A DNA stretch of 64,000 bases from a bacterium (GTDB lineage Bacteria > Zixibacteria > MSB-5A5 > WJJR01): assembly GCA_021813505.1 (NCBI GenBank), contig JAKAKI010000079.1:1-64000 (forward strand), in the 5' to 3' direction. Both the position numbers and the translations under genes were made by a program. The stretch's first letter is position 1. Each line of letters starts with the position of its first letter. Positions 1-64,000 of the stretch are shown piece after piece. The notes under the pieces are model-generated. The model saw only the letters and a list, made by a program, of their open reading frames with translations, did no database searches and was not told the origin of the DNA.

Positions 1-2627
1 ATTCGTTCTTCCATCCGCTTGCGGTCCTCACCAGCTTCTTCGAGTTTGCGCGCCGTCTCATTGGGTGTTTCATCAGGCTTCTTGTCCCGAATGGCGCTGA
101 TCGCCGCCCGCGCCGCCCGCTGCTCGGAGGGCTGTGGGCTTTGCTGCGCCACCCGTTCCAATGCCGGAATCGCCGCGTCGATCCCAAGCGCACCGAGCGC
201 GTTCATCACCGGCTGGCGAAAGTTCTTGTTACGGTCACCGAGATACTTCTCCAGTGCCACCCGGTAACGGTCCAGCTTCGTTTTGTCCTTCTCGAATTCC
301 GCCAGTGAGCTGACCAGTCCCACAGCGGCACCACGCACCGGCGTGGGATGACCGGGCGTGGCGTAACGGAGTCCCAAATCGATCAGCGTGGGGTCCTTGC
401 TGCGTCCCAGGGCGGTAAATGCGTCGCTCGCAATCGTGTGTTTCTCGGATGGCTGATCGAGTGCCCACCGGGCCAGAGATTCAGCACGCTGGGGATCGGC
501 CATCGATGCCGCATCAACCGCGGAACCGCGCAACGGCGCTGGAGCATTCGAACGCGCGATCGCCTCGAGTCTGGCGAACGCGCGCTGGTTGTTGTCGAAC
601 TTCCCAATCGCGTAAATGATGCTGTTGCGGGTGGACAGATCGGGATCGTCGAGCCCGAGCAAGAGCGAATCCAGCGCTTCCTCTCCACCCAGCTTCGCCA
701 GCGCGTCCGCCGCCGTGCGGCGCACGGCCGGTTGCCGATCGCGGCGCAACGCCGCGGTGAGCGCCGCCAGGCTCCCCGCCGACTTCTCGTGCTTTCCCAA
801 TCTCTCGACCGCGCGCAGTCTGGCCAGCACGCGCTGGGGATCTCTGGACTGGGCGATCAGGACCGTCGTGGAGGGATCATAATCGATGTCCGCGAGCAGC
901 CATCCTTCGGGATCGATCAGGATATACGTTGGCGGATTCGAAACCGGAATGAACAGTGTGTTGTCGAGCTTGTCGATTCTCACCGTGTAATGCTCGCGCC
1001 CCGGCGCCGTCACACATTCAATCGCCAATGGAATGTCGAACACCGGTGTCACCGCGTCGACCTTCTGCGTCTGCTTGACGTCGATGCGCAACAACCGCGT
1101 CTCACTATCAAATGATGTCTGAACCTTGAGTTGGGGATGTCCACCGTGATAAATCCACTGGTCGAAGAATCCGTCGAAGTCCCGGCCGGATACTGTCTCC
1201 AGTGCCCGCTTGAAATCCTCTGTTTCCACCGGGCGCGCCGCATTGTCCGTCACATAGCGATGAATCGCCGCCCACCAAATCGAATCTCCCAACATCCCGC
1301 GGATCATGTGCAACACGGCCCCGCCTCGGCTGTACGCATAGCCGTCGAACAGCCGTCCCGGATCACTGTACTGATGTTGGACGGTCGAGCGCCGGTAGCC
1401 ACGGGATGCCCCCATCCCGCCCTCCTGCGTGCCGTTCACGCTGATCAGGAATCGGTCGTGCCCCCAGCGATGCTCGTCCCATAGATCCCCAAAGTAAGTC
1501 GCAAACCCCTCATTCAGCCAATTGTGCGCCCAATCGCGGCACGTCAGCAAATCGCCGAACCACTGATGCGCCAGTTCGTGCGCGATCAGCCCGTTCGACC
1601 GATCACGGTAATAGTCGTGCGCCTCCGCACCGTGGAGGGTGCGCTCGGCCTCGATGGTCATCGAGGCGTTCTCCATTCCGCCGTAGGTGAAGTCGGTCAC
1701 GAACACCTGCGCGTATTTCTCGAATGGAAACGGCACGCCGATTTTCTGCGCGAAGAATTCGATCATTCCCGGAGTCTCACCCGCCGATCGTTTGAGCTTC
1801 TCCCCTTCGCCTTTGCGGGAGTAGTAGGTGACGGGGAGACCATCGATCGTCTTCTCCGTGAGTGAATCAAAGGCTCCCACCGCCACGGCGATCAGGTAAT
1901 TGCTGATCGGAACCTCTTCGACCCAATTGAAAGTGCGCGATCCATCCGGATGCTCATCGAGCCGCACCATGGCGCCGTTCGAAATCACCACGTTCGGACG
2001 CGGCGTCGTCACGGAAATGGCGGCCGTCGCCTTGTCATCCGGATAGTCGTAGCCGGGGAACCAATACCGGTTATCCTCCTCCTCCCCCTGCGACCAGATC
2101 ATCGGCATCTTCTCCGGGTCTTCCTTCACAGAGGGAATGAAATACAGCCCCATCTCCGGCTCACCGTGGTAGTAGATCTGAATCCAGGTTGTTTCCGGAG
2201 GACTCACGGGTTTCGCAAACGCGACTTCCAGGCCATGACCGGGGTCGATGAACGTCAGACTTGCACCCATGGCGTCTTTGATGCTGTCGATGGTCAACCG
2301 CTCCGAATCCAGTCGCAGCCGTTCCAATCGCGGGAGAATCGGCGTGAATGTCAGCGTGACCGACCCGGCAACCCGCACAATCAAGGGATCAAGCTGGACG
2401 TCGATCCGTGTATCGATCACATCAATCTGCCGGTCGCGTCCCCAATGCCACCCCGCCGAATCCGCCGCCCAGCGCGAATCGGCCACGTCCGCGTGAGCAG
2501 AGAACCACAGCCCAAGACACATGAACACGACGAACACGCCATAAACAGAAGGACTAAGCAACCGGCTCTTGCCCGAGAGTTTCTGCGATCTCCGATTGAG
2601 GCTGCGCACGACGCCAAAGTGGTACAT
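1..2627 (-). CDS. M1 family metallo-aminopeptidase with C-terminal HEAT repeats (partial, 3' end outside window)
   Basis: Zinc aminopeptidase, probably exported. This minus-strand frame is absent from the ORF track because it runs off the left edge, but it reads open from 2627 to 1. An N-terminal hydrophobic stretch (about residues 27-45) looks like a signal peptide. The substrate motif GGMEN lies near residue 318, HELAHQWFG near 350-358, and the third zinc ligand in NEGFATY at 373, giving the M1 spacing HExxH-x18-E. After about residue 600 the sequence turns into Ala/Leu-rich helical repeats of the HEAT/PBS-lyase type (DDPDLSTRNSIIYAIG). Start ATG at 2627 follows a strong GGGGAGG, 37 bp after the stop of the upstream glycosyltransferase. 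About 875 residues are visible. The catalytic set is complete. Peptide specificity cannot be read. Confidence 0.93.
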   Translation of the reverse strand, partial: MYHFGVVRSLNRRSQKLSGKSRLLSPSVYGVFVVFMCLGLWFSAHADVADSRWAADSAGWHWGRDRQIDVIDTRIDVQLDPLIVRVAGSVTLTFTPILPRLERLRLDSERLTIDSIKDAMGASLTFIDPGHGLEVAFAKPVSPPETTWIQIYYHGEPEMGLYFIPSVKEDPEKMPMIWSQGEEEDNRYWFPGYDYPDDKATAAISVTTPRPNVVISNGAMVRLDEHPDGSRTFNWVEEVPISNYLIAVAVGAFDSLTEKTIDGLPVTYYSRKGEGEKLKRSAGETPGMIEFFAQKIGVPFPFEKYAQVFVTDFTYGGMENASMTIEAERTLHGAEAHDYYRDRSNGLIAHELAHQWFGDLLTCRDWAHNWLNEGFATYFGDLWDEHRWGHDRFLISVNGTQEGGMGASRGYRRSTVQHQYSDPGRLFDGYAYSRGGAVLHMIRGMLGDSIWWAAIHRYVTDNAARPVETEDFKRALETVSGRDFDGFFDQWIYHGGHPQLKVQTSFDSETRLLRIDVKQTQKVDAVTPVFDIPLAIECVTAPGREHYTVRIDKLDNTLFIPVSNPPTYILIDPEGWLLADIDYDPSTTVLIAQSRDPQRVLARLRAVERLGKHEKSAGSLAALTAALRRDRQPAVRRTAADALAKLGGEEALDSLLLGLDDPDLSTRNSIIYAIGKFDNNQRAFARLEAIARSNAPAPLRGSAVDAASMADPQRAESLARWALDQPSEKHTIASDAFTALGRSKDPTLIDLGLRYATPGHPTPVRGAAVGLVSSLAEFEKDKTKLDRYRVALEKYLGDRNKNFRQPVMNALGALGIDAAIPALERVAQQSPQPSEQRAARAAISAIRDKKPDETPNETARKLEEAGEDRKRMEER

Positions 2628-2664
2628 CGAACCTCCCCATCAAGGGTGCACTCCGATCCAACCC

Positions 2665-3957
2665 CTATTCATGTTGATGAACCCGGGGCAAGTGATTCAC
2701 CGCCGTCAGCCGTCGCTTCCTCAGCCGAAAGCTAAAATGCCTGAACCCTGCTAACGCCAGCGGGAGAAGCAGAAGGTAAGCCGGTAGAAGATATCTTGAT
2801 TCTGTGTGCACCGGGAAAAGAAGTACCGCCGTGTACGCGGCATAAAGCACCATGATAAGGCCAGCCGCAGAGTGTTCGTGCCAGGACCTAACCGCGCCCA
2901 GGACAACGAGAACATAGAACGCGAGCATCAGAATTCGACCAGTGAAGAACAGTGGTGGGTTATCGTCCCTTGCCCCCTTTGTACCGGGGATGAAGCTCCA
3001 TACAAAGAACGCCTGTCTGGCGCAGCGCCACAGGTAGATTCCCTTGTCCGTTTCCAGGTTTCGCAGAGCCATTTGCCGATAGCGCTCGTTGGGACCCCAG
3101 TTGAACTCGAATTCACCCGCCATCGCCTCCTGAAAGGGCTGGGAGTTTATGATCGCCTCCCGCCCATGCAGCATATGTTGCTCCCACAGAGTGGAATCCG
3201 TCATGTAGTATAAGGGGCCCCAATTCGCCACCATTGGAACAAAACGGCCGAAATCCCTCTCATTACGCACCAGCCAGGGCGCCGTGGCCAGAATACTGAT
3301 CGCCGCGACCGCAATGACATGACGCCAACGCACGCCGTGAAACAGAAACGGCAGCAATAACAGCGCCAGCGGCCAGAAGAAGTTTACCGGTCGCACGTAC
3401 GACGACATTCCCAGAAGCAACCCGCTGACTACGCACAACATCATTCGCTTCGTCTCAAGCATCCGGACCAACGCCAGCAGACCACCTGAGAGCAGCAAGA
3501 GGAAGAGCGGCTCGGCCAGCATCAACCTGGCGAGATCACGCAAGGGGTCCGCAAGGACCAAGAGTCCTAGCAATCCGAGTGACCATGACGCCCCGAGAAA
3601 CCTCCTGCTGATGGTTGCTACGATGAGATATGTACTGAAGAGCAACAGCAGTTGCACGTAGATGAATCCATCCAGACCTCCCGTGAGCTTCTCATAGCCT
3701 GCGATAAGCCACGGGAAACCCGGCGGCTTCCCGGCCACCGGGTTCACACCATCATATGTGAAACGGCCGTGTGCCAGCAGATTCTCGCCTAATCGAATGT
3801 ACTCAGCGCCATCGTAGCCCACTCCAGGGCTGCTGGCGAGAACTCCAGCGACCATATGCACCGCAAGTAGACAGACGACCACGACGATGCCCCATGGGGG
3901 CTGTCGTCCGGATCGCCGGCCGTCACCGATGGATGCACTCGCCGAATGGGATGTCAT
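2665..3957 (-). CDS. Multi-pass membrane glycosyltransferase, GT39/ArnT-like
   Basis: About 430-residue polytopic membrane protein of the dolichyl-phosphate-mannose mannosyltransferase/ArnT fold (GT-C). These enzymes move a sugar from a lipid-phosphate donor on the outer face of the inner membrane. TM1 (WGIVVVVCLLAVHMVAGVL) is followed by the acidic loop GYDGAEYIRLGENLL, where GT-C enzymes place their catalytic Asp. A KPPGFPWLIAGYEKL segment and about ten hydrophobic segments follow. I chose ATG 3957 over the GTG at 4044 in the track, because the longer form overlaps the upstream gene by 77 bp and adds no hydrophobic or conserved sequence. It sits 10 bp after the O-antigen-ligase-like gene, so the two probably work together on a surface glycan. 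Acceptor and sugar are unknown. Confidence 0.8.
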   Translation of the reverse strand: MTSHSASASIGDGRRSGRQPPWGIVVVVCLLAVHMVAGVLASSPGVGYDGAEYIRLGENLLAHGRFTYDGVNPVAGKPPGFPWLIAGYEKLTGGLDGFIYVQLLLLFSTYLIVATISRRFLGASWSLGLLGLLVLADPLRDLARLMLAEPLFLLLLSGGLLALVRMLETKRMMLCVVSGLLLGMSSYVRPVNFFWPLALLLLPFLFHGVRWRHVIAVAAISILATAPWLVRNERDFGRFVPMVANWGPLYYMTDSTLWEQHMLHGREAIINSQPFQEAMAGEFEFNWGPNERYRQMALRNLETDKGIYLWRCARQAFFVWSFIPGTKGARDDNPPLFFTGRILMLAFYVLVVLGAVRSWHEHSAAGLIMVLYAAYTAVLLFPVHTESRYLLPAYLLLLPLALAGFRHFSFRLRKRRLTAVNHLPRVHQHE

Positions 3958-3967
3958 GAACAGGAAT

Positions 3968-5407
3968 TCAACTGCGTCCCCTCGAATTGGGGATGATGGT
4001 CGCGGGAGATCCGGGCAGAACCACCGGCCCGCGTGCCGCTGCACTCACCAGCACACCCATGCAGATAACCGCCAGGATTCCCGACAGCGAATAGAAGGTG
4101 TGCGGCCCGAGAAAGAACCCGATGATGATCGTACAAACTGGAAACCACGTGAGGAAGATTCCTCGCGCCACCTCGGGCGTCACCGCGCGGCGCAATGCAC
4201 TGTACCCAAGTTCCCAAAACCGCGCAAACAGCAGGAATAACGCGGCAATTCCCGCCATACCGGTTCCGGCTAGATAATTGATAAAATCGTTATGGGCTCC
4301 CATCGTCCTGGTGGAGACGGCGAGCGGATCCAAATGCCAGCTGGCAAGAAACAGGTCCCAACGTGCGACTTGTCCCAGGCCGATCCCCAAGACTGGGGAT
4401 TGTAAGAACATCTCCAATCCTGTCTTCCAAAGGTAGAATCGCATCGCAACAGTGCCGGATCGTCCCTCGACGGCCTGGTAGATCCGTGAGGCCGGCGCAG
4501 TGAAGACCGTGAGTGCCCCCGAGAGAAGAATAATCCCAACCACCGCCAGAATAGCTGTCGTGGCCACGGCCCGCCCCTTGATTCCCGACTGGTGATTGCG
4601 CCGGCTCCAATACCAACAGATCGCCACAAGCAGGGAGATGGCCAGGACAACTTGTATCATCGGCGTTCGGCTTTGGGTACAGATCAAGGCAGTCAGATTC
4701 AGGAGGAAGAGCAGAAGCCATCCAAGAGTCGGCAAACTGCGGCGGCAGAAGATCACCTCGATCGCGCACTGGACAATCACTACCGCGAGGAACATCTCAA
4801 AAAACGGACCAGGTGGGCCAAAGACACGTGCACCGCCTCCGATCCAGATGAACTCAATAATGTTGCGCACCGAGTTCGCCGAGGTCAGTACCAAAATCAG
4901 GCGCATAATACGCATTGGGTCGTCAAGTTTGATGCAGCCGGGTATCGCTACCAGAAGCAGGAACAGCTGAACGTGCCGCAGCCAGTTTTTCAGCCCGAAC
5001 TCCAAGTCGTACGCTGCCAGCAGTGACAGCGCTAGCACTGCTGCCACAAGGAACAACCGGGCATTCACGCGCGACTGCACAATCGGCGATTCGCCTCTGG
5101 CGATTCGATGCGCCATGCTGCCCGTGATCACCAGAAAGCAAAGGATGTCAGCGGGATAGACACCAACCAGTCCTGGAAGGGAATAGCGCAAATACATGGC
5201 GATCACAAGCAGGTAAACACCAGCACGAGGTGCCAAGAGCGGAACGGCGGCGGCCATCGCCAAAACAGGCAGTGTGATCCAAGCCCAGCCGTACAAGACT
5301 GCGCCAAGCGCCGAGGCCAGTTGAACCGCACCGACCAACAAGAGCCATCGCGTTCGGCTGATTGCACCAACCCCCAAAGGCAAACGTACGGCGAGTTCAG
5401 ATGCCAT
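3968..5407 (-). CDS. O-antigen ligase / Wzy-polymerase family membrane protein
   Basis: About 479 residues with 11-12 hydrophobic segments and a large periplasmic loop before the last helices, the layout of the O-antigen ligase/polymerase (Wzy_C, WaaL-like) family. The diagnostic stretch RFYLWKTGLEMFLQSPVLGIGLG followed by GAHNDFINYLAGTG matches the family pattern of an Arg-rich loop and an H-N-x(2-3)-N motif. Family members polymerise or ligate undecaprenyl-linked glycans in the periplasm; ligase and polymerase cannot be told apart by sequence. ATG 5407 is preferred. A TTG at 5464 with GAGG just upstream is possible and would add 19 hydrophilic residues. It is followed after 10 bp by the membrane glycosyltransferase and preceded by moaA on the same strand. 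Confidence 0.8.
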   Translation of the reverse strand: MASELAVRLPLGVGAISRTRWLLLVGAVQLASALGAVLYGWAWITLPVLAMAAAVPLLAPRAGVYLLVIAMYLRYSLPGLVGVYPADILCFLVITGSMAHRIARGESPIVQSRVNARLFLVAAVLALSLLAAYDLEFGLKNWLRHVQLFLLLVAIPGCIKLDDPMRIMRLILVLTSANSVRNIIEFIWIGGGARVFGPPGPFFEMFLAVVIVQCAIEVIFCRRSLPTLGWLLLFLLNLTALICTQSRTPMIQVVLAISLLVAICWYWSRRNHQSGIKGRAVATTAILAVVGIILLSGALTVFTAPASRIYQAVEGRSGTVAMRFYLWKTGLEMFLQSPVLGIGLGQVARWDLFLASWHLDPLAVSTRTMGAHNDFINYLAGTGMAGIAALFLLFARFWELGYSALRRAVTPEVARGIFLTWFPVCTIIIGFFLGPHTFYSLSGILAVICMGVLVSAAARGPVVLPGSPATIIPNSRGRS

Positions 5408-5480
5408 TATTGGTATCCGTTCGCTCCGATTCCAACAGATCTGCCGGGAAAACGCACCCGGCAATGCCTCGCCACAACCC

Positions 5481-6473
5481 TCATCCCCCCACCGCGATCA
5501 TTGCCGGACGGCCCAGAAAATCGGGATCGTCCAGACGATGCCCGGCAGGTTTGCCCGACCAGTACATACTGAGTGCCTGCAGAATCGCTTCGTCATCGGC
5601 GCCGGTGCGAAGCAGACTCCGCAAATCCATGAGTGTTTCGGCGAACAGGCACCGCGCCACCCGCCCATCGGCCGTGACGCGAATCCGGTCACACAGTGAG
5701 CAGAACTTGTGCGTCATCGTGGAGATGAACCCGACTCTCCCCGGCAACCCATCCACCGCCCACAGCCGCGCCGGCGCCGATGGATCGCTGGCCTGAATCG
5801 GAACCAGCGTCCGGGCGATACGCGCCCGGATCTCCGCCTCGGAAACCAGCAGATTGCGCGCGTAAATCACGTCGGCCGTCGGCATGAACTCAATGAACCG
5901 GACATCAACTTTGGGGTTGGCGCAAATCTCCACAAATGCAGGAATTTCATCATCGTTGATCCCGCGCATGACCACCACATTGATCTTGACCCGTTTGATT
6001 CCAGGATGTGCTAACGATGCCGCAACGGCAGCTTGGACCCGATCAAGACCGCGGCAATGGGTAATCTGAACGAATCGTGACTCCTGCAGCGTGTCGCAAC
6101 TGATGTTGACGCTCGTCAGCCCCGCGTCGATCAAGCAATCCAGATTTTGCTCCAGCAAATACGCGTTCGTGGAAACGGCGATTTCCTCGATGCCCTCGAT
6201 CTGTCGCACCGCGTTCATCAACTGCGGTAACCCCGGCCTGAGCAGCGGTTCCCCGCCCGTGAATCTCACTTTGCGCACCCCAAGGCGTGTCAGCACGCCA
6301 ACCACCCGGAGGATGTCCTCGTCCGTCAGCGCCGACGCCGCCGCCATGTGCGGCGTGGCCGCCTCCGGGGCGCAATACAAACAGCGAAAATTGCACTGCC
6401 CGGTCACCGACAAACGCAGATACCGAGGCCGGCGCCCGAATCCATCGACACAATCGACGGCTGCAGAACTCAT
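5481..6473 (-). CDS. moaA: GTP 3',8-cyclase MoaA (molybdenum cofactor biosynthesis)
   Basis: Radical-SAM enzyme that converts GTP to 3',8-cyclo-GTP, the first step to molybdopterin. It has the N-terminal cluster C27-x3-C31-x2-C34 (CNFRCLYC), the GGEPLLR SAM-binding motif, and the second cluster near the C-terminus (CSLCDRIRVTADGRVARC). It ends in Gly-Gly as MoaA should, because that tail enters the active site. At 330 residues it has family length. ATG 6473 is chosen over the GTG at 6488. It stands without other moa genes here. A MOT1-type molybdate transporter at 46-47 kb and a possible NuoG C-terminus at the right edge are plausible links to molybdoenzymes. Confidence 0.96.
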   Translation of the reverse strand: MSSAAVDCVDGFGRRPRYLRLSVTGQCNFRCLYCAPEAATPHMAAASALTDEDILRVVGVLTRLGVRKVRFTGGEPLLRPGLPQLMNAVRQIEGIEEIAVSTNAYLLEQNLDCLIDAGLTSVNISCDTLQESRFVQITHCRGLDRVQAAVAASLAHPGIKRVKINVVVMRGINDDEIPAFVEICANPKVDVRFIEFMPTADVIYARNLLVSEAEIRARIARTLVPIQASDPSAPARLWAVDGLPGRVGFISTMTHKFCSLCDRIRVTADGRVARCLFAETLMDLRSLLRTGADDEAILQALSMYWSGKPAGHRLDDPDFLGRPAMIAVGG

Positions 6474-6742
6474 GTCGCGCTGTCCCACCGTGACAACTTC
6501 ACACGGTCATTCTACGATGATTCACATCTGAATATCAACAGGAACGGTAGGCTTTGGGAGCACTGATCCCGGCCGGATGACTCGGGAGGATTTTGTAGGG
6601 GCGCCGCTATGTTGTGGGCGCCCGCGGGGGCGGTGGGCAATGCAAAGGCATCGCACACGGAATTCGGACCGCCACATAGGGCGGCCCCTACGGGGGGGCG
6701 CTCCCGGAAGTGAGGAACGGCAGGCATGCGCCCCTGTTCTCG
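6474..6742. repeat. Intergenic gap with a palindromic GTAGGGGCG repeat
   Basis: 269 bp between the start of moaA and the end of the helicase gene. At about 6594-6706 it holds an imperfect inverted element: TAGGGGCGCCGCTATG on the left and CATAGGGCGGCCCCTACG on the right, with GC-rich arms between. A related element occurs at 47687-47760. I see no ORF with coding character. It may act as a bidirectional transcription barrier, since both neighbours are on the minus strand. Confidence 0.6.
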
Positions 6743-9013
6743 CTACTGCCGGACAATCTCCAATGGCGCAAACCGAACCATCAGAGTCGTCGCAAACCCG
6801 CTGTTAAACTGCACATCGCAGGTCATCCCGTCACCGGAGCCATGCACCTCAACCACCTCGCCCTCGCCGAACTGAGCGTGGCGGATGATCGTCCCCGCCT
6901 GAACCACATGGACCAGCGAGACATCCTGCCGCCGGGAGGTTGAACCGGTGCGGACCACCGTGCGCGGACCCTTTACTGTTTGCGGAAGATTGGGACGCCA
7001 CGTCCGCGCCGGCGCATCGTACCCGAGATTCCCCGGCTCCAGATCGCCGAAAGAGACATGATTCTCGACTTCCAGATACTCTCGCGGAATTTCCTCGATA
7101 AATCGCGACTTCAACGACGCGGTCGGGCCAAAACGCATTCGCATGCGCGCATATGTCAGGAAGAGCCGCTCCTTTGCCCGCGTCGCCCCGACATAGAACA
7201 GCCGCCGCTCCTCTTCCAGCCCCTCGCGCGTCTCCATCGACCGCGACAGCGGGAACAGGCCTTCTTCCAGCCCGGTGATGAACACAACCGGGAACTCGAG
7301 GCCCTTGGCCGCATGCAGCGTCATCAGCGTAACCGCCTCCTGCCGATTCTCGTACTGATCGATGTCCGTCACCAATGCCGCCTGCTCGAGAAATCCCGAC
7401 AGCGACGGCGCTTCCACAGTCATCTCATACTCGGCGAGCGCCGCCGCCAACTCATCAAGATTCTCCATCCGTGAATCGATGGTGATCGGGTCATCCCCTT
7501 CCCACGAACTCTTGAGATTGACCTTCTCCACAATGTAATGGCACCAATCCGCCAGATTCATCGACGCCCGCGCGGTGATAATCTCATTCATGAGATTGGC
7601 AAAACGCTTGACTGCCTCGGCAGTCCGCGCTCCGGCAACAGCGGTGACCGCCTTGGTATCGGCGAGAAACTCAATCCATGTGCGTCCATCGGCGCGCCGG
7701 GCCGCTTCGAGTTTCTCCTGCGACGTGTCGCCGATCCCCCGGCGCGGCTTGTTGATGATCCGCCGCCAGGCCGCCACGTCACGGCCGTTGATCGTCAGGT
7801 GCATGTACGCAAGGGCATCTTTGATTTCTGCCCGCTGATAAAACTTTGTCCCGCCAACCAGCACATACGGCGTGTTGTTGCGGCGGCAGGCATCTTCCAG
7901 CGGCCGCGACTGTGCATTGGTGCGGTATAACACCACACAATCGGCGCCGGCAAATCCCGCCGATTGGCACAGATGCCGGATTCTGCCGATGACCATCTCG
8001 GCTTCCGTACGGTCGTCAGGCGCCATCACGAGCGTGATCTGCTCGCCGGGAGATTTCTCCGTCCAAAGCTTCTTCGGATGCCGATTGATGTTGGACGACA
8101 CCACTGCGTGCGCCGCATCGAGGATATTGGGACGCGAACGGTAGTTCTGCTCCAGCCGCACGACCACGGCCTCGGGATACGCCTTTTCGAATTCGAGGAT
8201 GTTTTTGATGTCGGCGCCCCGCCAGGCGTAGATCGACTGATCGTCATCGCCGACGACACAGAGATTGCGCTGCGGCTCCGCCAGCAGACGGATCAACCGG
8301 ACCTGCGCCAGGTTCGTGTCCTGATACTCATCGACCAGCACATACCCGAACCGCTCCTGCCAACGAAGGAGCAGCGCGGGATTCTCCTCCAGCGTCCGCA
8401 CGGTGCGGAGGATCAGATCATCGAAATCAACCGCCCCGGCATCCCGCAGACGTGTCTGATAGATCCCGTAGATCTCCGCGATCTTCCGCAGGAAATCATC
8501 GTGCGCGATATTCGCAAATTCCCTCGGTTCGAGAAGCTGATCCTTGGCGTCGGAAATCTTCGATTTGACCACGCCGGGCGTGTACGTCCGAGCGGGAAGA
8601 TTCAGCTCCGTCAGGACACGTTTCAGGACCCCCTGCGAATCGTCCTCATCGTAGATCGAAAAATCCTTCGGCAGGTCCGCCGCCTGATGCTCAAAGCGCA
8701 GGAATTTTGCCGCGAACGAATGAAAGGTCGACACCCATACCGACTCCGCCGCCGGGCCGACCAGTTCCCGCACCCGCAATTTCATCTCCCCGGCCGCCTT
8801 GTTCGTGAATGTCACCGCCAGAATCTCGCGAGGATGCACGCCGTTCGCCAAAAGCCATGCAATCCGGTACGTGATCACGCGTGTCTTCCCCGACCCGGCC
8901 CCCGCGAGAATCAAAAGCGGCCCGCCGCCATGCGTGACCGCGTCACGCTGCGGCGAATTCAAATCGTCGAGCATGCGATTGGCGTCGGTTGTCGGAAATG
9001 TCTCAGTTGTCAT
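6743..9013 (-). CDS. pcrA: ATP-dependent DNA helicase, UvrD/PcrA family
   Basis: Superfamily 1A 3'-5' DNA helicase (756 residues) for repair and for clearing replication obstacles. All motifs are present: Walker A AGAGSGKT (37-44), Ia AVTFTNKAAGEM, II DEYQDTN, III VVGDDDQSIYAWRGA, IV LEQNYRSR, V TLHAAKGLEFPVVF and VI ERRLFYVGATRAKERL. The C-terminal 50 residues (HAQFGEGEVVEVHGSGDG) are the Tudor-like domain of PcrA, which favours PcrA over Rep. The ATG at 9013 is used; the track begins one codon earlier at a GTG. GGAC stands upstream. A 357-residue plus-strand ORF over it is only a shadow. It is divergent from the glycosidase gene at 9203. Confidence 0.96.
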   Translation of the reverse strand: MTTETFPTTDANRMLDDLNSPQRDAVTHGGGPLLILAGAGSGKTRVITYRIAWLLANGVHPREILAVTFTNKAAGEMKLRVRELVGPAAESVWVSTFHSFAAKFLRFEHQAADLPKDFSIYDEDDSQGVLKRVLTELNLPARTYTPGVVKSKISDAKDQLLEPREFANIAHDDFLRKIAEIYGIYQTRLRDAGAVDFDDLILRTVRTLEENPALLLRWQERFGYVLVDEYQDTNLAQVRLIRLLAEPQRNLCVVGDDDQSIYAWRGADIKNILEFEKAYPEAVVVRLEQNYRSRPNILDAAHAVVSSNINRHPKKLWTEKSPGEQITLVMAPDDRTEAEMVIGRIRHLCQSAGFAGADCVVLYRTNAQSRPLEDACRRNNTPYVLVGGTKFYQRAEIKDALAYMHLTINGRDVAAWRRIINKPRRGIGDTSQEKLEAARRADGRTWIEFLADTKAVTAVAGARTAEAVKRFANLMNEIITARASMNLADWCHYIVEKVNLKSSWEGDDPITIDSRMENLDELAAALAEYEMTVEAPSLSGFLEQAALVTDIDQYENRQEAVTLMTLHAAKGLEFPVVFITGLEEGLFPLSRSMETREGLEEERRLFYVGATRAKERLFLTYARMRMRFGPTASLKSRFIEEIPREYLEVENHVSFGDLEPGNLGYDAPARTWRPNLPQTVKGPRTVVRTGSTSRRQDVSLVHVVQAGTIIRHAQFGEGEVVEVHGSGDGMTCDVQFNSGFATTLMVRFAPLEIVRQ

Positions 9014-9202
9014 CACCAGTTGTCCTGTCTTTTATAAGATACGTCCCATCTCATCGGAACGGCGCGGCAACATAGAACGCAATCGGCGACAAATCAACCA
9101 AGGTTGGCACAAGATTTCTGCCCTGGATGGTCATCCCCGCTCTGTTGAGTGTGTTGGGACATCAATCCATGAGCCGTGTCCTCCGTGGACAGGAGATCTG
9201 TC

Positions 9203-10093
9203 ATGATACTCTTTGACCCTCCCCTCATCCGCGCCCTATCCTTCCCGGTGATGAGAAAGCGCGCGATCATCCGCAGGTTGCCATGCGTTGCCGTCTTCGC
9301 GGCTCTTTTGCTGGATTCGAACCTCGCATTAGCCGACGAGACTACTTGGAACCGCATCGCCAATGGCCTCGAAATCGGGCGATTCAAAGTCCAGCAAAGC
9401 ACAGTCGCCGGCGATTCGACCGTGGTCGTTCTGCGCATCGATCCCAGCCGCTGGGAGATGAAGCTTCTGTCGATCAGCCAGACCGGTGAACAAGCCGGAC
9501 GCAGCGCCAGAGAATGGTCTGAGAAACACAATCTCGCAGCGGTTACCAACGCCGGCATGTTCCAACAGGACCATCGCGCGCACGTCGGATACATGAAATC
9601 CGGCGCCCACATCAACAGTGCCGGGCGAAACAGCTACAAATCCGCCGCCGCGTTCGGGCCGTTGCGCCCCGGCCTCCCGCCGTTTCGGATCTTTGACCTC
9701 GATGTCGACCGGCTCGATTCTGTAATCGCCCAGTATGCGAATGTGGTTCAGAATCTCCGCATGGTCAGCCGGGCGCGTGAGAACAAGTGGGTCGCCAAAG
9801 CGGACGAATGGAGCGAGGCCGCGCTGGGCGAGGACAAACAGGGGCGGGCTCTCTTCATCTTTTGCCGTTCCCCCTACACGGTCCATGATCTAAATGATAT
9901 TCTCCTGTCGCTGCCGATTGATCTCGTCTGCGCCCAACATCTCGAGGGCGGCCCCGAGGCCCAGCTCTACCTGCGCTGGGGAAAAACCGAACTCGAACTC
10001 ACCGGCAGTTACGAATCCGCCTTCAGTCCCGATGATCTTAACCAGGTCGGCTGGCCGGTGCCGAATGTCATCGGCATCGCGCCAAAGAAGTAA
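9203..10093 (+). CDS. Exported phosphodiester glycosidase-like protein (DUF2233/NAGPA family)
   Basis: About 296-residue protein with an N-terminal hydrophobic signal (VAVFAALLLDSNLALA). The mature part resembles the phosphodiester glycosidase family, named after mammalian N-acetylglucosamine-1-phosphodiester alpha-N-acetylglucosaminidase. Family hallmarks are AVTNAGMFQ in the first third and AQHLEGGPEAQLYL near the end; both lie around the active site in structures. Bacterial relatives remove sugars from phosphodiester-linked glycoconjugates. ATG 9203 is preferred because AGGAG lies 7 nt upstream; 9176 (track) and 9251 lack this. The EamA gene starts 44 bp downstream on the same strand. The substrate is unknown. 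Confidence 0.85.
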   Translation: MILFDPPLIRALSFPVMRKRAIIRRLPCVAVFAALLLDSNLALADETTWNRIANGLEIGRFKVQQSTVAGDSTVVVLRIDPSRWEMKLLSISQTGEQAGRSAREWSEKHNLAAVTNAGMFQQDHRAHVGYMKSGAHINSAGRNSYKSAAAFGPLRPGLPPFRIFDLDVDRLDSVIAQYANVVQNLRMVSRARENKWVAKADEWSEAALGEDKQGRALFIFCRSPYTVHDLNDILLSLPIDLVCAQHLEGGPEAQLYLRWGKTELELTGSYESAFSPDDLNQVGWPVPNVIGIAPKK

Positions 10094-10137
10094 GGCCGCG
10101 CTCCTTGCTTCGAACCTCCCCCAGATCGACCAGCGCC

Positions 10138-10989
10138 ATGGCGCATGCCGGCCTCTTCTACGCCGCCGCGATCTGGGGTTCCACATTCTTTCTGGTCAAG
10201 CAGGCCATCGGTGGTGTTCACCCGATCACCCTCATCGCCTATCGTTTTGTGATTGCCGCCTTGATCATGCTGGTGTTCTTGCTGGTGACACGGCGCCCGC
10301 TGCTCCGCGAATTGGGCCGGGGATTCATCCTCGGATTGGTTATCTGGGTGGAATACGTCGCCCAGACTGTCGGGCTGACCATGACCACGGCGGCCAATTC
10401 CGGGTTTATCACCGGCCTGTTTGTGGTCTTCATTCCGGTCTTTCTCGCCGTCTTCTTCCGCTCGAATCCGCCGCGTCTGGAGTGGCTGGCGGCGCTGGTC
10501 GCCATTGCCGGACTCTGGGTGCTCACCGGCGGCCTCAAGCAGATGAACTCCGGCGACGCGCTGACGCTCATCGCCGCCGTCCTGTATGCGCTCCACGTCC
10601 TGCTCACCGATCGTTTCATGAAACGCGGCGCTGACCCCATCGCCCTGACGTTTCAGCAGTTCGCAATCGTAGGACTGTTGAGTCTGCTGACGATGGCCAT
10701 CTTTCGCATCCCGACGTCTGTGCAAACATCGGGAACCACCTGGGCAATCGTCTTCCTCGCCTTGTTCCCCACCCTCTCGGCCTACCTCATCCAGGTCTAC
10801 GCCCAGCGGATTATCTCGCCGGTCCGCGTCTCGCTCATCTTCGCGTTCGAGCCAGTGTTCGGCGGAATCTTCGCCTGGACGCTCGGCGGCGAAACAGTCT
10901 ACCTCTCCAGTGCAGTGGGAGGATTCCTCATCTTCCTGGCACTGGTCATCTCCGGGTTCTCGACCCCCGCGGAGAAGCACACACAATGA
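10138..10989 (+). CDS. EamA/DMT-superfamily permease
   Basis: About 283 residues with ten predicted membrane helices in two EamA repeats. The first begins FYAAAIWGSTFFLVKQAI and the second begins SGDALTLIAAVLYALHVLLTDRF. The hallmark W-G-S-x-F after TM1 and the conserved FEPVFGGIFAW at TM9 place it in the drug/metabolite transporter family, which exports amino acids, nucleosides or other small metabolites. The substrate cannot be inferred. ATG 10138 is used rather than the upstream TTG at 10105, which adds 11 polar residues. It probably shares a transcript with the upstream glycosidase. Confidence 0.88.
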   Translation: MAHAGLFYAAAIWGSTFFLVKQAIGGVHPITLIAYRFVIAALIMLVFLLVTRRPLLRELGRGFILGLVIWVEYVAQTVGLTMTTAANSGFITGLFVVFIPVFLAVFFRSNPPRLEWLAALVAIAGLWVLTGGLKQMNSGDALTLIAAVLYALHVLLTDRFMKRGADPIALTFQQFAIVGLLSLLTMAIFRIPTSVQTSGTTWAIVFLALFPTLSAYLIQVYAQRIISPVRVSLIFAFEPVFGGIFAWTLGGETVYLSSAVGGFLIFLALVISGFSTPAEKHTQ

Positions 10990-11668
10990 CCTCGTCGACC
11001 CAATCGGGGAGAGGCCCCTTGTTTGTGAGTTGACTCGTAGGGTCACGTAGTAATTTACGAAACCTCCCACGACACAATTCACGGAACATCCCCCGATGTC
11101 ATTCCCGCGAAAACGGGAATCCAGTCCCGCCCTCATACACTGGGGTCTCACCTTGGCGGGAATAACGCCGATGGAGAATCGACGGGCATAGGCGCCTGCG
11201 GCCCCACCCGAAGGGGTGTTGAAAAACCCCGATCTATGAAGTCGAACACCTGATTATTCGGGTGCCACGGACAAGGAAGACCGAGCGGCTCTTCTGCTCG
11301 GTCTTCCTTGTCCGTGTCTTTCTTCTGTCTGCGAGAAGAAGACACGAACAACTTCGAGATCCTCGCTCTGATTCGATAACGACCAGACCTTACGTAGCAA
11401 TCCCACCCTTCAGGCGGGGACCATGAGGCAGAATCGAAATTCAAGATCTGAGAGGCGGCAACTGGGAGGACAATCCGCCGCGGCTGACTGCCGAGCCATC
11501 CGGCCGCGCGAAAGAGGCTCGGCGGGAGCCCCGCCCTCCCGCCACCGTCGTTCCCGCAAACCGGGAATCCAGTCCTGCCCTCTTTTGTGCAGGATTGCAA
11601 TACAATCCAGCCGATTTCCTGGGTTATTGCCTTTTGCCGTGAACCCGGTTTTCAATTATGCTTCATGT
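10990..11668. repeat. Intergenic region with several palindromic repeat families
   Basis: About 680 bp without a supportable gene. It contains: a CCCGCGAAAACGGGAATCCAG palindrome (about 11104-11130) with a relative at 11553-11575; a MITE-like type A copy at 11213-11360; and at 11473-11560 a GC-rich inverted element (TGCCGAGCC...GGCTCGGCGGGAGCC) related to 45826-45900. The 380-residue minus-strand ORF here is antisense to the EamA gene and has repeat-derived composition. The first 80 codons of the 612-residue plus-strand ORF are repeat read-through. Confidence 0.7.
11213..11360. repeat. MITE-like element, core type A, copy 1 (right end decayed)
   Basis: It starts with GGGGTGTTGAAAAAC, the same terminal sequence as the intact copy at 54901. 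It then carries GGTGCCACGGACAAGGAAG, an about 20-bp perfect stem around GGCTCTTCT, and a second hairpin from GTGTCTTTCTTCT to AGAAGAAGACAC. The right terminal repeat is not recognisable. The T-rich run after the first stem (GTCTTTCTTCT) would act as an intrinsic terminator for the EamA gene. Confidence 0.6.
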
Positions 11669-13261
11669 GTGAGTCGGGTATCGGACGAGTCGCCTGCACT
11701 CGGTCCAAACAGCACTGGGGCGGAGGCTCCCAAGTTGCGATGGAGTGATTTCGCCCCTGCCGCGATCATCGCAGTACTAACCCTCGCCCTCCACCTCCAC
11801 ACAAATCTTTGGGCCGGATACGGCTTCTTCCGCGATGAACTCTACTACATGGTCTGCAGCGACAACCCGGCTTTCGGATATGTCGATCAGCCGCCGCTCT
11901 CGATCCTCATCCTGACCGGATTGCGGCCGATCCTGGGTGACTCGCTCTTTGCGATTCGGCTGCTTCCGGCCCTCCTGCATGCGCTGACCGTGCTCATGAC
12001 AGGGTTGCTCGCCTTGGAATTCGGCGCTCGCCGTTTGGCTGTCGTGCTGGCCACTGTCGCGGCCGCCCTGTCGCCGATCTTCCTCGTCGCCGGAACATTC
12101 TATTCCATGAATGTCATCGAAGTTGTCGTGTGGACTACCGCGGCCTGGATGATGGCGCGCATTCTGAGAGTTCCCCGCCCGCGCCGCTGGCTGTTACTCG
12201 GCCTGCTACTGGGGTTCGGATTGGAAAACAAGATTAGCTCCGGATGGCTCTTGGCCGGGCTCTTCTTTGGGCTGTTGCTCACACAGCATCGCCGTCTGTT
12301 GCGGTCAATCTGGCCCTGGGCAGCCGGTGGTGTGGCGATCATCCTGTTCGCACCATTCGTGATCTGGAACGCGCTGAATAATTGGCCCCACCTGGAGTTC
12401 ATGCGCAATGCAGCCGGGCTCAAGTACTCAAGCCAGACACCGCTGACCTTTCTGGTCGGCCAGTTGATCATCAACAATCCCATCGCCGTTCCCTTGTGGC
12501 TGGCCGGACTTTTCTGGCTTTTGTTCGCAAAACGAGCCGCCCTTTTTCGCCCGTTGGCGTTCGTGTATCTGATCCCTCTGCTCATCCTGATTGTCAACTG
12601 GCACAGCAAGCCGGAGTATCTGGCGGCATCATATGGAATACTGTTCGCCGCCGGGGCGGTTGCTGTCGAGTCATGGAACCTGCCCCGCGTTTGGAACTGG
12701 CTCAAGCCGGTATATCTCACCGCCATACTCGCGACAGGGCTGATGCTGTCGCCGCTGGCACTGCCGGTGTTGCCGGTGGAGAGTTACATCCGTTACGCAA
12801 ACGCATTGGGGATGCAGCCGATGACCGCCGAGGGAAAACGTCTCGCGCAGCTCCCGCAGTTCTATGCCGACATGTTCGGCTGGGAAGAGAAAGCCAGGGC
12901 CGTCGCGTCTGTCTTTCGCGCCTTGCCAGATTCCGACAAAGTGGACTGCGCGGTGATCGCGGAAAACTATGGCCGATGCGCCGCGATGGATGTCTTCGGC
13001 CGTCGTCTTGGGCTGCCACCCGCTATCGGACTGCACAACAACTACTGGCTTTGGGGACCACGCGGTCACACCGGCAGGACCGTGATCGTTCTCGGCGGAA
13101 ACCAGGCGGACCTCGAAACTCGTTTCGAGCGCGTTGAATCAGCCGGCGTGGTGACTTGCCAGTACTGCATGCCGTACGAGGACAGCCTCGCCATTCTGGT
13201 CTGCCACACGGTGAAAACACCACTGGCCGAATTGTGGCCGCGCCTCAAGCACTACGAATGA
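11669..13261 (+). CDS. Multi-pass glycosyltransferase, GT39/ArnT-like
   Basis: About 530-residue membrane protein of the GT-C fold. After TM1 the loop GYGFFRDELYYMVCSDNPAFGYVDQPPLSILIL carries the D-E and Y-V-D-x-P-P elements typical of PMT/ArnT-like enzymes, which use polyprenyl-phosphate sugars at the periplasmic face. Some 10-12 hydrophobic helices follow, then a soluble domain of about 170 residues (CAVIAENYGRCAAMDVFGRRLGLPP). The track start at 11423 lies inside intergenic repeats, so it is rejected. In-frame GTGs at 11639 and 11669 are the realistic starts and neither has a clear Shine-Dalgarno. The next gene follows on the same strand after 37 bp. Confidence 0.8.
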   Translation: MSRVSDESPALGPNSTGAEAPKLRWSDFAPAAIIAVLTLALHLHTNLWAGYGFFRDELYYMVCSDNPAFGYVDQPPLSILILTGLRPILGDSLFAIRLLPALLHALTVLMTGLLALEFGARRLAVVLATVAAALSPIFLVAGTFYSMNVIEVVVWTTAAWMMARILRVPRPRRWLLLGLLLGFGLENKISSGWLLAGLFFGLLLTQHRRLLRSIWPWAAGGVAIILFAPFVIWNALNNWPHLEFMRNAAGLKYSSQTPLTFLVGQLIINNPIAVPLWLAGLFWLLFAKRAALFRPLAFVYLIPLLILIVNWHSKPEYLAASYGILFAAGAVAVESWNLPRVWNWLKPVYLTAILATGLMLSPLALPVLPVESYIRYANALGMQPMTAEGKRLAQLPQFYADMFGWEEKARAVASVFRALPDSDKVDCAVIAENYGRCAAMDVFGRRLGLPPAIGLHNNYWLWGPRGHTGRTVIVLGGNQADLETRFERVESAGVVTCQYCMPYEDSLAILVCHTVKTPLAELWPRLKHYE

Positions 13262-13298
13262 GCCGCATGGCCTGCGAGCACGTTTCCCGAACGCCAAA

Positions 13299-14267
13299 AT
13301 GCTGCAGCGCACCGACCCAACGATCAAGTGGCTCCTCGCAGCCGGGAATCCCTCCGTCCGCTATTTCACTCTGACAGAGCTCTTCGATGTCCCGATCCAC
13401 GCACTCGAGGTGGCGAAGACTCTACGCGCCATCGAAGACAGTATACAGATTCGCACCCTGCTGGCCGGGCAGAGACCCGATGGTGGTTTCGGTCCGCGTC
13501 CGTATCAGAAGTGGCACGGCGCTCACTGGCGGCTCGTCTCTCTGGTGGAACTGGGCGTCCCTGCAGGATTTCCCCCCGCCATTGCCGCAACCGGTCATCT
13601 GTTATCCTGGCTTGAAAGCGGCGTGCACTACCTGGTACCGAAGAAGATCAAACGCCTGTGGCGGTGCCACGCATCAATCCCGGGGAATGCACTCGCCGTC
13701 TGCTGTCGGCTGGGATTGGCGAAAGACTCGCGTGTGAAGCGGCTGGCTGTCCTTCTCCTTGAAACACAGTGGCCCGATGGCGGCTGGAACTGCGACCCGA
13801 GTCCGGCGGCGCATCATTCATCGTTCCACGAAAGTCTGTCACCGTTGTGGGGACTTGCAGAGTATTGGCGCGCTACTCGCAACCCGGACGCTCGAATCGC
13901 CGCCCACGGGGCAGCGGAACTCTTCCTTCGTCACCACTTGTTCCTGTCCGATCGCACTGGCCGGATCATGGATAGACGCTGGCTTGTCCCCCATTATCCC
14001 CCCTACTGGCATTACGATATCTTTCAGGCGCTCCTCGTTCTCTCCCGCTTCGGCCCGCTGTCTGACCCGCGTGTGAGCCCCGCACTCGATGTGGTTGAGC
14101 AAAAGCGGAGGCCTGACGGTCGCTGGAACTCTGGTCAGCGTTACTGGCGGCCGGCTCGCGAGAAATCCACCAAACCCGTCGAGGTTCTCGACTGGGGGCG
14201 AAGAGGCCCGAACAAAATGGTGACACTTAACGCACTACGCATCCTGAAAGCCGCGGGCAGATTGTAG
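13299..14267 (+). CDS. Stand-alone alpha/alpha-toroid (terpene cyclase/prenyltransferase-like) protein
   Basis: 322 residues with QW-like repeats of the squalene-hopene cyclase/prenyltransferase beta-subunit fold: LAGQRPDGGFGPR, LETQWPDGGWNCD and VEQKRRPDGRWNS, separated by helical stretches. It lacks the cyclase DxDD acid motif and is half the length of squalene-hopene cyclases, so cyclase chemistry is unlikely. Short members of this fold are often annotated only as hypothetical. The conserved H-Y-P-P-Y-W-H-Y-D and HHSSFHESLSPLWGLAEYW segments may line a pocket. It is co-directional with the GT39 gene 37 bp upstream. The fold assignment is fairly secure and the function is open. Confidence 0.7.
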   Translation: MLQRTDPTIKWLLAAGNPSVRYFTLTELFDVPIHALEVAKTLRAIEDSIQIRTLLAGQRPDGGFGPRPYQKWHGAHWRLVSLVELGVPAGFPPAIAATGHLLSWLESGVHYLVPKKIKRLWRCHASIPGNALAVCCRLGLAKDSRVKRLAVLLLETQWPDGGWNCDPSPAAHHSSFHESLSPLWGLAEYWRATRNPDARIAAHGAAELFLRHHLFLSDRTGRIMDRRWLVPHYPPYWHYDIFQALLVLSRFGPLSDPRVSPALDVVEQKRRPDGRWNSGQRYWRPAREKSTKPVEVLDWGRRGPNKMVTLNALRILKAAGRL

Positions 14268-14285
14268 GCGCTAAACGGAGTCTCT

Positions 14286-15641
14286 CTAAGTCCCGCGTAT
14301 CGAAGCGGGAACGGCATTCTCCTCCGCGTCAGTCTCCGCGCGCAACGCCCGCGCCTGGGTCCGCCAGGACGGAAGCTGCCAGTAGAAAATACCCGCACCG
14401 ACTAGACAGGCCACACCGCCAACACCCACCGTCCCCGGCGCACCGAGACGGTCGGCAAGCAATCCCGCCAACAGCGCCCCGAACGGCGCCATACCCATGA
14501 ACATCATCGAGTAGACCGCCATCACCCGGCCACGCAAGCGGTCCGGCACGAGCGTCTGGATCAGCGTGTTCGTCGACGCCATCTGCGTCATCATCCCGAA
14601 TCCCACCGGAACCAACAGCGCCGCCGACAGCCAGAACATCCGCGAGAATGAAAACGCAATCAGGCTGATTCCGAATCCCCCCGCAGCCAACGGTACCCAG
14701 CGGCTCAGTCCGCGCAATTCCCGCCGTGCCGCGAGCCGTACCGCGCCGAGCAGCGCCCCAGCCCCGGCCGCACTCATCAGGATTCCCAACCCGCGCGAGC
14801 CACCGAGCAGAATCTGGTCGGCGAAGATGGGCATCAAAACCGCGTATGGCATCCCGGTCAGACTAACCAAGCCCAAAAGAAGAAGGAGCGCCCGGATTGG
14901 ACTGGTGGTCCCCACGTATCGAAAGCTCTCCGCATAATGGTCCAAGGTCGACCCCGGACGGAGATCCGGCCGGCGCGGTGTCAGTTTCATCAGTAACAGA
15001 CCGGTGATCACGGCCAGGTAGCTGACGGCATTGGCGAAGAAACACCATCCCTCGCCGATCACCGCCACCAAAATCCCCGCCACTGCCGGTCCAAGAACCC
15101 GCGCGCTGTTGAACATGGACGAATTCAGCGCGATGGCATTCATGAGATCGTCCTTGCCGACCATTTCGACCAGGAACGCCTGCCGGGCGGGAATATCAAA
15201 TGCGTTGACAATCCCCAGACACGTCGCGAGCACATACACATGCCACACTTGAACCGAGCCAGACAACGTCAAAACGGTCAGAATCGATGCCAGCAACATC
15301 GCCGAGACCTGGGTACCGACGATGATCCGATGCCGGTTGAACCGGTCGGCCACTGTACCACCCACCGCCGCAAACAGAAAGACCGGAATCTGACCACAGA
15401 ACCCCACAAGCCCCAGTTGCGCCGCCGACCCGGTCAGCCGGTACACCAGCCACGCCTGCGCCAACGATTGCATCCAGGTCCCGATCAGCGAAATCAACTG
15501 CCCACCGAAAAACAGTTGGAAATTCCGATGCCGCAACGCGCGCATCGCGTCCGGCAGCTTGAGTCTGGTTCGGTCCCCCGGCGGGGTTGGTATGGCGGTT
15601 TCGGTCGGGGTCACGTTCTGGCCGTCAGGTATCAAGGTCAC
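14286..15641 (-). CDS. MFS transporter, EntS/MFS_3-like exporter
   Basis: 451-residue major facilitator protein with 12 hydrophobic helices. Its opening LRHRNFQLFFGGQLISLIGTWMQSLAQAWLVY is the signature of the MFS_3 (enterobactin exporter-like) group. The MFS motif A equivalent between TM2 and TM3 is GGTVADRFNRHR, and the C-half repeat reads LIQTLVPDRLRGRVMAVYSM. Members usually export siderophores, drugs or secondary metabolites. The start is uncertain: GTG 15641 (used) leaves a 30-residue polar tail, and ATG 15545 begins right at MRALRHRNF. Neither has a good ribosome-binding site. It lies 18 bp tail-to-tail with the cyclase-fold gene. Confidence 0.85.
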   Translation of the reverse strand: MTLIPDGQNVTPTETAIPTPPGDRTRLKLPDAMRALRHRNFQLFFGGQLISLIGTWMQSLAQAWLVYRLTGSAAQLGLVGFCGQIPVFLFAAVGGTVADRFNRHRIIVGTQVSAMLLASILTVLTLSGSVQVWHVYVLATCLGIVNAFDIPARQAFLVEMVGKDDLMNAIALNSSMFNSARVLGPAVAGILVAVIGEGWCFFANAVSYLAVITGLLLMKLTPRRPDLRPGSTLDHYAESFRYVGTTSPIRALLLLLGLVSLTGMPYAVLMPIFADQILLGGSRGLGILMSAAGAGALLGAVRLAARRELRGLSRWVPLAAGGFGISLIAFSFSRMFWLSAALLVPVGFGMMTQMASTNTLIQTLVPDRLRGRVMAVYSMMFMGMAPFGALLAGLLADRLGAPGTVGVGGVACLVGAGIFYWQLPSWRTQARALRAETDAEENAVPASIRGT

Positions 15642-15764
15642 TCACAAGCCAATTGTACACTCAGGCGTTCATGGGAATCAAACCGCCAATTGCCAACGGC
15701 AGATTATCTTGCGACAAACCGTGCGAAAAGAGATTTGTGCGAAGAGAGAGTGCGAATTACGGAA

Positions 15765-16934
15765 CTACGCGTACATCTCCACACCGCTGCCGAGCGATGT
15801 AAACACCAGGCCCCGGTAGTAATCCGACAAACGCTTCACTTCCAACTCCGCCGAAAACTCGGTCGACGCGCGTTCGCGCGCCGCAGCCCCAAACCGTGAA
15901 GCCAGATCTTCGGCCAAAAGCAGAATGTTGACCCGCATCGCCAGCGCGTCGGCTTCACCGGGATCGAACAGGTACCCGCTCTCCCCGTGACGGATCAGTT
16001 CCGGGTTGCCGCCGACCGATGTCGCCACAATTGGAAGCCCCGCCGCCATGTACGACAGTAGCGTCTCCGAACAACTCTCCGACATCGACGTCAGCACCGC
16101 AACGTCGGCCGCCTGCAGCCATCGCGGACGCTCTGACTGATCCTCGACCACAATGAGCCGCTCTAACACACCGGACTGCCGCGCCCGATTCCGCAAATGG
16201 GGAATGTCCTCGGTGGAACCGGGAATCAACAGCACGAATCGCGCGTGCGGATAAAGCGGCGCCAGGTGCGCTGCGGCATCAAGAAATGTCGCCGGGTCCT
16301 TCATCCGTTCCAGCGGACTCTCCATGAATACGACCCGTTCCTGCACCGAAAGCCCGAACGCATGCTTGGCATCCGCAATCGTTTGCGGCGTCCGGACACA
16401 CAGACCAGTGCAATCGGTGCCGCCGGGGATGACATCCACACGGTCGCGCCGCACTCGTTCCTGCCGCACGAGCCGGGCTGCGGCCGCCGATGAGGTCGCG
16501 ACAAATCGTGCCGGAACGTCATTGGTTTTTCGCAATGCAATCAGGTGATCCGAGTTCAGGGTGTGCCCCAAATCACGCACCCCAGCCATGCGGACTTTGA
16601 TCCCGGCCGAGCGCGCAACGGGTAATCCCAAAATTCGCGCATTCAAATCGTACGCACAGGCCAGATCAAATCGCCCGCCACCTGCCGACCGCGCCAGCCG
16701 CGCCCGACCCAAAAGGTCCCAGGCAACGCCCGAACGAGAAACACCGGCGGCCTCGAGCCGGCATGGAATCGACAGACGATCAAAGTTATCCGCGATGTCA
16801 TGAATCGCCACCACGACCGGGTCAAACAGAGCCCGATCCAGCCGCGTGATCACCCGGCTCAGATGCGCCAGCGTCTCCCGGCCGGGATCATCCAGTCGGT
16901 CAACCAAATACAGAAGTCTAAGGCGTTCACGCAT
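15765..16934 (-). CDS. Glycosyltransferase family 4 (GT-B)
   Basis: About 389-residue cytoplasmic GT-B enzyme. The C-terminal half has the GT4 nucleotide-sugar signature SESCSETLLSYMAAGLPIVATSVGGNPELI, with the E-x7-E pattern, and GESGYLFDPGEADALA after it. The N-terminal half (LRLLYLVDRLDDPGRETLAHLSRVI) is the acceptor domain with its early glycine/His loop. Such enzymes make retained-anomer linkages in LPS, capsule or lipid glycans. ATG 16934 is preferred over a GTG at 16964. The gene is isolated by 123 bp from the MFS gene and is divergent from the tRNA. Confidence 0.85.
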   Translation of the reverse strand: MRERLRLLYLVDRLDDPGRETLAHLSRVITRLDRALFDPVVVAIHDIADNFDRLSIPCRLEAAGVSRSGVAWDLLGRARLARSAGGGRFDLACAYDLNARILGLPVARSAGIKVRMAGVRDLGHTLNSDHLIALRKTNDVPARFVATSSAAAARLVRQERVRRDRVDVIPGGTDCTGLCVRTPQTIADAKHAFGLSVQERVVFMESPLERMKDPATFLDAAAHLAPLYPHARFVLLIPGSTEDIPHLRNRARQSGVLERLIVVEDQSERPRWLQAADVAVLTSMSESCSETLLSYMAAGLPIVATSVGGNPELIRHGESGYLFDPGEADALAMRVNILLLAEDLASRFGAAARERASTEFSAELEVKRLSDYYRGLVFTSLGSGVEMYA

Positions 16935-17108
16935 AACGAACTGAGGCGCCCGCGACGGCCACACCGATGGAGTCCAACTGATCGCCGGGTCCGCAGGCTC
17001 CTCTACGCATTATCGACGTTTGAGGAGATTCCCTATAAAATGAAGGGGGACCGGGCCTACGGATGAAAGCTCCTTGCCCGGCTCCCCAAAATCGGATAAC
17101 TTCCCCCC

Positions 17109-17199
17109 GGAGAGATGTCCGAGTGGCTTAAGGAGCACGCCTGGAGAGCGTGTAGGCGCTAAAACCGCCTCCCGGGTTCAAATCCCGGTCTCTCCGCCA
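17109..17199 (+). tRNA. tRNA-Ser(GGA)
   Basis: 91-nt class II tRNA. The acceptor stem GGAGAGA pairs with TCTCTCC, and discriminator G and a genomically encoded CCA follow. The anticodon arm CACGC-CTGGAGA-GCGTG has anticodon GGA. The long variable arm is bounded by GTAGGCGC and CGCCTC. The T arm is CCGGGTTCAAATCCCGG. It reads UCC/UCU serine codons. Confidence 0.97.
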
Positions 17200-17919
17200 T
17201 TTCCAATACAATGCCTATGGTCCCGGCTCCCCGCATCACGCGCGGCGCGAGTGCGTATTCTTGACCATTTCCGGGAGCGTGAGGCAGCCGCACTCTTGTT
17301 TGACCGGCTCAGAGATCGAGAAAGTCTCTTGACCAAATGCCCGATTCGGATTATATTTTTAGTAATGAGTCTGGTGTGGAGCAAACCCCATCACCATCTG
17401 CACAGAGAGTAGCCGCCTATCAAGCACAGCTAAACAGCTTCAGTTCGTTCGTCCAAAATTGAACTGGGAAACACCTGGACTATCAGCCACTTGTTGTTCG
17501 GGATGCTTTGTGTCGGAACTTTTCGGGTCAGGATCGTACACGCCACTCCAGCACCATGCGCGCTTACTGCGGCGCATGCACTCTCCGGGGCGGCCGCGAA
17601 CAGCACAAATGGACACGATGCTTCGGTGACAGATTCATGACAAATCGCCAACGCAATCAAAACACTCACATTTACGCGCCGCAGACGGCGAAATCGGAAA
17701 TCTCTTTCATGATGTTGCCAACTGCCGCTCGTTGTCACACCATCCATCGCCGCAGGGCAATTCTGGTGCGCTTCAGCCATGCAGCCCTTGAATTGAAGAC
17801 CCGAAATGTACCAAAGTACTCGGGAACAATTCATTATTGCATCAAGTTTTAGCAGCCGACAGGCTTTCTTTGTCGATAACAGAACATGGAATTCAATTGC
17901 ACAACCGGAAGGAGTCGAA
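17200..17919. other. 720-bp gap without a supportable gene
   Basis: The gap lies between tRNA-Ser and the Asp-box protein gene. Its base composition is more AT-rich by eye than that of the flanks. ORFs on both strands (134 aa minus, 114 aa plus) overlap each other, have no recognisable domain and no good ribosome-binding site. A consensus promoter lies at 17329-17357. The gap may be a decayed gene or an untranslated RNA locus; nothing more can be supported. Confidence 0.5.
17329..17357 (+). promoter_or_regulatory. Consensus sigma70-type promoter in an empty region
   Basis: TTGACC, a 17-bp spacer and TATATT match the primary sigma factor consensus at 9 of 12 positions with ideal spacing. The nearest start codon downstream on the plus strand is 563 bp away at 17920. 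The transcript would therefore have a long leader or be a separate small RNA. Confidence 0.4.
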
Positions 17920-20157
17920 ATGTCCGTCAGAAGAACATTTCTGATTCACATTTGGGGGCGGGCATCAACAGTTCTGATCTTGTCCATCTTCGCCAATGTC
18001 CTTCTCACGCAGCCGGCAGCGGCCGCCTGGGTCGGCGTCGGTCCGCAAAACAAAGTCGTTGATGCCGTTGCCGTCGCACCCGACAACGCGATGGTGCGAT
18101 TCGCCGGCGCATTCGGCTGGGGCATCTTCAAGTCCACCAACGGCGGCGTTAACTGGTCGGCCATGCCGAACACCGGCTTGACCAACACATACGTTCGTGC
18201 GGTTCTGGCTCTAAGTTCCACAAGCGTCTTCGCCGGCACCAACGACGGCGTCCACCACTCGATTGATGGCGGATCCTCATGGACCCTGGTACTGCCGACG
18301 CTCTTTTCCGTGCGCTCCCTGGCGTATGACCCGCTGTCTGGAAGACTGTACGCCGGCACGTATGGTGACGATCTCTATTACTCCACAACAGGCGGGGGAG
18401 CCGGTACCTGGACCAAGTCGATTGTCCTCGACGACACCTCAGCGGTCGTCATGCATCACATCCGCAGTGTCGCCGTCTACGGCCGGGATTCTGTCTATGC
18501 CGGCGGATCGATCTCCGATGTGAGCAGCGGTGGGGCGCTCTTCGTCAGCCGCAATGGCGGTGTCGGGTGGTCGCAAGTGCAGCGCGGCAAGGGTATTCGT
18601 GGCTCCGTCGCCGGCATCGCGATCAGCCCCAACAATCCCGACTCAAGTCTGATCCTCGGCATTGTCAAACTCGGCGTGTACAAGAGCACCGACGGCGGCA
18701 TCTCCTGGCTCGGCATCGATGGTGCGACCACCGTTCATCCCATCGGGGATACCAATATCAGTTGTGTCGCGTTCACGCCCGCATACCGCATTGCGGCCGG
18801 TGACTCGACCGGCGGTTTCTACCGCCGGGCATTGGGTGACACAACCCAGGGTTGGTGGCCGTCTGCTGGTGTTCCACTCATGCCCGCTTATCCGACCAGT
18901 ATCTGGTCCAATGCCGCGGGCGTGGAATTGATGATCGGGACCGATGGCAAAGGAGTCTATCGTTCCACCGACAGCGGTGCCACGTTCTCCGTCAGCAACT
19001 CCGGCATGCTGGGCACGGCCGTGCGGCAGATTCTCATCGCGAATGGCGGCCGCATCGTTGTCGCGACCGGGTTCGGCGATAAGATCTGGTACACCGACAA
19101 CGGCGGTACGATATGGACTCAGGCAACGGTGCCGACCAGCAACTCGATCGACGACCTGGCAGCCACTTCCGTACCAGGCACTCTGTATGCCGGTTCGTAC
19201 GCCGCCGGCGTCCTCAAATCGACCGACAACGGCCAGATATGGGTGAACACTGACACATCCGTTATCAACAAATATGTTCGCGCTGTCGGGGTTGCCCCCG
19301 GTTCGGCCACTGTGGTCTACGCCGGTACTGCCAATGGCGTCTTCAAGACAATCAACGGCGGGGCGAATTGGGTGAGCACGAATGGTGTCTACATTCCCGT
19401 CTCGACGGCTGTCCACTCACTCGCCGTGTCCCCATTTGCCGCAAACACGGTGCTGGCCGGAACGGACTCATCGTACTTGTACCGTACCATCGATGGTGGC
19501 GCCACCTGGAGCCAAGTGGCGACGGCCGCCGGATTTCATGCGAACGACAGGTTCATTCGCACGGTTGATTTCGATCCCGCCACCTCCGGACGCGTCTACG
19601 CGGGCAGCGACAGCGGCCACGTCTACATGTCCAGCGACAATGGCGCCACGTGGACGTACCTGGCCACACTCGCCACCGTCAATTCGGTTCGTCAGATCCG
19701 AGTCGATCCCGCCCAGCCAGGCCATCTGTTCGCCGCCACGTTCGGCGGCGGCGTCTTCGCCTCGCAGGATGGCGGCGCCACGTGGGGGAATATTTCCGGA
19801 GCGCTTCCCGATTCGCAGTTGTATACACTCACCCTTGACCCCGCCGGACCATCGGCCAATGTCTATCTGGGAACGCGAGGGCACGGGCTCTACAAAGGAC
19901 GCTACACTTTTCCGATTGCGGGTTGTAACTGCCCCTTTCCAGGCGACCTCAACGGCGATCTTGCGATTGACGTGTTTGACGTGATCGGGGCCATCGCAGT
20001 CGCATTCAGCGGTGATCCCGATAGCCAGGATCCTCAGTGCCCGGCAACGCGCGGCGATGCCAATTACGACATGGCAACGGACGTCTTCGATGTGATCTAC
20101 CTGATCGCGGCCGCTTTTAGCGGCGGCGCGTCACCCATCAATCCCTGCGGCCCATAG
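17920..20157 (+). CDS. Secreted Asp-box (BNR) beta-propeller protein with C-terminal dockerin-like domain
   Basis: 745-residue exported protein. The signal peptide ends near LTQPAAAA. About eleven Asp-box units follow (for example STNGGVNW, SIDGGSSW, STDGGISW, TIDGGATW, SQDGGATW), spaced about 50 residues apart as in Ycf48/sortilin-like propellers. The last 75 residues are a type I dockerin-like calcium repeat pair, GDLNGDLAIDVFDVIGAIA and GDANYDMATDVFDVIYLIA, in a Cys-containing context. No cohesin is visible in the window, so the tail is more likely a cell-surface or secretion anchor than cellulosomal. Start ATG 17920 has AAGGAG 5 nt upstream; the track start at 17806 precedes it by 38 codons. 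pgsB begins 56 bp downstream, so co-transcription is possible. Confidence 0.88.
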   Translation: MSVRRTFLIHIWGRASTVLILSIFANVLLTQPAAAAWVGVGPQNKVVDAVAVAPDNAMVRFAGAFGWGIFKSTNGGVNWSAMPNTGLTNTYVRAVLALSSTSVFAGTNDGVHHSIDGGSSWTLVLPTLFSVRSLAYDPLSGRLYAGTYGDDLYYSTTGGGAGTWTKSIVLDDTSAVVMHHIRSVAVYGRDSVYAGGSISDVSSGGALFVSRNGGVGWSQVQRGKGIRGSVAGIAISPNNPDSSLILGIVKLGVYKSTDGGISWLGIDGATTVHPIGDTNISCVAFTPAYRIAAGDSTGGFYRRALGDTTQGWWPSAGVPLMPAYPTSIWSNAAGVELMIGTDGKGVYRSTDSGATFSVSNSGMLGTAVRQILIANGGRIVVATGFGDKIWYTDNGGTIWTQATVPTSNSIDDLAATSVPGTLYAGSYAAGVLKSTDNGQIWVNTDTSVINKYVRAVGVAPGSATVVYAGTANGVFKTINGGANWVSTNGVYIPVSTAVHSLAVSPFAANTVLAGTDSSYLYRTIDGGATWSQVATAAGFHANDRFIRTVDFDPATSGRVYAGSDSGHVYMSSDNGATWTYLATLATVNSVRQIRVDPAQPGHLFAATFGGGVFASQDGGATWGNISGALPDSQLYTLTLDPAGPSANVYLGTRGHGLYKGRYTFPIAGCNCPFPGDLNGDLAIDVFDVIGAIAVAFSGDPDSQDPQCPATRGDANYDMATDVFDVIYLIAAAFSGGASPINPCGP

Positions 20158-20213
20158 ACCGCAGCTTCCTTGCGAGAGATCGTGTCTTCGATCAACGATG
20201 GAGTCAACAATTC

Positions 20214-21404
20214 ATGTGGATAATCGGCGGAGAAATTCTCGGACTCGCCGCGCTTCTGGCACTTGAGGCCCGGCGCCACCGGCAGAACCTGGCCGCGATT
20301 CCAATTCGGGTGCACGTCAACGGGACCCGCGGCAAATCATCGGTTACCCGGCTGATCGCCGCGGGATTGCGCGCCGGCGGCCTGCGCACGATCGCCAAGA
20401 CCACCGGCACCAAGCCCCGCTACATCATGGCGGACGGAACCGAGCAGGAGATCATCCGCGCCGGCAAGCCGGGCGTCATCGAGCAGGTTCGCATCATCCG
20501 GCGCGCCCGCGATCAAAACGCCAGCGCTCTCGTCATCGAGTGCATGGCCGTCAAACCGGACTCACAGAAGATCGCCGAGGAAAAACTCGTGCGCTCCACC
20601 GTGGGCGTCATCACCAACGTGCGCGCGGATCACCTCGACGAAATGGGTCCCACCGTCGGCCACGTCGCCGAAGCGCTCGCGAATACGGTGCCGTTTGGCG
20701 GTGTGTTGTTCACCGCCGAACGCGAGAACCTCGAACCACTTTGCCGCCGGGCACAGAAACGCAGCACCGCTGTCATCGTCTCCCGGCACGAGGCAATCAC
20801 CGGCACCATGATGACCGACTTCACCTACTTCGAGCATCGTGAAAACGTCGCGTTGGCGCTCTCCGTGACCTCCTGGTTCGGTGTCGATCCGATGGTGGCC
20901 CTGAGAGGCATGCACAACGCCACGCCCGATCCCGGCGCACTGCGCGTGCATCACATCACCGCATTCGGCACGCCCATCACCTTCGTGAATGCCTTCGCCG
21001 CCAACGATCCGGACAGCTACAAAATCATCTGGGACCGGCTCGAACCGTGGCGGCATGACGGCGCCAAGATGATCGCGCTGATTACCTGCCGCAAGGACCG
21101 CATCTCCCGGGCCGAACAACTGGCCCACCTGATCGTCAACGGTGTCGAAGCGGACCAGTACTTCATCTGCGGCCAGTCGACGCATACGGTGTACCAGGCC
21201 GCCATCGGGATGGGAATGGATCGGACGCGGGTCCACGATTACGGCGGACACGACGCCGCCGCGATTTTTGAATCGGTTTTGGAAGTGGCAAACAAGCACC
21301 CGGTCACAGTTGTCGGTCTCGGCAACATCGTGGGCTTGGGCGAGCAACTGGCCAACTACTTTCAGCACAGAGGAGAGGAAGTTGTATACCGAGGCGTTGC
21401 GTGA
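20214..21404 (+). CDS. pgsB: Poly-gamma-glutamate synthase subunit PgsB/CapB
   Basis: 396-residue ATP-dependent amide ligase that extends poly-gamma-glutamate at the membrane. An N-terminal hydrophobic segment (IIGGEILGLAALLALEA) is followed by the Mur-ligase-like P-loop HVNGTRGKSSVTRLIA (about 34-49), which is diagnostic for CapB/PgsB. Later segments ALVIECMAV, GVITNVRADHLDEMGPT and NAFAANDPDS match the Mur-ligase central and C-terminal domains. The length equals that of Bacillus PgsB. pgsC overlaps it by 23 bp, which implies translational coupling. No pgsA/capA follows. The large minus-strand ORF over it is a shadow. Confidence 0.95.
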   Translation: MWIIGGEILGLAALLALEARRHRQNLAAIPIRVHVNGTRGKSSVTRLIAAGLRAGGLRTIAKTTGTKPRYIMADGTEQEIIRAGKPGVIEQVRIIRRARDQNASALVIECMAVKPDSQKIAEEKLVRSTVGVITNVRADHLDEMGPTVGHVAEALANTVPFGGVLFTAERENLEPLCRRAQKRSTAVIVSRHEAITGTMMTDFTYFEHRENVALALSVTSWFGVDPMVALRGMHNATPDPGALRVHHITAFGTPITFVNAFAANDPDSYKIIWDRLEPWRHDGAKMIALITCRKDRISRAEQLAHLIVNGVEADQYFICGQSTHTVYQAAIGMGMDRTRVHDYGGHDAAAIFESVLEVANKHPVTVVGLGNIVGLGEQLANYFQHRGEEVVYRGVA

Positions 21405-21876
21405 TCTGATCATCCACTCGGTGGGGCTGGGGCTGATTATCAGTCTCGGATTCTCCGAGACTCTCGGACTGGCGGCGGGCGGAATGGTCGTGCCCGGATA
21501 TGTGGCGCTGGCGGTTCATGAGCCGGCCCGTGTCTTCGGGACCGTTCTGGTGGCCCTCGCCACATTTGGGATCATCAAATTGATGTCGACTTACATGTTC
21601 ATCTTTGGCCGCCGCCGGGTTGTGCTCACCATTCTGGTGGGGTTCCTGCTGGGCTGGCTGTCGCGCGATTGGATGGTCTTCCACCTCAATAGCAACCAAC
21701 CGCTCGAATTCCAGACCATCGGTCTGATCATCCCCGGCCTCATCGCCAACTGGATGGAGCGACAGGGTGTTGTCTCCACCATCTCCATGATGGTGATCGG
21801 AGCGATTCTGATCCGGCTCCTGCTGATGATTCTCACCGGAGGCGACATTGCGCTCGGACAGGATGTGCTGATATGA
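21382..21876 (+). CDS. pgsC: Poly-gamma-glutamate synthase membrane subunit PgsC/CapC
   Basis: 164-residue integral membrane partner of PgsB with about five helices (LGLIISLGFSETLGLAAGGMVVPGYVAL, TILVGFLLGWL, TIGLIIPGLIANW). The conserved GGMVVPGY and GLIIPGLIANWMERQG stretches are PgsC signatures. The real start is a TTG at 21382 with AGGAGAGG directly upstream. The 244-residue ORF in the track adds 80 codons that are the +1 shadow of pgsB. The stop overlaps the pgsW start (ATGA). Together with PgsB it forms the polymerase that threads the polymer through the inner membrane. Confidence 0.92.
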   Translation: MYTEALRDLIIHSVGLGLIISLGFSETLGLAAGGMVVPGYVALAVHEPARVFGTVLVALATFGIIKLMSTYMFIFGRRRVVLTILVGFLLGWLSRDWMVFHLNSNQPLEFQTIGLIIPGLIANWMERQGVVSTISMMVIGAILIRLLLMILTGGDIALGQDVLI

Positions 21877-23006
21877 AATGGCGCCAGGAACCACTCGGAA
21901 AAGGGGCGCTGGTCGGTCTGGCGATCTTCGCCATCTTGATCTTCTATGCCGCGGAGCACACCGCGCGGCCGATTCAGCAGCCACGCTACAAGACCAAGCT
22001 TCGCGCCGCTGAACTTGATCAGCAGGCCCAGCGCGCGATCGCCACCTATCTGCACGAGAAGGGTATCAAGATCGATCCGCGCAACGATCCCTGGGGTACG
22101 GGCCTGATCGGCGAGGAACGCACACCGATCACGTCAGACCGTGGCGTCGCCACCGCCAAAACGCTCGCCACCAATCCCAACTTCGCCGCGGCGTTTGTCG
22201 AATTACTCAATCGCGCCGGGGTCAAAAAAGGCGACGTCGTTGCCGCGGGGATGACCGGCTCGCTGCCCGGATGGGATGTGGCCTTCTTCGCCGCCTGTCA
22301 GGCCATGGAGCTCAAGCCGATATCCATCGTCTCCGTCGGCGCATCCGACTGGGGCGCCACCCGTCCCGACCTCACCTGGCTGGACATGGAAAACATCATT
22401 ACCAAAGCGAATGTCTGGGACGATCGCTCGTTTGCAGCCTCCCTCGGCGGCGGCGGTGACAACGGCCGGGGCATCTCGCCCGCCGGCCGCGACATGATCA
22501 AACAGGCGATTGCCCGCAACAATGTACAACTCATCGAGGACAAATCGCTCGAAGGTATCATCGATCGCCGCATGGTCCTCTACGACTCGCTCGCTGCAAA
22601 CATGGGCCCGATGGCCTGCTATGTGAACATCGGCGGCGGACTCGCCAACATGGGCGGCTCACTCAATGCCAAGCTCATACCTCCGGGAGTCTCGCGGCAC
22701 TTCGCAAAGCGCAATTACCCGGTCCGTGCGGTCATCAATCGCATGGCCGAACGGGGGATCCCCGTCATCAACTTGTCCAACGTCGTCCACATCGCCGATA
22801 TGTACAACCTCCCCGCCGTGGTCGGACCCGAAGCCCCGGCCATCGGCGAAGGCTCACTGTACTTTCGCGATCAGTTCAACACGTCCACCACAATCATCCT
22901 GACGGCCGTCCTGATGGTTGTCGTGTTTGCCGTGATCCGAATCGACCTGCGGCACCTGTTCTTCCGCCGCCGGTCCTCAGTGGCAACGGCACAGGAGCAC
23001 CCATGA
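21873..23006 (+). CDS. pgsW: Poly-gamma-glutamate system protein PgsW
   Basis: 377 residues, anchored by an N-terminal helix (GALVGLAIFAILIFYAA) and a C-terminal helix (STTIILTAVLMVVVFAVI) with a soluble domain between. The sequence GDVVAAGMTGSLPGWDVA, SIVSVGASDWGAT and NIGGGLANMGGS matches the PgsW family. That family accompanies pgsB/pgsC in lineages that lack a standard PgsA; its biochemical role is not established. ATGA overlaps at both ends (with pgsC and with the next gene) show one translationally coupled operon. Confidence 0.88.
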   Translation: MKWRQEPLGKGALVGLAIFAILIFYAAEHTARPIQQPRYKTKLRAAELDQQAQRAIATYLHEKGIKIDPRNDPWGTGLIGEERTPITSDRGVATAKTLATNPNFAAAFVELLNRAGVKKGDVVAAGMTGSLPGWDVAFFAACQAMELKPISIVSVGASDWGATRPDLTWLDMENIITKANVWDDRSFAASLGGGGDNGRGISPAGRDMIKQAIARNNVQLIEDKSLEGIIDRRMVLYDSLAANMGPMACYVNIGGGLANMGGSLNAKLIPPGVSRHFAKRNYPVRAVINRMAERGIPVINLSNVVHIADMYNLPAVVGPEAPAIGEGSLYFRDQFNTSTTIILTAVLMVVVFAVIRIDLRHLFFRRRSSVATAQEHP

Positions 23007-23902
23007 AACTGCTGGCCGGGTCAGCAATTCTCGCAATCGCGGTGCTGGCGGGAGCCGGCAACTCGCGGGGCGACGAACTGCTCGCGCCAATCCGCGGGAG
23101 CATCGTCAATCTATCGATCAATGAAAAGCAGAGCACTTACTACAGACTCCATACTGATTCCACACTCGAAGTGACCGCCGCGGGCCCCGGCTGGCTCAGC
23201 GCCATCGTCCGGCTGATCCTGCCACCCGGCGCCACCGACAGTGCGTCCTACCGCGTCGTCGTGACCGCCGGCGCCGATACGATGAAGCAGTTCAGCGATA
23301 CGGTTGGCACCGCTGATGCGGAATTGGTCGGCTCCAAGGAGCTGCCGACCACCTCCAGAAAATTCTCCTTCCCGATTTCTGAGAAGCTGCGAACCTATAC
23401 GTTTCGCCTGCTGAACAATGGCGGCCGCGACGCCGCCGTGCGATTCCTCGTGCGGCGCCCGTCAGCGCATGCCAAAGAGCAGCCGCTTTACCCGATCGCG
23501 ATGGATCGCTCGCTTACACTGCTCTATCACGAGCGCCGGCTCGAGTTCCACCTGGCCACCGCGCAAAAACCCGTGAAAGTCCGCGTGATCGGACCAGTCA
23601 GATTGCGGATCGTCACCCGCCTGGTCTTCGGACCAACGATGAAGGGCCTGCAGCCCTATGCGCTGGATATGACACTCGACAAGGAGAAGCTCAAAGTGGA
23701 GGAACTCTCTTCCACAAAAGCGGTCTCCAGTGAGTTTGAAGACGAAAAGGAGTGGCTGCCGGGCAAAAGCCGAACCGTCTATGTCGCCATCCCTTCGGGC
23801 GAGCATGATCTGACGATCGCGCCGAAGGCAACCGGCGCCCCCGGCGTGGCCGTGCGATTCACCCTCCCGTCCGAGACGGGAACTTCAGACGAAAGCAATT
23901 GA
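23003..23902 (+). CDS. Exported protein of unknown function in the pgs operon
   Basis: 299 residues with a signal peptide (LLAGSAILAIAVLAGAG). I do not recognise the family. The mature part is beta-rich with alternating hydrophobic residues (STYYRLHTDSTLEVTA, RTYTFRLLNNGGRD, RTVYVAIPSGEHDLTI), suggesting two or three beta-sandwich domains in the periplasm. No cysteine pair or catalytic motif stands out. Its ATG overlaps the pgsW stop by 4 bp, and the barrel gene starts 4 bp after its stop, so it is very probably a dedicated part of the poly-gamma-glutamate machinery, for instance a periplasmic adaptor. Confidence 0.75.
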   Translation: MKLLAGSAILAIAVLAGAGNSRGDELLAPIRGSIVNLSINEKQSTYYRLHTDSTLEVTAAGPGWLSAIVRLILPPGATDSASYRVVVTAGADTMKQFSDTVGTADAELVGSKELPTTSRKFSFPISEKLRTYTFRLLNNGGRDAAVRFLVRRPSAHAKEQPLYPIAMDRSLTLLYHERRLEFHLATAQKPVKVRVIGPVRLRIVTRLVFGPTMKGLQPYALDMTLDKEKLKVEELSSTKAVSSEFEDEKEWLPGKSRTVYVAIPSGEHDLTIAPKATGAPGVAVRFTLPSETGTSDESN

Positions 23903-23906
23903 CGCC

Positions 23907-25115
23907 GTGCTCTCCGGACGGGTCATCCTCGGTGCCTTTGCGGCCGCTTTCCTTGGTCCGATTGCGTCCGGTCATGCCGCTGGTATGACGCTCGGACCTG
24001 GCCCTCAGGCCGTGCGTGTCCAGTGGGCTGCCGATTCGGCGTTCAGCCAGCGGCAACTCGATGACCCGAAGGCACAGGCACCAGAAGTTCAACCCCGCGT
24101 ACCGAATCCGCTGCCCGCTCCGGTGAAGAAGAAAGCTCGCTCCACCGCCTCGCTCCGTGGGCGGTGGGAATCCGGCCTCTCCGTGCGCGGGTATTACGAC
24201 GACAACATTCTCGATTATTCGCAGCGAGATCTGGATCACTTCAAATCGCGGACGCATCTCAACAAGTTCGCACTGGAAACGACCGACGACTGGGTGAACG
24301 ATCTCGGTGGTGACATCGGCCGCCGCTGGGGCTCCCGATCGCGCCATGAATACCGCGTTCGTCTCTCCGCTGATGTACACTGGTACGCCCGCAACAAAAT
24401 TAAAAATTGGGTCGACTACGCCGCCGAGGGCCGCTGGGCACGTCGCAAGACCACGCTCATCGCCCATCTGGGTTGGACCCCGCATTTTTACGTCCGCGAA
24501 CTTCAGGCACGGAACATTCCTCGTCAGTACCCCGCGTCACCGGCCTACAGGGCCGCCGAGTACCACGCCTGGTCGGCAAATCTGGAATATCGCTTTCAAT
24601 TCGCCCTCCCCTTGGAACATCGCCTCTCTGCGGGTTGGAAGCGGACGAACTACGGCCACGTTTTCGACGAACGCAGCAACTCAACGTACTGGGCAGAGTA
24701 TGGTTGGCAGGTTCCCCTGACGGCGGAGTGGAGCACTTCCTGGAGTTACCGCTTTGCGTCGGTGCTGGCCGACGGAAGGAATCTCCCTGCCAATTCCGTG
24801 GACATCAGCCGCGGTGAACATACGCTGCAAGCCGGCCTGGAGTACGATAGCCCCCACTCGCCGTTTGGGGCCGCACTAGCCGTAGCCTATGAGCGCCAGG
24901 ATTTCACCTCGAGCAAGCCCACCGACTCCGACCATTACGGCCGGCACGATGACGAGGTGCGCATCGTCCCGGAAATTCGGTTGGCCCTATCCGGAGGGTG
25001 GCGATACAAACTGTTCTATCAGTGGACTCACGAGACGTCGAATTCGAAACAGACAGCCGACTTCGGCGCCTTCAGTGACAATCAACTCGGACTGCGAGCG
25101 GCACACACATTCTAG
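23907..25115 (+). CDS. Putative outer-membrane beta-barrel of the pgs operon
   Basis: 402 residues. An N-terminal signal-like segment (VILGAFAAAFLGPIASGHA) is followed by a Pro-rich linker of about 60 residues, then repeated amphipathic strands with aromatic girdles (GLSVRGYYDDNI, HEYRVRLSADVHWYA, WSTSWSYRFASVLAD, WRYKLFYQWTHETS). It ends in Phe (LGLRAAHTF), the usual outer-membrane barrel terminus. About 14-16 strands could be fitted by eye. GTG 23907 is the only plausible start before the signal. Its place in the operon suggests a route for the polymer through, or its anchoring to, the outer membrane, but no polymer exporter family is recognised. Confidence 0.7.
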   Translation: MLSGRVILGAFAAAFLGPIASGHAAGMTLGPGPQAVRVQWAADSAFSQRQLDDPKAQAPEVQPRVPNPLPAPVKKKARSTASLRGRWESGLSVRGYYDDNILDYSQRDLDHFKSRTHLNKFALETTDDWVNDLGGDIGRRWGSRSRHEYRVRLSADVHWYARNKIKNWVDYAAEGRWARRKTTLIAHLGWTPHFYVRELQARNIPRQYPASPAYRAAEYHAWSANLEYRFQFALPLEHRLSAGWKRTNYGHVFDERSNSTYWAEYGWQVPLTAEWSTSWSYRFASVLADGRNLPANSVDISRGEHTLQAGLEYDSPHSPFGAALAVAYERQDFTSSKPTDSDHYGRHDDEVRIVPEIRLALSGGWRYKLFYQWTHETSNSKQTADFGAFSDNQLGLRAAHTF

Positions 25116-25120
25116 CCATC

Positions 25121-26410
25121 ATGAAACGATCACGATCGATTTGGGCACTTCTGGCGATGCTGTTGTTGGCGGGGTGTGCCGGCCCCATCAAATCCCCGCC
25201 GTCCTCCCAGTTTCCCGCGATGGCGCCCGATGGCTCGCATGTGATTATCGGGTTTACCGATGCATTGTCGGACAAGTTTGGACGCGAGAACGTCGAGGTC
25301 ACCGCTTCTGACGGAACCCGGCTGACGATCGACTCTGTGTTTCTCGATTCCGTGTCGGGGGCGATGCTGGAGATCGAAGTCTCCCCATCCTACGATCTGC
25401 GGACACCGCTTCATGTGAAGGTCTTCGGACTCTGCTTCTTGCGGGGTCCTGCGGTCTCCGAGCAACCGATTGAGGTGACGATCGCTCCCGGCGTGCTCTA
25501 CAGCCGCGATATCGCCCCCTTGCTTGCCGCCCGGTGTTCCGGATGTCATGGCGCATCGAATCCCGGTGGGGGATACCGGACCGATTCGCGTGCGGCGCTG
25601 TATGCGTTCGGCAGCGACTCGCTCGACTTGAATCGCTCCCCGGATCTGATTCCGGGAAACGACCGCTGCCAATTGGCGGTCAAGACGTCATACACCGGCC
25701 GCGAATTCTACCGCGCGAATCTCGAGTTCTTTGAGGCAGAATTGATCCGGCAATGGATTCTCAACGGCGACGCGGCCGATGTCCATCCTGCGGGACTGCC
25801 GCGCTCCATCACCGCACAGGTTCGCAATTTCACCCTCGTTAATGTGGTATTCCCTGCCCAGCCGGACCTGTCCGAAGCTCTCCAACCGTCGAATTATCGC
25901 CTCGTCGATCTCGATGTCTCCGGTCCGCCTTTCACACCGGCCGGTGTCGAGGCCGAATCGCGCGGTGGCACCATTGTTACGCTCCGCTTCCCGCAGCAGA
26001 AAATGTATCACCACTACCAGTTGACAGTCGGCGCGATGCACGACCAGTATGGTATGCTCATGTTCGATTCAGCAACGGCCGGGTATCGGGCACTGTTATC
26101 GTACGCGGTTGACATCGCCCCGCTATTCGCCCGGACCTGCAATAACTGCCACGGGCCGTCGGCCACCGATTCATTGTGCGGCGGGTATCGGACAGACTCA
26201 TACGGCGCCCTCTTCGGCTACGGCTCCGATTCCACGCTCGACACACGCCACCGCAATCTGGAACCCGCCGATTCGATTTGTGCGATCGTCACCAAAACCC
26301 GCCAGATCGAAGGCAAAACCGGCAAGTGCGCCCTGCGAGTCCCGCTATCCCCGATGGAATCACACCAGATCACCGACTGGGTCATCAACTACTACGCACG
26401 AGAGAATTAA
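25121..26410 (+). CDS. Di-heme c-type lipoprotein
   Basis: 429-residue lipoprotein with lipobox LLLAGC near residue 19. It contains two homologous haem c modules: DIAPLLAARCSGCHG with GGYRTDSRAALYAFGSDS, and DIAPLFARTCNNCHG with GGYRTDSYGALFGYGSDS. Each sits at the end of an Ig-like beta domain, so the protein looks like a tandem duplication of Ig plus cytochrome. The modules resemble the short cytochrome units of surface lipoproteins in Planctomycetes and candidate phyla. It starts 5 bp after the barrel gene and is the last gene of the pgs operon. A redox role in a polymer locus is unexpected. Confidence 0.82.
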   Translation: MKRSRSIWALLAMLLLAGCAGPIKSPPSSQFPAMAPDGSHVIIGFTDALSDKFGRENVEVTASDGTRLTIDSVFLDSVSGAMLEIEVSPSYDLRTPLHVKVFGLCFLRGPAVSEQPIEVTIAPGVLYSRDIAPLLAARCSGCHGASNPGGGYRTDSRAALYAFGSDSLDLNRSPDLIPGNDRCQLAVKTSYTGREFYRANLEFFEAELIRQWILNGDAADVHPAGLPRSITAQVRNFTLVNVVFPAQPDLSEALQPSNYRLVDLDVSGPPFTPAGVEAESRGGTIVTLRFPQQKMYHHYQLTVGAMHDQYGMLMFDSATAGYRALLSYAVDIAPLFARTCNNCHGPSATDSLCGGYRTDSYGALFGYGSDSTLDTRHRNLEPADSICAIVTKTRQIEGKTGKCALRVPLSPMESHQITDWVINYYAREN

Positions 26411-26649
26411 CCGGACTCGTTCTGCCACCTTCATATTCTCAGCGGCATAACAACCGGCATCTTCCAAAGTCACGAAATGGCGAAGGATCTGCCGTCCATC
26501 CCCTGATCCAGGGACGGAAACTCCAGATCCTTCGCCCATGACGCCGGATTCAGTCTGCCTTCCCAGCCATCGCTTATGCCAAGTGAGTCTTCTGGCGGTC
26601 TTTTGTTTCGCTGGCGTTCCTACGACCCGCGCGAATTCCCCTGACGTCG
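26411..26649. repeat. Intergenic inverted repeat (GAAGGATCT family)
   Basis: The tail-to-tail gap after the pgs operon. At 26448-26541 an inverted element pairs GGCGAAGGATCTGCCGTCC with GGACGGAAACTCCAGATCCTTCGCC around CCTGATCCAGG. A related element lies at 31984-32122. It may terminate transcription from both sides. No ORF is supported. Confidence 0.6.
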
Positions 26650-28368
26650 TTACGGGCAATTCCCCGGGTACGGGTCGCACGCGCAGGGATTGCAGGGCGG
26701 GTTGCCGCCCTGGAAGGCATAGTCAATCATACGGACAATGTCGAGGACATCGTCAACACCATCGCAATTGATGTCCCCCCGGTCGATGTGGGGACAACCG
26801 GCATCCTGAACCGGCTGCGTTCCTCCGGAGAAGGCGTGGTCGATCAGTGCCACCACGTCCATTACATCAATCGCGTCGTCGTTACCAGTCACGTCTCCAT
26901 GATGCGCACACCCGCTCTGATCCGGACTGGGGTAAACCGGACAGACGTCGCACGCATCACCGATCCCATCACCATCGCCATCCGCCTGGCTCAGGTTGGC
27001 CACCGTGGGACAATTGTCACAGACGTCGCCGATTCCGTCAAGGTCAGTGTCCGTCTGATTGGAATTCGCAATCGACGGGCAATTATCCACCGGGCACGTG
27101 TTGGGAAATCCCGGATCGCCAGATCCATCCCCATCGGTATCGGTGCAGGCATCGCAGACGTCACCACGGCCATCGTGATCGGCATCTTCCTGAAGCGGAT
27201 TGGCGATGTCGGGGCAATTGTCGTTTACGTCCGCAATCCCATCGCCATCGAGATCCAATTGGTCGCCGTCCGGTCCGCCGTAGGCTCCCATATCGTTCCG
27301 GAGCGTCCCCATCGCGGGATACAGCGCCATGCCAGGGGCCCCCGGATCTTCGAGGTCATTGAACGCAGTAGATGGATCGCCGCCATCGATCGCTGGTGAA
27401 CCGGCGTTTAGGTGAAAACTGCTGAAATCGGCAAATGACGGGAGGAGATTGATGTTCCCAGTGCCGGCGTACCCCCCGCTGACATCAGAGTACGTGACAT
27501 TCGCCGTTCCTCCGGACATCGGCTTGATCTGGACCGATGTGTTACTCCAGAGAATCCCGTTGGCAACAACTGCGGTCCCCGCAAACGACACGACGCCCCC
27601 GCTCCCGGCGCCACCACTGACATTGCCATAGACGACGTTGTTATATTGCGTGGTCGCGGGCGTCGCTCCATTCAGCCAGACAGATCCGCCACCGTACGAA
27701 CCCACGGCCCGATTGGCATTGAGAATGTTATTTCTGACAGTGGCGCTTACCGGGAAGTTCAACACGATTCCCGATCCGTACGCCCCGACATTGTCAATGA
27801 ACGTGTTGTACAGGATCCGGGGGCTGCCATCGCCGGCACGGATACCACCACCGCCGTAGCTCGTCACTCCGCCACCGGTGAGATAATTGCTCTGGAACAG
27901 ATTGTGTCGGATTGTCGGTGACGTGTAAGCGCAGAGGATGCCCCCGCCCTCGCGATAATACCCCGCCCCATGCTCATCGTGCCAGACCGTCCCCAGTCCA
28001 TTGGCCAGCGTGAATCCCTGTATGACCGTCCGCGCATCCTCGCCATCGATCACCACAATCACGCTCGCTGTGTCGGGTTTGACCGGTGTGCTGCCGTCGA
28101 TGATTGTACTGGCAATGAACGATGGATCCTTGGCCAGCACATAGTGGCTGGTCAGCACGATCCTCTTGCCGAACATTCGGAGATTCTCGAAGTACGTACC
28201 GGGCGCGACCAGGACTGTGTCTCCGTTGGCAGCCGCATTGATGCCGGCCTGAATCGTCGGCTGATCCGCGGGGACATTAATCGAAGAGGCGTTGGATACT
28301 ACTGCGATGCCGAGAACAAGCAGTCCCAGCATGGCCACGATAGCCAAACCCAATCCGTTCTTCTTCAT
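26650..28368 (-). CDS. Secreted beta-helix protein with thrombospondin type 3 repeats and dockerin-like tail
   Basis: 572-residue exported protein. After the signal peptide ([20 protein letters not shown]), residues of about 30-320 form a right-handed parallel beta-helix: [17 protein letters not shown] is the classic pectate-lyase-like/NosD opening, followed by [11 protein letters not shown] and [11 protein letters not shown] coils. Then come Ca-binding TSP3 repeats ([46 protein letters not shown]). The C-terminus has a dockerin-like pair ([20 protein letters not shown] and [19 protein letters not shown]). AAAGGAG 7 nt upstream fixes ATG 28368. No catalytic residues are recognisable, so it is probably a surface or adhesive protein. 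It shares its tail type with the 17.9-kb protein. Confidence 0.87.
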
Positions 28369-28654
28369 GACAGCTCCTTTGGACACATCGGTCCCGATGT
28401 CGGCGCAGCACCACCCGCGCACCCGGCTGATTGTCGCCGGGAGCAGGAGTGGCAGTACGCGCTCACCTGTTCATGCGGAAGGAATTAATGATCCGATCGG
28501 GCGATCCGGGACAATCGCCCATCGCAACCGGCCTTCCACCTGCCCGCAAGATATCGGGACGATAGAGCGGCGAAATGAATCTGTGTTGAAGTGCAACTTG
28601 CGGGGGATAAGCGGTCGATTTTTGGTGACGAGTGGCGCTCCGATGAAAGCCAAA

Positions 28655-29404
28655 CTATAACGCGCCATCCAGATTCTGACGGTATCGCCGGCTGACCGTC
28701 AGGCGGGTTCCATCGCGCAGCTTGAGCACGTATTCGCCTTTCCCCATCGCGTGCAGTTCCTTGATGCGGCTGATATTCACGATGATATTGCGGTGGACGC
28801 GCCGGAAGGTCCTCTGATCCAGACGTTTCTCCATGCTCTTCATCGTCTGGCGATACAGGTGCGTCTGTCCGCCGGCGTGGATCGTCACGTAGTTCCCCGC
28901 CGATTCGATCCAGTCGATTTCACTGACGGCGACCAGAACCCCCCGTCCCACCGACTTGATCAGGATGCGTTCATCCTTCCGGTTATCCGGCCTGAGATCA
29001 GCCAGTAATGCCTGTATCTGAGCTTGGGTGAGCGCGGCCTGTCCGTGAGCCATGTGCTCCCGCGCCCGTTGCACTGCCCGGTTGAAACGGTCCCGGTCGA
29101 ACGGCTTCAGAATGTAATCGAGTGCGTGCACGTCGAAGGCGCGCACGGCAAACTGATCGAATGCCGTCACGAAGATGATCGCGGGAAGTGTGGTGTCACC
29201 CGCCTGCTGCAGCACACCAAAGCCATCCAGTTCGGGCATCTGAATATCGAGAAAGACCACATCCGGCGCCTGCGTGCGAATCGCTTCGGCCGCCTCTCGG
29301 CCATTCGCGCATTCACCCACTACGGTCACGTCGGGAATGTCCGCCAACAGCGTCCGGATGCGCTTGCGCGCCAGCGGTTCATCGTCGGCGATAAGAACGC
29401 GCAT
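28655..29404 (-). CDS. LytTR-family response regulator
   Basis: 249 residues. The receiver domain comes first, with DDE near 9-11, the phospho-acceptor Asp in VVFLDIQMPELDGF, the Thr in VTAFD and the Lys in ILKPF. A LytTR DNA-binding domain follows (ILIKSVGRGVLVAVSEIDWIESAGNYVTIH ... FRRVHRNIIVNISRIKEL). It is a transcription factor that binds direct repeats as a dimer. ATG 29404 with GGAG upstream is used; the track form adds 35 residues from within the kinase gene. It lies 8 bp after its cognate kinase. Targets are unknown. Confidence 0.93.
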   Translation of the reverse strand: MRVLIADDEPLARKRIRTLLADIPDVTVVGECANGREAAEAIRTQAPDVVFLDIQMPELDGFGVLQQAGDTTLPAIIFVTAFDQFAVRAFDVHALDYILKPFDRDRFNRAVQRAREHMAHGQAALTQAQIQALLADLRPDNRKDERILIKSVGRGVLVAVSEIDWIESAGNYVTIHAGGQTHLYRQTMKSMEKRLDQRTFRRVHRNIIVNISRIKELHAMGKGEYVLKLRDGTRLTVSRRYRQNLDGAL

Positions 29405-29412
29405 GGCTCCAG

Positions 29413-30549
29413 CTATTCCTGCACCATCGATGGCGAGAGGCCCGGGGGCCGCAGTGGCAGATGGATCGTGATCGTGAGCCCGCCGGAATCCACGATCGAA
29501 AACCGGCACTGGTCGCCATAGAGCTGTTGCAGCCGCTCGCGGACATTGGCCAGCCCCACGCCGTTGCCGTTGGTGCTCTGCGCCGTCCGGTCCAGCCCTA
29601 CCCCGTCATCAGAGACTTCGAGACGAAGCATCTCCCCTTCACACACAGCGCTAACCCGCACCGTTCCCCCCGCCGCCTTTGGTGTGATCCCGTGGCGGAT
29701 CGCGTTTTCCACCAACGGTTGCAGGATAAGATTGGGAACCTCGACGTCGAGCGCCTGCGGTGACACGTTAATCTCGGTCCGCAACCGGTCCGAAAACCGA
29801 ATCCGCTCCACCTCAAGATACTTCTCCACGAAATCCAGTTCTTCCCGCAACGGAACGGTGTGCCGGCCGTCGGCGCGCAGTGCCAGGCGCAGCAGATCGC
29901 TCAATCGCGAGATCATCCGGTCGGCCGCCTCGACATCCTCACGCATCAATGCCGAGATCGTGTGCAGCGTATTGAACAGAAAGTGCGGCTGAAGCTGTGC
30001 CTTGAGCGCCTGCAATTGCGCCCCGGCCAGACGCGTGCGCAGCTCGGCCGCCAGCAACTCCTCCTGGCGGTGCCGCCGCGCGTAGGCGATGACATACGAT
30101 GCCACCGCGATCAGCGCATACGCCAGCAGGGTCGTGTGAAACCGGTTCCGCAGCATCAGCCAGAACGCATCCGAAACCGTCTCCAGTCCCGGCATGTGGA
30201 CTCCATGCATGTAGTAGTAGTCAATCGACCGATTGGCGCAGGCATAGAGATACACATGGACGAGCGATATCACGCACCCGGCGGCGAGATGAATCACAAG
30301 CGACGAGCGCCACCTCAAACGGTCGAATCGCAGCCGTGAACACAGCTTGAAGATGGCAACGCTGAAAATTCCCCAGAGGTACCACTCGACCAATCCCAGA
30401 AGCAGTGACTCCGACCAGGTGATTGGATCCTTCGCATTCTTGAACAGGATGTACCAACGTGTGGCCCAGAATACGCCCAGGAGCGTCCACCCCAGTACAA
30501 AGAGCGCCCATCGCGGAAATTGACTTTTGATCGCGGGTCGTGGCGTCAT
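29413..30549 (-). CDS. LytS-type sensor histidine kinase
   Basis: 378 residues. Four predicted membrane helices in the first 170 residues are followed by a coiled segment (RRHRQEELLAAELRTRLAGAQLQALKAQ). The HPK8-type phospho-acceptor box is LQPHFLFNTLHTISALM, and the ATPase domain has the N box LQPLVENAIRHGI and G box GVGLANVRERLQQLYG. There is no separate sensor domain beyond the membrane part, as in the YehU/AlgZ group. It pairs with the LytTR regulator 8 bp downstream. Confidence 0.93.
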   Translation of the reverse strand: MTPRPAIKSQFPRWALFVLGWTLLGVFWATRWYILFKNAKDPITWSESLLLGLVEWYLWGIFSVAIFKLCSRLRFDRLRWRSSLVIHLAAGCVISLVHVYLYACANRSIDYYYMHGVHMPGLETVSDAFWLMLRNRFHTTLLAYALIAVASYVIAYARRHRQEELLAAELRTRLAGAQLQALKAQLQPHFLFNTLHTISALMREDVEAADRMISRLSDLLRLALRADGRHTVPLREELDFVEKYLEVERIRFSDRLRTEINVSPQALDVEVPNLILQPLVENAIRHGITPKAAGGTVRVSAVCEGEMLRLEVSDDGVGLDRTAQSTNGNGVGLANVRERLQQLYGDQCRFSIVDSGGLTITIHLPLRPPGLSPSMVQE

Positions 30550-30725
30550 CGCTTAGTACGGTTGATTTCGGTGGCGATCCTGCGAATGTTCATCTACTGA
30601 ACGCCGAATCGGCGTGCATCGCCAAGCCGGTGGTTCGGTGCTCGTTCACCAATCCAACCCAAGATACGGATTCTGCGAAATCTGACAAGCCGCTCACTTC
30701 GAACCGCTGCAACGCCAAACGAGAT

Positions 30726-30761
30726 GGCCGCCGTTCAGATCTTGTGATCCGAACAGCGGCC
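30726..30761 (-). terminator. Imperfect hairpin between the two-CW gene and the kinase gene
   Basis: GGCCGCCGTTCAGATC and GATCCGAACAGCGGCC form a 16-bp stem with two mismatches around TTGT. It lies 37 bp beyond the stop of the two-CW gene, on the path into the kinase gene. There is no strong T tract, so factor-independent termination is likely but not certain. Confidence 0.45.
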
Positions 30762-30797
30762 ACTCCATTCCTTGTTTGATGCGCTGTGACTCGGTGG

Positions 30798-31118
30798 TCA
30801 GCGTCCTGCGATCGGCGTCTTCTTCAGCGTCTGATTCGGCTTCAAGAGCAGGAATTGATGCCCTTCCTCCTGCTTGATCCGCTTGAAGACATCACAATTC
30901 ATGCAAGTGAGCTGCTTATCCGCAAACGAGCCCTGAACCTTGCCACCGCAAAAGGTCCCGGCAACAGCCCAGCACAACCGCCCGGCGTTCTTGCCCGAAT
31001 TGTGGCCATTTGAGGTCATATCCGTCGATGCCGGACACACGCCCATCTCGGCAACCTTTACGCCTCCCGGTCCCCGCCCGCAATTCTTGATCTCCCAACA
31101 GTTTGCCTTTTGACCCAT
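30798..31118 (-). CDS. Two-CW domain protein
   Basis: 106-residue Cys-rich small protein. It shows the two halves of the two-CW family: NCWEIKNCGRGPGG at the start and GRLCWAVAGTFCGGKVQGSFADKQLTCMNCDVFK in the middle, with seven cysteines that could bind a metal or FeS cluster. The family occurs stand-alone or fused to signalling proteins in anaerobes and deltaproteobacteria-like lineages, with no defined function. Lys/Gln-rich termini lack a signal, so it is cytoplasmic. ATG 31118 is the only sensible start. Confidence 0.85.
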   Translation of the reverse strand: MGQKANCWEIKNCGRGPGGVKVAEMGVCPASTDMTSNGHNSGKNAGRLCWAVAGTFCGGKVQGSFADKQLTCMNCDVFKRIKQEEGHQFLLLKPNQTLKKTPIAGR

Positions 31119-31231
31119 ATCCGCCTCTCTTTGCCCCTTTCAGAGAGTATCGGAAAGATGACATTCACCTTTCGGGATTAGGCAATCGTGAAACCACAGT
31201 GGACCGCAAGCTGCAACGGCTTGCACATTCG

Positions 31232-31399
31232 TGTGCCACGGACCACGCACGGGTGCCACGGACCACACACGGGTGCCACGGACAAGGAAGATCGAGCGGC
31301 TTTTTGCTCGATCTTCTTTGTCCGTGTCTTTTTCAATTGTGAGGAAAAGACACGGACAAGCCTTCTCCAAAAGGCCAGAGAAGGCTTTCCCGTGGCACA
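31232..31399. repeat. MITE-like element, core type A, copy 2
   Basis: The 308-bp gap 31119-31426 is largely this element. GTGCCACGGACCAC occurs three times in a row (31232, 31251, 31271), the last running into ACAAGGAAGATCGAGC / GCTCGATCTTCTTTGT. A second hairpin CCTTCTCC..GGAGAAGG follows, and CCCGTGGCAC closes the outer palindrome. Terminal TGTTGAA sequences are lost. The T-rich run after the stem may terminate mscL or two-CW transcription. Confidence 0.6.
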
Positions 31400-31426
31400 C
31401 AACCCTGCCCTGCCGAACGGCAATTA

Positions 31427-31864
31427 TTACGCCTTCACCACAACCACGGCGCAATGCGCGCACCGCGTAGCCTTAATCGGAATAGCCGACAGGCACTCAG
31501 GACAGGTCTTGGTGGCCGGCGGCGCCGCTTCTTCCGGCTTCTTCATCTTGTTCATCGCCTTGATGAGCAGGAAGATCACAAACGCCACGATGACGAAATC
31601 GATCACCGTGTTGATGAATACGCCGTAGTTGATCGTCGGCGCCCCAGCGGCCTGCGCCGCCGCCAGCGACGGATACGGCCCGCCTTTGAGTGTGATGAAC
31701 AGGCTGGAGAAATTCACATTGCCCAGCATCAATCCCAACGGCGGCATCAAAACATCCGCGACAATCGACGACACGATCTTGCCGAAGGCCGCGCCGATAA
31801 TGATACCGACAGCCATGTCCACGACATTGCCCCGCATGGCAAATTTCTTGAACTCCTGCAGCAT
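31427..31864 (-). CDS. mscL: Large-conductance mechanosensitive channel MscL with C-terminal zinc ribbon
   Basis: 145 residues. MscL opens on membrane tension to release solutes. The amphipathic N-terminus and TM1 are typical ([44 protein letters not shown]). TM2 is [28 protein letters not shown]. In place of the usual C-terminal helix bundle there is [18 protein letters not shown], two CxxC knuckles of a zinc ribbon. Such a tail is known in some MscL homologues. GGAGGAGG lies upstream of ATG 31864. It stands alone between repeats. Confidence 0.95.
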
Positions 31865-31983
31865 AAGATCCTCCTCCTGCGAAATGGTCGAATCGATTCA
31901 CTGATTTTCCCTGGTACAATTCAACGCCACTCTGAGCCCCCCACTTTTATCCTGCTCCTCGTTGTCATCCTGACTCCCCTCTA

Positions 31984-32122
31984 AATGTCATCCTGAGGAG
32001 CGCAGCGACGAAGGATCTGCTGTCCGACCCGCGCGCGGCAGACACCCAACTGCAGATCCTTCGTCGCTTCGTGCCGGACAATACTGAGAGTGCCGCAACG
32101 CCCGCTCCTCAGGATGACATCA
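31984..32122. repeat. Inverted intergenic repeat (CATCCTGAGGAGCGCAGCGACGAAG family)
   Basis: GTCATCCTGAGGAGCGCAGC..GACGAAGGATCTGC on the left pairs with GCAGATCCTTCGTCGCTTCG...CTCAGGATGACATC on the right. The same palindromic family is scattered through many bacterial metagenome genomes (general knowledge) and has a diverged relative at 26448. It fills most of the 31865-32151 gap between mscL and the DUF3078 gene. Confidence 0.65.
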
Positions 32123-32151
32123 AAAGCGTGACTCCCACTACAGACGTTGGC

Positions 32152-33039
32152 TCACAACATCTTCCACGTCAGCCCCAGCGCAATCGTCTCTTTGAACCGC
32201 CCACCGCGCGCAATCTCTTTATCATAGAGCCACTGCAGATAGAGCGACACCGCGACGTACTTCGATACCTGCGCCGAGAACATATTCTCCCAGTTGACGT
32301 CAACTGCCTTCCAGTAGTCCTCCTCCGGCGTCCCTTTCGATTCCTTTGACTTCGAATTGAAGATCGCCTTGAACGCCGTAAGTTTGGTTTTCCAGACAAT
32401 GCTCGTCTTGGGGATTTTGTATTTGCCATCGGTGACCCACTCGAACCCGGCGTCATTGCTGGATGTCGAGGTCGTCGCGTACGGCGCCGAATCGCTCACC
32501 GTCCGTTTGATGCGCTGGCGGAGCCCGATACCCGCGCGCGTCAGGAACTCGTCGTCGCCTGCCTTATAAAGCAGCCTCGTTAATCCCATCGATTCGGTCA
32601 GATCGATCGGATTCAAGTACAGCTTCTTGTTCTTATTGCCGGCGTCCTCAAATTGGGTGATCACCCGCACCGCCGCGTACGGTGGCAGGGTCTTCCAATT
32701 CAGGTAACGCAACAGACTCTCGAAATCGATCAGGTCGGTCGATTTGAACGGCTTTTTCCACTGCTTCGAATCGGCGTCCTGGCTGTGGGTCTGGCCGTAC
32801 GCCAGCCGCAGGGTCGAGCGCCAGTTCCACGACGTCGGGAATTGCCGCTCCAATCCCAGATTGCCGTTCGCCACCCAGGTCAGACTTCCGGCATCGCCCC
32901 CCTCCCAATTATCCGAGTAGGTGTTCTGCGACAGATTCAAGATGAAATCCACTGATGGTTTCCAGGCCGGTGAGTCCTGCCCCCAAGCCGACAACGGCAA
33001 CACCAGGACAAACACCACAGCCAGCGCGGCACCTTTCAT
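32152..33039 (-). CDS. DUF3078 family putative outer-membrane protein
   Basis: 295 residues with signal peptide (ALAVVFVLVLPLSAWGQ). The opening VDFILNLSQNTYSDNWEGGDAGSLTWVANGNLG is the DUF3078 hallmark (SQ-x-S/T-x-x-N-W-x-x-GG), known mainly from Bacteroidota and relatives. Amphipathic strands follow through to a final LGLTWKML, so a barrel is likely. No function is assigned to the family. ATG 33039 is fixed by GGGAGGGAGG; the 92 upstream codons in the track cover repeats. The gene is flanked on both sides by repeat elements. Confidence 0.82.
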   Translation of the reverse strand: MKGAALAVVFVLVLPLSAWGQDSPAWKPSVDFILNLSQNTYSDNWEGGDAGSLTWVANGNLGLERQFPTSWNWRSTLRLAYGQTHSQDADSKQWKKPFKSTDLIDFESLLRYLNWKTLPPYAAVRVITQFEDAGNKNKKLYLNPIDLTESMGLTRLLYKAGDDEFLTRAGIGLRQRIKRTVSDSAPYATTSTSSNDAGFEWVTDGKYKIPKTSIVWKTKLTAFKAIFNSKSKESKGTPEEDYWKAVDVNWENMFSAQVSKYVAVSLYLQWLYDKEIARGGRFKETIALGLTWKML

Positions 33040-33614
33040 CGATACCTCCCTCCCCAAGCCGATCATGCTCCGGAGCAACCCCCAAATGTTGAAATTCGCT
33101 GCCCCATGGTATGCGATTGCCCCAAATCCGTCAACTCCCACCTCCGCCGGTAGCATGCGCATCCTGCCAGTCAGTAGGGTGGGCTCCGCCCACCTCGCAC
33201 AATGGCACGGCAGCCACGGGGGTGTTGTGATACCGCGTGTACTACGGCACGCGCCGAAGCGAGGCCGAGATTGCTTCGTCGCTCCCTCCGCCTGCGGCGG
33301 AGACGTTCCTCGCAATGACTTCGGCGAAATCCGAAATCGGGTCCGACCAATCCAAACCCCACCGCGGCCGCATGTTTCTCCCTTGACCCGGTGAACTCTA
33401 AGAAATAACAGCTTTGCCTTTGCATTGCGGTGACATGTGAGATGTCGTTGCGAGGCGCGGCTCTTTGCGCCGAAGCAACCTCCCCCTTACACAACAGCCA
33501 CCGCTTTTCAGAGGACTTCTTCAACACGCCCATCCGGCCCCCATGCGCCCCCCCATAAAAAGACGCCCCACCAAACCCGCGGGGCGTCCATACCAATTAC
33601 CGATGCCTATGATG
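33040..33614. repeat. Intergenic region dominated by MITE-like element type B, copy 1
   Basis: About 575 bp without a gene. 33155-33198 has small palindromes (GGTGGGCTCCGCCCACC). 33219-33531 is a type B element: GGGGTGTTG on the left and TTCTTCAACACGCCC on the right. Between them are a GATTGCTTCGTCGCTCCCTC/CGCAATGAC arm and a GTCGTTGCGAGGCGCGGCTC/GAGGACTTC arm. It is larger than the other B copies because an unrelated stretch (33320-33420) sits between the arms. A TCCCCC stretch in the inner part is shared with 36808 and 40087. Confidence 0.6.
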
Positions 33615-34625
33615 TCAAACTTCAACCAACGCCGCACCAACCTGCTCTGACACGACCTGCGGTTCGGCATTCGATTCGTCACTGGTGACCGCCGGCACAT
33701 CCGCGCCGACCAGGAAACCCGCACACCGCCGGATGTCGGTTTCGCTCATCAGATATTGCACCACCCGGTCGATGCCCACGCCGAATCCATAATGCTCGCC
33801 GATGACTGGACCATGCTGTTCCATGTGTTCCAGATAATCCGCAAACTGCGCCAGCCCGAGTCCTCGTTTCTGCAAGGTCGCGTACATTCCGGATCGTTGC
33901 AGACGGTGTTTCAATACCTCTGATTGGTGAATGCGCACCGCGCCGCCCAGCGACTCACCCGCAATCGGCAGCAGCAGATCGCACGATTGCACCGTGGGAC
34001 GGTCGCCGTTGCGCGATGGCGAGGGCTTCATGTTGAAGAACTTCTCCAATGTCGGGCGCGGTCCCGTCAGCGGCTGCGGATCGGGATGATGCGTGAGCAG
34101 CACCGGGCCATCCTGGCACAGCGCCATCTCTTGCGCATGTGAGAAATCCTCGCCCCAGTGCTGCGCACCCAGGCCGAGGAACTCCAGCGCTTCCGCATAG
34201 GAGAGCAACTGCAGCCGTGTGGCGATCGGCGACGCCCCCCATTCCTGCGACACGTCATCGATGGCGCCGAACAGCGACTTGATCATGCTGACCAGATCAG
34301 CGAACCCGCCGCGCCCTTCGACTTCGAAGAGCGTGAACTCACGCAGATGGCGATGATCGATCTCCGCTTCGGCGCGTCCCGATGATCCCATCGTGAACGC
34401 CCGCGCGGTCTGCGCCAGCGCCATCTCGAGATAAAGCTGCCCGGTCTGCGCGAAGAAGAACTCGCCGGGAACACTGCCGCTTTGCACCGCCCACAGCGTA
34501 TCGACATTCTCGCACGCGCCGGTGGCGGTGACAATGCGTGGCGTGGGCACGAACCGGACATCATTCGCCTCGGCCCAACGCCACAGAGACTTGAGCACAC
34601 TATCGTAGATCTGAAGCTTGTTCAT
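33615..34625 (-). CDS. AsnRS-like protein without anticodon domain; probable archaeal-type asparagine synthetase
   Basis: 336 residues that form a class II aminoacyl-tRNA synthetase core of the Asp/Asn subgroup: RIVTATGACENVDTLW, FFAQTGQLYLEMALAQ, motif 2 AEIDHRHLREFTLFEVEG and motif 3 HYGFGVGIDRVVQYL. The N-terminal OB-fold anticodon-binding domain is absent. A truncated AsnRS-like enzyme of this build in Pyrococcus was shown to be an ATP-dependent asparagine synthetase using aspartate and ammonia; that is the best guess here. It could instead act on another amino acid or on a carrier. ATG 34625 follows GGGAGG; the track start is 78 codons too early, in the REP region. Confidence 0.75.
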   Translation of the reverse strand: MNKLQIYDSVLKSLWRWAEANDVRFVPTPRIVTATGACENVDTLWAVQSGSVPGEFFFAQTGQLYLEMALAQTARAFTMGSSGRAEAEIDHRHLREFTLFEVEGRGGFADLVSMIKSLFGAIDDVSQEWGASPIATRLQLLSYAEALEFLGLGAQHWGEDFSHAQEMALCQDGPVLLTHHPDPQPLTGPRPTLEKFFNMKPSPSRNGDRPTVQSCDLLLPIAGESLGGAVRIHQSEVLKHRLQRSGMYATLQKRGLGLAQFADYLEHMEQHGPVIGEHYGFGVGIDRVVQYLMSETDIRRCAGFLVGADVPAVTSDESNAEPQVVSEQVGAALVEV

Positions 34626-35377
34626 GGAAACCTCCCGCTGCAAAGCCCCCGGCGTCTCAGCACCAAGGGACGGGTTGATGGTTGAGGACCGCGAATCGCA
34701 GCCCCTATCGGGGGGATAGAAACACTTCCAAGCGTCGGGAGTCAAGGTGATTTCGGACATCAAGTTTGATCGTTCAAGAGTGTTGGACCAGGGTGCCCCA
34801 CAGCTTGCTGTGGGTTCTTCCTGATTCACGGACAGTTGACTACAGCCAGGGTGCCCCACAGCTTGCCGTGGGATCTTCCTGTTTCACAGACAGTTGACGA
34901 CAGCCGAGTCAGTTCCAATCGGGACACTAAGATGCCAGGGTGCCAGGGTGCCCCACAGCTTGCTGTGGGATCTTACTGTTTCACAGACAGTTGACGACAC
35001 CGAGTCAGTTCCAATCGGGACACCAAGATGCCAGGGTGTCTGGGTGCCCCACGGCTTGCCGTGGGATCTTACTGTTTCACAGACAGTTGACGACAGCCGA
35101 GTCAGTTCCAATCGGGACACCAAGATGCCAGGGTGTCTGGGTGCCCCACGGCTTGCCGTGGGATCTTCCTGTTTCACAGACAGTTCACGACAGTGGAGTA
35201 CTGACGAAGTGATTGACAAGGTGAAGATGTCCAGCAAGATTTCAATAAGGGTTTGGTAGGTGACGAAGTTGCGGCACCCCGGATAGAGTAGACACACAAG
35301 TCGAATCCAATGAATTGTACTAATTCATCGGTACCACACCGCTTGCGGTGGGTAAGACGGAATCTACGGCAGGTACC
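34626..35377. repeat. REP palindromes, partly as a 97-bp tandem array, upstream of the RAYT gene
   Basis: Five copies of GGTGCCCCACRGCTTGCYGTGGG begin at about 34790, 34848, 34945, 35041 and 35138. The last three are part of a direct repeat with 96-97-bp period that also contains ACTGTTTCACAGACAGTTGACGACAGCC and GAGTCAGTTCCAATCGGGACACC. CCCACGGC-TT-GCCGTGGG is a perfect 8-bp stem with a two-base loop. A second REP type, CACCGCTTGCGGTGGGTAAGACGG, lies at 35335-35360 directly before the transposase gene. No coding sequence is present. Confidence 0.85.
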
Positions 35378-35875
35378 GTGACGCGACTCCACCACCATGA
35401 CAACCTCGGAACCGCACGGTTCATCACCTTCAGTTGCTTCCTGCGCGCGCCCAGCCTGACTCTCCCCAACGCGATGCCGATTCTGGCGCGTGAATTTGAC
35501 CGTGTGAGGCAGACTCACGGATTTCTCGTTCTCGGATACGTATTCATGCCCGAGCATGTTCATCTGGTGATTCTCCCATCGGAAGGGACCCGATTGGGGC
35601 GCGTGATCGGTGAGATCAAGTCGCGCTCCGCCCGCGCATTCTTCGCCACAATTCCCGCAGGCCCCAGGGACGCGACGAGAGTATTCTGGCAACGTCGCTG
35701 TTATGACCACAACTGCCGCACAACTGAGACGGTGTTGGAGAAGATCCGCTACTGCCACAACAATCCCGTGAAGCGCGGTCTCGTCACCGATCCGTCAGAA
35801 TGGACATGGTCGAGTTACAATGCCTATTTGGGGAAGACTGACGTGCCGGTCACGGTGGACATGATTCCACTGTAG
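35378..35875 (+). CDS. REP-associated tyrosine transposase (RAYT, Y1/HUH family)
   Basis: 165 residues. RAYTs are single-copy, domesticated relatives of the IS200/IS605 Y1 transposase that nick and spread REP hairpins. The opening RLHHHDNLGTARFITFSCF is a RAYT signature. The metal-binding HUH is MPEHVHLV (H60, H62), and the catalytic Tyr is Y125 in KIRYCHNNPVKRGLV. The tail SEWTWSSYNAYLG is also typical. All active-site residues are intact. Start GTG 35378 is chosen; the track's GTG 35348 lies inside a REP. REP palindromes occur on both sides, in opposite orientations, as expected for a cognate pair. Confidence 0.9.
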   Translation: MTRLHHHDNLGTARFITFSCFLRAPSLTLPNAMPILAREFDRVRQTHGFLVLGYVFMPEHVHLVILPSEGTRLGRVIGEIKSRSARAFFATIPAGPRDATRVFWQRRCYDHNCRTTETVLEKIRYCHNNPVKRGLVTDPSEWTWSSYNAYLGKTDVPVTVDMIPL

Positions 35876-35896
35876 TTAGGTATCCGTGAAATTGAG

Positions 35897-35980
35897 GCTT
35901 CCCACGGCAAGCCGTGGGGCACCCAGTCAGACGAAATTCCCGGCAAAAAGGTGCCCCACCGCCTGCGCCGTGTAAGACGG
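35897..35980. repeat. REP palindromes downstream of RAYT
   Basis: TTCCCACGGCAAGCCGTGGGGCACCC (about 35899-35924) is an inverted copy of the upstream array unit. GGTGCCCCACCGCCTGCGCCGTGTAAGACGG (about 35950-35980) is a degraded copy of the second REP type, direct orientation. Together with the array before the gene they bracket the transposase. Confidence 0.8.
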
Positions 35981-36082
35981 AACTCCTGGTACGCACCCTA
36001 ACCCGACACCACCTCAACGCCAACCCCGGACCAAATCACTTCGTCGATCGGTTGTCTGTAAGGACCTGCGGAGCTTTTGAAA

Positions 36083-36769
36083 ATGCCGAACATCACGCTT
36101 GAAAGAGCTCTCCAGTCGCTGAAGCTGGCGGCCGTGCTGGATGTCGGCTGCGGCTGTGGTGGCCATTCCACGCGTACACTGCTTGAGCTTTGTGACCGGG
36201 TCGTTGCGATCGACGTCGCTCCCCGTTTAGCCCGCTGGCACGAAATCGCTCAATCCTCGAAGGCGAGATTCTGTTGCATGGACGCCCTGGCCCTGGGCTT
36301 TCCCTGCGATTCTTTTCCACTCGTGGTCGAACCTGCCACCCTGCACCATATCGCCCATTGGCCCGACGCGCTCACAGAGATGCTCCGGGTCTCTTCCGAT
36401 TCCATTCTCCTCCAGGAGCCTGTCGATGATCTTAGGTCCGCAGCCAAGCAGAGAACGTTTGAAGCCCAGGGCCTCTTCCTTTCGCTGCAGGCAGAGGTCG
36501 GCTTCGCCCACTACCGGCACTTGACGCGTGATGCGATCTTCTCCGCACTCGAGGGGCGGGCGGTGATTGCTGAGACACAACTGGAGACCAGTGATGCTCC
36601 GGTCTCTTTCGATGAGTTCTTTGAGTCGTTCGACGTCTTCGCATCCCAGAGTGGCCGGAAGGAATACTGGCTCGACAAGCTTCAGATCATGCGAGCGAAA
36701 TTCGCCGGCGCACCACTGTGTGAAGACGATACCCTGACGATCTGGGCCACCAAACGTACGTCCCGTTGA
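36083..36769 (+). CDS. Class I SAM-dependent methyltransferase
   Basis: 228 residues with a Rossmann methyltransferase core: motif I AVLDVGCGCGGHS, acidic motif II VVAIDVA, and a later VEPATLHHIAHWPDALTEMLRVSSDSILLQEP that fits motifs IV-VI of the Methyltransf_11 type. The substrate is unknown. ATG 36083 has GGAG about 9 nt upstream. It lies alone between REP and MITE copies, with no partner gene, so it may have moved in with the repeat-rich segment. Confidence 0.85.
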   Translation: MPNITLERALQSLKLAAVLDVGCGCGGHSTRTLLELCDRVVAIDVAPRLARWHEIAQSSKARFCCMDALALGFPCDSFPLVVEPATLHHIAHWPDALTEMLRVSSDSILLQEPVDDLRSAAKQRTFEAQGLFLSLQAEVGFAHYRHLTRDAIFSALEGRAVIAETQLETSDAPVSFDEFFESFDVFASQSGRKEYWLDKLQIMRAKFAGAPLCEDDTLTIWATKRTSR

Positions 36770-37086
36770 TCACTTTGACCTGCTCGACCAGGGTGCCCCA
36801 CCGCTTGGGGGCGTGTTGAAGAACTTGTCCCCAACGTCACGGTAGTTGCGCAGGGGGGAGGTTGCTTCCTCGCTCCCTCCGCCTTCGGCGGAGACGCTCC
36901 TCGCAACGACAACTGTGCCTTTGCATTGCCAACGACATGTGAGATGTCGTTGCGAGGCGCGGCTCTTTGCGCCGAAGCAATCCCCCCCTTACAAAACTCC
37001 CGCCGCTCTTCAGAGGACTTCTTCAACACGCCCCTTGCGGTGGGTAAGACGGAATTTGCGGTAAGTGCGTTGACGTGACACGACGT
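36770..37086. repeat. REP interrupted by a MITE-like element
   Basis: 317 bp with no ORF. A REP half (GGGTGCCCCACCGCTTG, 36791-36807) is followed by the element 36808-37034, and then the other half (TTGCGGTGGGTAAGACGG, 37035-37052). A repeated tail (GGAATTTGCGGTAAGTGCGTTGACGTGACACGAC) runs to 37083 and resembles the tail after the REP at 35335. Confidence 0.85.
36808..37034. mobile_element. MITE-like element, core type B, copy 2, with 3-bp target duplication
   Basis: 227 bp bounded by perfect 16-bp inverted ends GGGGCGTGTTGAAGAA / TTCTTCAACACGCCCC. It splits a REP exactly at its centre and duplicates TTG (36805-36807 and 37035-37037). Removing the element and one TTG restores CACCGCTTGCGGTGGG. 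The interior is itself palindromic (GAGGTTGCTTC.. and ..GAAGCAAT) and has no ORF. A transposase in trans is implied; none in the window is an obvious partner. Confidence 0.85.
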
Positions 37087-37491
37087 CTACGACATCGCAT
37101 CACGAGGGTGAAAGGTTTCACGCCCCGGGACGTCTGCTACATGACCTGTCTGTGAAACAGTACCATCCCACGGCAAGCCGTGGGGCACCCAGCGGGGCAC
37201 CACACCACCAGATGACCTCCTGGGGCTTACTCGCTCCCCCGACATATCTGCCGCATGCACCTTGTGCACCGACGCCGCCACCGGCCCCTTGACGCCATCG
37301 ATCAGCCGGAACCGTACACGATCGCCGGAGACCAGCGTGCGCGGACCCAGATCCTTGATCGCCGCACGATTCACATAGACGTCGATTGCGCCATCACGCG
37401 CGATCAAACCCTTGCCAACCACATTGTCGTACGACCGCACCGTACCCTCAGCCATCACCGCTACCTTCTGCATAGATTTTCCGTCCATCAT
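37087..37491 (-). CDS. Cold-shock-domain protein with REP-derived C-terminal tail
   Basis: 134 residues. Residues of about 13-78 form an OB-fold cold-shock domain (MAEGTVRSYDNVVGKGLIARDGAIDVYVNRAAI ... VSGDRVRFRLIDGVKGPVAASVHKV). The RNP1 aromatics normally in GFGFI are missing (GKGLI), and RNP2 is DVYVN, so single-strand binding may be weak or altered. After the domain the frame runs through a REP (PRWVPHGLPWDGTVSQTG) before stopping, so the last 50 residues derive from repeat DNA. ATG 37491 follows AGAGGA. It lies 71 bp downstream of a paralogue with the same leader layout. Confidence 0.72.
   Translation of the reverse strand: MMDGKSMQKVAVMAEGTVRSYDNVVGKGLIARDGAIDVYVNRAAIKDLGPRTLVSGDRVRFRLIDGVKGPVAASVHKVHAADMSGERVSPRRSSGGVVPRWVPHGLPWDGTVSQTGHVADVPGRETFHPRDAMS
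37163..37200. repeat. REP copy inside the cold-shock gene 3' end
   Basis: ATCCCACGGCAAGCCGTGGGGCACCC is the inverse complement of the array unit at 34848-35170, and the preceding CTGTCTGTGAAACAGTA also matches the array. It overlaps the coding sequence of the upstream cold-shock gene in frame. Confidence 0.85.
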
Positions 37492-37562
37492 ACACATCCT
37501 CTCATGGCGGGGACAAAGCGGCGTCCCCCGTCCGTTGACCACATTGGCTGACCAGTCGTGCC

Positions 37563-37883
37563 CTAAAGCTTGCGTACCGACGCGGCGCGCAGTCCTTTGG
37601 GTCCCTCGGTCAATTCGAACGACACACGATCACCGGGGATGAGGTACTGTCCTTCCTCGCCGAGGATCGCTTCCTGATGCACGAAAACGTCCTTGCCCAT
37701 GCCTTCCTGCGCGATGAAGCCAAAACGCCGGCCACGATCGAACGACTTGACCCTGCCGATCACGGCCGCGGGGCTCAATGGCGTGGTTGCCTCCACTGGA
37801 TTCGTCAAAGTGGGTTCCGCCACCGGATTGGCCTGGGTGGTTTCCTCCGCCGTATCCATCGTATTTCCGTTGGTTCCTTCCAT
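37563..37883 (-). CDS. Cold-shock-domain protein
   Basis: 106 residues. An acidic, Thr/Pro-rich N-terminal extension of about 38 residues (TMDTAEETTQANPVAEPTLTNPVEATTPLS) precedes a canonical cold-shock domain: IGRVKSFDRGRRFGFIAQEGMGKDVFVHQEAIL ... IPGDRVSFELTEGPKGLRAASV. RNP1 (RRFGFI) and RNP2 (DVFVH) are intact, so it should bind single-stranded RNA or DNA. ATG 37883 has AAAGGAT 8 nt upstream. It is divergent from the RRM gene. Confidence 0.88.
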   Translation of the reverse strand: MEGTNGNTMDTAEETTQANPVAEPTLTNPVEATTPLSPAAVIGRVKSFDRGRRFGFIAQEGMGKDVFVHQEAILGEEGQYLIPGDRVSFELTEGPKGLRAASVRKL

Positions 37884-38365
37884 GGTGCACATCCTTTGTT
37901 ACTGGGAATGTAACGGCACTCCCAGTCCGTTGGCCCGGACGGCCTTTGAAACCTATGTGGCTTTCCAGTGAGTGCCGCGCCGTGGGTAGCCGCCCGGCCA
38001 GTCAGTGTGAAGTCTAAGGCTTCGACTTGGAACACGCGTTAAACGGGCTCAATTGCCGGAATATCGACTTTATCTCCAAATCAAAGCCAAGTGCAGTGTG
38101 CGTATGCTGTTCCGCCCAACGCGAACGACCATCCATTCATGAGCCGTGAATCACATTTACGACTCAGAGCGTAACTACGCGTAAAGGCGTATTGCATACG
38201 CCCCGCCACGCGAACCGGATATTCCCCGGAACTCCCTGTCAGGGAATAGATTGGTTGCCGTTTTCACGGCTGTCCGAAGATAAATCCGGCCCCGGCGCCG
38301 TTTGCGCCGTATAAAGAGTTTGGGCACAGCAAGTAAGCCATTTTGAAGATCGATAGGAGATCGGA
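37884..38365. promoter_or_regulatory. Long divergent control region between cold-shock and RRM genes
   Basis: 482 bp without an ORF. The long leader before a nucleic-acid chaperone gene on each side recalls the structured 5' UTRs of cold-shock genes. Several small palindromes can be seen: TTCCCCGGAACTCCCTGTCAGGGAA (about 38222-38246), GGCGTATTGCATACGCC (38184-38200) and CCGGCGCCGTTTGCGCCG (38292-38309). I cannot assign a promoter with confidence. Confidence 0.4.
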
Positions 38366-38779
38366 ATGAAGATCTACGTAGGAAACCTTGAACCAAATGT
38401 CAGCGGATCAGACCTTCACGCCACCTTCGGTGCTTACGGCGAGGTCGCCTCGGCCAAAATCAGCACCGACAACTGGTCGGGCGTCTCGCGCGGTTTCGGT
38501 TTTGTCGAAATGGCCGTCCAAAGCCAGGGCGAGGCCGCCATCACAGCACTCAACAAAAAGAAACCGGGTTGGCAGGTGATGCCGGTTCATGAGGGACAGC
38601 AGTCGTTGCGACTCCACCGCAAAGCCACCGCAAAACAGGCGCTCTCAGGAGCAACCCCGTCAGGCGACGCACCGCGACGCAGCGCCTTTGCCAAGGCCGA
38701 GCCGGCCAAGAAACAGGCTGCGGCTCCTGCAGTGCCGATGCCGTCGCTGTCTCGGAAGAAGACCAGCGCCGCGCATTAA
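38366..38779 (+). CDS. RRM-type RNA-binding protein
   Basis: 137 residues. The RNA-recognition motif has RNP2 KIYVGNL at 2-8 and RNP1 RGFGFVEM near 42-50, followed by a basic, Ala/Lys-rich tail (RKATAKQALSGATPSG ... LSRKKTSAAH) that could add nonspecific RNA binding. The single RRM plus low-complexity tail resembles the bacterial/cyanobacterial Rbp proteins, often cold-induced. ATG 38366 follows AGGAG. It is divergent from two cold-shock-domain genes and ends in a clear intrinsic terminator at 38814. Confidence 0.92.
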   Translation: MKIYVGNLEPNVSGSDLHATFGAYGEVASAKISTDNWSGVSRGFGFVEMAVQSQGEAAITALNKKKPGWQVMPVHEGQQSLRLHRKATAKQALSGATPSGDAPRRSAFAKAEPAKKQAAAPAVPMPSLSRKKTSAAH

Positions 38780-38813
38780 GTGCGAATCGAACGACCTTAA
38801 CCGTCTTGAATTC

Positions 38814-38848
38814 GGCAGGCCGGACACGCAGTCCGGCCTGCCTGTTTT
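38814..38848 (+). terminator. Intrinsic terminator after the RRM gene
   Basis: GGCAGGCCGGAC-ACGCA-GTCCGGCCTGCC forms a perfect 12-bp stem with a 5-base loop, followed by TGTTTT. It lies 35 nt beyond the stop. The stem sequence belongs to the same GGCCGGAC palindrome family seen inside hemH at 53407. Confidence 0.85.
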
Positions 38849-38880
38849 AATCTGGCTTGACGCCGAAAGCCTGAGTATTC

Positions 38881-39048
38881 GGGTGCCACGGACAAGGAAG
38901 GCCGAGCGGCTTTTCTGCTCGGCCTTCCTTGTCCGTGTCTTTCTTCTGTTTGCGAGAAGAAGACACGGACAAGCAGATTCTCCAAAGAGCCGGAGAATCT
39001 GCTTGTCCGTGGCACCCCTTTGGTGAACATGGTTTCTCAACAGACCCC
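38881..39048. repeat. MITE-like element, core type A, copy 3
   Basis: GGGTGCCACGGACAAGGAAG at the left and CTTGTCCGTGGCACCC at 39002-39017 form the outer palindrome. Inside are the GCCGAGC/GCTCGGC hairpin and the AGATTCTCC/GGAGAATCT hairpin. The right side still has the terminal repeat GGTTTCTCAACAGACCCC ending at 39048, and the left terminal repeat is decayed. With the terminator it fills most of the 38780-39162 gap; no gene lies there. Confidence 0.7.
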
Positions 39049-39162
39049 TACGCGCGGGGACACCACCGCCCCGCGTTTTCAATCTCGATCGCAACCCAGA
39101 AACTAGAGTGCCCCAGCCACAACTGCGGCTGGGGCCTCCAATGCGCGGGCTGAACGAATCCT

Positions 39163-39942
39163 TTACAGCGGCGACACCGTCAGCGTATCCCGCGCACTCA
39201 CTACTGCCGCCGACACTGCGCCGGTGATTTCTGGTGTATCAACTGTCAGTGGAAATGATGTCACAGGAATCCCGTAGTTGGCTCCGGGCCGGACCACAAA
39301 CGTTGGCGCGTAGGCCACCACATGGATGTAATACACATCCGGCACAATCTGGTTATTCTGCGGGTTGTTGAAAGCCGTGGGCGTAAACGTCTGCGACCGC
39401 GTCGATCCCGCCACGACTGCCTGTCCGGGGGCGGCCGATCCGTGCCCGCGCGGCATGATGGCGGCGATGTACCCAGCCGCGCCGGCCGATCCGGTCCACT
39501 CGATGCGCGGATTCGCCTTGTTGGGCTGCCACTGATGTGTATTGGGTATCAGGTTCGAAATCCCAAAACTGTCGGGCATGACCACCGACGTCTGGTACTT
39601 GAACGCTTTGGATGTATCAATCGCCTTGATGGCAACCGTGTGTGCGAACAGCCATTTTTTCTTCGCATAAGTTGTATCGACCCTGCCCGTCGCGCCAACC
39701 CGGATCGTATCCGCGTCCACCAGCACGAATCCGCCGGCAAACGCCGAGTCGTTGCGCAAAAATTCCAGCGACAGGTAATCCGACTGGGTATCGAGATTCT
39801 TCTCCAGAAGAATGCTGAATGAATACGACGCACTCTTCGGCCGGTTCAACGATCCGCCGCTGCAACCGGCAATAACCAAAAGCCCCAGAATCGCCAGCCC
39901 CACGACCATACGACGCGCCCAAACTCTATTGCTCTCTGACAT
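39163..39942 (-). CDS. Lipoprotein of unknown function
   Basis: 259 residues with lipobox VIAGC near residue 23-27. The mature region has beta-rich segments (SYSFSILLEKNL, IPNTHQWQPNKANPRIEWTGSAGAAGYIAAI, QIVPDVYYIHVVAYAPTF) compatible with two fibronectin/Ig-like domains; I do not recognise the family. ATG 39942 is the natural start. No operon partner: the neighbours are repeats and oppositely oriented genes. Confidence 0.72.
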   Translation of the reverse strand: MSESNRVWARRMVVGLAILGLLVIAGCSGGSLNRPKSASYSFSILLEKNLDTQSDYLSLEFLRNDSAFAGGFVLVDADTIRVGATGRVDTTYAKKKWLFAHTVAIKAIDTSKAFKYQTSVVMPDSFGISNLIPNTHQWQPNKANPRIEWTGSAGAAGYIAAIMPRGHGSAAPGQAVVAGSTRSQTFTPTAFNNPQNNQIVPDVYYIHVVAYAPTFVVRPGANYGIPVTSFPLTVDTPEITGAVSAAVVSARDTLTVSPL

Positions 39943-40409
39943 TTTCGACTCCGTTTCTATACGCCCTTGTTACTGTATCGGCGCATCGCGCACGGGGTTT
40001 CAGACAATTCTACACGCGTAACCCCCGCTCATCGCCCTCCAACCCACTGTTTGGCAATCCCTTAAATCTCCCGGCCCACCCCTGGTGGGCGTGTTGAGGA
40101 AGCCCTCCGAAAGGTGGCGGCAGTTGTGTAAGGGAGAGGTTGCTTCGGCGCAAAAAGCCGCGCCTCGCAACGACATCACACTGGTCGTTGGCAACGCAAA
40201 GGCACAGTTGTCGTTGCGAGGAGCGTCTCCGCCGAAGGCGGAAGGAGCGACGAAGCAACCTCCCCCTTACACAACTGCCACGATCTTGAGGACAAGGTTT
40301 TGAACAGACTCTTGGTAGCATGGGGATCCTGCCCATGCCCCGGTTCTTGGGCAGGAGCGCCACCCGGTGCGTATATTGATCTGGGGCAATAAGACCGAGA
40401 GACTCGTTT
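39943..40409. repeat. Intergenic region with MITE-like element type B, copy 3
   Basis: 467 bp without a gene. The element spans about 40087-40312: left GGGCGTGTTGAGGAAG, right GGTTTTGAACAGACTC (inverse complement GAGTCTGTTCAAAACC). The arms GAGAGGTTGCTTCGGCGC and GAAGCAACCTCCCCC and a central GTCGTTG..CAACGAC hairpin lie between. After it, at 40317-40360, there is a GGGGATCCTGCCCATGCCCC palindrome family member. The DUF2953 gene promoter presumably lies between 40360 and 40410. Confidence 0.65.
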
Positions 40410-41090
40410 ATGGGAATACTGGCGTGGATCATGATCGTGGTCTTGGGATTGCTGATCCTCCTTTTGGCCGCGCCGATACGCCTCCGCCTTCGTTGGAACG
40501 GCGAACAGAAAACCTTCTCCATTCACTATCTGGTTGTCGCCTTCGAGTTGGACTTCGCCCATCAATGCCGCCGCATTTGCCTGATGTCGTGGGTCGTTTC
40601 TGCCAAACCGTGGTCGGCACCCGAACCTCACCGAGACGACCCGAAGGGCAATGGCTCGCCGAAGCGGTCCACTCCCTTGGGCAAACGAACGCCTTCCCGA
40701 TCGTTGAAGAAGCTCAATCTCCTGTGGAGATCACGATCCAGTCTGCGCCGTGCGCTGCTGGTCATTGTTCGCCTGGCCGCCCGTCTCGTACGGTCATGGC
40801 ATCTTGAACGCGGTGATATCAGAATCACGGCAGGGCTCGGCGACCCGGCACGGACCGGCGTCGCCACTGGCTGCTTTTATTCACTTTTGCCAATCCTTCG
40901 CAACCACATCCCCGGCTTGCACATCGGCTGGCAGCCGTGCTTCGACCGCGCGGTTTGGGAGGTCGAGGCGCATATTGTTCTGCGGGCATTACCGGGGCGG
41001 TTGGTGTATCATGGAATACAGGCGGTCGCGTCATGGCCATGGCGCGAACTGAGACGCTTGAGAGCCAATCTGGCCGGTTTAGGGAGGTAA
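40410..41090 (+). CDS. DUF2953-like membrane protein (YtfI-type partner of GerW)
   Basis: 226 residues. A single N-terminal helix (AWIMIVVLGLLILLLAAPIRLRLRWNG) is followed by a short immunoglobulin-like strand pattern, a basic linker of about 50 residues, and a C-terminal domain (ERGDIRITAGLGDPARTGVATGCFYSLLPIL, then WQPCFDRAVWEVEAHIVLRALPGRLV). The pattern GLGDPA.TG...G matches the DUF2953 family. In Firmicutes the DUF2953 gene ytfI stands next to ytfJ, the same arrangement seen here, which supports the call. The gene downstream begins 1 bp after its stop, whose codon overlaps the AGGGAGG site. Confidence 0.72.
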   Translation: MGILAWIMIVVLGLLILLLAAPIRLRLRWNGEQKTFSIHYLVVAFELDFAHQCRRICLMSWVVSAKPWSAPEPHRDDPKGNGSPKRSTPLGKRTPSRSLKKLNLLWRSRSSLRRALLVIVRLAARLVRSWHLERGDIRITAGLGDPARTGVATGCFYSLLPILRNHIPGLHIGWQPCFDRAVWEVEAHIVLRALPGRLVYHGIQAVASWPWRELRRLRANLAGLGR

Positions 41091-41091
41091 C

Positions 41092-41475
41092 ATGCCGAAC
41101 AATCTTATGGAGGTCCTGCAGGTGATCGTCGGGGAGTTGAAACAGATGGCCCGCTCGGAAACCGTGATCGGCCAACCAGTCACCGCCGGCGACCGGACAA
41201 TCATTCCCCTCACTCGCATCTCTGTCGGCTTCGGCGCGGGCGGCGGCGAGGGCGAACACCCGGAGAAAGGCGCCCGTTTCGGCGGCGGCGGTGGCGGCGG
41301 TGCGGTGATTGAGCCGGTTGGCTTCCTCATCCTCGACCACGACAAAGTCTCGATTCTCACCGCTCGCGACCGGACCACTTTCGACAAGATCATCGACGCC
41401 ACACCCGACGTGCTGGCGGCGATCAAGGACTTTACGAAGAAGACGCCGGATGCGAAGTCCGGTCAAAGTACATAG
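41092..41475 (+). CDS. GerW/YtfJ family protein
   Basis: 127 residues. The family core is visible: VGELKQMARSETVIGQPVTAGDRTIIPLTRISVGFGAGGGEG, then a Gly stretch (GARFGGGGGGGAVIEPVGFLIL) and DHDKVSILTARD. GerW (YtfJ) is named from Bacillus spore germination, but the family is widespread in non-sporulating bacteria with unknown function. No signal peptide, so cytoplasmic. AGGGAGG is 5 nt upstream of ATG 41092. It forms a two-gene operon with the DUF2953 gene. Confidence 0.88.
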   Translation: MPNNLMEVLQVIVGELKQMARSETVIGQPVTAGDRTIIPLTRISVGFGAGGGEGEHPEKGARFGGGGGGGAVIEPVGFLILDHDKVSILTARDRTTFDKIIDATPDVLAAIKDFTKKTPDAKSGQST

Positions 41476-41535
41476 CCGTTGCCGTCCCCCCGATTCCGGG
41501 TGGTCCAACGGCAGCCACATTCTGGAGGCAATCTC

Positions 41536-42627
41536 ATGTTCCTGAAGCTCGCGTTGTTCCTCTTCTGGCCCATTTTGCAAGGTGCTCCCCCGCAGCAGTA
41601 TATCGAGCTGAGCAAGTTCTGGAAGGCAGCCTCGGTCATCGAAACTGGCATGACCCGTCCGCTCGCCGTCATCACCTGCCCCAGCAAAGACTCAGTCTCG
41701 GATGGCTGGCTCATCGCCGCCGATTCGTCGGGGAAACTGGCCGAATACTTTTCTGACGGCAACAGTTGGACCGCCAAGCGTTCCTTCACCGCCGGCACAC
41801 CGCTTTTGTGTATCTGCGCCGCGGCGCCGAAACCCGATATGGAATTCCATCTCTACGGTGGAACAAAGACCGGGCAGATTATCGAGGTATCGCGGGGAGT
41901 GATGGGCTGGTCCAAACATGAGATCGTGCAACTGCCCGGCCCCATCAAAACCATCTTCGCCACCGAAGCCGGCGGGGGCGGCATTCCGTCCGTCTTGTTT
42001 GTCATCGATGGCAACGGCAAGATCTATCAACTGATCCCGCCGGATAATGCGACTGACCCTGCGGCCCGCTGGACCACCCTCGCGTTCACCGATGTTCCCG
42101 GTGGCGCCTCTCTGATTGTCGCCCACCGCTACGGCCAGAAATTGTGGGCGGCCGCGGCCGGCACCAAAGGCGACATCTACCGCTATACCCGCGACTCGCT
42201 CGGCATCTGGCACACTGATCCATGGGCCAAAATGGCGGCGGGTCCCAAATACTTCGCTGCCGCCGTTGATCCGAGCCTCAGAGACATCGCGGTGTACTAC
42301 GCAGGAAACGATGGCCTCTTTCGCTTCCTGTTTCTCGGATACACCGAGGACAAAAAGGCCCGCGTCCCCGTTGCCGACGGCGCATCCAACATCCTCGGCG
42401 GCGGCACGCAACGGCGCTTCAACGAGTTCTTCGGCATCAGCAACAACGAATTCTGCATGTTTGAATTCAATTTCGACGACAAGGCCTGGCACAAGGTTCC
42501 GATCGACAAAATCGAGCCACCGGTCGTTTCCACCAATTTCGGCTTCGGCTTGAATGATCTCGTCGCCCAGATGTACGTCATGGGCGCCAACGGCAAAATT
42601 CATCAATTCGTGCGGTACAAGAACTGA
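41536..42627 (+). CDS. Exported protein of unknown function, possible beta-propeller
   Basis: 363 residues. A short hydrophobic N-terminus (LKLALFLFWPILQGA) suggests export. I do not recognise the family. Repeating units of about 45-50 residues with W/Y and Gly-turns (DGWLIAADSSGKLAEYFSDGNSW, MEFHLYGGTKTGQIIEVSRGVMGW, PSVLFVIDGNGKIYQLIPPD, QKLWAAAAGTKGDIYRYTRDSLGIW) argue for a six- or seven-bladed propeller. No catalytic motif. ATG 41536 with GGAGG upstream is preferred over the track start at 41479, which lies in the intergenic gap. It is 60 bp after gerW and may be in the same operon. Confidence 0.65.
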   Translation: MFLKLALFLFWPILQGAPPQQYIELSKFWKAASVIETGMTRPLAVITCPSKDSVSDGWLIAADSSGKLAEYFSDGNSWTAKRSFTAGTPLLCICAAAPKPDMEFHLYGGTKTGQIIEVSRGVMGWSKHEIVQLPGPIKTIFATEAGGGGIPSVLFVIDGNGKIYQLIPPDNATDPAARWTTLAFTDVPGGASLIVAHRYGQKLWAAAAGTKGDIYRYTRDSLGIWHTDPWAKMAAGPKYFAAAVDPSLRDIAVYYAGNDGLFRFLFLGYTEDKKARVPVADGASNILGGGTQRRFNEFFGISNNEFCMFEFNFDDKAWHKVPIDKIEPPVVSTNFGFGLNDLVAQMYVMGANGKIHQFVRYKN

Positions 42628-42728
42628 CCAAGTCTGCGCTATGCCTAAAATGTGAACTTCAAGCCACGCACCACGGTGCGGAGTTTACTCGTAAGTGCAG
42701 TTTCGGTCATGGTTTACATGAATGGCCG

Positions 42729-43505
42729 CTATCCTGCGAGTGCCTTAGAAAGGTAATCTGCGATTCGATCTCTGTTAGCAGTCAGGCTTGAGTACTGTTT
42801 GTCACATACATCGCTGAATCGTGCGAGCACCTTTCGATTAATCTCTTCTTGATTCTCGAAAACCCCGACGGTGCGAAAAGTGAGACTCCATTTCTCGAAC
42901 TGATGGAGAGAAATCGTCGCATCACGCACCTTGTCATCATTCGAGAGCGCGAACGCGAACAGTGGCCTAGCACTCCCATTGATGCGACAGTCAACAAGAT
43001 ATTTCCCCTCTGGATCTTTTTGAGGATGGTTCCACTCAAATACCCTTCGATCTGCAGGAACGTGTTCATCCATGAATGCTTGAAAGTCCTCCAGGAACGT
43101 GGAACGGACTTGCTCCCTAGACAGATAATTAACATCGCTAATCTTAAGAATAGCCTGAATAAAACTGTAGAGTGCATCTCCGTATCGGTCATTCCTCACC
43201 TGGGAAATCAATTCGCCCTGCCTATCATCCACCCCGAAAGCACTTAGCGCATTTGAAATGATCTTCTGTCGACTTCCACGATGAAGGTCTTTCTCGTCGA
43301 CGTCATAAGTAAGGTGCATGAAGGTGTGCCCTTCATCAGACAACAACCAATGATCCGCCTCCCGCTTTAGCACGATCGCCAAATGGTCGCCATCCTCAAG
43401 GAGGAAGGGGGTCATTACACGGTATCGATTCACACCTTCTGCAATCAACCGCAATCGATCATTGACGGTCTTTCGAAACTCCTTCTCAATTGACTCTGGG
43501 GCCAT
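42729..43505 (-). CDS. DUF1828/DUF1829 domain protein
   Basis: 258 residues. The N-terminal half ([39 protein letters not shown]) matches the DUF1828 pattern, in which the D/E-x-G-x-T motif is conserved. The C-terminal half ([45 protein letters not shown]) fits DUF1829. These domains are common on mobile elements and defence islands and have no proven activity. The gene and its partner 15 bp upstream are clearly less GC-rich than the neighbours and use more A/T-ending codons, suggesting acquisition by transfer. Confidence 0.78.
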
Positions 43506-43520
43506 GGAGCACCTCTATAT

Positions 43521-43991
43521 TTAGAACATCTCAAACTGGGATCGACCCGGAACTTCGAAACCGCAGTCTTGGAGAAGGCAATCAAGTGCTCCCGGGAGAT
43601 CGGCATAACGATCCGAAGGTGAAGCGAACGCGTCCTCGCGCAATCCCGAATCCTGGTACCGCTCAGTCGCGGTATGCACATGGAAATCATCCATCCTCAC
43701 ACCTTCCAACCGATTCGTGTGTTCATGGCTACCGTTGTATCTCCGAAGCCGGAAGAACTGGTTTGATCCCGGAACGCGATACGCTAGGATGACAGAGAAG
43801 TTGAGTGGATTCGCATCACTTTGTCTCAACAATATACGGAATTCACTCCCTGATTCCCCGATTACATCCAGTTCCCGCTCTTTGTGCCCTCGCTTTGCCT
43901 TGAGTGATAGGCGCTGTCGAAAGTCCGCCGGCAAAATCTTGCGTTCTCGCAGAAGCTTTTCGATTTCATCGTCGGTCAATCGGACAACCAT
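43521..43991 (-). CDS. Partner protein of the DUF1828 gene (DUF6978-like)
   Basis: 156 residues, cytoplasmic. Conserved-looking stretches are FRLRRYNGSHEHTNRLEG and DDFHVHTATERYQDSG, followed by a short acidic/aromatic tail. They recall a family (DUF6978) that I associate with DUF1828 genes, but I cannot confirm this without a search. Two His-rich motifs (HEHTN, FHVHTATERY) could be catalytic or metal-binding. It is the first gene of the pair, 15 bp before the DUF1828 gene, and shares its lower GC content. Confidence 0.65.
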   Translation of the reverse strand: MVVRLTDDEIEKLLRERKILPADFRQRLSLKAKRGHKERELDVIGESGSEFRILLRQSDANPLNFSVILAYRVPGSNQFFRLRRYNGSHEHTNRLEGVRMDDFHVHTATERYQDSGLREDAFASPSDRYADLPGALDCLLQDCGFEVPGRSQFEMF

Positions 43992-44145
43992 ATCGCGTTG
44001 CCGGACGGGTCACGCCCAACGTGACTATTCTACAATCATGGACCACCAATCCGCAAGGAGCGTTTCCCTAAACTGACTGTAGGAGCCACCACTCACAGGC
44101 GCCCATATTCCAAATCTGTTCAACCAGTTACGGGTGAACGCGCCC

Positions 44146-45138
44146 TCAGATGACATATTTCGCAGTCTCAACAGATCGGTGCGATTGTTTCCATTGGATC
44201 ACGTTGCGCAATCCATCACCCAACGCGACCGTCGCCTGCCACTGGAGCAATCGGCGCGCCTCCGATGGATCACAGAGCAAACGGTCGACTTCCGAGGCCG
44301 CCGGCCTGACCCGTTTGTCTTCGGTCTGGATGCGAAGCGTCTTGCCGAGCAGCTCCCCGACGTTCGCGACCACATCGCGAATTGACGTCTCGACTCCCGA
44401 GCCAAGCTGCAATTCGATTCCCGGCGGCAACTGAGGCGCCACCGCCGCTTCGATAAACCCCTGCACGGTGTCGGTCACGTAGACAAAGTCGCGCGTCGGA
44501 TGCACCACCCCCAGGCGAACCACGTCCCCTGCCAGGGCCTGGCCAACTATAGTGGGAATGACTGCCCGCGGCGTCTGGCGAGGTCCGTAAGTGTTGAACG
44601 GACGGACAATCACCACCGGCAGATCAAAGGACCGCGCGTACGACTCCGCCAGCGCGTCGGCGCCGATCTTTGATGCCGCATACGGCGACTGCCCGCAACG
44701 CGGATGTGCCAGCGTAATCGGAATAGTCTGGGCACTCCCGTACACCTCCGACGTCGACGTCTGCAGCAGCCGTTTGACCCCGGCTTCGCGGCATGCATTG
44801 AGCACATGGAGCGTCCCGACGATATTCGTCTGGACATAGTCTGTCGGGTTCTGGTACGAAAATGGAATCGCAATCAGGGCGCCGAGGTGAAAGACGATCT
44901 CACTCCCTTTCACTGCCGTACGAACCGCCTCAGGATCCTTCAGGTCACCCCGGACAATCTCGACTTTCGCCAGAGCTTCGGCCGGCAACTCGCCCAAGTG
45001 TCCCAGCCGATTCTGCGAATCGTAACGCAGCAACGCGCGCACTTTGGCGCCGGACGCAACGAGCTTCTCCACCAGATGCGAGCCAATGAATCCGGCCGCC
45101 CCTGTCACCAGAACCGGAACTCCATCGAGTGATCTCAT
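44146..45138 (-). CDS. NAD(P)-dependent sugar epimerase/dehydratase, LegB-like
   Basis: 330-residue extended SDR. The NAD motif TGAAGFIGSHL is at the N-terminus, the catalytic Tyr-Lys is in YAASKIGAD, and the catalytic Ser/Thr in TSTSEVYG. GALIAIPFSYQNPTDYVQTNI, RPFNTYGPRQTPRAVIPTI and LGVVHPTRDFVYVTDT are close to LegB, the UDP-GlcNAc 4,6-dehydratase of legionaminic acid synthesis. No other leg/nonulosonic acid genes lie nearby, so the sugar product is uncertain. ATG 45138 begins just before the Rossmann fold; ATG 45165 is an alternative. Confidence 0.85.
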   Translation of the reverse strand: MRSLDGVPVLVTGAAGFIGSHLVEKLVASGAKVRALLRYDSQNRLGHLGELPAEALAKVEIVRGDLKDPEAVRTAVKGSEIVFHLGALIAIPFSYQNPTDYVQTNIVGTLHVLNACREAGVKRLLQTSTSEVYGSAQTIPITLAHPRCGQSPYAASKIGADALAESYARSFDLPVVIVRPFNTYGPRQTPRAVIPTIVGQALAGDVVRLGVVHPTRDFVYVTDTVQGFIEAAVAPQLPPGIELQLGSGVETSIRDVVANVGELLGKTLRIQTEDKRVRPAASEVDRLLCDPSEARRLLQWQATVALGDGLRNVIQWKQSHRSVETAKYVI

Positions 45139-45175
45139 AGTTATTCCATCGGCCGTTTTCGCCATTTGGTGCAGA

Positions 45176-45769
45176 TCACTCCAGACCCACACCCCATCGG
45201 CCACGAAAGGCCATCGCCGCCACCGGATTCCTTGCACGCGGCGCCTGATCGCGCTGGAGGATATCCGGGGGAATCTCCGTCTCCGGCAGCATGTACCCCA
45301 GCGCCATCATGGCCATCGGGTCAAAATCCTCCGGGATTCCAAAATACGCCCGCGCCTTGTCTGAATCATATCCACCCATCTGGTGAATCCATAGCCCCAG
45401 CGCCGTGGCCTGCAGCGCCATGCTGATACTCGCGGCGCCAGTGTCATGTCCGGCATGACGGTTCGGCTTGCCGTTCCGTGTGTACGTGAGCTTTGCGACC
45501 GAAAGCATCAGTACCGGCGCCGCCTTCGCCCAGGCATTCCCGGACGAAAGACAATCGTGCGCTTTGGCCAGCACTTCCGGTTTGGACTGATCAAAGATCA
45601 GGTAACGCCACGGTTGTTCATTGGAGCTCGAGGGCGCCCACCGCCCGGCCTCCAATATCGACATCAAGTCCTCGCGGGACACGGGCCGCGATGCATCGTA
45701 ACCACGCGGCGACCATCGCCGGGCAATCACGTCCGCGATGGGATGATCCGCAGGTGCTCTCTTCTCCAT
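45176..45769 (-). CDS. Nitroreductase family FMN-dependent oxidoreductase
   Basis: About 197 residues. The FMN-binding opening DVIARRWSPRGYDASRPVSREDL with RRWSPR, then ILEAGRWAPSSSNEQPWRYLI, and later GAASISMALQATALGLWIHQMGG and ALGYM match the nitroreductase superfamily. These enzymes reduce nitro groups, quinones or flavins with NAD(P)H. Of three in-frame ATGs (45808, 45793, 45769), 45769 has GAGGAG at correct spacing and is chosen. The LegB-like gene begins 37 bp downstream on the same strand. Confidence 0.88.
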   Translation of the reverse strand: MEKRAPADHPIADVIARRWSPRGYDASRPVSREDLMSILEAGRWAPSSSNEQPWRYLIFDQSKPEVLAKAHDCLSSGNAWAKAAPVLMLSVAKLTYTRNGKPNRHAGHDTGAASISMALQATALGLWIHQMGGYDSDKARAYFGIPEDFDPMAMMALGYMLPETEIPPDILQRDQAPRARNPVAAMAFRGRWGVGLE

Positions 45770-45825
45770 CCGGTTCAACTCCTCGTGATTCATGGGTGGT
45801 AAGCTCATTCATCCAGCGGCAGCAG

Positions 45826-45903
45826 CCGGGAGGGCGAGGCTCCTGCCGAGCCTCTTGTCCGCGCGGGAGCGTGGCTCGGCAGGAACCTCGCCCTCCGCAG
45901 TAG
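45826..45903. repeat. GC-rich inverted repeat (CGAGGCTCCTGCCGAGCC family)
   Basis: GGGAGGGCGAGGCTCCTGCCGAGCC pairs with GGCTCGGCAGGAACCTCGCCCTCC around TCTTGTCCGCGCGGGAGCGT. A relative is found at 11473-11560. It lies between the 3' end of the molybdate transporter gene and the start of the nitroreductase gene, and may terminate the former. Confidence 0.65.
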
Positions 45904-47049
45904 TCAACCTACCCTCATCATGCGGTCAAGTGGAACGAATCGCGCAATCACCGTTCCTCCCACCATCGCGATCAAATAACCATACGGCACAAAGGCGGCG
46001 ATGACACCAACGACCAGTGCCAGGAACAGATCGGCCTTGGACGACGCCACTGACCGCACAAATGACATAAGCGCCACACCTTCAAACAACAGGACAACGC
46101 CCAAAATCGGCAACGGAAAGATCTTGAGCACCTCATCGAAACACCCGCTGAAGAACAACCCGATCGCAAGATACATGCTGCCATAGATCACGACCGAGCC
46201 GCCGGTCCGGGCGCCGAATGCGTAATGCCCCGCCAGCCCACCCGCCCCATGGCAAACCGGCACACCGCTCGCCCAAGGTGCAATCAGGTTCATGATCGAG
46301 TAGGTGAAGCCAATCTTGCGCACACTCACGGACGACTGCGGAAACAGATCCTTGATGGTCGTGTGAGTCGCCACAACCGAGTTGGCGATCGACAGGCCCA
46401 GTTGCGGCAGCGCCAGAACCAGCAACCCCTGCCAGATGTCCGGCATCGTCGGCGTCCACCAATGTGGATGCGACAAGCCAACGCCATCGGCGAGTCGTCC
46501 AATGTCCAGCCGGAACACCGCGGCATAGGCAATTCCCAATCCAATGACCAGCAACGCCGGAGGAAACTTGCGATTGCCCAAAAGCAAGAGCACAATGACA
46601 AACCCCATACCTGCCAGAATCCATCCCGGCATCCCCTGTGACGGCACGTAGTCCTTCAACGCCAGGGTGCACAGCGCCATCCCCAATCCCAGTTGCACAC
46701 CGCGCACGACACTTTCCGGTATCACCCGCGCCACCCACTGCAACAGTCCCGACAGCGAGAGCACCAGCATGATGGCACCAATGGCCAGTCCCGCGCCGTA
46801 CATCACTCCACCCGGCAGCTTCTGCGCGATCATGATCACCGCGACTGCTTTCAGCGGCTGCACCGGCACCGGCAGGCCATAGAGAATTCCCCCCGTCAGA
46901 ATCTGGAGAACGCCATAGGTGATAAACACGCTGGCGCTGTCCAGGCCACAGGACAGAATCATTCCCACCAACAGCGGCAGATCGGTGCCGATATCTCCAA
47001 ATGCCCCGGAGAATTCGTTGCGATCAAACCGAATTCGATTCCCTGGCAT
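45904..47049 (-). CDS. MOT1-type molybdate/sulfate transporter
   Basis: 381 residues with about ten membrane helices. FDRNEFSGAFGDIGTDLPLLVGMIL, YGLPVPVQPLKAVAVIMIAQKL and SGVPVCHGAGGLAGHYAFGARTGGS are the paired signature segments of the MOT1 family within the SulP-like transporters, high-affinity molybdate importers in plants and algae with many bacterial homologues. Sulfate specificity is not excluded. ATG 47049 is used; the 562-residue track ORF extends 180 codons into the PAP2 gene in another frame. moaA at 5.5 kb gives a plausible use for the molybdate. Confidence 0.87.
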   Translation of the reverse strand: MPGNRIRFDRNEFSGAFGDIGTDLPLLVGMILSCGLDSASVFITYGVLQILTGGILYGLPVPVQPLKAVAVIMIAQKLPGGVMYGAGLAIGAIMLVLSLSGLLQWVARVIPESVVRGVQLGLGMALCTLALKDYVPSQGMPGWILAGMGFVIVLLLLGNRKFPPALLVIGLGIAYAAVFRLDIGRLADGVGLSHPHWWTPTMPDIWQGLLVLALPQLGLSIANSVVATHTTIKDLFPQSSVSVRKIGFTYSIMNLIAPWASGVPVCHGAGGLAGHYAFGARTGGSVVIYGSMYLAIGLFFSGCFDEVLKIFPLPILGVVLLFEGVALMSFVRSVASSKADLFLALVVGVIAAFVPYGYLIAMVGGTVIARFVPLDRMMRVG

Positions 47050-47081
47050 GGCCACTCGATGAGCAGCAGGCTCCAGCCGCT

Positions 47082-47666
47082 CTAGCCTTTGGTGTTCCAA
47101 TGTGGCCGAAACGGCCGCAGACGTTCCAGTTCCCGTTTCAGGTATCGATGGTAAAGCCCGATCATCCCCCAGGCAATTCCGCCGCCGATGATCCAGCCCG
47201 CCAGAATGTCCAAGGGGTAATGCACCCCGATATAGATTCGCGAGTACGAGAGCAGAATCGAGTACGCAATCAAAACCCAAAGCCAGCGCCGGTACAGTAA
47301 TCCCAGCAGAATCGCCACCGCCATGCTGGATGTCGCATGCCCGGATGGAAACGACAACGTGTTCCCGCAGCCGGTGATCGCGCGCAATCCCTCGACGACA
47401 TGGCAGGGACGTACCCGTCCGATCAATGGCTTCAACACACTCGAGGCCAATTGATCGGTGATCGCCACCGTGATGACCAGGAGCAAAACCGCCGTCCGCC
47501 CTTTCCCTCCACCCAAAAAGACGAGTGCGCCCAGTCCCGCTGCTATCGGAATGCGGTAGTACTTCAAGTTGGTAACAATCGGCATCAACCAATCGAAGAA
47601 GTTATTCGCCACCCCGACGTTGAGTTTCAAAAGCAACCAGGTATCAACACTCAGCAAGAAATCCAT
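47082..47666 (-). CDS. PAP2-type membrane phosphatase
   Basis: 194 residues with five or six membrane helices. The three PAP2 phosphatase motifs are intact: KPLIGRVRP, SFPSGHATSS, and SRIYIGVHYPLDILAG, supplying the Lys/Arg pair, the His acid and the nucleophilic His. Bacterial members dephosphorylate undecaprenyl diphosphate or phosphatidylglycerol phosphate; lipid carrier recycling would fit with the glycan genes. ATG 47666. It lies 32 bp before the molybdate transporter start. Confidence 0.92.
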   Translation of the reverse strand: MDFLLSVDTWLLLKLNVGVANNFFDWLMPIVTNLKYYRIPIAAGLGALVFLGGGKGRTAVLLLVITVAITDQLASSVLKPLIGRVRPCHVVEGLRAITGCGNTLSFPSGHATSSMAVAILLGLLYRRWLWVLIAYSILLSYSRIYIGVHYPLDILAGWIIGGGIAWGMIGLYHRYLKRELERLRPFRPHWNTKG

Positions 47667-47686
47667 CTACCACCCAACCAAATTCC

Positions 47687-47760
47687 GTAGGGGCGGCCCT
47701 ACGTGGCCGCCCGCCTTTGTGCGCGCGAACCGGGCGCCCACACAGGGGCGCCTCTACCAC
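47687..47760. repeat. Palindromic GTAGGGGCGGCCCTACGTGG repeat
   Basis: GTAGGGGCGGCCCTACGTGGCCGCCC pairs with GGGCGCCCACACAGGGGCGCCTCTAC. It is related to 6594-6706. It lies between yigZ and the PAP2 gene, both on the minus strand. Confidence 0.65.
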
Positions 47761-47775
47761 CCTCGAGATCGCGGA

Positions 47776-47796
47776 CAAGGGGCTTTTAGCCCCTTG
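47776..47796 (-). terminator. Perfect 8-bp hairpin after yigZ
   Basis: CAAGGGGC-TTTTA-GCCCCTTG lies 5 bp beyond the stop of the yigZ-like gene. No T tract follows on the minus strand, so it may be a palindrome of another repeat family rather than a true intrinsic terminator. Confidence 0.4.
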
Positions 47797-47801
47797 CGCA
47801 T

Positions 47802-48446
47802 TCACACAATCACCATCTCACCCATCGTAAGATCAATTCCCGTCCGCGCCAACTCCTGCAACCGCCTCTGGAGTTCCCCGACCTGCGACACCGGCACCCG
47901 GACCGTGCCGTGCCCGCGGGCATCGTACGTCCCCGGCTGAAGATGCAATCCGAATTCATCCAGCGCACGAAAAAGCGGACCGGTTCGCTCATGATCAAAG
48001 TCAATCGCCACCACCTGGGCCACGGTGCGCTCGACCAGCGCCGCCTCGCCAATGACCGCGGCCGCCACATCTGCATACGCACGCGCCAGCCCGCCGGTGC
48101 CCAGCTTGGTGCCGCCAACATACCGGGTGACAACACATACGGCGTTTTCGAGCCCCGCATGCCTCAGCGCATCGGCAATCGGCCGCCCCGCCGTCCCCGA
48201 CGGCTCCCCCGCATCAGAGAATCGTTCGAGCAATGCCCCCGGACGACCCACTCGATACGCCCAGCAATGATGCGTGGCGTCCGGATACCGCCGCTGACGT
48301 TCGTTCAACACCGCCTCGGCGTCCTGCTCCGTTGCCGCGTACGCCACCCAGGCGATGAACTTCGAACCCAGAACGAGCATCGACGTCCCGCAGGGCTCAG
48401 TAAGCGCGTGGAATGAATCAGAATTGTGGTCGGGATCGTGTGTCAT
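47802..48446 (-). CDS. YigZ/IMPACT family protein (UPF0029)
   Basis: 214 residues. The UPF0029 core reads GSKFIAWVAYAATEQDAEAVLNERQRRYPDATHHCWAYRVG and EPSGTAGRPIADALRHAGLENAVCVVTRYVGGTKLGTGGLARAY, which is a close match to the family. The C-terminal ferredoxin-like domain (DUF1949-like) is also present. Eukaryotic IMPACT regulates the eIF2 kinase GCN2; the bacterial role is not settled. ATG 48446. Divergent from the YdjM-like gene. Confidence 0.93.
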   Translation of the reverse strand: MTHDPDHNSDSFHALTEPCGTSMLVLGSKFIAWVAYAATEQDAEAVLNERQRRYPDATHHCWAYRVGRPGALLERFSDAGEPSGTAGRPIADALRHAGLENAVCVVTRYVGGTKLGTGGLARAYADVAAAVIGEAALVERTVAQVVAIDFDHERTGPLFRALDEFGLHLQPGTYDARGHGTVRVPVSQVGELQRRLQELARTGIDLTMGEMVIV

Positions 48447-48555
48447 GGGCGGCCGGTTGCCCTAAAAAGTCCGTCAAGCCGCCGAGGAAGTCAACGGGTG
48501 CGTTTTCTCGTTGCTTCGAACTGCCCCGCCCGTTTCCCTTGCAACAGAGGACAGC

Positions 48556-49221
48556 ATGTTCATCGGGCATTTCGGCGTGGCCCTCGCGGCCAAAAAACTC
48601 ACTCCCTCAGTCCGGCTGGGGACCCTGCTTCTGGCCGCCCAGTTCCTCGACTTCCTCTGGCCGATTCTGCTGGTAACCGGGCTCGAAAAAGTTGCGATCG
48701 TGCCGGGAATCACGGTCGTGAACCCGTTGGACTTTACGTCGTATCCCATCAGCCACAGCCTGTTGGCGGTCGTCGCCTGGGCGTTGTTATTCGGCCTGGG
48801 GTACTACATGTGGCACCGCTCACCCAAATGTTCGTTCGTGCTGGGCGTGCTGGTGGTCAGCCATTGGGTACTGGACCTGATTGTCCATCGCCCCGATCTG
48901 CCCATCATGCCGAACAATCCCGCCCGATATGGACTGGGACTCTGGAATTCCCTTTCGGCCACAGTCGCCATCGAGGGTGCGCTCTTCGTTTTGGGAATCG
49001 GTCTCTACCTCAGCGCCACGCGCACGCGTGATCGAATCGGAAATTGGGCGCTCTGGTTATTCATCATCGTCTTGGGTGGCCTTTACGCTGCCAACTTGTT
49101 TGGCCCACCACCGCCCGACACCAAAATCATCGGCTGGGCCGCGCTGGCCCTCTGGCTCTTCGTCCCCTGGGCCTATTGGATCGACCGGCACCGGCGGGCT
49201 CTGGGTGATTCGTCCCGGTGA
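48556..49221 (+). CDS. YdjM-like membrane-bound metal-dependent hydrolase family protein
   Basis: 221 residues with six or seven helices. The opening MFIGHFGVALAAKK with H5, the DF motif in LDFLWP, PISHSLLAVVAW and VVSHWVLDLIVHRPDLP give the histidine/aspartate pattern of the YdjM/DUF457-like family, presumed membrane metal-dependent hydrolases. No substrate is known. ATG 48556 follows AGAGGA. The track's earlier start at 48511 adds 15 residues from the intergenic region. Confidence 0.78.
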   Translation: MFIGHFGVALAAKKLTPSVRLGTLLLAAQFLDFLWPILLVTGLEKVAIVPGITVVNPLDFTSYPISHSLLAVVAWALLFGLGYYMWHRSPKCSFVLGVLVVSHWVLDLIVHRPDLPIMPNNPARYGLGLWNSLSATVAIEGALFVLGIGLYLSATRTRDRIGNWALWLFIIVLGGLYAANLFGPPPPDTKIIGWAALALWLFVPWAYWIDRHRRALGDSSR

Positions 49222-49365
49222 GAGGAGAATCGATCTACTCGCAGGTCAGGACCCGAATCTCAACCGAATTCCTCCTTTCCCATTCCCCGCCTGTGCCCTA
49301 ATCTTGCCCCATTGGCGAGGGATACAAACAACCCCAGCCACGATACTTGACCCAAGGAGCCGTCC

Positions 49366-49836
49366 ATGTCTGCCTATAACGCCATCATCAATGCACTCGA
49401 ATTGAATCCGTCGATTATCGCCGATATGGCCCAGGAATTCCCCATCGAGCGCCGCAACATGCGTCCGGCTCCCGGCAAATGGTCGGCCCTGGAGCATATC
49501 GCTCACCTGGCCCGCGTTGGGCCGTTCATGAATGTGCGCTTGAAGAACATGCTCGAACACCCCGGCGACCCGATTGTCCCCTATTTACCGGATAGCGACT
49601 CGCCCGGCTCGCTCGCTGACGCCGACTGGGACGAGGCACTGAGACAGTACCAATGGGAACGCGCGGCGTTGGTGGGCACTCTCCGGGATGTGAGCCTGCT
49701 CATCTGGGAACGCGAAGCCAAACATCCGGAGTATCGCACCTACTCCATCCGCATCATGGCGCGCCATCTCGCGCTCCACGATCTATCGCACGGCTCCCGC
49801 ATCGAGGACCTGCTGCTGGCAACATCCCGCTCCTGA
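49366..49836 (+). CDS. DinB-superfamily protein
   Basis: 156 residues of a four-helix bundle. MRPAPGKWSALEHIAHLARVGPFM carries the first His of the DinB/YfiT metal site, and MARHLALHDLSHGSRIEDLL the other two. Members often transfer thiols (bacillithiol or mycothiol S-transferases) or serve unknown stress roles. AAGGAG stands 7 nt upstream of ATG 49366. Single gene. Confidence 0.87.
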   Translation: MSAYNAIINALELNPSIIADMAQEFPIERRNMRPAPGKWSALEHIAHLARVGPFMNVRLKNMLEHPGDPIVPYLPDSDSPGSLADADWDEALRQYQWERAALVGTLRDVSLLIWEREAKHPEYRTYSIRIMARHLALHDLSHGSRIEDLLLATSRS

Positions 49837-49937
49837 ATTCTACGCGTTGATAAGTATGTGGCGCGGCCGCCCTCGGCCGCGTTCACCACGAAGCGGTGAA
49901 TCTCAGTGAAGCGACCAGACGACGACGCAAACCCTCC

Positions 49938-49982
49938 GCGTCCACTGCGTCCACTACGTCCACTTCGTCCACTAGGTCCACA
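49938..49982. repeat. 9-bp minisatellite abutting the oxidase subunit II stop codon
   Basis: GCGTCCACT, GCGTCCACT, ACGTCCACT, TCGTCCACT and AGGTCCACA follow one another. The stop codon of the membrane subunit gene (49972-49974) lies inside the fourth-fifth unit, so copy-number change would alter the protein's last residues or its terminator region. Confidence 0.75.
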
Positions 49983-50979
49983 TCGCCCGCTGCGCGTCCC
50001 GCACCACTCGCAACAGCCAGACAAGAGTCGCAATTCCCAAAAGCAGCACTACGACAAACATCGCAAACGCACCCCACTGCGGACGAACAGCCACGGTTGC
50101 AGAATCATAATCCCCGGCGAGCATGATCAACCGGTACGATTCGCGCTGAATCACCAGCCCTGTCAGCGCGGCCACAGTAGCTAATGCCGCCGGCCACCGC
50201 GCCAGTCCGATCCGGCGAAACAGTCCGATGATCCCGGCCGCCAGCGACAGAAATCCGGCGCCGAGAATCAGAATCCATCCCGCCATTCCCCAGTCCCCGA
50301 TGGCGAATTGGGATGATGACGCCCAGCCCAGCGCCAGCACACCGCCGGCAATCGACGCGATGGCGGCCCCCGTCGGTGTCTTGCGGTCATTCCGCCATGA
50401 ATGCCCCAGCCACATCACCCACGCCCCCGAGGCGATGGCCGCCGCGCCTCCATAGCCGACCAGCCTCTGTCCCACCTTCGAGTGGCGCACCGCCTGCGTC
50501 CATGGCGCTGACGACAGCGATTGGAGATAATTCCACGAATAAGTAAACCCGATGGCGATCACACAAAGAATCGTCAGAAGAACAAACACCTTGCCCGCAC
50601 CTGACGGCCCGCCGCTCTTCTCCCAGCGCCAGCGCCACAGGTAGAGCGAGTAGAAGCCAACCAGCAGATACCCGACAATCGCCAGCCACGGAAACCCGAT
50701 CGAGATCGACGACGAGTAGAAGTACTTGCCGTAGAGAACCTGGACAAACAGGAGCGGCGCGACGCCGGCGGTGATCGTCGTTGAGAACGCCAGCACCCCA
50801 GCCCGATGCAACGGTTCGACCGCGTAGAGGTCCTTCTTTCCCCACTCCGCTCCGACCCGCGCCCACAACGCCGCAACCAGAAGACCCAGAAATAGCATGT
50901 GGACAACGAATGTCAGTCCAAAGAGTCCGAGCGCCAGTGCCGGCGGCACGGGGAGTGCCATCAAATCATTGGGGTTCAT
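49972..50979 (-). CDS. Membrane subunit of a cytochrome bd-like complex
   Basis: 335 residues with eight to nine hydrophobic helices. It is not a recognisable CydB, but starts MALPVPPALALGLFGLTFVVHMLFLGLL, which resembles the CydA-like N-terminal helix pattern with an early His. Several conserved-looking aromatic and His residues lie between helices (EPLHRAGVLAF, QVLYGKYFYSSSISIGFPWLAIVGYLL). It overlaps the CydA-like gene by 4 bp (ATGA), so it is its obligate partner, probably the second membrane subunit in place of CydB. Confidence 0.65.
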   Translation of the reverse strand: MNPNDLMALPVPPALALGLFGLTFVVHMLFLGLLVAALWARVGAEWGKKDLYAVEPLHRAGVLAFSTTITAGVAPLLFVQVLYGKYFYSSSISIGFPWLAIVGYLLVGFYSLYLWRWRWEKSGGPSGAGKVFVLLTILCVIAIGFTYSWNYLQSLSSAPWTQAVRHSKVGQRLVGYGGAAAIASGAWVMWLGHSWRNDRKTPTGAAIASIAGGVLALGWASSSQFAIGDWGMAGWILILGAGFLSLAAGIIGLFRRIGLARWPAALATVAALTGLVIQRESYRLIMLAGDYDSATVAVRPQWGAFAMFVVVLLLGIATLVWLLRVVRDAQRAMWT

Positions 50980-52310
50980 TGCCCACCCCCTTTGGATTCA
51001 GACTTCGCGGCCCCGGCCTGCCAATTCGCCGTCCGCAAAGTCGACAGATACGCGACCAGATCGTTCAGGTCGGACTCGCTTCCCGCGAATGGCGGCATGA
51101 ATCCCTTCAGCCGGTTTAATCGCCGCGTGTTGAACTTGATCATCTCCGCATCCCACGTGGCAATCAACGGGCGAATCGCATTGTAACCGTCCACCGCGTG
51201 GCACCGCTGGCACTCCACCTGGTAAATGACTCTCCCTCGCTCTTCCGGCGTCGCCGCCAGATGATCGAATTCGTGCGCCACCACCGGCTTGGCCTCGAAG
51301 AATCCTGACTGATTTATCTTGTCCACCTCGTCCACTTTGAGTCCATTCGCATACATGTAATCATAGATAATGAACGGTTTGCGGATCCCCTCACGCACAT
51401 ACTCCATCGATGCCGTCGCCACAAAGGCAATCGCCGCCAGAAGCAGCGCGGTCTCCAGATTGATGTAACGCCGATTCTTGATCAGTCCGAAATAGGCGTA
51501 CAATCCCACCAGCGTCGACGCGAGGATCCCAAATCCGAAAAACATCGTCATCGCCACCGCGCCGCCGAGCGCCAATTGGCTGGCCTTGTGGGGAGCGACG
51601 GCGAAATACCACACCGACAACGGAATCATCAGCGCCAGCGGCACCAGAAAGACGGAACCGGCCTCGATGATGTGACGTCCCTTCTCGCGATCCAATGAGC
51701 GATCCAGATTCGCCACCACCGCCACGAAGATCCCCGCCAGTGCCAGCGCCGAAACTGTCCGCAAGAACAACGATGGCCAGAAAGTCGGATTGAGCCATGC
51801 GTCCCAGAACGATCCCGTGGCCAGCCAGTCCCCCGGAGTCAGCATGAACGTGAGAATCCCGTTGATGACGAACAACGACATCCACGCTGAGACCGCGTAC
51901 ACGATTCCGACCCGCACGTGCGTTTTCGGCGACATCCGGTCCCAGTAGAAATAGTAGACGTACCCCGACGTGATCTCGACAATGAAAAACACCCACTCGG
52001 TCGCCCACGCCCACACGAACTGGCGGATCAGAACCGTGATCGCTTCCGGCGAAGCAATCGCAATCACAAACCAGATCCCGACTCCGGTCACCGCACCGGC
52101 GACAAACGAGAACAGAATCAGGAACCGGGAGTACTTGTGCAGGAAATCGCCCAGAACCCGGTCGTTCGTTCGGATCGCCCGCGCCTCGAGCCACGGAATC
52201 GCGATGCCGCCGCCCACCGCGAAGTGCGCGATCAGCACATGCACGATCGCAATCACCGCCACCAGCGACGACAGCCCCATCGGCCCCGGATCAAAAATCG
52301 GAAAGTTCAT
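50976..52310 (-). CDS. Cytochrome bd-like oxidase subunit I with fused c-type heme domain
   Basis: 444 residues. Eight to nine helices in a CydA-like order: SLVAVIAIVHVLIAHFAVGGGIAIPWLEAR (His in TM1), YSRFLILFSFVAGAVTGVGIWF and FVWAWATEWVFFIVEITSGYVYYFYWDRM, the last resembling the E-containing third helix of CydA. After residue 350 there is a periplasmic haem c domain, CQRCH at 367-371, with a distal Met candidate in GFMPPFAG. This matches bd-superfamily branches with c-type haem (OR-C-like in recent classifications). It lacks the Q loop, so cytochrome c rather than quinol may be the donor. This is inference. Confidence 0.75.
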   Translation of the reverse strand: MNFPIFDPGPMGLSSLVAVIAIVHVLIAHFAVGGGIAIPWLEARAIRTNDRVLGDFLHKYSRFLILFSFVAGAVTGVGIWFVIAIASPEAITVLIRQFVWAWATEWVFFIVEITSGYVYYFYWDRMSPKTHVRVGIVYAVSAWMSLFVINGILTFMLTPGDWLATGSFWDAWLNPTFWPSLFLRTVSALALAGIFVAVVANLDRSLDREKGRHIIEAGSVFLVPLALMIPLSVWYFAVAPHKASQLALGGAVAMTMFFGFGILASTLVGLYAYFGLIKNRRYINLETALLLAAIAFVATASMEYVREGIRKPFIIYDYMYANGLKVDEVDKINQSGFFEAKPVVAHEFDHLAATPEERGRVIYQVECQRCHAVDGYNAIRPLIATWDAEMIKFNTRRLNRLKGFMPPFAGSESDLNDLVAYLSTLRTANWQAGAAKSESKGGGQ

Positions 52311-52767
52311 CGATCATCACCCCCAACCCCACAATATCGCCAACCCCACGAAACGGCAACCCCTCAATTCTGACATCAATTGTCAAAAACACGGTGAGGC
52401 CGGACACTGGTACCATGGGCATCCTGCCCATGGCCCTTACGCAACACGATCCCCTTGGCTACGAAATACCAAACTCTCACTTCCGCGCGAAGCCGCCCTC
52501 ACCCCCGCCCCCAGAGGGAGAGGGGAGACATCTTCCGCGAGCACAACTCGTACGCTTCACGGGAGCAAACTCCTTTCCCTCGGGAGAGGGGAGAAAATCT
52601 CCCCGTTATCACAAATCACTCACCTCACGGCAGCCTGTCCCCTCTCCCTCTGGGAGAGGGTTGGGGTGAGGGCTTCTTCGCGGCAGGCCACCCTCCCCAT
52701 CCGGCGCGGAACTGCCTTGACTGAAACGATTCCCACCGTTTGATACTCCCTTTGGAGGAGCATCCGA
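52311..52767. repeat. Intergenic region with GC-rich repeats
   Basis: 457 bp between divergent genes, no ORF supported. 52396-52437: GGCCGGACACTGG followed by the palindrome CCATGGGCATCCTGCCCATGG. 52497-52675: CCCAGAGGGAGAGGGGAGA, CCCTCGGGAGAGGGGAGA and CTCCCTCTGGGAGAGGG repeats of the widespread CTCTCCCTCTGGGAGAGGG family, with GGTTGGGGTGAGGGC. The hemH ribosome-binding site (GGAGGAG) lies at 52753-52759. Confidence 0.65.
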
Positions 52768-53958
52768 ATGACCAGATACATCGGCAATCCCGAATTCCAG
52801 CACGGCGAAATCCCCGCGGTCGGCATTCTCCTGGCCAACATGGGCACCCCCGACGCACCGACAACCTCCGCGCTGCGCCGTTACCTTGGAGAATTCCTCT
52901 GGGACCCGCGCGTCGTCGAGCTTCCCCGCCCGCTGTGGTGGCTGATCCTCAATGGCATCATCCTCAACACCCGCCCGCGCCACTCAGCCGCGGCATACCA
53001 GAGAGTTTGGACGAAAGACGGATCGCCGCTTCTGATCTACACACGGCGCCAGGCCGCCGCGTTGGAATCCAGTCTGCGGTCCCGGATCGGAAACCCCTTG
53101 CATATCGCTGTCGGGATGCGTTACGGCAACCCTTCGATTCGTTCAGCGTTGGATGAACTGCGCTCCAAGGGCTGCCGCCGGCTCCTGGTTCTCCCGATGT
53201 ATCCCCAGTACGCCGGCCCCACGACCGCCTCAACCTTCGATGCCGTCTTCGAGGTTCTCGAAAGCTGGCGCTGGGTGCCGGAAGTACGCACGATCGCGAG
53301 TTATCACGACGCCCCGAATTACATCAACGCGCTCGCCAATTCAATCCGAGAAGTCTGGAACAACAAGCTGACGGATCCACGCGCTACCGACGAATCGCAC
53401 ATCGGTAGGCCGGACACTCCTGTCCGGCCTTCTTCCGAAGCTCCGCAGAAACTCCTCTTCTCATTTCACGGTATCCCCAAAGCGACGCTCCTCGCCGGCG
53501 ACCCGTATCACTGCCAGTGCCACAAGACAGCCAGGCTGGTGGCTGAGTCGCTCCAGTTGCCAGAGGATCGCTGGATGGTGGCATTCCAATCGCGCTTCGG
53601 TCGCGCCGAATGGCTGCAGCCGTACACCGACGTGACACTCCGCCAGTGGGGCAAAGACGGCGTCAAATCAGTCGACGTGGTCTGCCCCGGTTTCTCCTCC
53701 GACTGCCTGGAGACCATCGAGGAAATCGGTGTTGAGAACCGCGATAACTTCCTGCATAGTGGCGGCCAGCAATTCCGCTACATCCCCGCCCTCAACGACC
53801 GCCCCGACCACATCGACACCCTCACGAAACTCGCTGAGCGCCATCTCCAGGGCTGGACCGTTCCCAAATCCGAATGGAACGAATCCGCGGCAAAGCAGGC
53901 GTCCGACGCGTCTCGCCAACGCGCGGACCAGATGAAGCATCGGGTGTACGGCGGGTGA
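52768..53958 (+). CDS. hemH: Ferrochelatase with an in-frame repeat-derived insertion
   Basis: 396 residues. Inserts iron into protoporphyrin IX (or coproporphyrin III). Signatures: AVGILLANMGTPDAP, PMYPQYAGPTTASTFDAV, LLFSFHGIPKATLLAGDPYHCQC (catalytic His in FSFHG) and VDVVCPGFSSDCLETIEEI (catalytic Glu). ATG 52768 follows GGAGGAG. Between REVWNNK and QKLLFSFHG an extra stretch (DPRATDESHIGRPDTPVRPSSEAP, about 210-233) is encoded by GGCCGGACACTCCTGTCCGGCC, a palindrome of a repeat family found elsewhere in the window, without breaking the frame. It precedes the active-site strand and may form a surface loop. Confidence 0.94.
   Translation: MTRYIGNPEFQHGEIPAVGILLANMGTPDAPTTSALRRYLGEFLWDPRVVELPRPLWWLILNGIILNTRPRHSAAAYQRVWTKDGSPLLIYTRRQAAALESSLRSRIGNPLHIAVGMRYGNPSIRSALDELRSKGCRRLLVLPMYPQYAGPTTASTFDAVFEVLESWRWVPEVRTIASYHDAPNYINALANSIREVWNNKLTDPRATDESHIGRPDTPVRPSSEAPQKLLFSFHGIPKATLLAGDPYHCQCHKTARLVAESLQLPEDRWMVAFQSRFGRAEWLQPYTDVTLRQWGKDGVKSVDVVCPGFSSDCLETIEEIGVENRDNFLHSGGQQFRYIPALNDRPDHIDTLTKLAERHLQGWTVPKSEWNESAAKQASDASRQRADQMKHRVYGG
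53406..53432. repeat. GGCCGGAC palindrome inside hemH
   Basis: TAGGCCGGACACTCCTGTCCGGCCT: an 8-9 bp stem with a 7-base loop, same family as 38814-38842 and the half-copy at 52397. It encodes GRPDTPVRP in the hemH frame. Confidence 0.8.
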
Positions 53959-54032
53959 TTCACGCTTCGACCGCTTTGAAACTCACGTATAAGATTTCGC
54001 GAATCACCCGCCCCACGCTCTGAGGACTGCAT

Positions 54033-54815
54033 ATGCCTTTAGATAATCGAACCGCATCGAGCCAGAGCCTCAAGCTCTACCGCGAACTGGCGGACTGGTA
54101 TCCACTGCTGACGCCGGTGGCCGACTATGCCGAAGAGGCTGCTTTTTACCGGAGTTTGTTCGAGGCCCACTGTCGCCGGCCGCCTCGGACCCTGCTCGAC
54201 CTCGGCTCCGGCGGCGGCCACAATGCCGCCTACCTGAAGGCGACATTGGCCTGTACCCTCGTCGACTTGGAACCGGCCATGCTTGCGTTAAGCCGCCGCC
54301 TCAATCCGGAATGCGAGCACATTCAAGGCGACATGCGTTCGATCCGGCTTGGGCGCCTCTTTGATTGCGTTTTCTTGCACGACGCGGTCAGCTATATGAC
54401 CTCGCGCACCGATCTTGTCCGCGCCATCGCCACGGCCTTCGAGCACACCGCCCCTGGCGGAGTCGCGATGTTCCAGCCGGATTTCGTCTCGGAGACTTTC
54501 AAGTCCAGTACCGAGACCGGCGGCAGCGAGGATAATTGCCGCGCCCTGCGCTATATCGAATGGCGATGGATTCCCGACTCGAGAACCGACACTTATGTGA
54601 CCGACATGGCGTATCTACTGAGACACGAGAACGGCGTCGTCGAGGTGCACCACGACCGCCACTATATGGGGCTGTTCCCGAGAGCAGTCTGGCTGGAGTT
54701 GATCGCAGCCGCCGGCTTCGAGCCGCTCGCAGTTCCCTTCAAACACAGTTCGCTCAGTAACACCGGACACGAGATCTTCCTCGGTCTGCGGCCTGCCACC
54801 AATGCGAACAAGTGA
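54033..54815 (+). CDS. Class I SAM-dependent methyltransferase
   Basis: 260 residues. SAM-binding motif I TLLDLGSGGGHNAAYL near residue 53-68, acidic motif II TLVDLEPAML, and FDCVFLHDAVSYMTSRTDLV as motif IV. The C-terminal half (GVAMFQPDFVSETF, ENGVVEVHHDRHYMGLFPRAVWLELIAAAGF) is typical of the Methyltransf_25/11 group acting on small molecules or lipids. The target is unknown. It is 74 bp after hemH on the same strand. Confidence 0.85.
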   Translation: MPLDNRTASSQSLKLYRELADWYPLLTPVADYAEEAAFYRSLFEAHCRRPPRTLLDLGSGGGHNAAYLKATLACTLVDLEPAMLALSRRLNPECEHIQGDMRSIRLGRLFDCVFLHDAVSYMTSRTDLVRAIATAFEHTAPGGVAMFQPDFVSETFKSSTETGGSEDNCRALRYIEWRWIPDSRTDTYVTDMAYLLRHENGVVEVHHDRHYMGLFPRAVWLELIAAAGFEPLAVPFKHSSLSNTGHEIFLGLRPATNANK

Positions 54816-55280
54816 CGTGAGCAGCCGGCCGCGTGCCGGGTGCGCGATGCGAACACCTCTCTGCACGCGAGCCAGCGCCGGCCGCGTGGCCGCGATCTCC
54901 GGGGTCTGTTGAAAAACCAGTTTCCCAGCAAGGTGCCACGGACAAGCAGATTCTCCGGCTCTTTGGAGAATCTGCTTGTCCGTGTCTTTTTCCCAAGAAT
55001 AGAAGAAAGCCACGGACAAGGAAGACCGAGCAGAAGAGCCGCTCGGTCTTCCTTGTCCGTGGCACCGGAATAAACAGGTCTTCGACTTGATCGATGCTTG
55101 TTTTTCAACAATCCCCTCCGATCTCGGGAGGCGGGCCGACTTTGCCCGTTCGGAAAACACGTGATACCCGACCCATACACAACCCCCAGACGTGATTGTC
55201 TTCCCGTTGTGAATAGGCGGGAGTCGGAGTAGATTAATGTGGCATCGAGCGGACAGCTGTCCGTGGCAGGGAGGTGGACC
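54816..55280. repeat. Intergenic region with a complete MITE-like element
   Basis: 465 bp without a gene. 54881-54900 and 55117-55134 are the two halves of a GTGGCCGCGATCTCCGATCTCGGG palindromic repeat (intact relative at 57461). Element 54901-55116 interrupts it. 55135-55280 holds only the ribosome-binding region of the lipoprotein gene. The minus-strand ORFs of 181 and 247 aa come from the element. Confidence 0.8.
54901..55116. mobile_element. MITE-like element, core type A, copy 4, complete, with 3-bp target duplication
   Basis: 216 bp with inverted ends GGGGTCTGTTGAAAAAC / GTTTTTCAACAATCCCC and flanked by TCC on both sides (54898-54900 and 55117-55119). Inside: GGTGCCACGGACAAGCAG, the AGATTCTCC hairpin, GTGTCTTTTTC, then CACGGACAAGGAAGACCGAGC / GCTCGGTCTTCCTTGTCCGTGGCACC. 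No ORF of its own. The same core is found at 11213, 31232 and 38881. Confidence 0.85.
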
Positions 55281-55673
55281 TTGACTCGCAGTCTGTGGTT
55301 AGTGCCAATAATTCTATTGTTGCTTGTCGGATGCGTTTCCACGCAGTCATCATTGCTTGATCCTAAGTATGAGCCGGTTGAGCCGGAGCATGTCCGCGTC
55401 TTCACTACAGAGAGTGAACTCGAGGATTTGGATTATGTCCGAATAGCCTGCATTGAAGCGACCGGATCGACTGGCTGGACATCTCAGACAGGCATGATTG
55501 AAGCCATGCGAAAGAAAGCTGGCCAACTCGGTGGGAACGGCGTCCTGCTCCCGCAGATCATGGAGCCCAGCGCCGGAGCAAAAATCGCGGGTGCGATCTT
55601 CGGAACAGGCAGCGAACGCAAAGGGAATGCAATTGCCGTCCGCGTATTTGGCAAGAAGCAGCCGAAACAGTAA
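55281..55673 (+). CDS. Small lipoprotein of unknown function
   Basis: 130 residues with lipobox LLVGC at about 14-18. The mature part (DYVRIACIEATGSTGWTSQTGMIEAMRKKAGQLGGNGVLLPQI ... GSERKGNAIAVRVFG) has a beta-alpha-beta pattern found in small outer-membrane lipoproteins of the DUF4156/RcsF-like kind, but I cannot assign a family firmly. TTG 55281 is chosen, because GGGAGGTGG lies 5 nt upstream and it gives a standard signal; the track start at 55239 adds 14 residues. Confidence 0.7.
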   Translation: MTRSLWLVPIILLLLVGCVSTQSSLLDPKYEPVEPEHVRVFTTESELEDLDYVRIACIEATGSTGWTSQTGMIEAMRKKAGQLGGNGVLLPQIMEPSAGAKIAGAIFGTGSERKGNAIAVRVFGKKQPKQ

Positions 55674-55765
55674 TCCGCGGGATGCGGTAGAGAGCTGCCT
55701 TAAACGCGCTACTGCGGTATCCGCTCGCCAGACCGCAGTTCAAGATCCGGCCCTCACCCCTAATA

Positions 55766-56734
55766 CTATAGCTCCCGAAACTCGCACTTGAGCACAACGT
55801 CCTTGTACGGCTGTCCATCGACCAGCACGAACGGATGAATGAAGTAATTCACGGTCGTTGAATCGGCATCACCGTTCAGACGTATATCCCGCCCTGTGGT
55901 GAACGCCACCCGGTCGGGACCCAGCGCGCCAAAGAAGTAATCCGCCTTCTCCGGATGCTTGATCGCCTCCGACGCATCCACCGGGATCCACCCTTCGCCG
56001 TCGAGGTAGAGATCCACCCAGCAGTGATACCCGTTGATCCCGCCGGTCTTGAGCGTATCCGGAACAGGGAAGCCCATCGTGAACCGCGACGGAATTCCCA
56101 GCGACCGCGCCATCCCGATCAACAGTGAATGGATGTCGGTGCAGTTTCCCCGCCGCTCGTTGCACGCAAAGATGGCATCACCCCGCCCCCACCCGGTCGC
56201 GCTCTTGTCGTACTTCATCGTCGCTACGACGTGATCGTACAGTGCGCGTGCCCGCGTCCGATTTCCCTGGAGATGCCCGGCGACGGTGTCAGCCTCTCTG
56301 GCAATCGCCCCATCGATCGGCACCAGAGAATCCGGCTGCAAATACCGTTTCCGCAGAGCGTCGGTCTCAGCCAGCGTCGCGCGAAGCGGCCCCGATTCGT
56401 TGCGGCGAACACGAAACGTCAGACTGACGGGAAGACTGTCCGGCAGCGAGGGGGTGACATCCAGATAATAGGCCCGATTCCCGTACAGCGGGTCCGTGAT
56501 CTGTTTATACTGGTAGGGGCTGAGGACTTTCATTTGTGACACCGACTGCCGGTCATCATCCTGCGGGGCGGGAATCCAAAGCTCGAGACGCTTCGCCGCT
56601 TTGGGAATATGCTGGACATTGACCCGGTAGGTGAACTCATAGGTCTTGAATGCCGGGCGCTCCGCCCCACCGGCAGACCAGAATAAGGTAGATCCGATCA
56701 CAGCGAGCATTGCCTGTTGTAGAAATCGTCTCAT
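55766..56734 (-). CDS. Exported transglutaminase-like protein
   Basis: 322 residues. A signal peptide (LQQAMLAVIGSTLFWSAGGA) precedes a beta-rich N-terminal domain (YEFTYRVNVQHIPKAAKRLELWIPAPQ) and a papain-like transglutaminase core. The catalytic triad is complete: Cys in ERRGNCTDIHSLLIGMARSLGIPSRF, His in NGYHCWVDLYL and Asp in WIPVDASEA. Such bacterial enzymes act as peptidases or cross-linkers in the periplasm; the substrate is not known. ATG 56734. The next gene on the same strand starts upstream at 57294. Confidence 0.92.
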   Translation of the reverse strand: MRRFLQQAMLAVIGSTLFWSAGGAERPAFKTYEFTYRVNVQHIPKAAKRLELWIPAPQDDDRQSVSQMKVLSPYQYKQITDPLYGNRAYYLDVTPSLPDSLPVSLTFRVRRNESGPLRATLAETDALRKRYLQPDSLVPIDGAIAREADTVAGHLQGNRTRARALYDHVVATMKYDKSATGWGRGDAIFACNERRGNCTDIHSLLIGMARSLGIPSRFTMGFPVPDTLKTGGINGYHCWVDLYLDGEGWIPVDASEAIKHPEKADYFFGALGPDRVAFTTGRDIRLNGDADSTTVNYFIHPFVLVDGQPYKDVVLKCEFREL

Positions 56735-56817
56735 TCGATGGCTCCCGACCGCCCGGCCGCGTCTGCCGGTTCCTGACGCGACGCTGGAGTGCGTTTGCGA
56801 CTCCGCCGTCTGTGCGT

Positions 56818-57294
56818 CTACTTCCCTGTCACCGGCTGCTTCTTCCAGATTCCGTCCTCTTCCTTCCAGTTGTAGCGCGGATTGCCGTTGACCTTGTGAA
56901 CGGCGACCTCAGTTGTCTCCAGATGCCGGCCATTGGACTTCATAAAGATATCGAGATCGTAGACGGTCGTATCCGTGCTGTTGAAATCGGCACAGGCGAA
57001 ATACACGCCGCCGCCCAGAGACGCCAGCTTGTCTTCATGCACCTTTGACAGCTTGAGCTGCAAGACCTTCTTGCTCTCGGAATCAAAAACCAGAAAGTAC
57101 CCGCCTTTGAGCTTCGCGTCCTTGGCAACATAATCTTGAATCGCCTGAGACAGCGCGGCCATCGTAATCGCAGGCGTTTCCATTTTTGCCTTCGTCGGAT
57201 GCTCGGGATGCTCCTGTGCGCGCGCTCCCGTCCCCAAAGCCAGACTCAGACCAATGGCGGCCAACGTGATGCGAAGTGACAATCTCTCCCTCAT
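56818..57294 (-). CDS. Exported protein of unknown function
   Basis: 158 residues with signal peptide (ITLAAIGLSLALGTGARAQ). The mature part has a His/Glu-rich start (EHPEHPTKAKMETP) and a compact domain (GGYFLVFDSESKKVLQLKLSKVHEDKLASLGGGVYFACADFNSTDTTVYDLDIFMKSNG). I recognise the general periplasmic style but no named family. AGGAAGG lies before ATG 57294. It precedes the transglutaminase gene by 83 bp and may be co-transcribed. Confidence 0.75.
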   Translation of the reverse strand: MRERLSLRITLAAIGLSLALGTGARAQEHPEHPTKAKMETPAITMAALSQAIQDYVAKDAKLKGGYFLVFDSESKKVLQLKLSKVHEDKLASLGGGVYFACADFNSTDTTVYDLDIFMKSNGRHLETTEVAVHKVNGNPRYNWKEEDGIWKKQPVTGK

Positions 57295-57742
57295 GGCAAT
57301 CTTCCTTCCTGAAGATGGTTAAAGAACTCTTCCTGCTCCTTCTGAACGGGAATTTCAGAATCACTGCTGCCCGTCGCCGGGCACGATATTCCAAACCAAT
57401 TTAGTCCGCATTTGTTCCCGGCCCATTCACTGCCGGCGCCGGGCCAGCGCCCCGCGCGTGGCCGCGATCTCTGATCGCGGGAGGCCGGAGGCCGACATCC
57501 AGCCGTGCCCGAACATCCGCTCTCGCCAAACCGCGAGACCACAATCGCCCTTCGGCCGACCGCGATCAGAGATCGCGGCCACTCCCGCCTATAAGCGGAG
57601 AAGATACAAGTTGATTCGGTGTGTGGTAGGTAGGGCACAATCAGGCGGCACTTGTACAATTCAGGATTGATGCGAGGAAAACAAGATCACGAACAGGGTG
57701 TGTGGATAACGCGCGCATTAAGGTCCTTATGCGGCGCGGTTG
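57295..57742. repeat. Intergenic region with a long inverted repeat
   Basis: 448 bp, no gene supported. 57461-57482 GTGGCCGCGATCTCTGATCGCGG and 57566-57590 CCGCGATCAGAGATCGCGGCCACT are inverse complements separated by about 80 bp, so a large hairpin could form; each arm is itself palindromic. The rest has no recognisable signal. Confidence 0.65.
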
Positions 57743-58288
57743 TCACTCGCGCCTCTCTTGATCTTCAAGTTTGCCTGCGTTCTTATCGCCTCCTTCAAAC
57801 ACCAGGCAAGCGCCCGCGAGAAAGCCACAGACTGTTGCAATCACACCATTCATGTTGAGAAGTCTCTCCACGACGCCCCTCTTGATAGGATCCGCGATCT
57901 CTTTCGACTTCACTCGTGCCTCTTGCTTTAATTCAGTGAATCTGGCTCCAAGGGGTTGGCCAAGGCGGTCAACATCAGCATCTCCGACTTCCTTTTCCAG
58001 TTCGTGTGCGCACTGATTCCTGAGTTTGTTCAAGTTCTTAAGAACTGTGATGATCTGATCCGGAATCTCATTAAGAGCGTCAACTACGGCCAGCTTTTGG
58101 GCAAAGGACAAATGCCCAGTCTCGATGAGCCGGTCTCCTCGTGAAAGCCGCAAGGAGATGATTCGCTCCAAACGACCCTCTGCGTAGAGGTGCCCTTTGA
58201 GAAGCAACAATGTCAAGTCCGTGCCGGGCCTAAGAACTGCCTCCATCTTCGCTATGCTGGATTCGATCGTCGCCTCATCAAGCTTCAC
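57743..58288 (-). CDS. HEPN-like protein with C-terminal membrane helix
   Basis: 181 residues. A helical domain carries NKLRNQCAHEL, the R-x4-H motif of HEPN nucleases at R90/H95, at the end of a long alpha-helix. A hydrophobic helix near the C-terminus (GVIATVCGFLAGACLVF) suggests membrane anchoring. HEPN proteins act as RNases in toxin-antitoxin and defence systems or as RNA/nucleotide-binding modules. The gene is lower in GC than its surroundings. GTG 58288 with AGGAAGGA upstream is chosen over the 36-codon longer track form. No partner gene is adjacent, since nuoD lies 202 bp upstream on the same strand. Confidence 0.6.
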   Translation of the reverse strand: MKLDEATIESSIAKMEAVLRPGTDLTLLLLKGHLYAEGRLERIISLRLSRGDRLIETGHLSFAQKLAVVDALNEIPDQIITVLKNLNKLRNQCAHELEKEVGDADVDRLGQPLGARFTELKQEARVKSKEIADPIKRGVVERLLNMNGVIATVCGFLAGACLVFEGGDKNAGKLEDQERRE

Positions 58289-58490
58289 TCGAATATCCTT
58301 CCTGACAGTCGAGCTATTCTCGCTGCAAGGGGGGGCAGCGTAAGATGCTCGTTGGATGTTGCCCAGAGTCAATCTCCGTGGGTCGGCATTGTGTCCCACT
58401 GATGAAGAAACTGGACTACTGGGCCCCCTCCGTCAAGGGGAACTTTGTCATCCAATCTCAGCGGTGAATCAAACGAGTGGTTGATCGTCG

Positions 58491-59714
58491 CTACCGGTCA
58501 ACCTCGCCCAGCACGATATCATACGACGCCACCGTCGCCACGACGTCGGCGATCAGCATCGGCTTCTTCGCATGCTGGACAACCGCATTGAGCGATGAGA
58601 TTGCGGTAAAACACGGAGAACGCGCCTTGCAGCGCAGAGGAACATCAGAACCATCGGAAATGACGTAGTACCCAAGTTCACCGCGCGGTGATTCGGTACG
58701 GGCGTAGACATCGCCTTTCGGTGGACGCGCCTTGCGGGGGATCGTCTCGTGAACATCCCCCTCTGGCAGCCCCTCGAGTGCCTGCCGGCAGATCTTCACC
58801 GATTCGGCCATCTCTTCAATCCGCACCCAGTATCGATCCCAGCACGATCCGATCGGCCCGAAGCGGCCTTTGCCCAACGCCACGTTCCATTTGAAACGGT
58901 CGTAGATCGAATACGGATCATCACGGCGCAAATCCCAATCGACGCCCGAGCCGCGCAGATTCGGACCGGTCACTCCATACGAGATCGCGACCTCCGGCGG
59001 CAGAATGCCGACATTCGCGGTTCGCGTAATGAAGATGTGGTTGTAACTCAGAAGGTCATTGAAATCATTGATCTTCGGCTCGAAGTAGTCGAGGAACTCG
59101 CGCGTCTTCGCGACCCAGCCCTCGGGCAAGTCGCGCGCCAGACCGCCAACCCAAATGTAGTTGTAAAGCAGCCGGGCGCCGGTCAGCCACTCGAACAAAT
59201 CGAGAATCATCTCCCGGTCACGAAACGCCCAGAGAAACGGCGTGAACGCACCCATATCAAGGCCGTACGTTCCAAACGCCACAAGGTGGCTGGCAATCCG
59301 CTGCAGTTCGCAGATGATCACGCGGATGTACTCGACGCGCTCGGGAACCTTGATCCCCATCAGCCGTTCGACCGCCACCGCGAAACTCATGTTCTGGCTG
59401 AGTCCTGCCAGATAGTCCATCCGGTCGGTGTACGGCACAATCCCGGCGTACGGAAGATTCTCCGCGTGCTTCTCAAAACAGCGATGCAGGTACCCGATGT
59501 GCGGACGGATGCTCAGCACCACCTCGCCGTCCATGGTCAATTCCAGCCGCAACACGCCGTGCGTCGACGGATGCTGCGGGCCCATGTTGACCTTGTAGGT
59601 TTCGGTGAGATACGCACCCGAGTATTTCTCGGGCGGGGCGGGGATATTGATCAGAAGATCGTCGTCCTCGATCTCGTACCGTGGCGGAGCCTGTAGGGCA
59701 AAGACATCGGGCAT
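58491..59714 (-). CDS. nuoD: NADH-quinone oxidoreductase subunit D
   Basis: 407-residue 49-kDa subunit of complex I, at the quinone site on the cytoplasmic arm. NMGPQHPSTHGVLRL, RPHIGYLHRCFEK and GLDMGAFTPFLWAFRDREMI are family signatures; PSTHG and the later VVATVASYDIVLGEVDR end are intact. The Ni-binding cysteines of hydrogenases are absent, as expected. ATG 59714. It is the last nuo gene here and lies 29 bp after a lipoprotein gene inserted in the operon. Confidence 0.96.
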   Translation of the reverse strand: MPDVFALQAPPRYEIEDDDLLINIPAPPEKYSGAYLTETYKVNMGPQHPSTHGVLRLELTMDGEVVLSIRPHIGYLHRCFEKHAENLPYAGIVPYTDRMDYLAGLSQNMSFAVAVERLMGIKVPERVEYIRVIICELQRIASHLVAFGTYGLDMGAFTPFLWAFRDREMILDLFEWLTGARLLYNYIWVGGLARDLPEGWVAKTREFLDYFEPKINDFNDLLSYNHIFITRTANVGILPPEVAISYGVTGPNLRGSGVDWDLRRDDPYSIYDRFKWNVALGKGRFGPIGSCWDRYWVRIEEMAESVKICRQALEGLPEGDVHETIPRKARPPKGDVYARTESPRGELGYYVISDGSDVPLRCKARSPCFTAISSLNAVVQHAKKPMLIADVVATVASYDIVLGEVDR

Positions 59715-59743
59715 TGTTCAGTCCTGTTTGAGAAGCGTCATCA

Positions 59744-60310
59744 TCAACTGGGAACAGCCGGAGCCGGCGGCATCGGCTGGAAATGGCGCCGTGCATCGAG
59801 CTTGAACTGCCGGCGGTCACGCAACCGCTGGTCGCCGATTACATACACGTAAACCCAATTCACTTTCTTCGTCGCCTCGATCTGCGGAACGGGCCACCCC
59901 TTGGATCCCAGCGAATACTGTCCACTGGCCATGTTCTCGAAATCATAGACAATCAGCCCCAGTCCGGTCGAGTCGGCGACAATCACGCGCAGATTCATGG
60001 GGCGATTCAACCGGATGTACATAAACTCTTCATAGTCCGCCGCTGGCGTCTTCATTCCCTCGCGATCCGATTTGGACTCAATCACGATTGCCGTGTCGAC
60101 ATTAAACGGCCGCAGTGTCGAGTAATTGGGCGCCAGCCGTGCAAAATCCGCATCACTGCGGTACAGATATCCGTAATTGTGGTCGAACAACTCCGCGGAC
60201 GCCTGGTCCGCTGTCCTGTGCCCGCTGCCGCCGCCGGAACACCCGGCAACAGCCAGCAATCCCGCCAGCAGGACCGCTGAAAAAAGACACCACTTCGAGG
60301 TTGTGTTCAT
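59744..60310 (-). CDS. Lipoprotein encoded inside the nuo operon
   Basis: 188 residues with signal and lipobox LLAVAGC. The mature part (ELFDHNYGYLYRSDADFARLAP, VDTAIVIESKSDREG, NRPMNLRVIVADSTGLGLIVYDFENM, KKVNWVYVYVIGDQRLRDRRQF) has no recognised family. ATG 60310 is preferred to TTG 60328. It lies 36 bp after the second nuoI and 29 bp before nuoD, so it is co-transcribed. An outer- or inner-membrane lipoprotein has no known role in complex I. Confidence 0.72.
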   Translation of the reverse strand: MNTTSKWCLFSAVLLAGLLAVAGCSGGGSGHRTADQASAELFDHNYGYLYRSDADFARLAPNYSTLRPFNVDTAIVIESKSDREGMKTPAADYEEFMYIRLNRPMNLRVIVADSTGLGLIVYDFENMASGQYSLGSKGWPVPQIEATKKVNWVYVYVIGDQRLRDRRQFKLDARRHFQPMPPAPAVPS

Positions 60311-60346
60311 TGCCGAATTTGCTCCCAATCTCCGCAGGTGGAAAGT

Positions 60347-60853
60347 CTAAGCATGTATCCCGATTGTGGTCGTTTTCCCCCCGACAGACTCCCGGACCCG
60401 CGCCGCGTCCGCTTCCGGATAAGTCGCATAGTGATGAATCAAATTGTCCCGGTTGTACACCGAGTTTTCGTAGTCCGGCGTCATCTTGAGGCACTCGGTC
60501 GGACAGGGATCGACACACAAGGCGCAGAAACAGCACTTGGCGAAATCAATGTCGAATCGCAACACGTGCAGTTTCTTCTTCTGGCCGTTGGATGTCTCGC
60601 CCAGATCCTCTTCTTTGCCGGCCTTCGCGGTTTCAATCGCGATACAGTCGACCGGGCACGCCCGCGCACATTGCAGACAGCCGATGCAGTCCTCGATGAT
60701 GTTGAACAGCCTTCCCTTGGCCCCCTTCGGCAGATCCCACGTCTCGTCGGGATACTGCATCGTGTTGGGCTTCTTGAAAAGATGTTCAAAGGTCACCCGC
60801 AGTCCCACGAGCAGGGACCAGAATCCGGTGACTTGCCGTCCGACGTTTCCCAT
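60347..60853 (-). CDS. Second NuoI-like 2x[4Fe-4S] protein
   Basis: 168 residues. Two ferredoxin motifs: CIGCLQCARACPVDCI and CCFCALCVDPCPTECL. The surrounding KGAKGRLFNIIEDCIGC and MTPDYENSVYNRDNLIHHYA match NuoI/NdhI-type subunits. This is the second such gene in the operon. The other, at 62111, carries the more canonical motif order. ATG 60853. It follows nuoC by 28 bp. It may replace or supplement NuoI in an alternative complex. Confidence 0.85.
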   Translation of the reverse strand: MGNVGRQVTGFWSLLVGLRVTFEHLFKKPNTMQYPDETWDLPKGAKGRLFNIIEDCIGCLQCARACPVDCIAIETAKAGKEEDLGETSNGQKKKLHVLRFDIDFAKCCFCALCVDPCPTECLKMTPDYENSVYNRDNLIHHYATYPEADAARVRESVGGKTTTIGIHA

Positions 60854-60881
60854 TGCCTGCCTTTCAAACTCGAAATCGAAC

Positions 60882-61457
60882 CTACATTCCTTCCAGGTCC
60901 GGCTCCTGCCGTTGCGGGGGATCCACCCGCAAATCCGGCGTGTCCTTTGATACCCAGTGGCCGCGGTCGGGATTCATCCCTTCTGCATATGGAACCCTCA
61001 GGCCGCGATACGTCTCCTGGACCACATAGTCCTTACGGAGCGGCCAGCCCTCCCAGTCATCCGGGCACAGAATCCGCCGCAGATCATGATGGCCGTCAAA
61101 GACAATCCCCATCATGTCGTACGCCTCCCGCTCGTGCCAGTCGGCGGTCCCGAATACGGTCGAAACCGTTGGGGCATGCGGATTCTCGCGATCAGAGAAT
61201 TCAATCCTGAGCGTGAGCTTGTGGTTATGCTTGATCGAGTGCAGATTGTACACTACCTGCAGCTTGTCTTTGAGGTCAACCGCCGACAAACACATCAGCG
61301 AAGTCAGGTCGATGCCCGGCTCATCTCTCAACCAGTTGCACACTTCGGCAATCGACTGCGCCTCGACCGTGCAACTCGGATCAACACCTTCGGCCAGCTC
61401 ACCGATCCGCTCACCAAAACGGGCTTTCAGCCTGGCGTGGATTTCTTGCGTCGTCAT
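60882..61457 (-). CDS. nuoC: NADH-quinone oxidoreductase subunit C
   Basis: 191-residue 30-kDa subunit. The family signature DWHEREAYDMMGIVFDGHHDLRRILCPDDWEGWPLRKDY is complete, and the N-terminal domain (LKARFGERIGELAEG) is of usual length. ATG 61457. It starts 11 bp after nuoB and is not fused to nuoD. The Asp/Gly-rich C-terminal tail (DPPQRQEPDLEGM) is short. Confidence 0.96.
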   Translation of the reverse strand: MTTQEIHARLKARFGERIGELAEGVDPSCTVEAQSIAEVCNWLRDEPGIDLTSLMCLSAVDLKDKLQVVYNLHSIKHNHKLTLRIEFSDRENPHAPTVSTVFGTADWHEREAYDMMGIVFDGHHDLRRILCPDDWEGWPLRKDYVVQETYRGLRVPYAEGMNPDRGHWVSKDTPDLRVDPPQRQEPDLEGM

Positions 61458-61468
61458 TTCGCTTCCGC

Positions 61469-62026
61469 CTACGCCGCCATCACCGGTGCCAGTTTCTTGC
61501 CCAACATCTCTTCCCGCTTGATCTTCTCCTGAATCATCATCAGGCCTTCCAGCAACGCTTCCGGACGCGGAGGACAGCCGGCCACATACACGTCAACCGG
61601 CACAATCTGATCGACACCTTTGAGCACATGATAGCCATGCTTCCAGTACGGTCCGCCGCACGTGGCACAGGAACCCATCGAGAGCACATATTTCGGCTCC
61701 GGCATCTGCTCATAGAGCTTCTTGACCCGCAATGCCATCTTCATCGTCACCGTGCCGGCCACGATCATCAGATCCGATTGCCGCGGCGACGCCCGCATCA
61801 CACCCATCCCAAACCGGTCGATGTCAAACCGCCCGGCGGCGGTGGCCATCATCTCGATCGCACAACAGGCCAGCCCGAACGACATCGGCCAAACCGACGA
61901 CTGCCGCGCCCAGGACAAAACCTTGTCCACCGAGGTGATGATCACGTTGTTGCCGTGACGCCCTTCCAAGGGCAGCGTCTGCTCGGCTTTCTCCCGAATC
62001 TTGATTTCCGTCTGGGTCTTGCTCAT
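61469..62026 (-). CDS. nuoB: NADH-quinone oxidoreductase subunit B
   Basis: 185 residues. NuoB carries the N2 cluster. Ligands: CC in [10 protein letters not shown], Cys in [12 protein letters not shown] and Cys in [15 protein letters not shown]. The rest ([34 protein letters not shown]) is typical. ATG 62026 with AAGGAAAA upstream is chosen; the track start adds 27 residues from the 84-bp gap to the canonical nuoI. Confidence 0.97.
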
Positions 62027-62110
62027 TGATTTTCCTTCTGGACTGGCAAATGGCGCGGTGCTCGCGAGGAGGCCTGGCTGCCATCCGAACATCGGGCCCA
62101 AGCTCACATG

Positions 62111-62695
62111 CTATTGTACCAGTTGCTGTTGCAAGAAGTCAACGGGTTTGTCCCCGCGCTCAGATTTCGGTGGCAAAGAAAGAAGTGTATCGATATTCAA
62201 CACCATACCTTCACGCGACAAGGCGCCAATCTCGGTGATGCCTGTATCCATCCGAATCGCGTCCTCCGGGCAGGCTTCTACGCAGAAACCACAGAAGACG
62301 CACCGTCCAATGTCGATATCAAATGACTTTGGCCGCTTTTCGATATTCGGGTCATCCACTTCCTCGGCAACAATTTTGATACAGAACGCCGGGCACACTG
62401 TCTCGCACATCATACAAGCCACACAGCGCGGGGTGCCATCCGGACGCTTGGCCAGACGATGCAATGTTCGCAGTCGCGGCGATTGCGGACGCCTGACTTC
62501 GGGATACTGATAAGTCGCCGCCCCTGGTAGTGCCGACTTGACCCCAAACAGTCGCAGCGTATGCCGCCAGAGATTCACAAAGAAATGCCGCGCCGTCAAG
62601 ACCAGCCCGCGCCAGACCTCCGGCAGATAGATCCGTTCCCAAAACGTCAGCACCCGCCGCCGTTCCGAAACATTGATGACGCGCACCGTTCCCAT
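62111..62695 (-). CDS. nuoI: NADH-quinone oxidoreductase subunit I
   Basis: 194 residues with two [4Fe-4S] motifs, CVACMMCETVCPAFCI and CVFCGFCVEACPEDAI, in the canonical NuoI context (KSFDIDIGRCVFCGFC). The N-terminal helix-containing part (FWERIYLPEVWRGLVLTARHF) fits the amphipathic segment that contacts NuoH. ATG 62695 is 5 bp after the nuoH stop; the track's GTG 62716 would overlap nuoH by 16 bp. A second NuoI-like gene lies at 60347. Confidence 0.94.
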   Translation of the reverse strand: MGTVRVINVSERRRVLTFWERIYLPEVWRGLVLTARHFFVNLWRHTLRLFGVKSALPGAATYQYPEVRRPQSPRLRTLHRLAKRPDGTPRCVACMMCETVCPAFCIKIVAEEVDDPNIEKRPKSFDIDIGRCVFCGFCVEACPEDAIRMDTGITEIGALSREGMVLNIDTLLSLPPKSERGDKPVDFLQQQLVQ

Positions 62696-62700
62696 TGCAG

Positions 62701-63792
62701 CTACCGTCCAATCCACAAGACGATGATCGCCGTCACCAGTGCATTCGCCAGCGAAAGAGGCAGCAGAATCTTCCAGCCCAGATTCATCAACTGATCAAAG
62801 CGGAATCGCGGCAGCGTCCACCGGATCAGCATCTGCAGCCAGCAGAAGAACGAAACCTTCAGCACAAACGAAATGACCCGCAACGATTCCACCAGCCAGG
62901 TGTTCATGTCAATGGTTGAACCCCACGGGAACACGAAGCCGCCGTCACCCAGATACGGAACCTGCCAGCCACCGAAGAAGAACGTCGTCACCATCGACGC
63001 AACCAGGATTTGCTCGATGAAATCCGCGAACATGAACATTCCGAACTTCATCGAAGAGTATTCCAGGAAGAAACCGATGATCTCCGACTCGCCCTCCGGG
63101 ATGTCGAACGGAATTCGCTTCGTCTCGGCAATTGCCGCCGTCATGAACAGGAGGAACCCCAGCGGCTGGAGGAACACACCCCACATCGGCAGGAACCCGA
63201 AGAGCAGTCCCCCCTGCGCCCGCACAATCTCCTGCAACGACAGCGTCTGGAAGATCATGATGACACCGACCAGCGTCAGCCCGAACGTGATCTCGTAAGA
63301 AATCATCTGCGCGGTCGCGCGAACCCCGCCAAGCAGCGAGTAATTGTTGTTCGAAGACCAGCCGGCCAGCACAACTCCATAGACGGCCACCGACATCATC
63401 GCGAAGATGAACAGGATGCCGACGTTCACATCGGCCACCTGCAGGCCGATCGATTGGCCCGCGATCACAATCGAACTGCCGAACGGAATCACGGCAAACG
63501 ACAGGAGCGCAAAGAAGATCGAAAGCACCGGCGCCAGCGCATGGATGAACTTGTGCGGCGTGTCCGGAACAAAATCCTCCTTGGTGAACATCTTCACCGC
63601 ATCGGCGATGATGTGGAAGAGCCCCCACACCCGGAATCCGAGAATCGAGGCCCGATTGGCGCCGATCCGGTCCTGCATCACAGCCGACTGTTTGCGTTCC
63701 ACCCACGTGAGCAATCCACCCAGACTGAGCGCGAACATGACGATGAAGATCGTCTTGCCGACCGCTGCTCCGATTTCCATTCCTGCGCTCAT
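62701..63792 (-). CDS. nuoH: NADH-quinone oxidoreductase subunit H
   Basis: 363-residue membrane subunit at the quinone-chamber interface. LTWVERKQSAVMQDRIGANRA, WGLFHIIADAVKMFTKEDFVP and AETKRIPFDIPEGESEIIGFF with the conserved acidic loop residues are diagnostic. Eight helices. ATG 63792 follows AGGAT; ATG 63780 and TTG 63801 are alternatives. The upstream gene ends 11 bp before it. Confidence 0.97.
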   Translation of the reverse strand: MSAGMEIGAAVGKTIFIVMFALSLGGLLTWVERKQSAVMQDRIGANRASILGFRVWGLFHIIADAVKMFTKEDFVPDTPHKFIHALAPVLSIFFALLSFAVIPFGSSIVIAGQSIGLQVADVNVGILFIFAMMSVAVYGVVLAGWSSNNNYSLLGGVRATAQMISYEITFGLTLVGVIMIFQTLSLQEIVRAQGGLLFGFLPMWGVFLQPLGFLLFMTAAIAETKRIPFDIPEGESEIIGFFLEYSSMKFGMFMFADFIEQILVASMVTTFFFGGWQVPYLGDGGFVFPWGSTIDMNTWLVESLRVISFVLKVSFFCWLQMLIRWTLPRFRFDQLMNLGWKILLPLSLANALVTAIIVLWIGR

Positions 63793-63803
63793 TCGATCCA
63801 ATC

Positions 63804-64000
63804 CTACGCCGTGGCCGTGGCCGCACTGCGCCGCGATGGATTCACACCGGCGTCACCGATCTTGCTATACGTCAGTCCTGAGAAATACTCGACATTCCCC
63901 GCCAATTCCGCAAAGCAGCTCTCCGGCAGCCGCGGCGCCGCCTTCAGCTCCCAGCGATTCGCCAGGTCAACCAGCATCTCCAGGAGTGGGCGCGACTGTC
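63804..64000 (-). CDS. C-terminus of the gene upstream of nuoH, probably nuoG (partial)
   Basis: The last 65 residues of an ORF cut by the right edge: DLANRWELKAAPRLPESCFAELAGNVEYFSGLTYSKIGDAGVNPSRRSAATATA then TAG. The frame is open across the visible stretch. In many nuo operons nuoG precedes nuoH, and FSGLTYSKIGDAGV resembles a NuoG tail, but the core domain is outside the window. It lies 11 bp before nuoH. Not in the ORF track. Confidence 0.6.
   Translation of the reverse strand, partial: QSRPLLEMLVDLANRWELKAAPRLPESCFAELAGNVEYFSGLTYSKIGDAGVNPSRRSAATATA

Follow-up and report, generated by a model that had tools for sequence, protein, structure and literature searches.

Which kind of enzyme is encoded by a CydA-like gene that carries its own haem c motif and is paired with a gene unlike cydB, and what would feed it electrons? 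The question arises from a 64,000-nucleotide stretch of a Zixibacteria contig (JAKAKI010000079.1, hereafter the window), where the initial annotation, made from the sequence alone, had described a bd-like oxidase with a fused haem c and a non-CydB partner. Both open reading frames were found at the positions given there, on the reverse strand and with the 4-bp overlap it reported. The features are as follows (evidence in brackets):

49972..50979 (-), partner subunit, CydA paralogue without haem c, not CydB, 335 aa (profile comparison, AlphaFold model)
50976..50979 (-), 4-bp ATGA overlap of the CydA-c and partner genes (sequence)
50976..52310 (-), CydA-like catalytic subunit with C-terminal cytochrome c (CydA-c), 444 aa (Pfam, alignments, AlphaFold model)
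51045..51242 (-), coding region of the cytochrome c domain, PF13442, about residues 357-422 (Pfam)

The pair has no further operon genes, with a convergent DinB-like gene downstream and a divergent ferrochelatase gene upstream (window 52768-53958, +; PF00762, E 2e-115); haem supply is a possible role for the latter. A gene for a Complex I 49 kDa-type subunit (window 58491-59714, -; PF00346, E 6e-90) lies about 6 kb from the oxidase. The ATGA overlap probably couples translation of the two oxidase genes. This is not a chance arrangement of reading frames, since CydA-c has at least 513 relatives in public genomes and the partner gene is near CydA-c in 75 of the 80 loci sampled (in four of the five exceptions the contig ends within the locus).

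A CydA-like protein with a fused haem c

Pfam matched residues 17-223 of CydA-c to PF01654 (Cyt_bd_oxida_I, E 4.2e-16) and residues 357-422 to PF13442 (cytochrome c, E 1e-07), in agreement with the CQRCH haem c motif first noted at residues 367-371. Across an alignment of 21 relatives, C367, C370, H371 and the haem-c methionine M405 are invariant, as is P406. The clade profile aligns with E. coli CydA, and a profile-profile comparison with the superfamily gave 97.8%. The AlphaFold model of CydA-c (pLDDT 77.7, without haem) matches CydA chains of solved structures with E-values of about 1e-6. Single-sequence searches of the PDB with CydA-c and with the partner returned nothing useful, and neither single-sequence nor profile searches there found a solved structure of a close CydA-c member. 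CydA-c is a member of the cytochrome bd superfamily, and the clustering outside CydA that the initial annotation had weighed against its own reading was not seen by profile or by fold.

We then compared residues among 99 clade members, 12 quinol oxidases (qOR) and three Nitrospirae OR-N-like sequences, with E. coli CydA numbering as the reference. H24, E105, E112, E307 and R310 of CydA-c correspond to H19, E99, E107, E445 and R448 and are kept in all 99 clade members, as is P312. Both active-site haem ligands are therefore present (H24 and E307), including the b595/d axial ligands whose absence had been the other initial concern. The equivalents of the b558 ligands H186 and M393 are absent from all 99 sequences in this alignment, and so are those of K252 and E257 in the Q loop. 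Only about 118 residues separate TM5 from the E445 motif, versus 187-254 in quinol oxidases, which bears out the first impression that no Q loop is visible. Three positions are invariant in the clade and not in quinol oxidases: R184 (adjoining the H186 position), E303 (at the W441 position) and R306. On these residues, the haem c appears to take the place of the lost third haem, b558, rather than being an addition.

The CydA-c model has eight long helices, TM1-TM8, followed by the cytochrome c domain. Canonical CydA has a ninth helix; TM9 is missing here and the haem c domain comes directly after TM8. The haem c is predicted to lie on the periplasmic side: with the N-terminus taken as outside, as it is in the E. 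coli CydA structure, and eight helices, the chain would exit TM8 in the periplasm. The K/R-rich loops of CydA-c (about 44-60, 122-133, 202-208 and 279-285) fall on the cytoplasmic side of this predicted topology.

The partner subunit and the spread of the pair

No Pfam or NCBIfam model matched the partner above the cut-off. A profile built from 83 partners matched the clade's CydA-c at 98.4% (E 9e-15), quinol-oxidase CydA at 95.5% (E 1.4e-8) and CydB at 1.9%, in a comparison at whose sensitivity CydA and CydB of qOR do not match each other either. For the partner's AlphaFold model (pLDDT 87), the best PDB matches were bd oxidase subunits, of both kinds and with weak E-values. CydB was ruled out as its identity by Pfam, the PDB profile search and the profile comparison, which exclude a close CydB relation only. 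The second gene had been said not to look like CydB, and indeed no CydB model detects it; the comparison refines that remark, as the partner is a CydA paralogue (CydA') rather than an unrelated protein. H27 and R172 are present in 83/83 partners, and Q80, R279 and R283 are also conserved. At the position equivalent to E445, most partners have H, D, E or Q (H, D or E in 71/83), which makes an intact O2 site in the partner unlikely. The partner may hold a haem.

The 80 sampled loci come from more than fifteen phyla, judged by record title. In a tree of the CydA superfamily, qOR formed one clade (support 100), OR-N another (100), and the window's protein a third with 99 others (98), all supports being SH-aLRT values from a quick method without bootstrap. 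CydA-c thus stands outside qOR and OR-N in a broad separate clade, within a tree whose deep order is made unsure by long branches (L023, L088, L017 and OR-N) and whose CydA-c core rows include two identical pairs (L011/L090 and L010/L075) and one nearly identical pair (L013/L093). Clade members come from Planctomycetota, Omnitrophota, Acidobacteriota, Armatimonadota, Verrucomicrobiota, Bacteroidota, Ignavibacteriota, Geobacteraceae and others. With support 90, the tree joins the window's family to Planctomycetota and Omnitrophota and sets it apart from the majority of other Zixibacteria, a pattern suggestive of lateral transfer. Among 133 genomes of the window's phylum, each tends to have either a canonical CydA or the weakly matching CydA-c kind, and only a minority have both.

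The number of fused CxxCH motifs per CydA-c varies: one in fifty loci, two in twenty-one, three to four in six and eight in two. The eight-motif proteins (L105:8001-10652 and L109:4981-7635, from a Bacteroidales MAG and a CSSED10-310 MAG) are about 884 aa long with the partner directly upstream, and appear to be an extended, octahaem version of this oxidase. Two other loci (L065:8001-10597 and L066:6698-9296) carry two different tandem CydA-c genes followed by one partner, and the two copies are placed apart in the tree. A divergent CydA with one haem c (L024:1480-2745 and L025:1474-2733) keeps the H186 equivalent and has Leu at E107; it branches outside the main clade, and no partner gene was seen alongside. 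A Nitrospirae CydA-c (L055:8001-9278) has no adjacent partner though the contig continues, and the same genome holds three OR-N-like genes.

Gene linkage and the electron donor

The partner gene is directly downstream of CydA-c in 63/80 loci, directly upstream in 2/80 and after a tandem second CydA-c in 2/80. In the remaining paired loci (8/80) it lies upstream, separated from CydA-c by genes for Rieske and cytochrome b, giving the order partner-Rieske-cytochrome b-CydA-c (L080, 5244-9440; L087, L098, L099, L101, L104, L106 and L108). Pfam confirmed the Rieske and cytochrome b identities in representative loci. The hosts of these eight are Acidobacteriota, Planctomycetota, Verrucomicrobiota and Melainabacteria, and the gene lists of four of the eight included no separate cytochrome c1. 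In a Zixibacteria relative (G047), where the locus lies at a contig edge, the cytochrome b gene immediately precedes CydA-c.

The initial annotation had proposed a search for a donor cytochrome c. Genes for Rieske, cytochrome b or a soluble cytochrome c are all absent from the window's own operon; bc-type genes turned up in the loci of nine relatives. This linkage is support for a bc-linked donor in the subgroup with Rieske/cytochrome b loci at least; for the window's own subgroup, such a donor would be an extrapolation from relatives.

The window's genome (3.9 Mb, 97% complete) has one CydA-family gene, and CydB (PF02322) was not found in it. It also encodes two haem-copper oxidase catalytic subunits, so the CydA-c enzyme need not be the main oxidase. 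Three Rieske/cytochrome b clusters are present, with multihaem cytochromes nearby, and could supply electrons to the oxidase. A search of the genome for ResB, a marker of haem c maturation, found none, which is no evidence against haem c, and a search for CydD gave only ABC transporters below the cut-off.

Proposed reaction and known families

We consider it likely that the two genes encode a heterodimeric O2 reductase of the cytochrome bd superfamily, of OR-C type and fed by a cytochrome c or a bc complex. The bases for this reading are homology, the conserved ligands, the loss of the b558 ligands and Q loop, the identity of the partner, and cytochrome b linkage in nine relatives. Electrons from a periplasmic cytochrome c, or straight from a cytochrome bc-type complex, would enter the haem c of the C-terminal domain and move on to a pair of high-spin haems with H24 and E307 as ligands, the site at which O2 would be reduced to water. 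Cytoplasmic protons would arrive via E105 and E112, giving charge separation without pumping, as judged from canonical bd oxidases, and the haem c would substitute for both haem b558 and the quinol site. O2 is presumably the substrate and cytochrome c or the bc complex presumably the donor, and the active-site haem would be of d or b type. More tentatively, the system may form a III-IV type assembly, in which the Rieske protein of a c1-less bc complex passes electrons directly to the haem c of CydA-c and the degenerate CydA partner may hold a haem.

Quinol is the electron source of the bd oxidases characterised so far, which thereby skip complex III, and the partner carries invariant polar residues (H27, Q80, R172 and R279). 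CydA-c/CydA' might thus still be a quinol oxidase with a new quinol site, for example in CydA', its haem c serving only for relay or regulation. We regard this as unlikely, since the known quinol-site residues, Q loop and b558 ligands are missing in 99/99 and nine relatives adjoin bc-type genes that a quinol oxidase does not need. Even less probable is a haem-containing electron-transfer membrane protein with a bd fold that does not reduce O2. The literature searched holds no activity for the clade, and the sampled OR-N, which lack the E445 equivalent, indicate that this fold allows departures from the canonical site; in this clade, however, all O2-site ligands and proton-path residues are invariant.

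A doubtful but more plausible alternative is that the enzyme reduces O2 mainly to remove O2, H2O2 or NO rather than in energy-conserving respiration. The two haem-copper oxidases in the same genome would fit such a role, as would the several family hosts from mainly anaerobic groups (Geobacteraceae, Desulfuromonas). Against it, neither glutamate of the proton path varies, and the Rieske/cytochrome b operons point to a respiratory chain.

The preferred reading, a cytochrome c- or bc-fed reductase, can be set beside known systems. The OR-C family, with a fused cytochrome c, was reportedly proposed by Murali, Gennis and Hemp in 2021. CydA-c has the features said to define it: it belongs to the CydA superfamily without being part of its quinol-oxidising family, lacks a quinol site, and carries cytochrome c at its C-terminus. 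We found no difference from OR-C in a comparison by description, and on that indirect basis the window's clade matches the published family. The initial remark that bd branches with a cytochrome c domain had been proposed from genomics was right. qOR, OR-C and OR-N are the three named families of the superfamily (PMC13189123, PMC10839748), and HMMs for OR-C are in use (PMC11707229).

Canonical CydAB (qOR; E. coli CydA, 6rko, 5doq) shares the fold and the H19/E99/E107/E445/R448 equivalents. Unlike it, CydA-c lacks the Q loop, the b558 ligands, TM9 and a CydB partner, and carries haem c. In OR-N CydAA' of Nitrospira and Nitrospinota, two CydA paralogues have been proposed to pair, with cytochrome c as the proposed donor (PMC10839748). 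The CydA-c system resembles OR-N in having two CydA paralogues and no quinol-site residues. In contrast to CydA-c, the three OR-N sampled, whose assignment used host, length and residues only, retain equivalents of H186 and M393 and have none of E445. They are about 580-650 aa long and contain no CxxCH, and the two clades are separate in the tree. A catalytic subunit-like sequence with a cytochrome c domain has been noted in cultured Thermoanaerobaculum aquaticum (PMC5900883, Table 2 note c), the same domain combination by description. No characterised cytochrome c-fused bd oxidase was found in the literature searched, and CydA-c/CydA' is probably a further member of the already named, apparently biochemically uncharacterised OR-C kind.

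Annotation by PF01654 alone would label CydA-c a quinol oxidase. If a widespread branch of the superfamily is fed by cytochrome c or a bc complex, the inference of respiratory chains from genomes would change, and the conserved loss of b558 provides a direct test of the haems required for O2 reduction.
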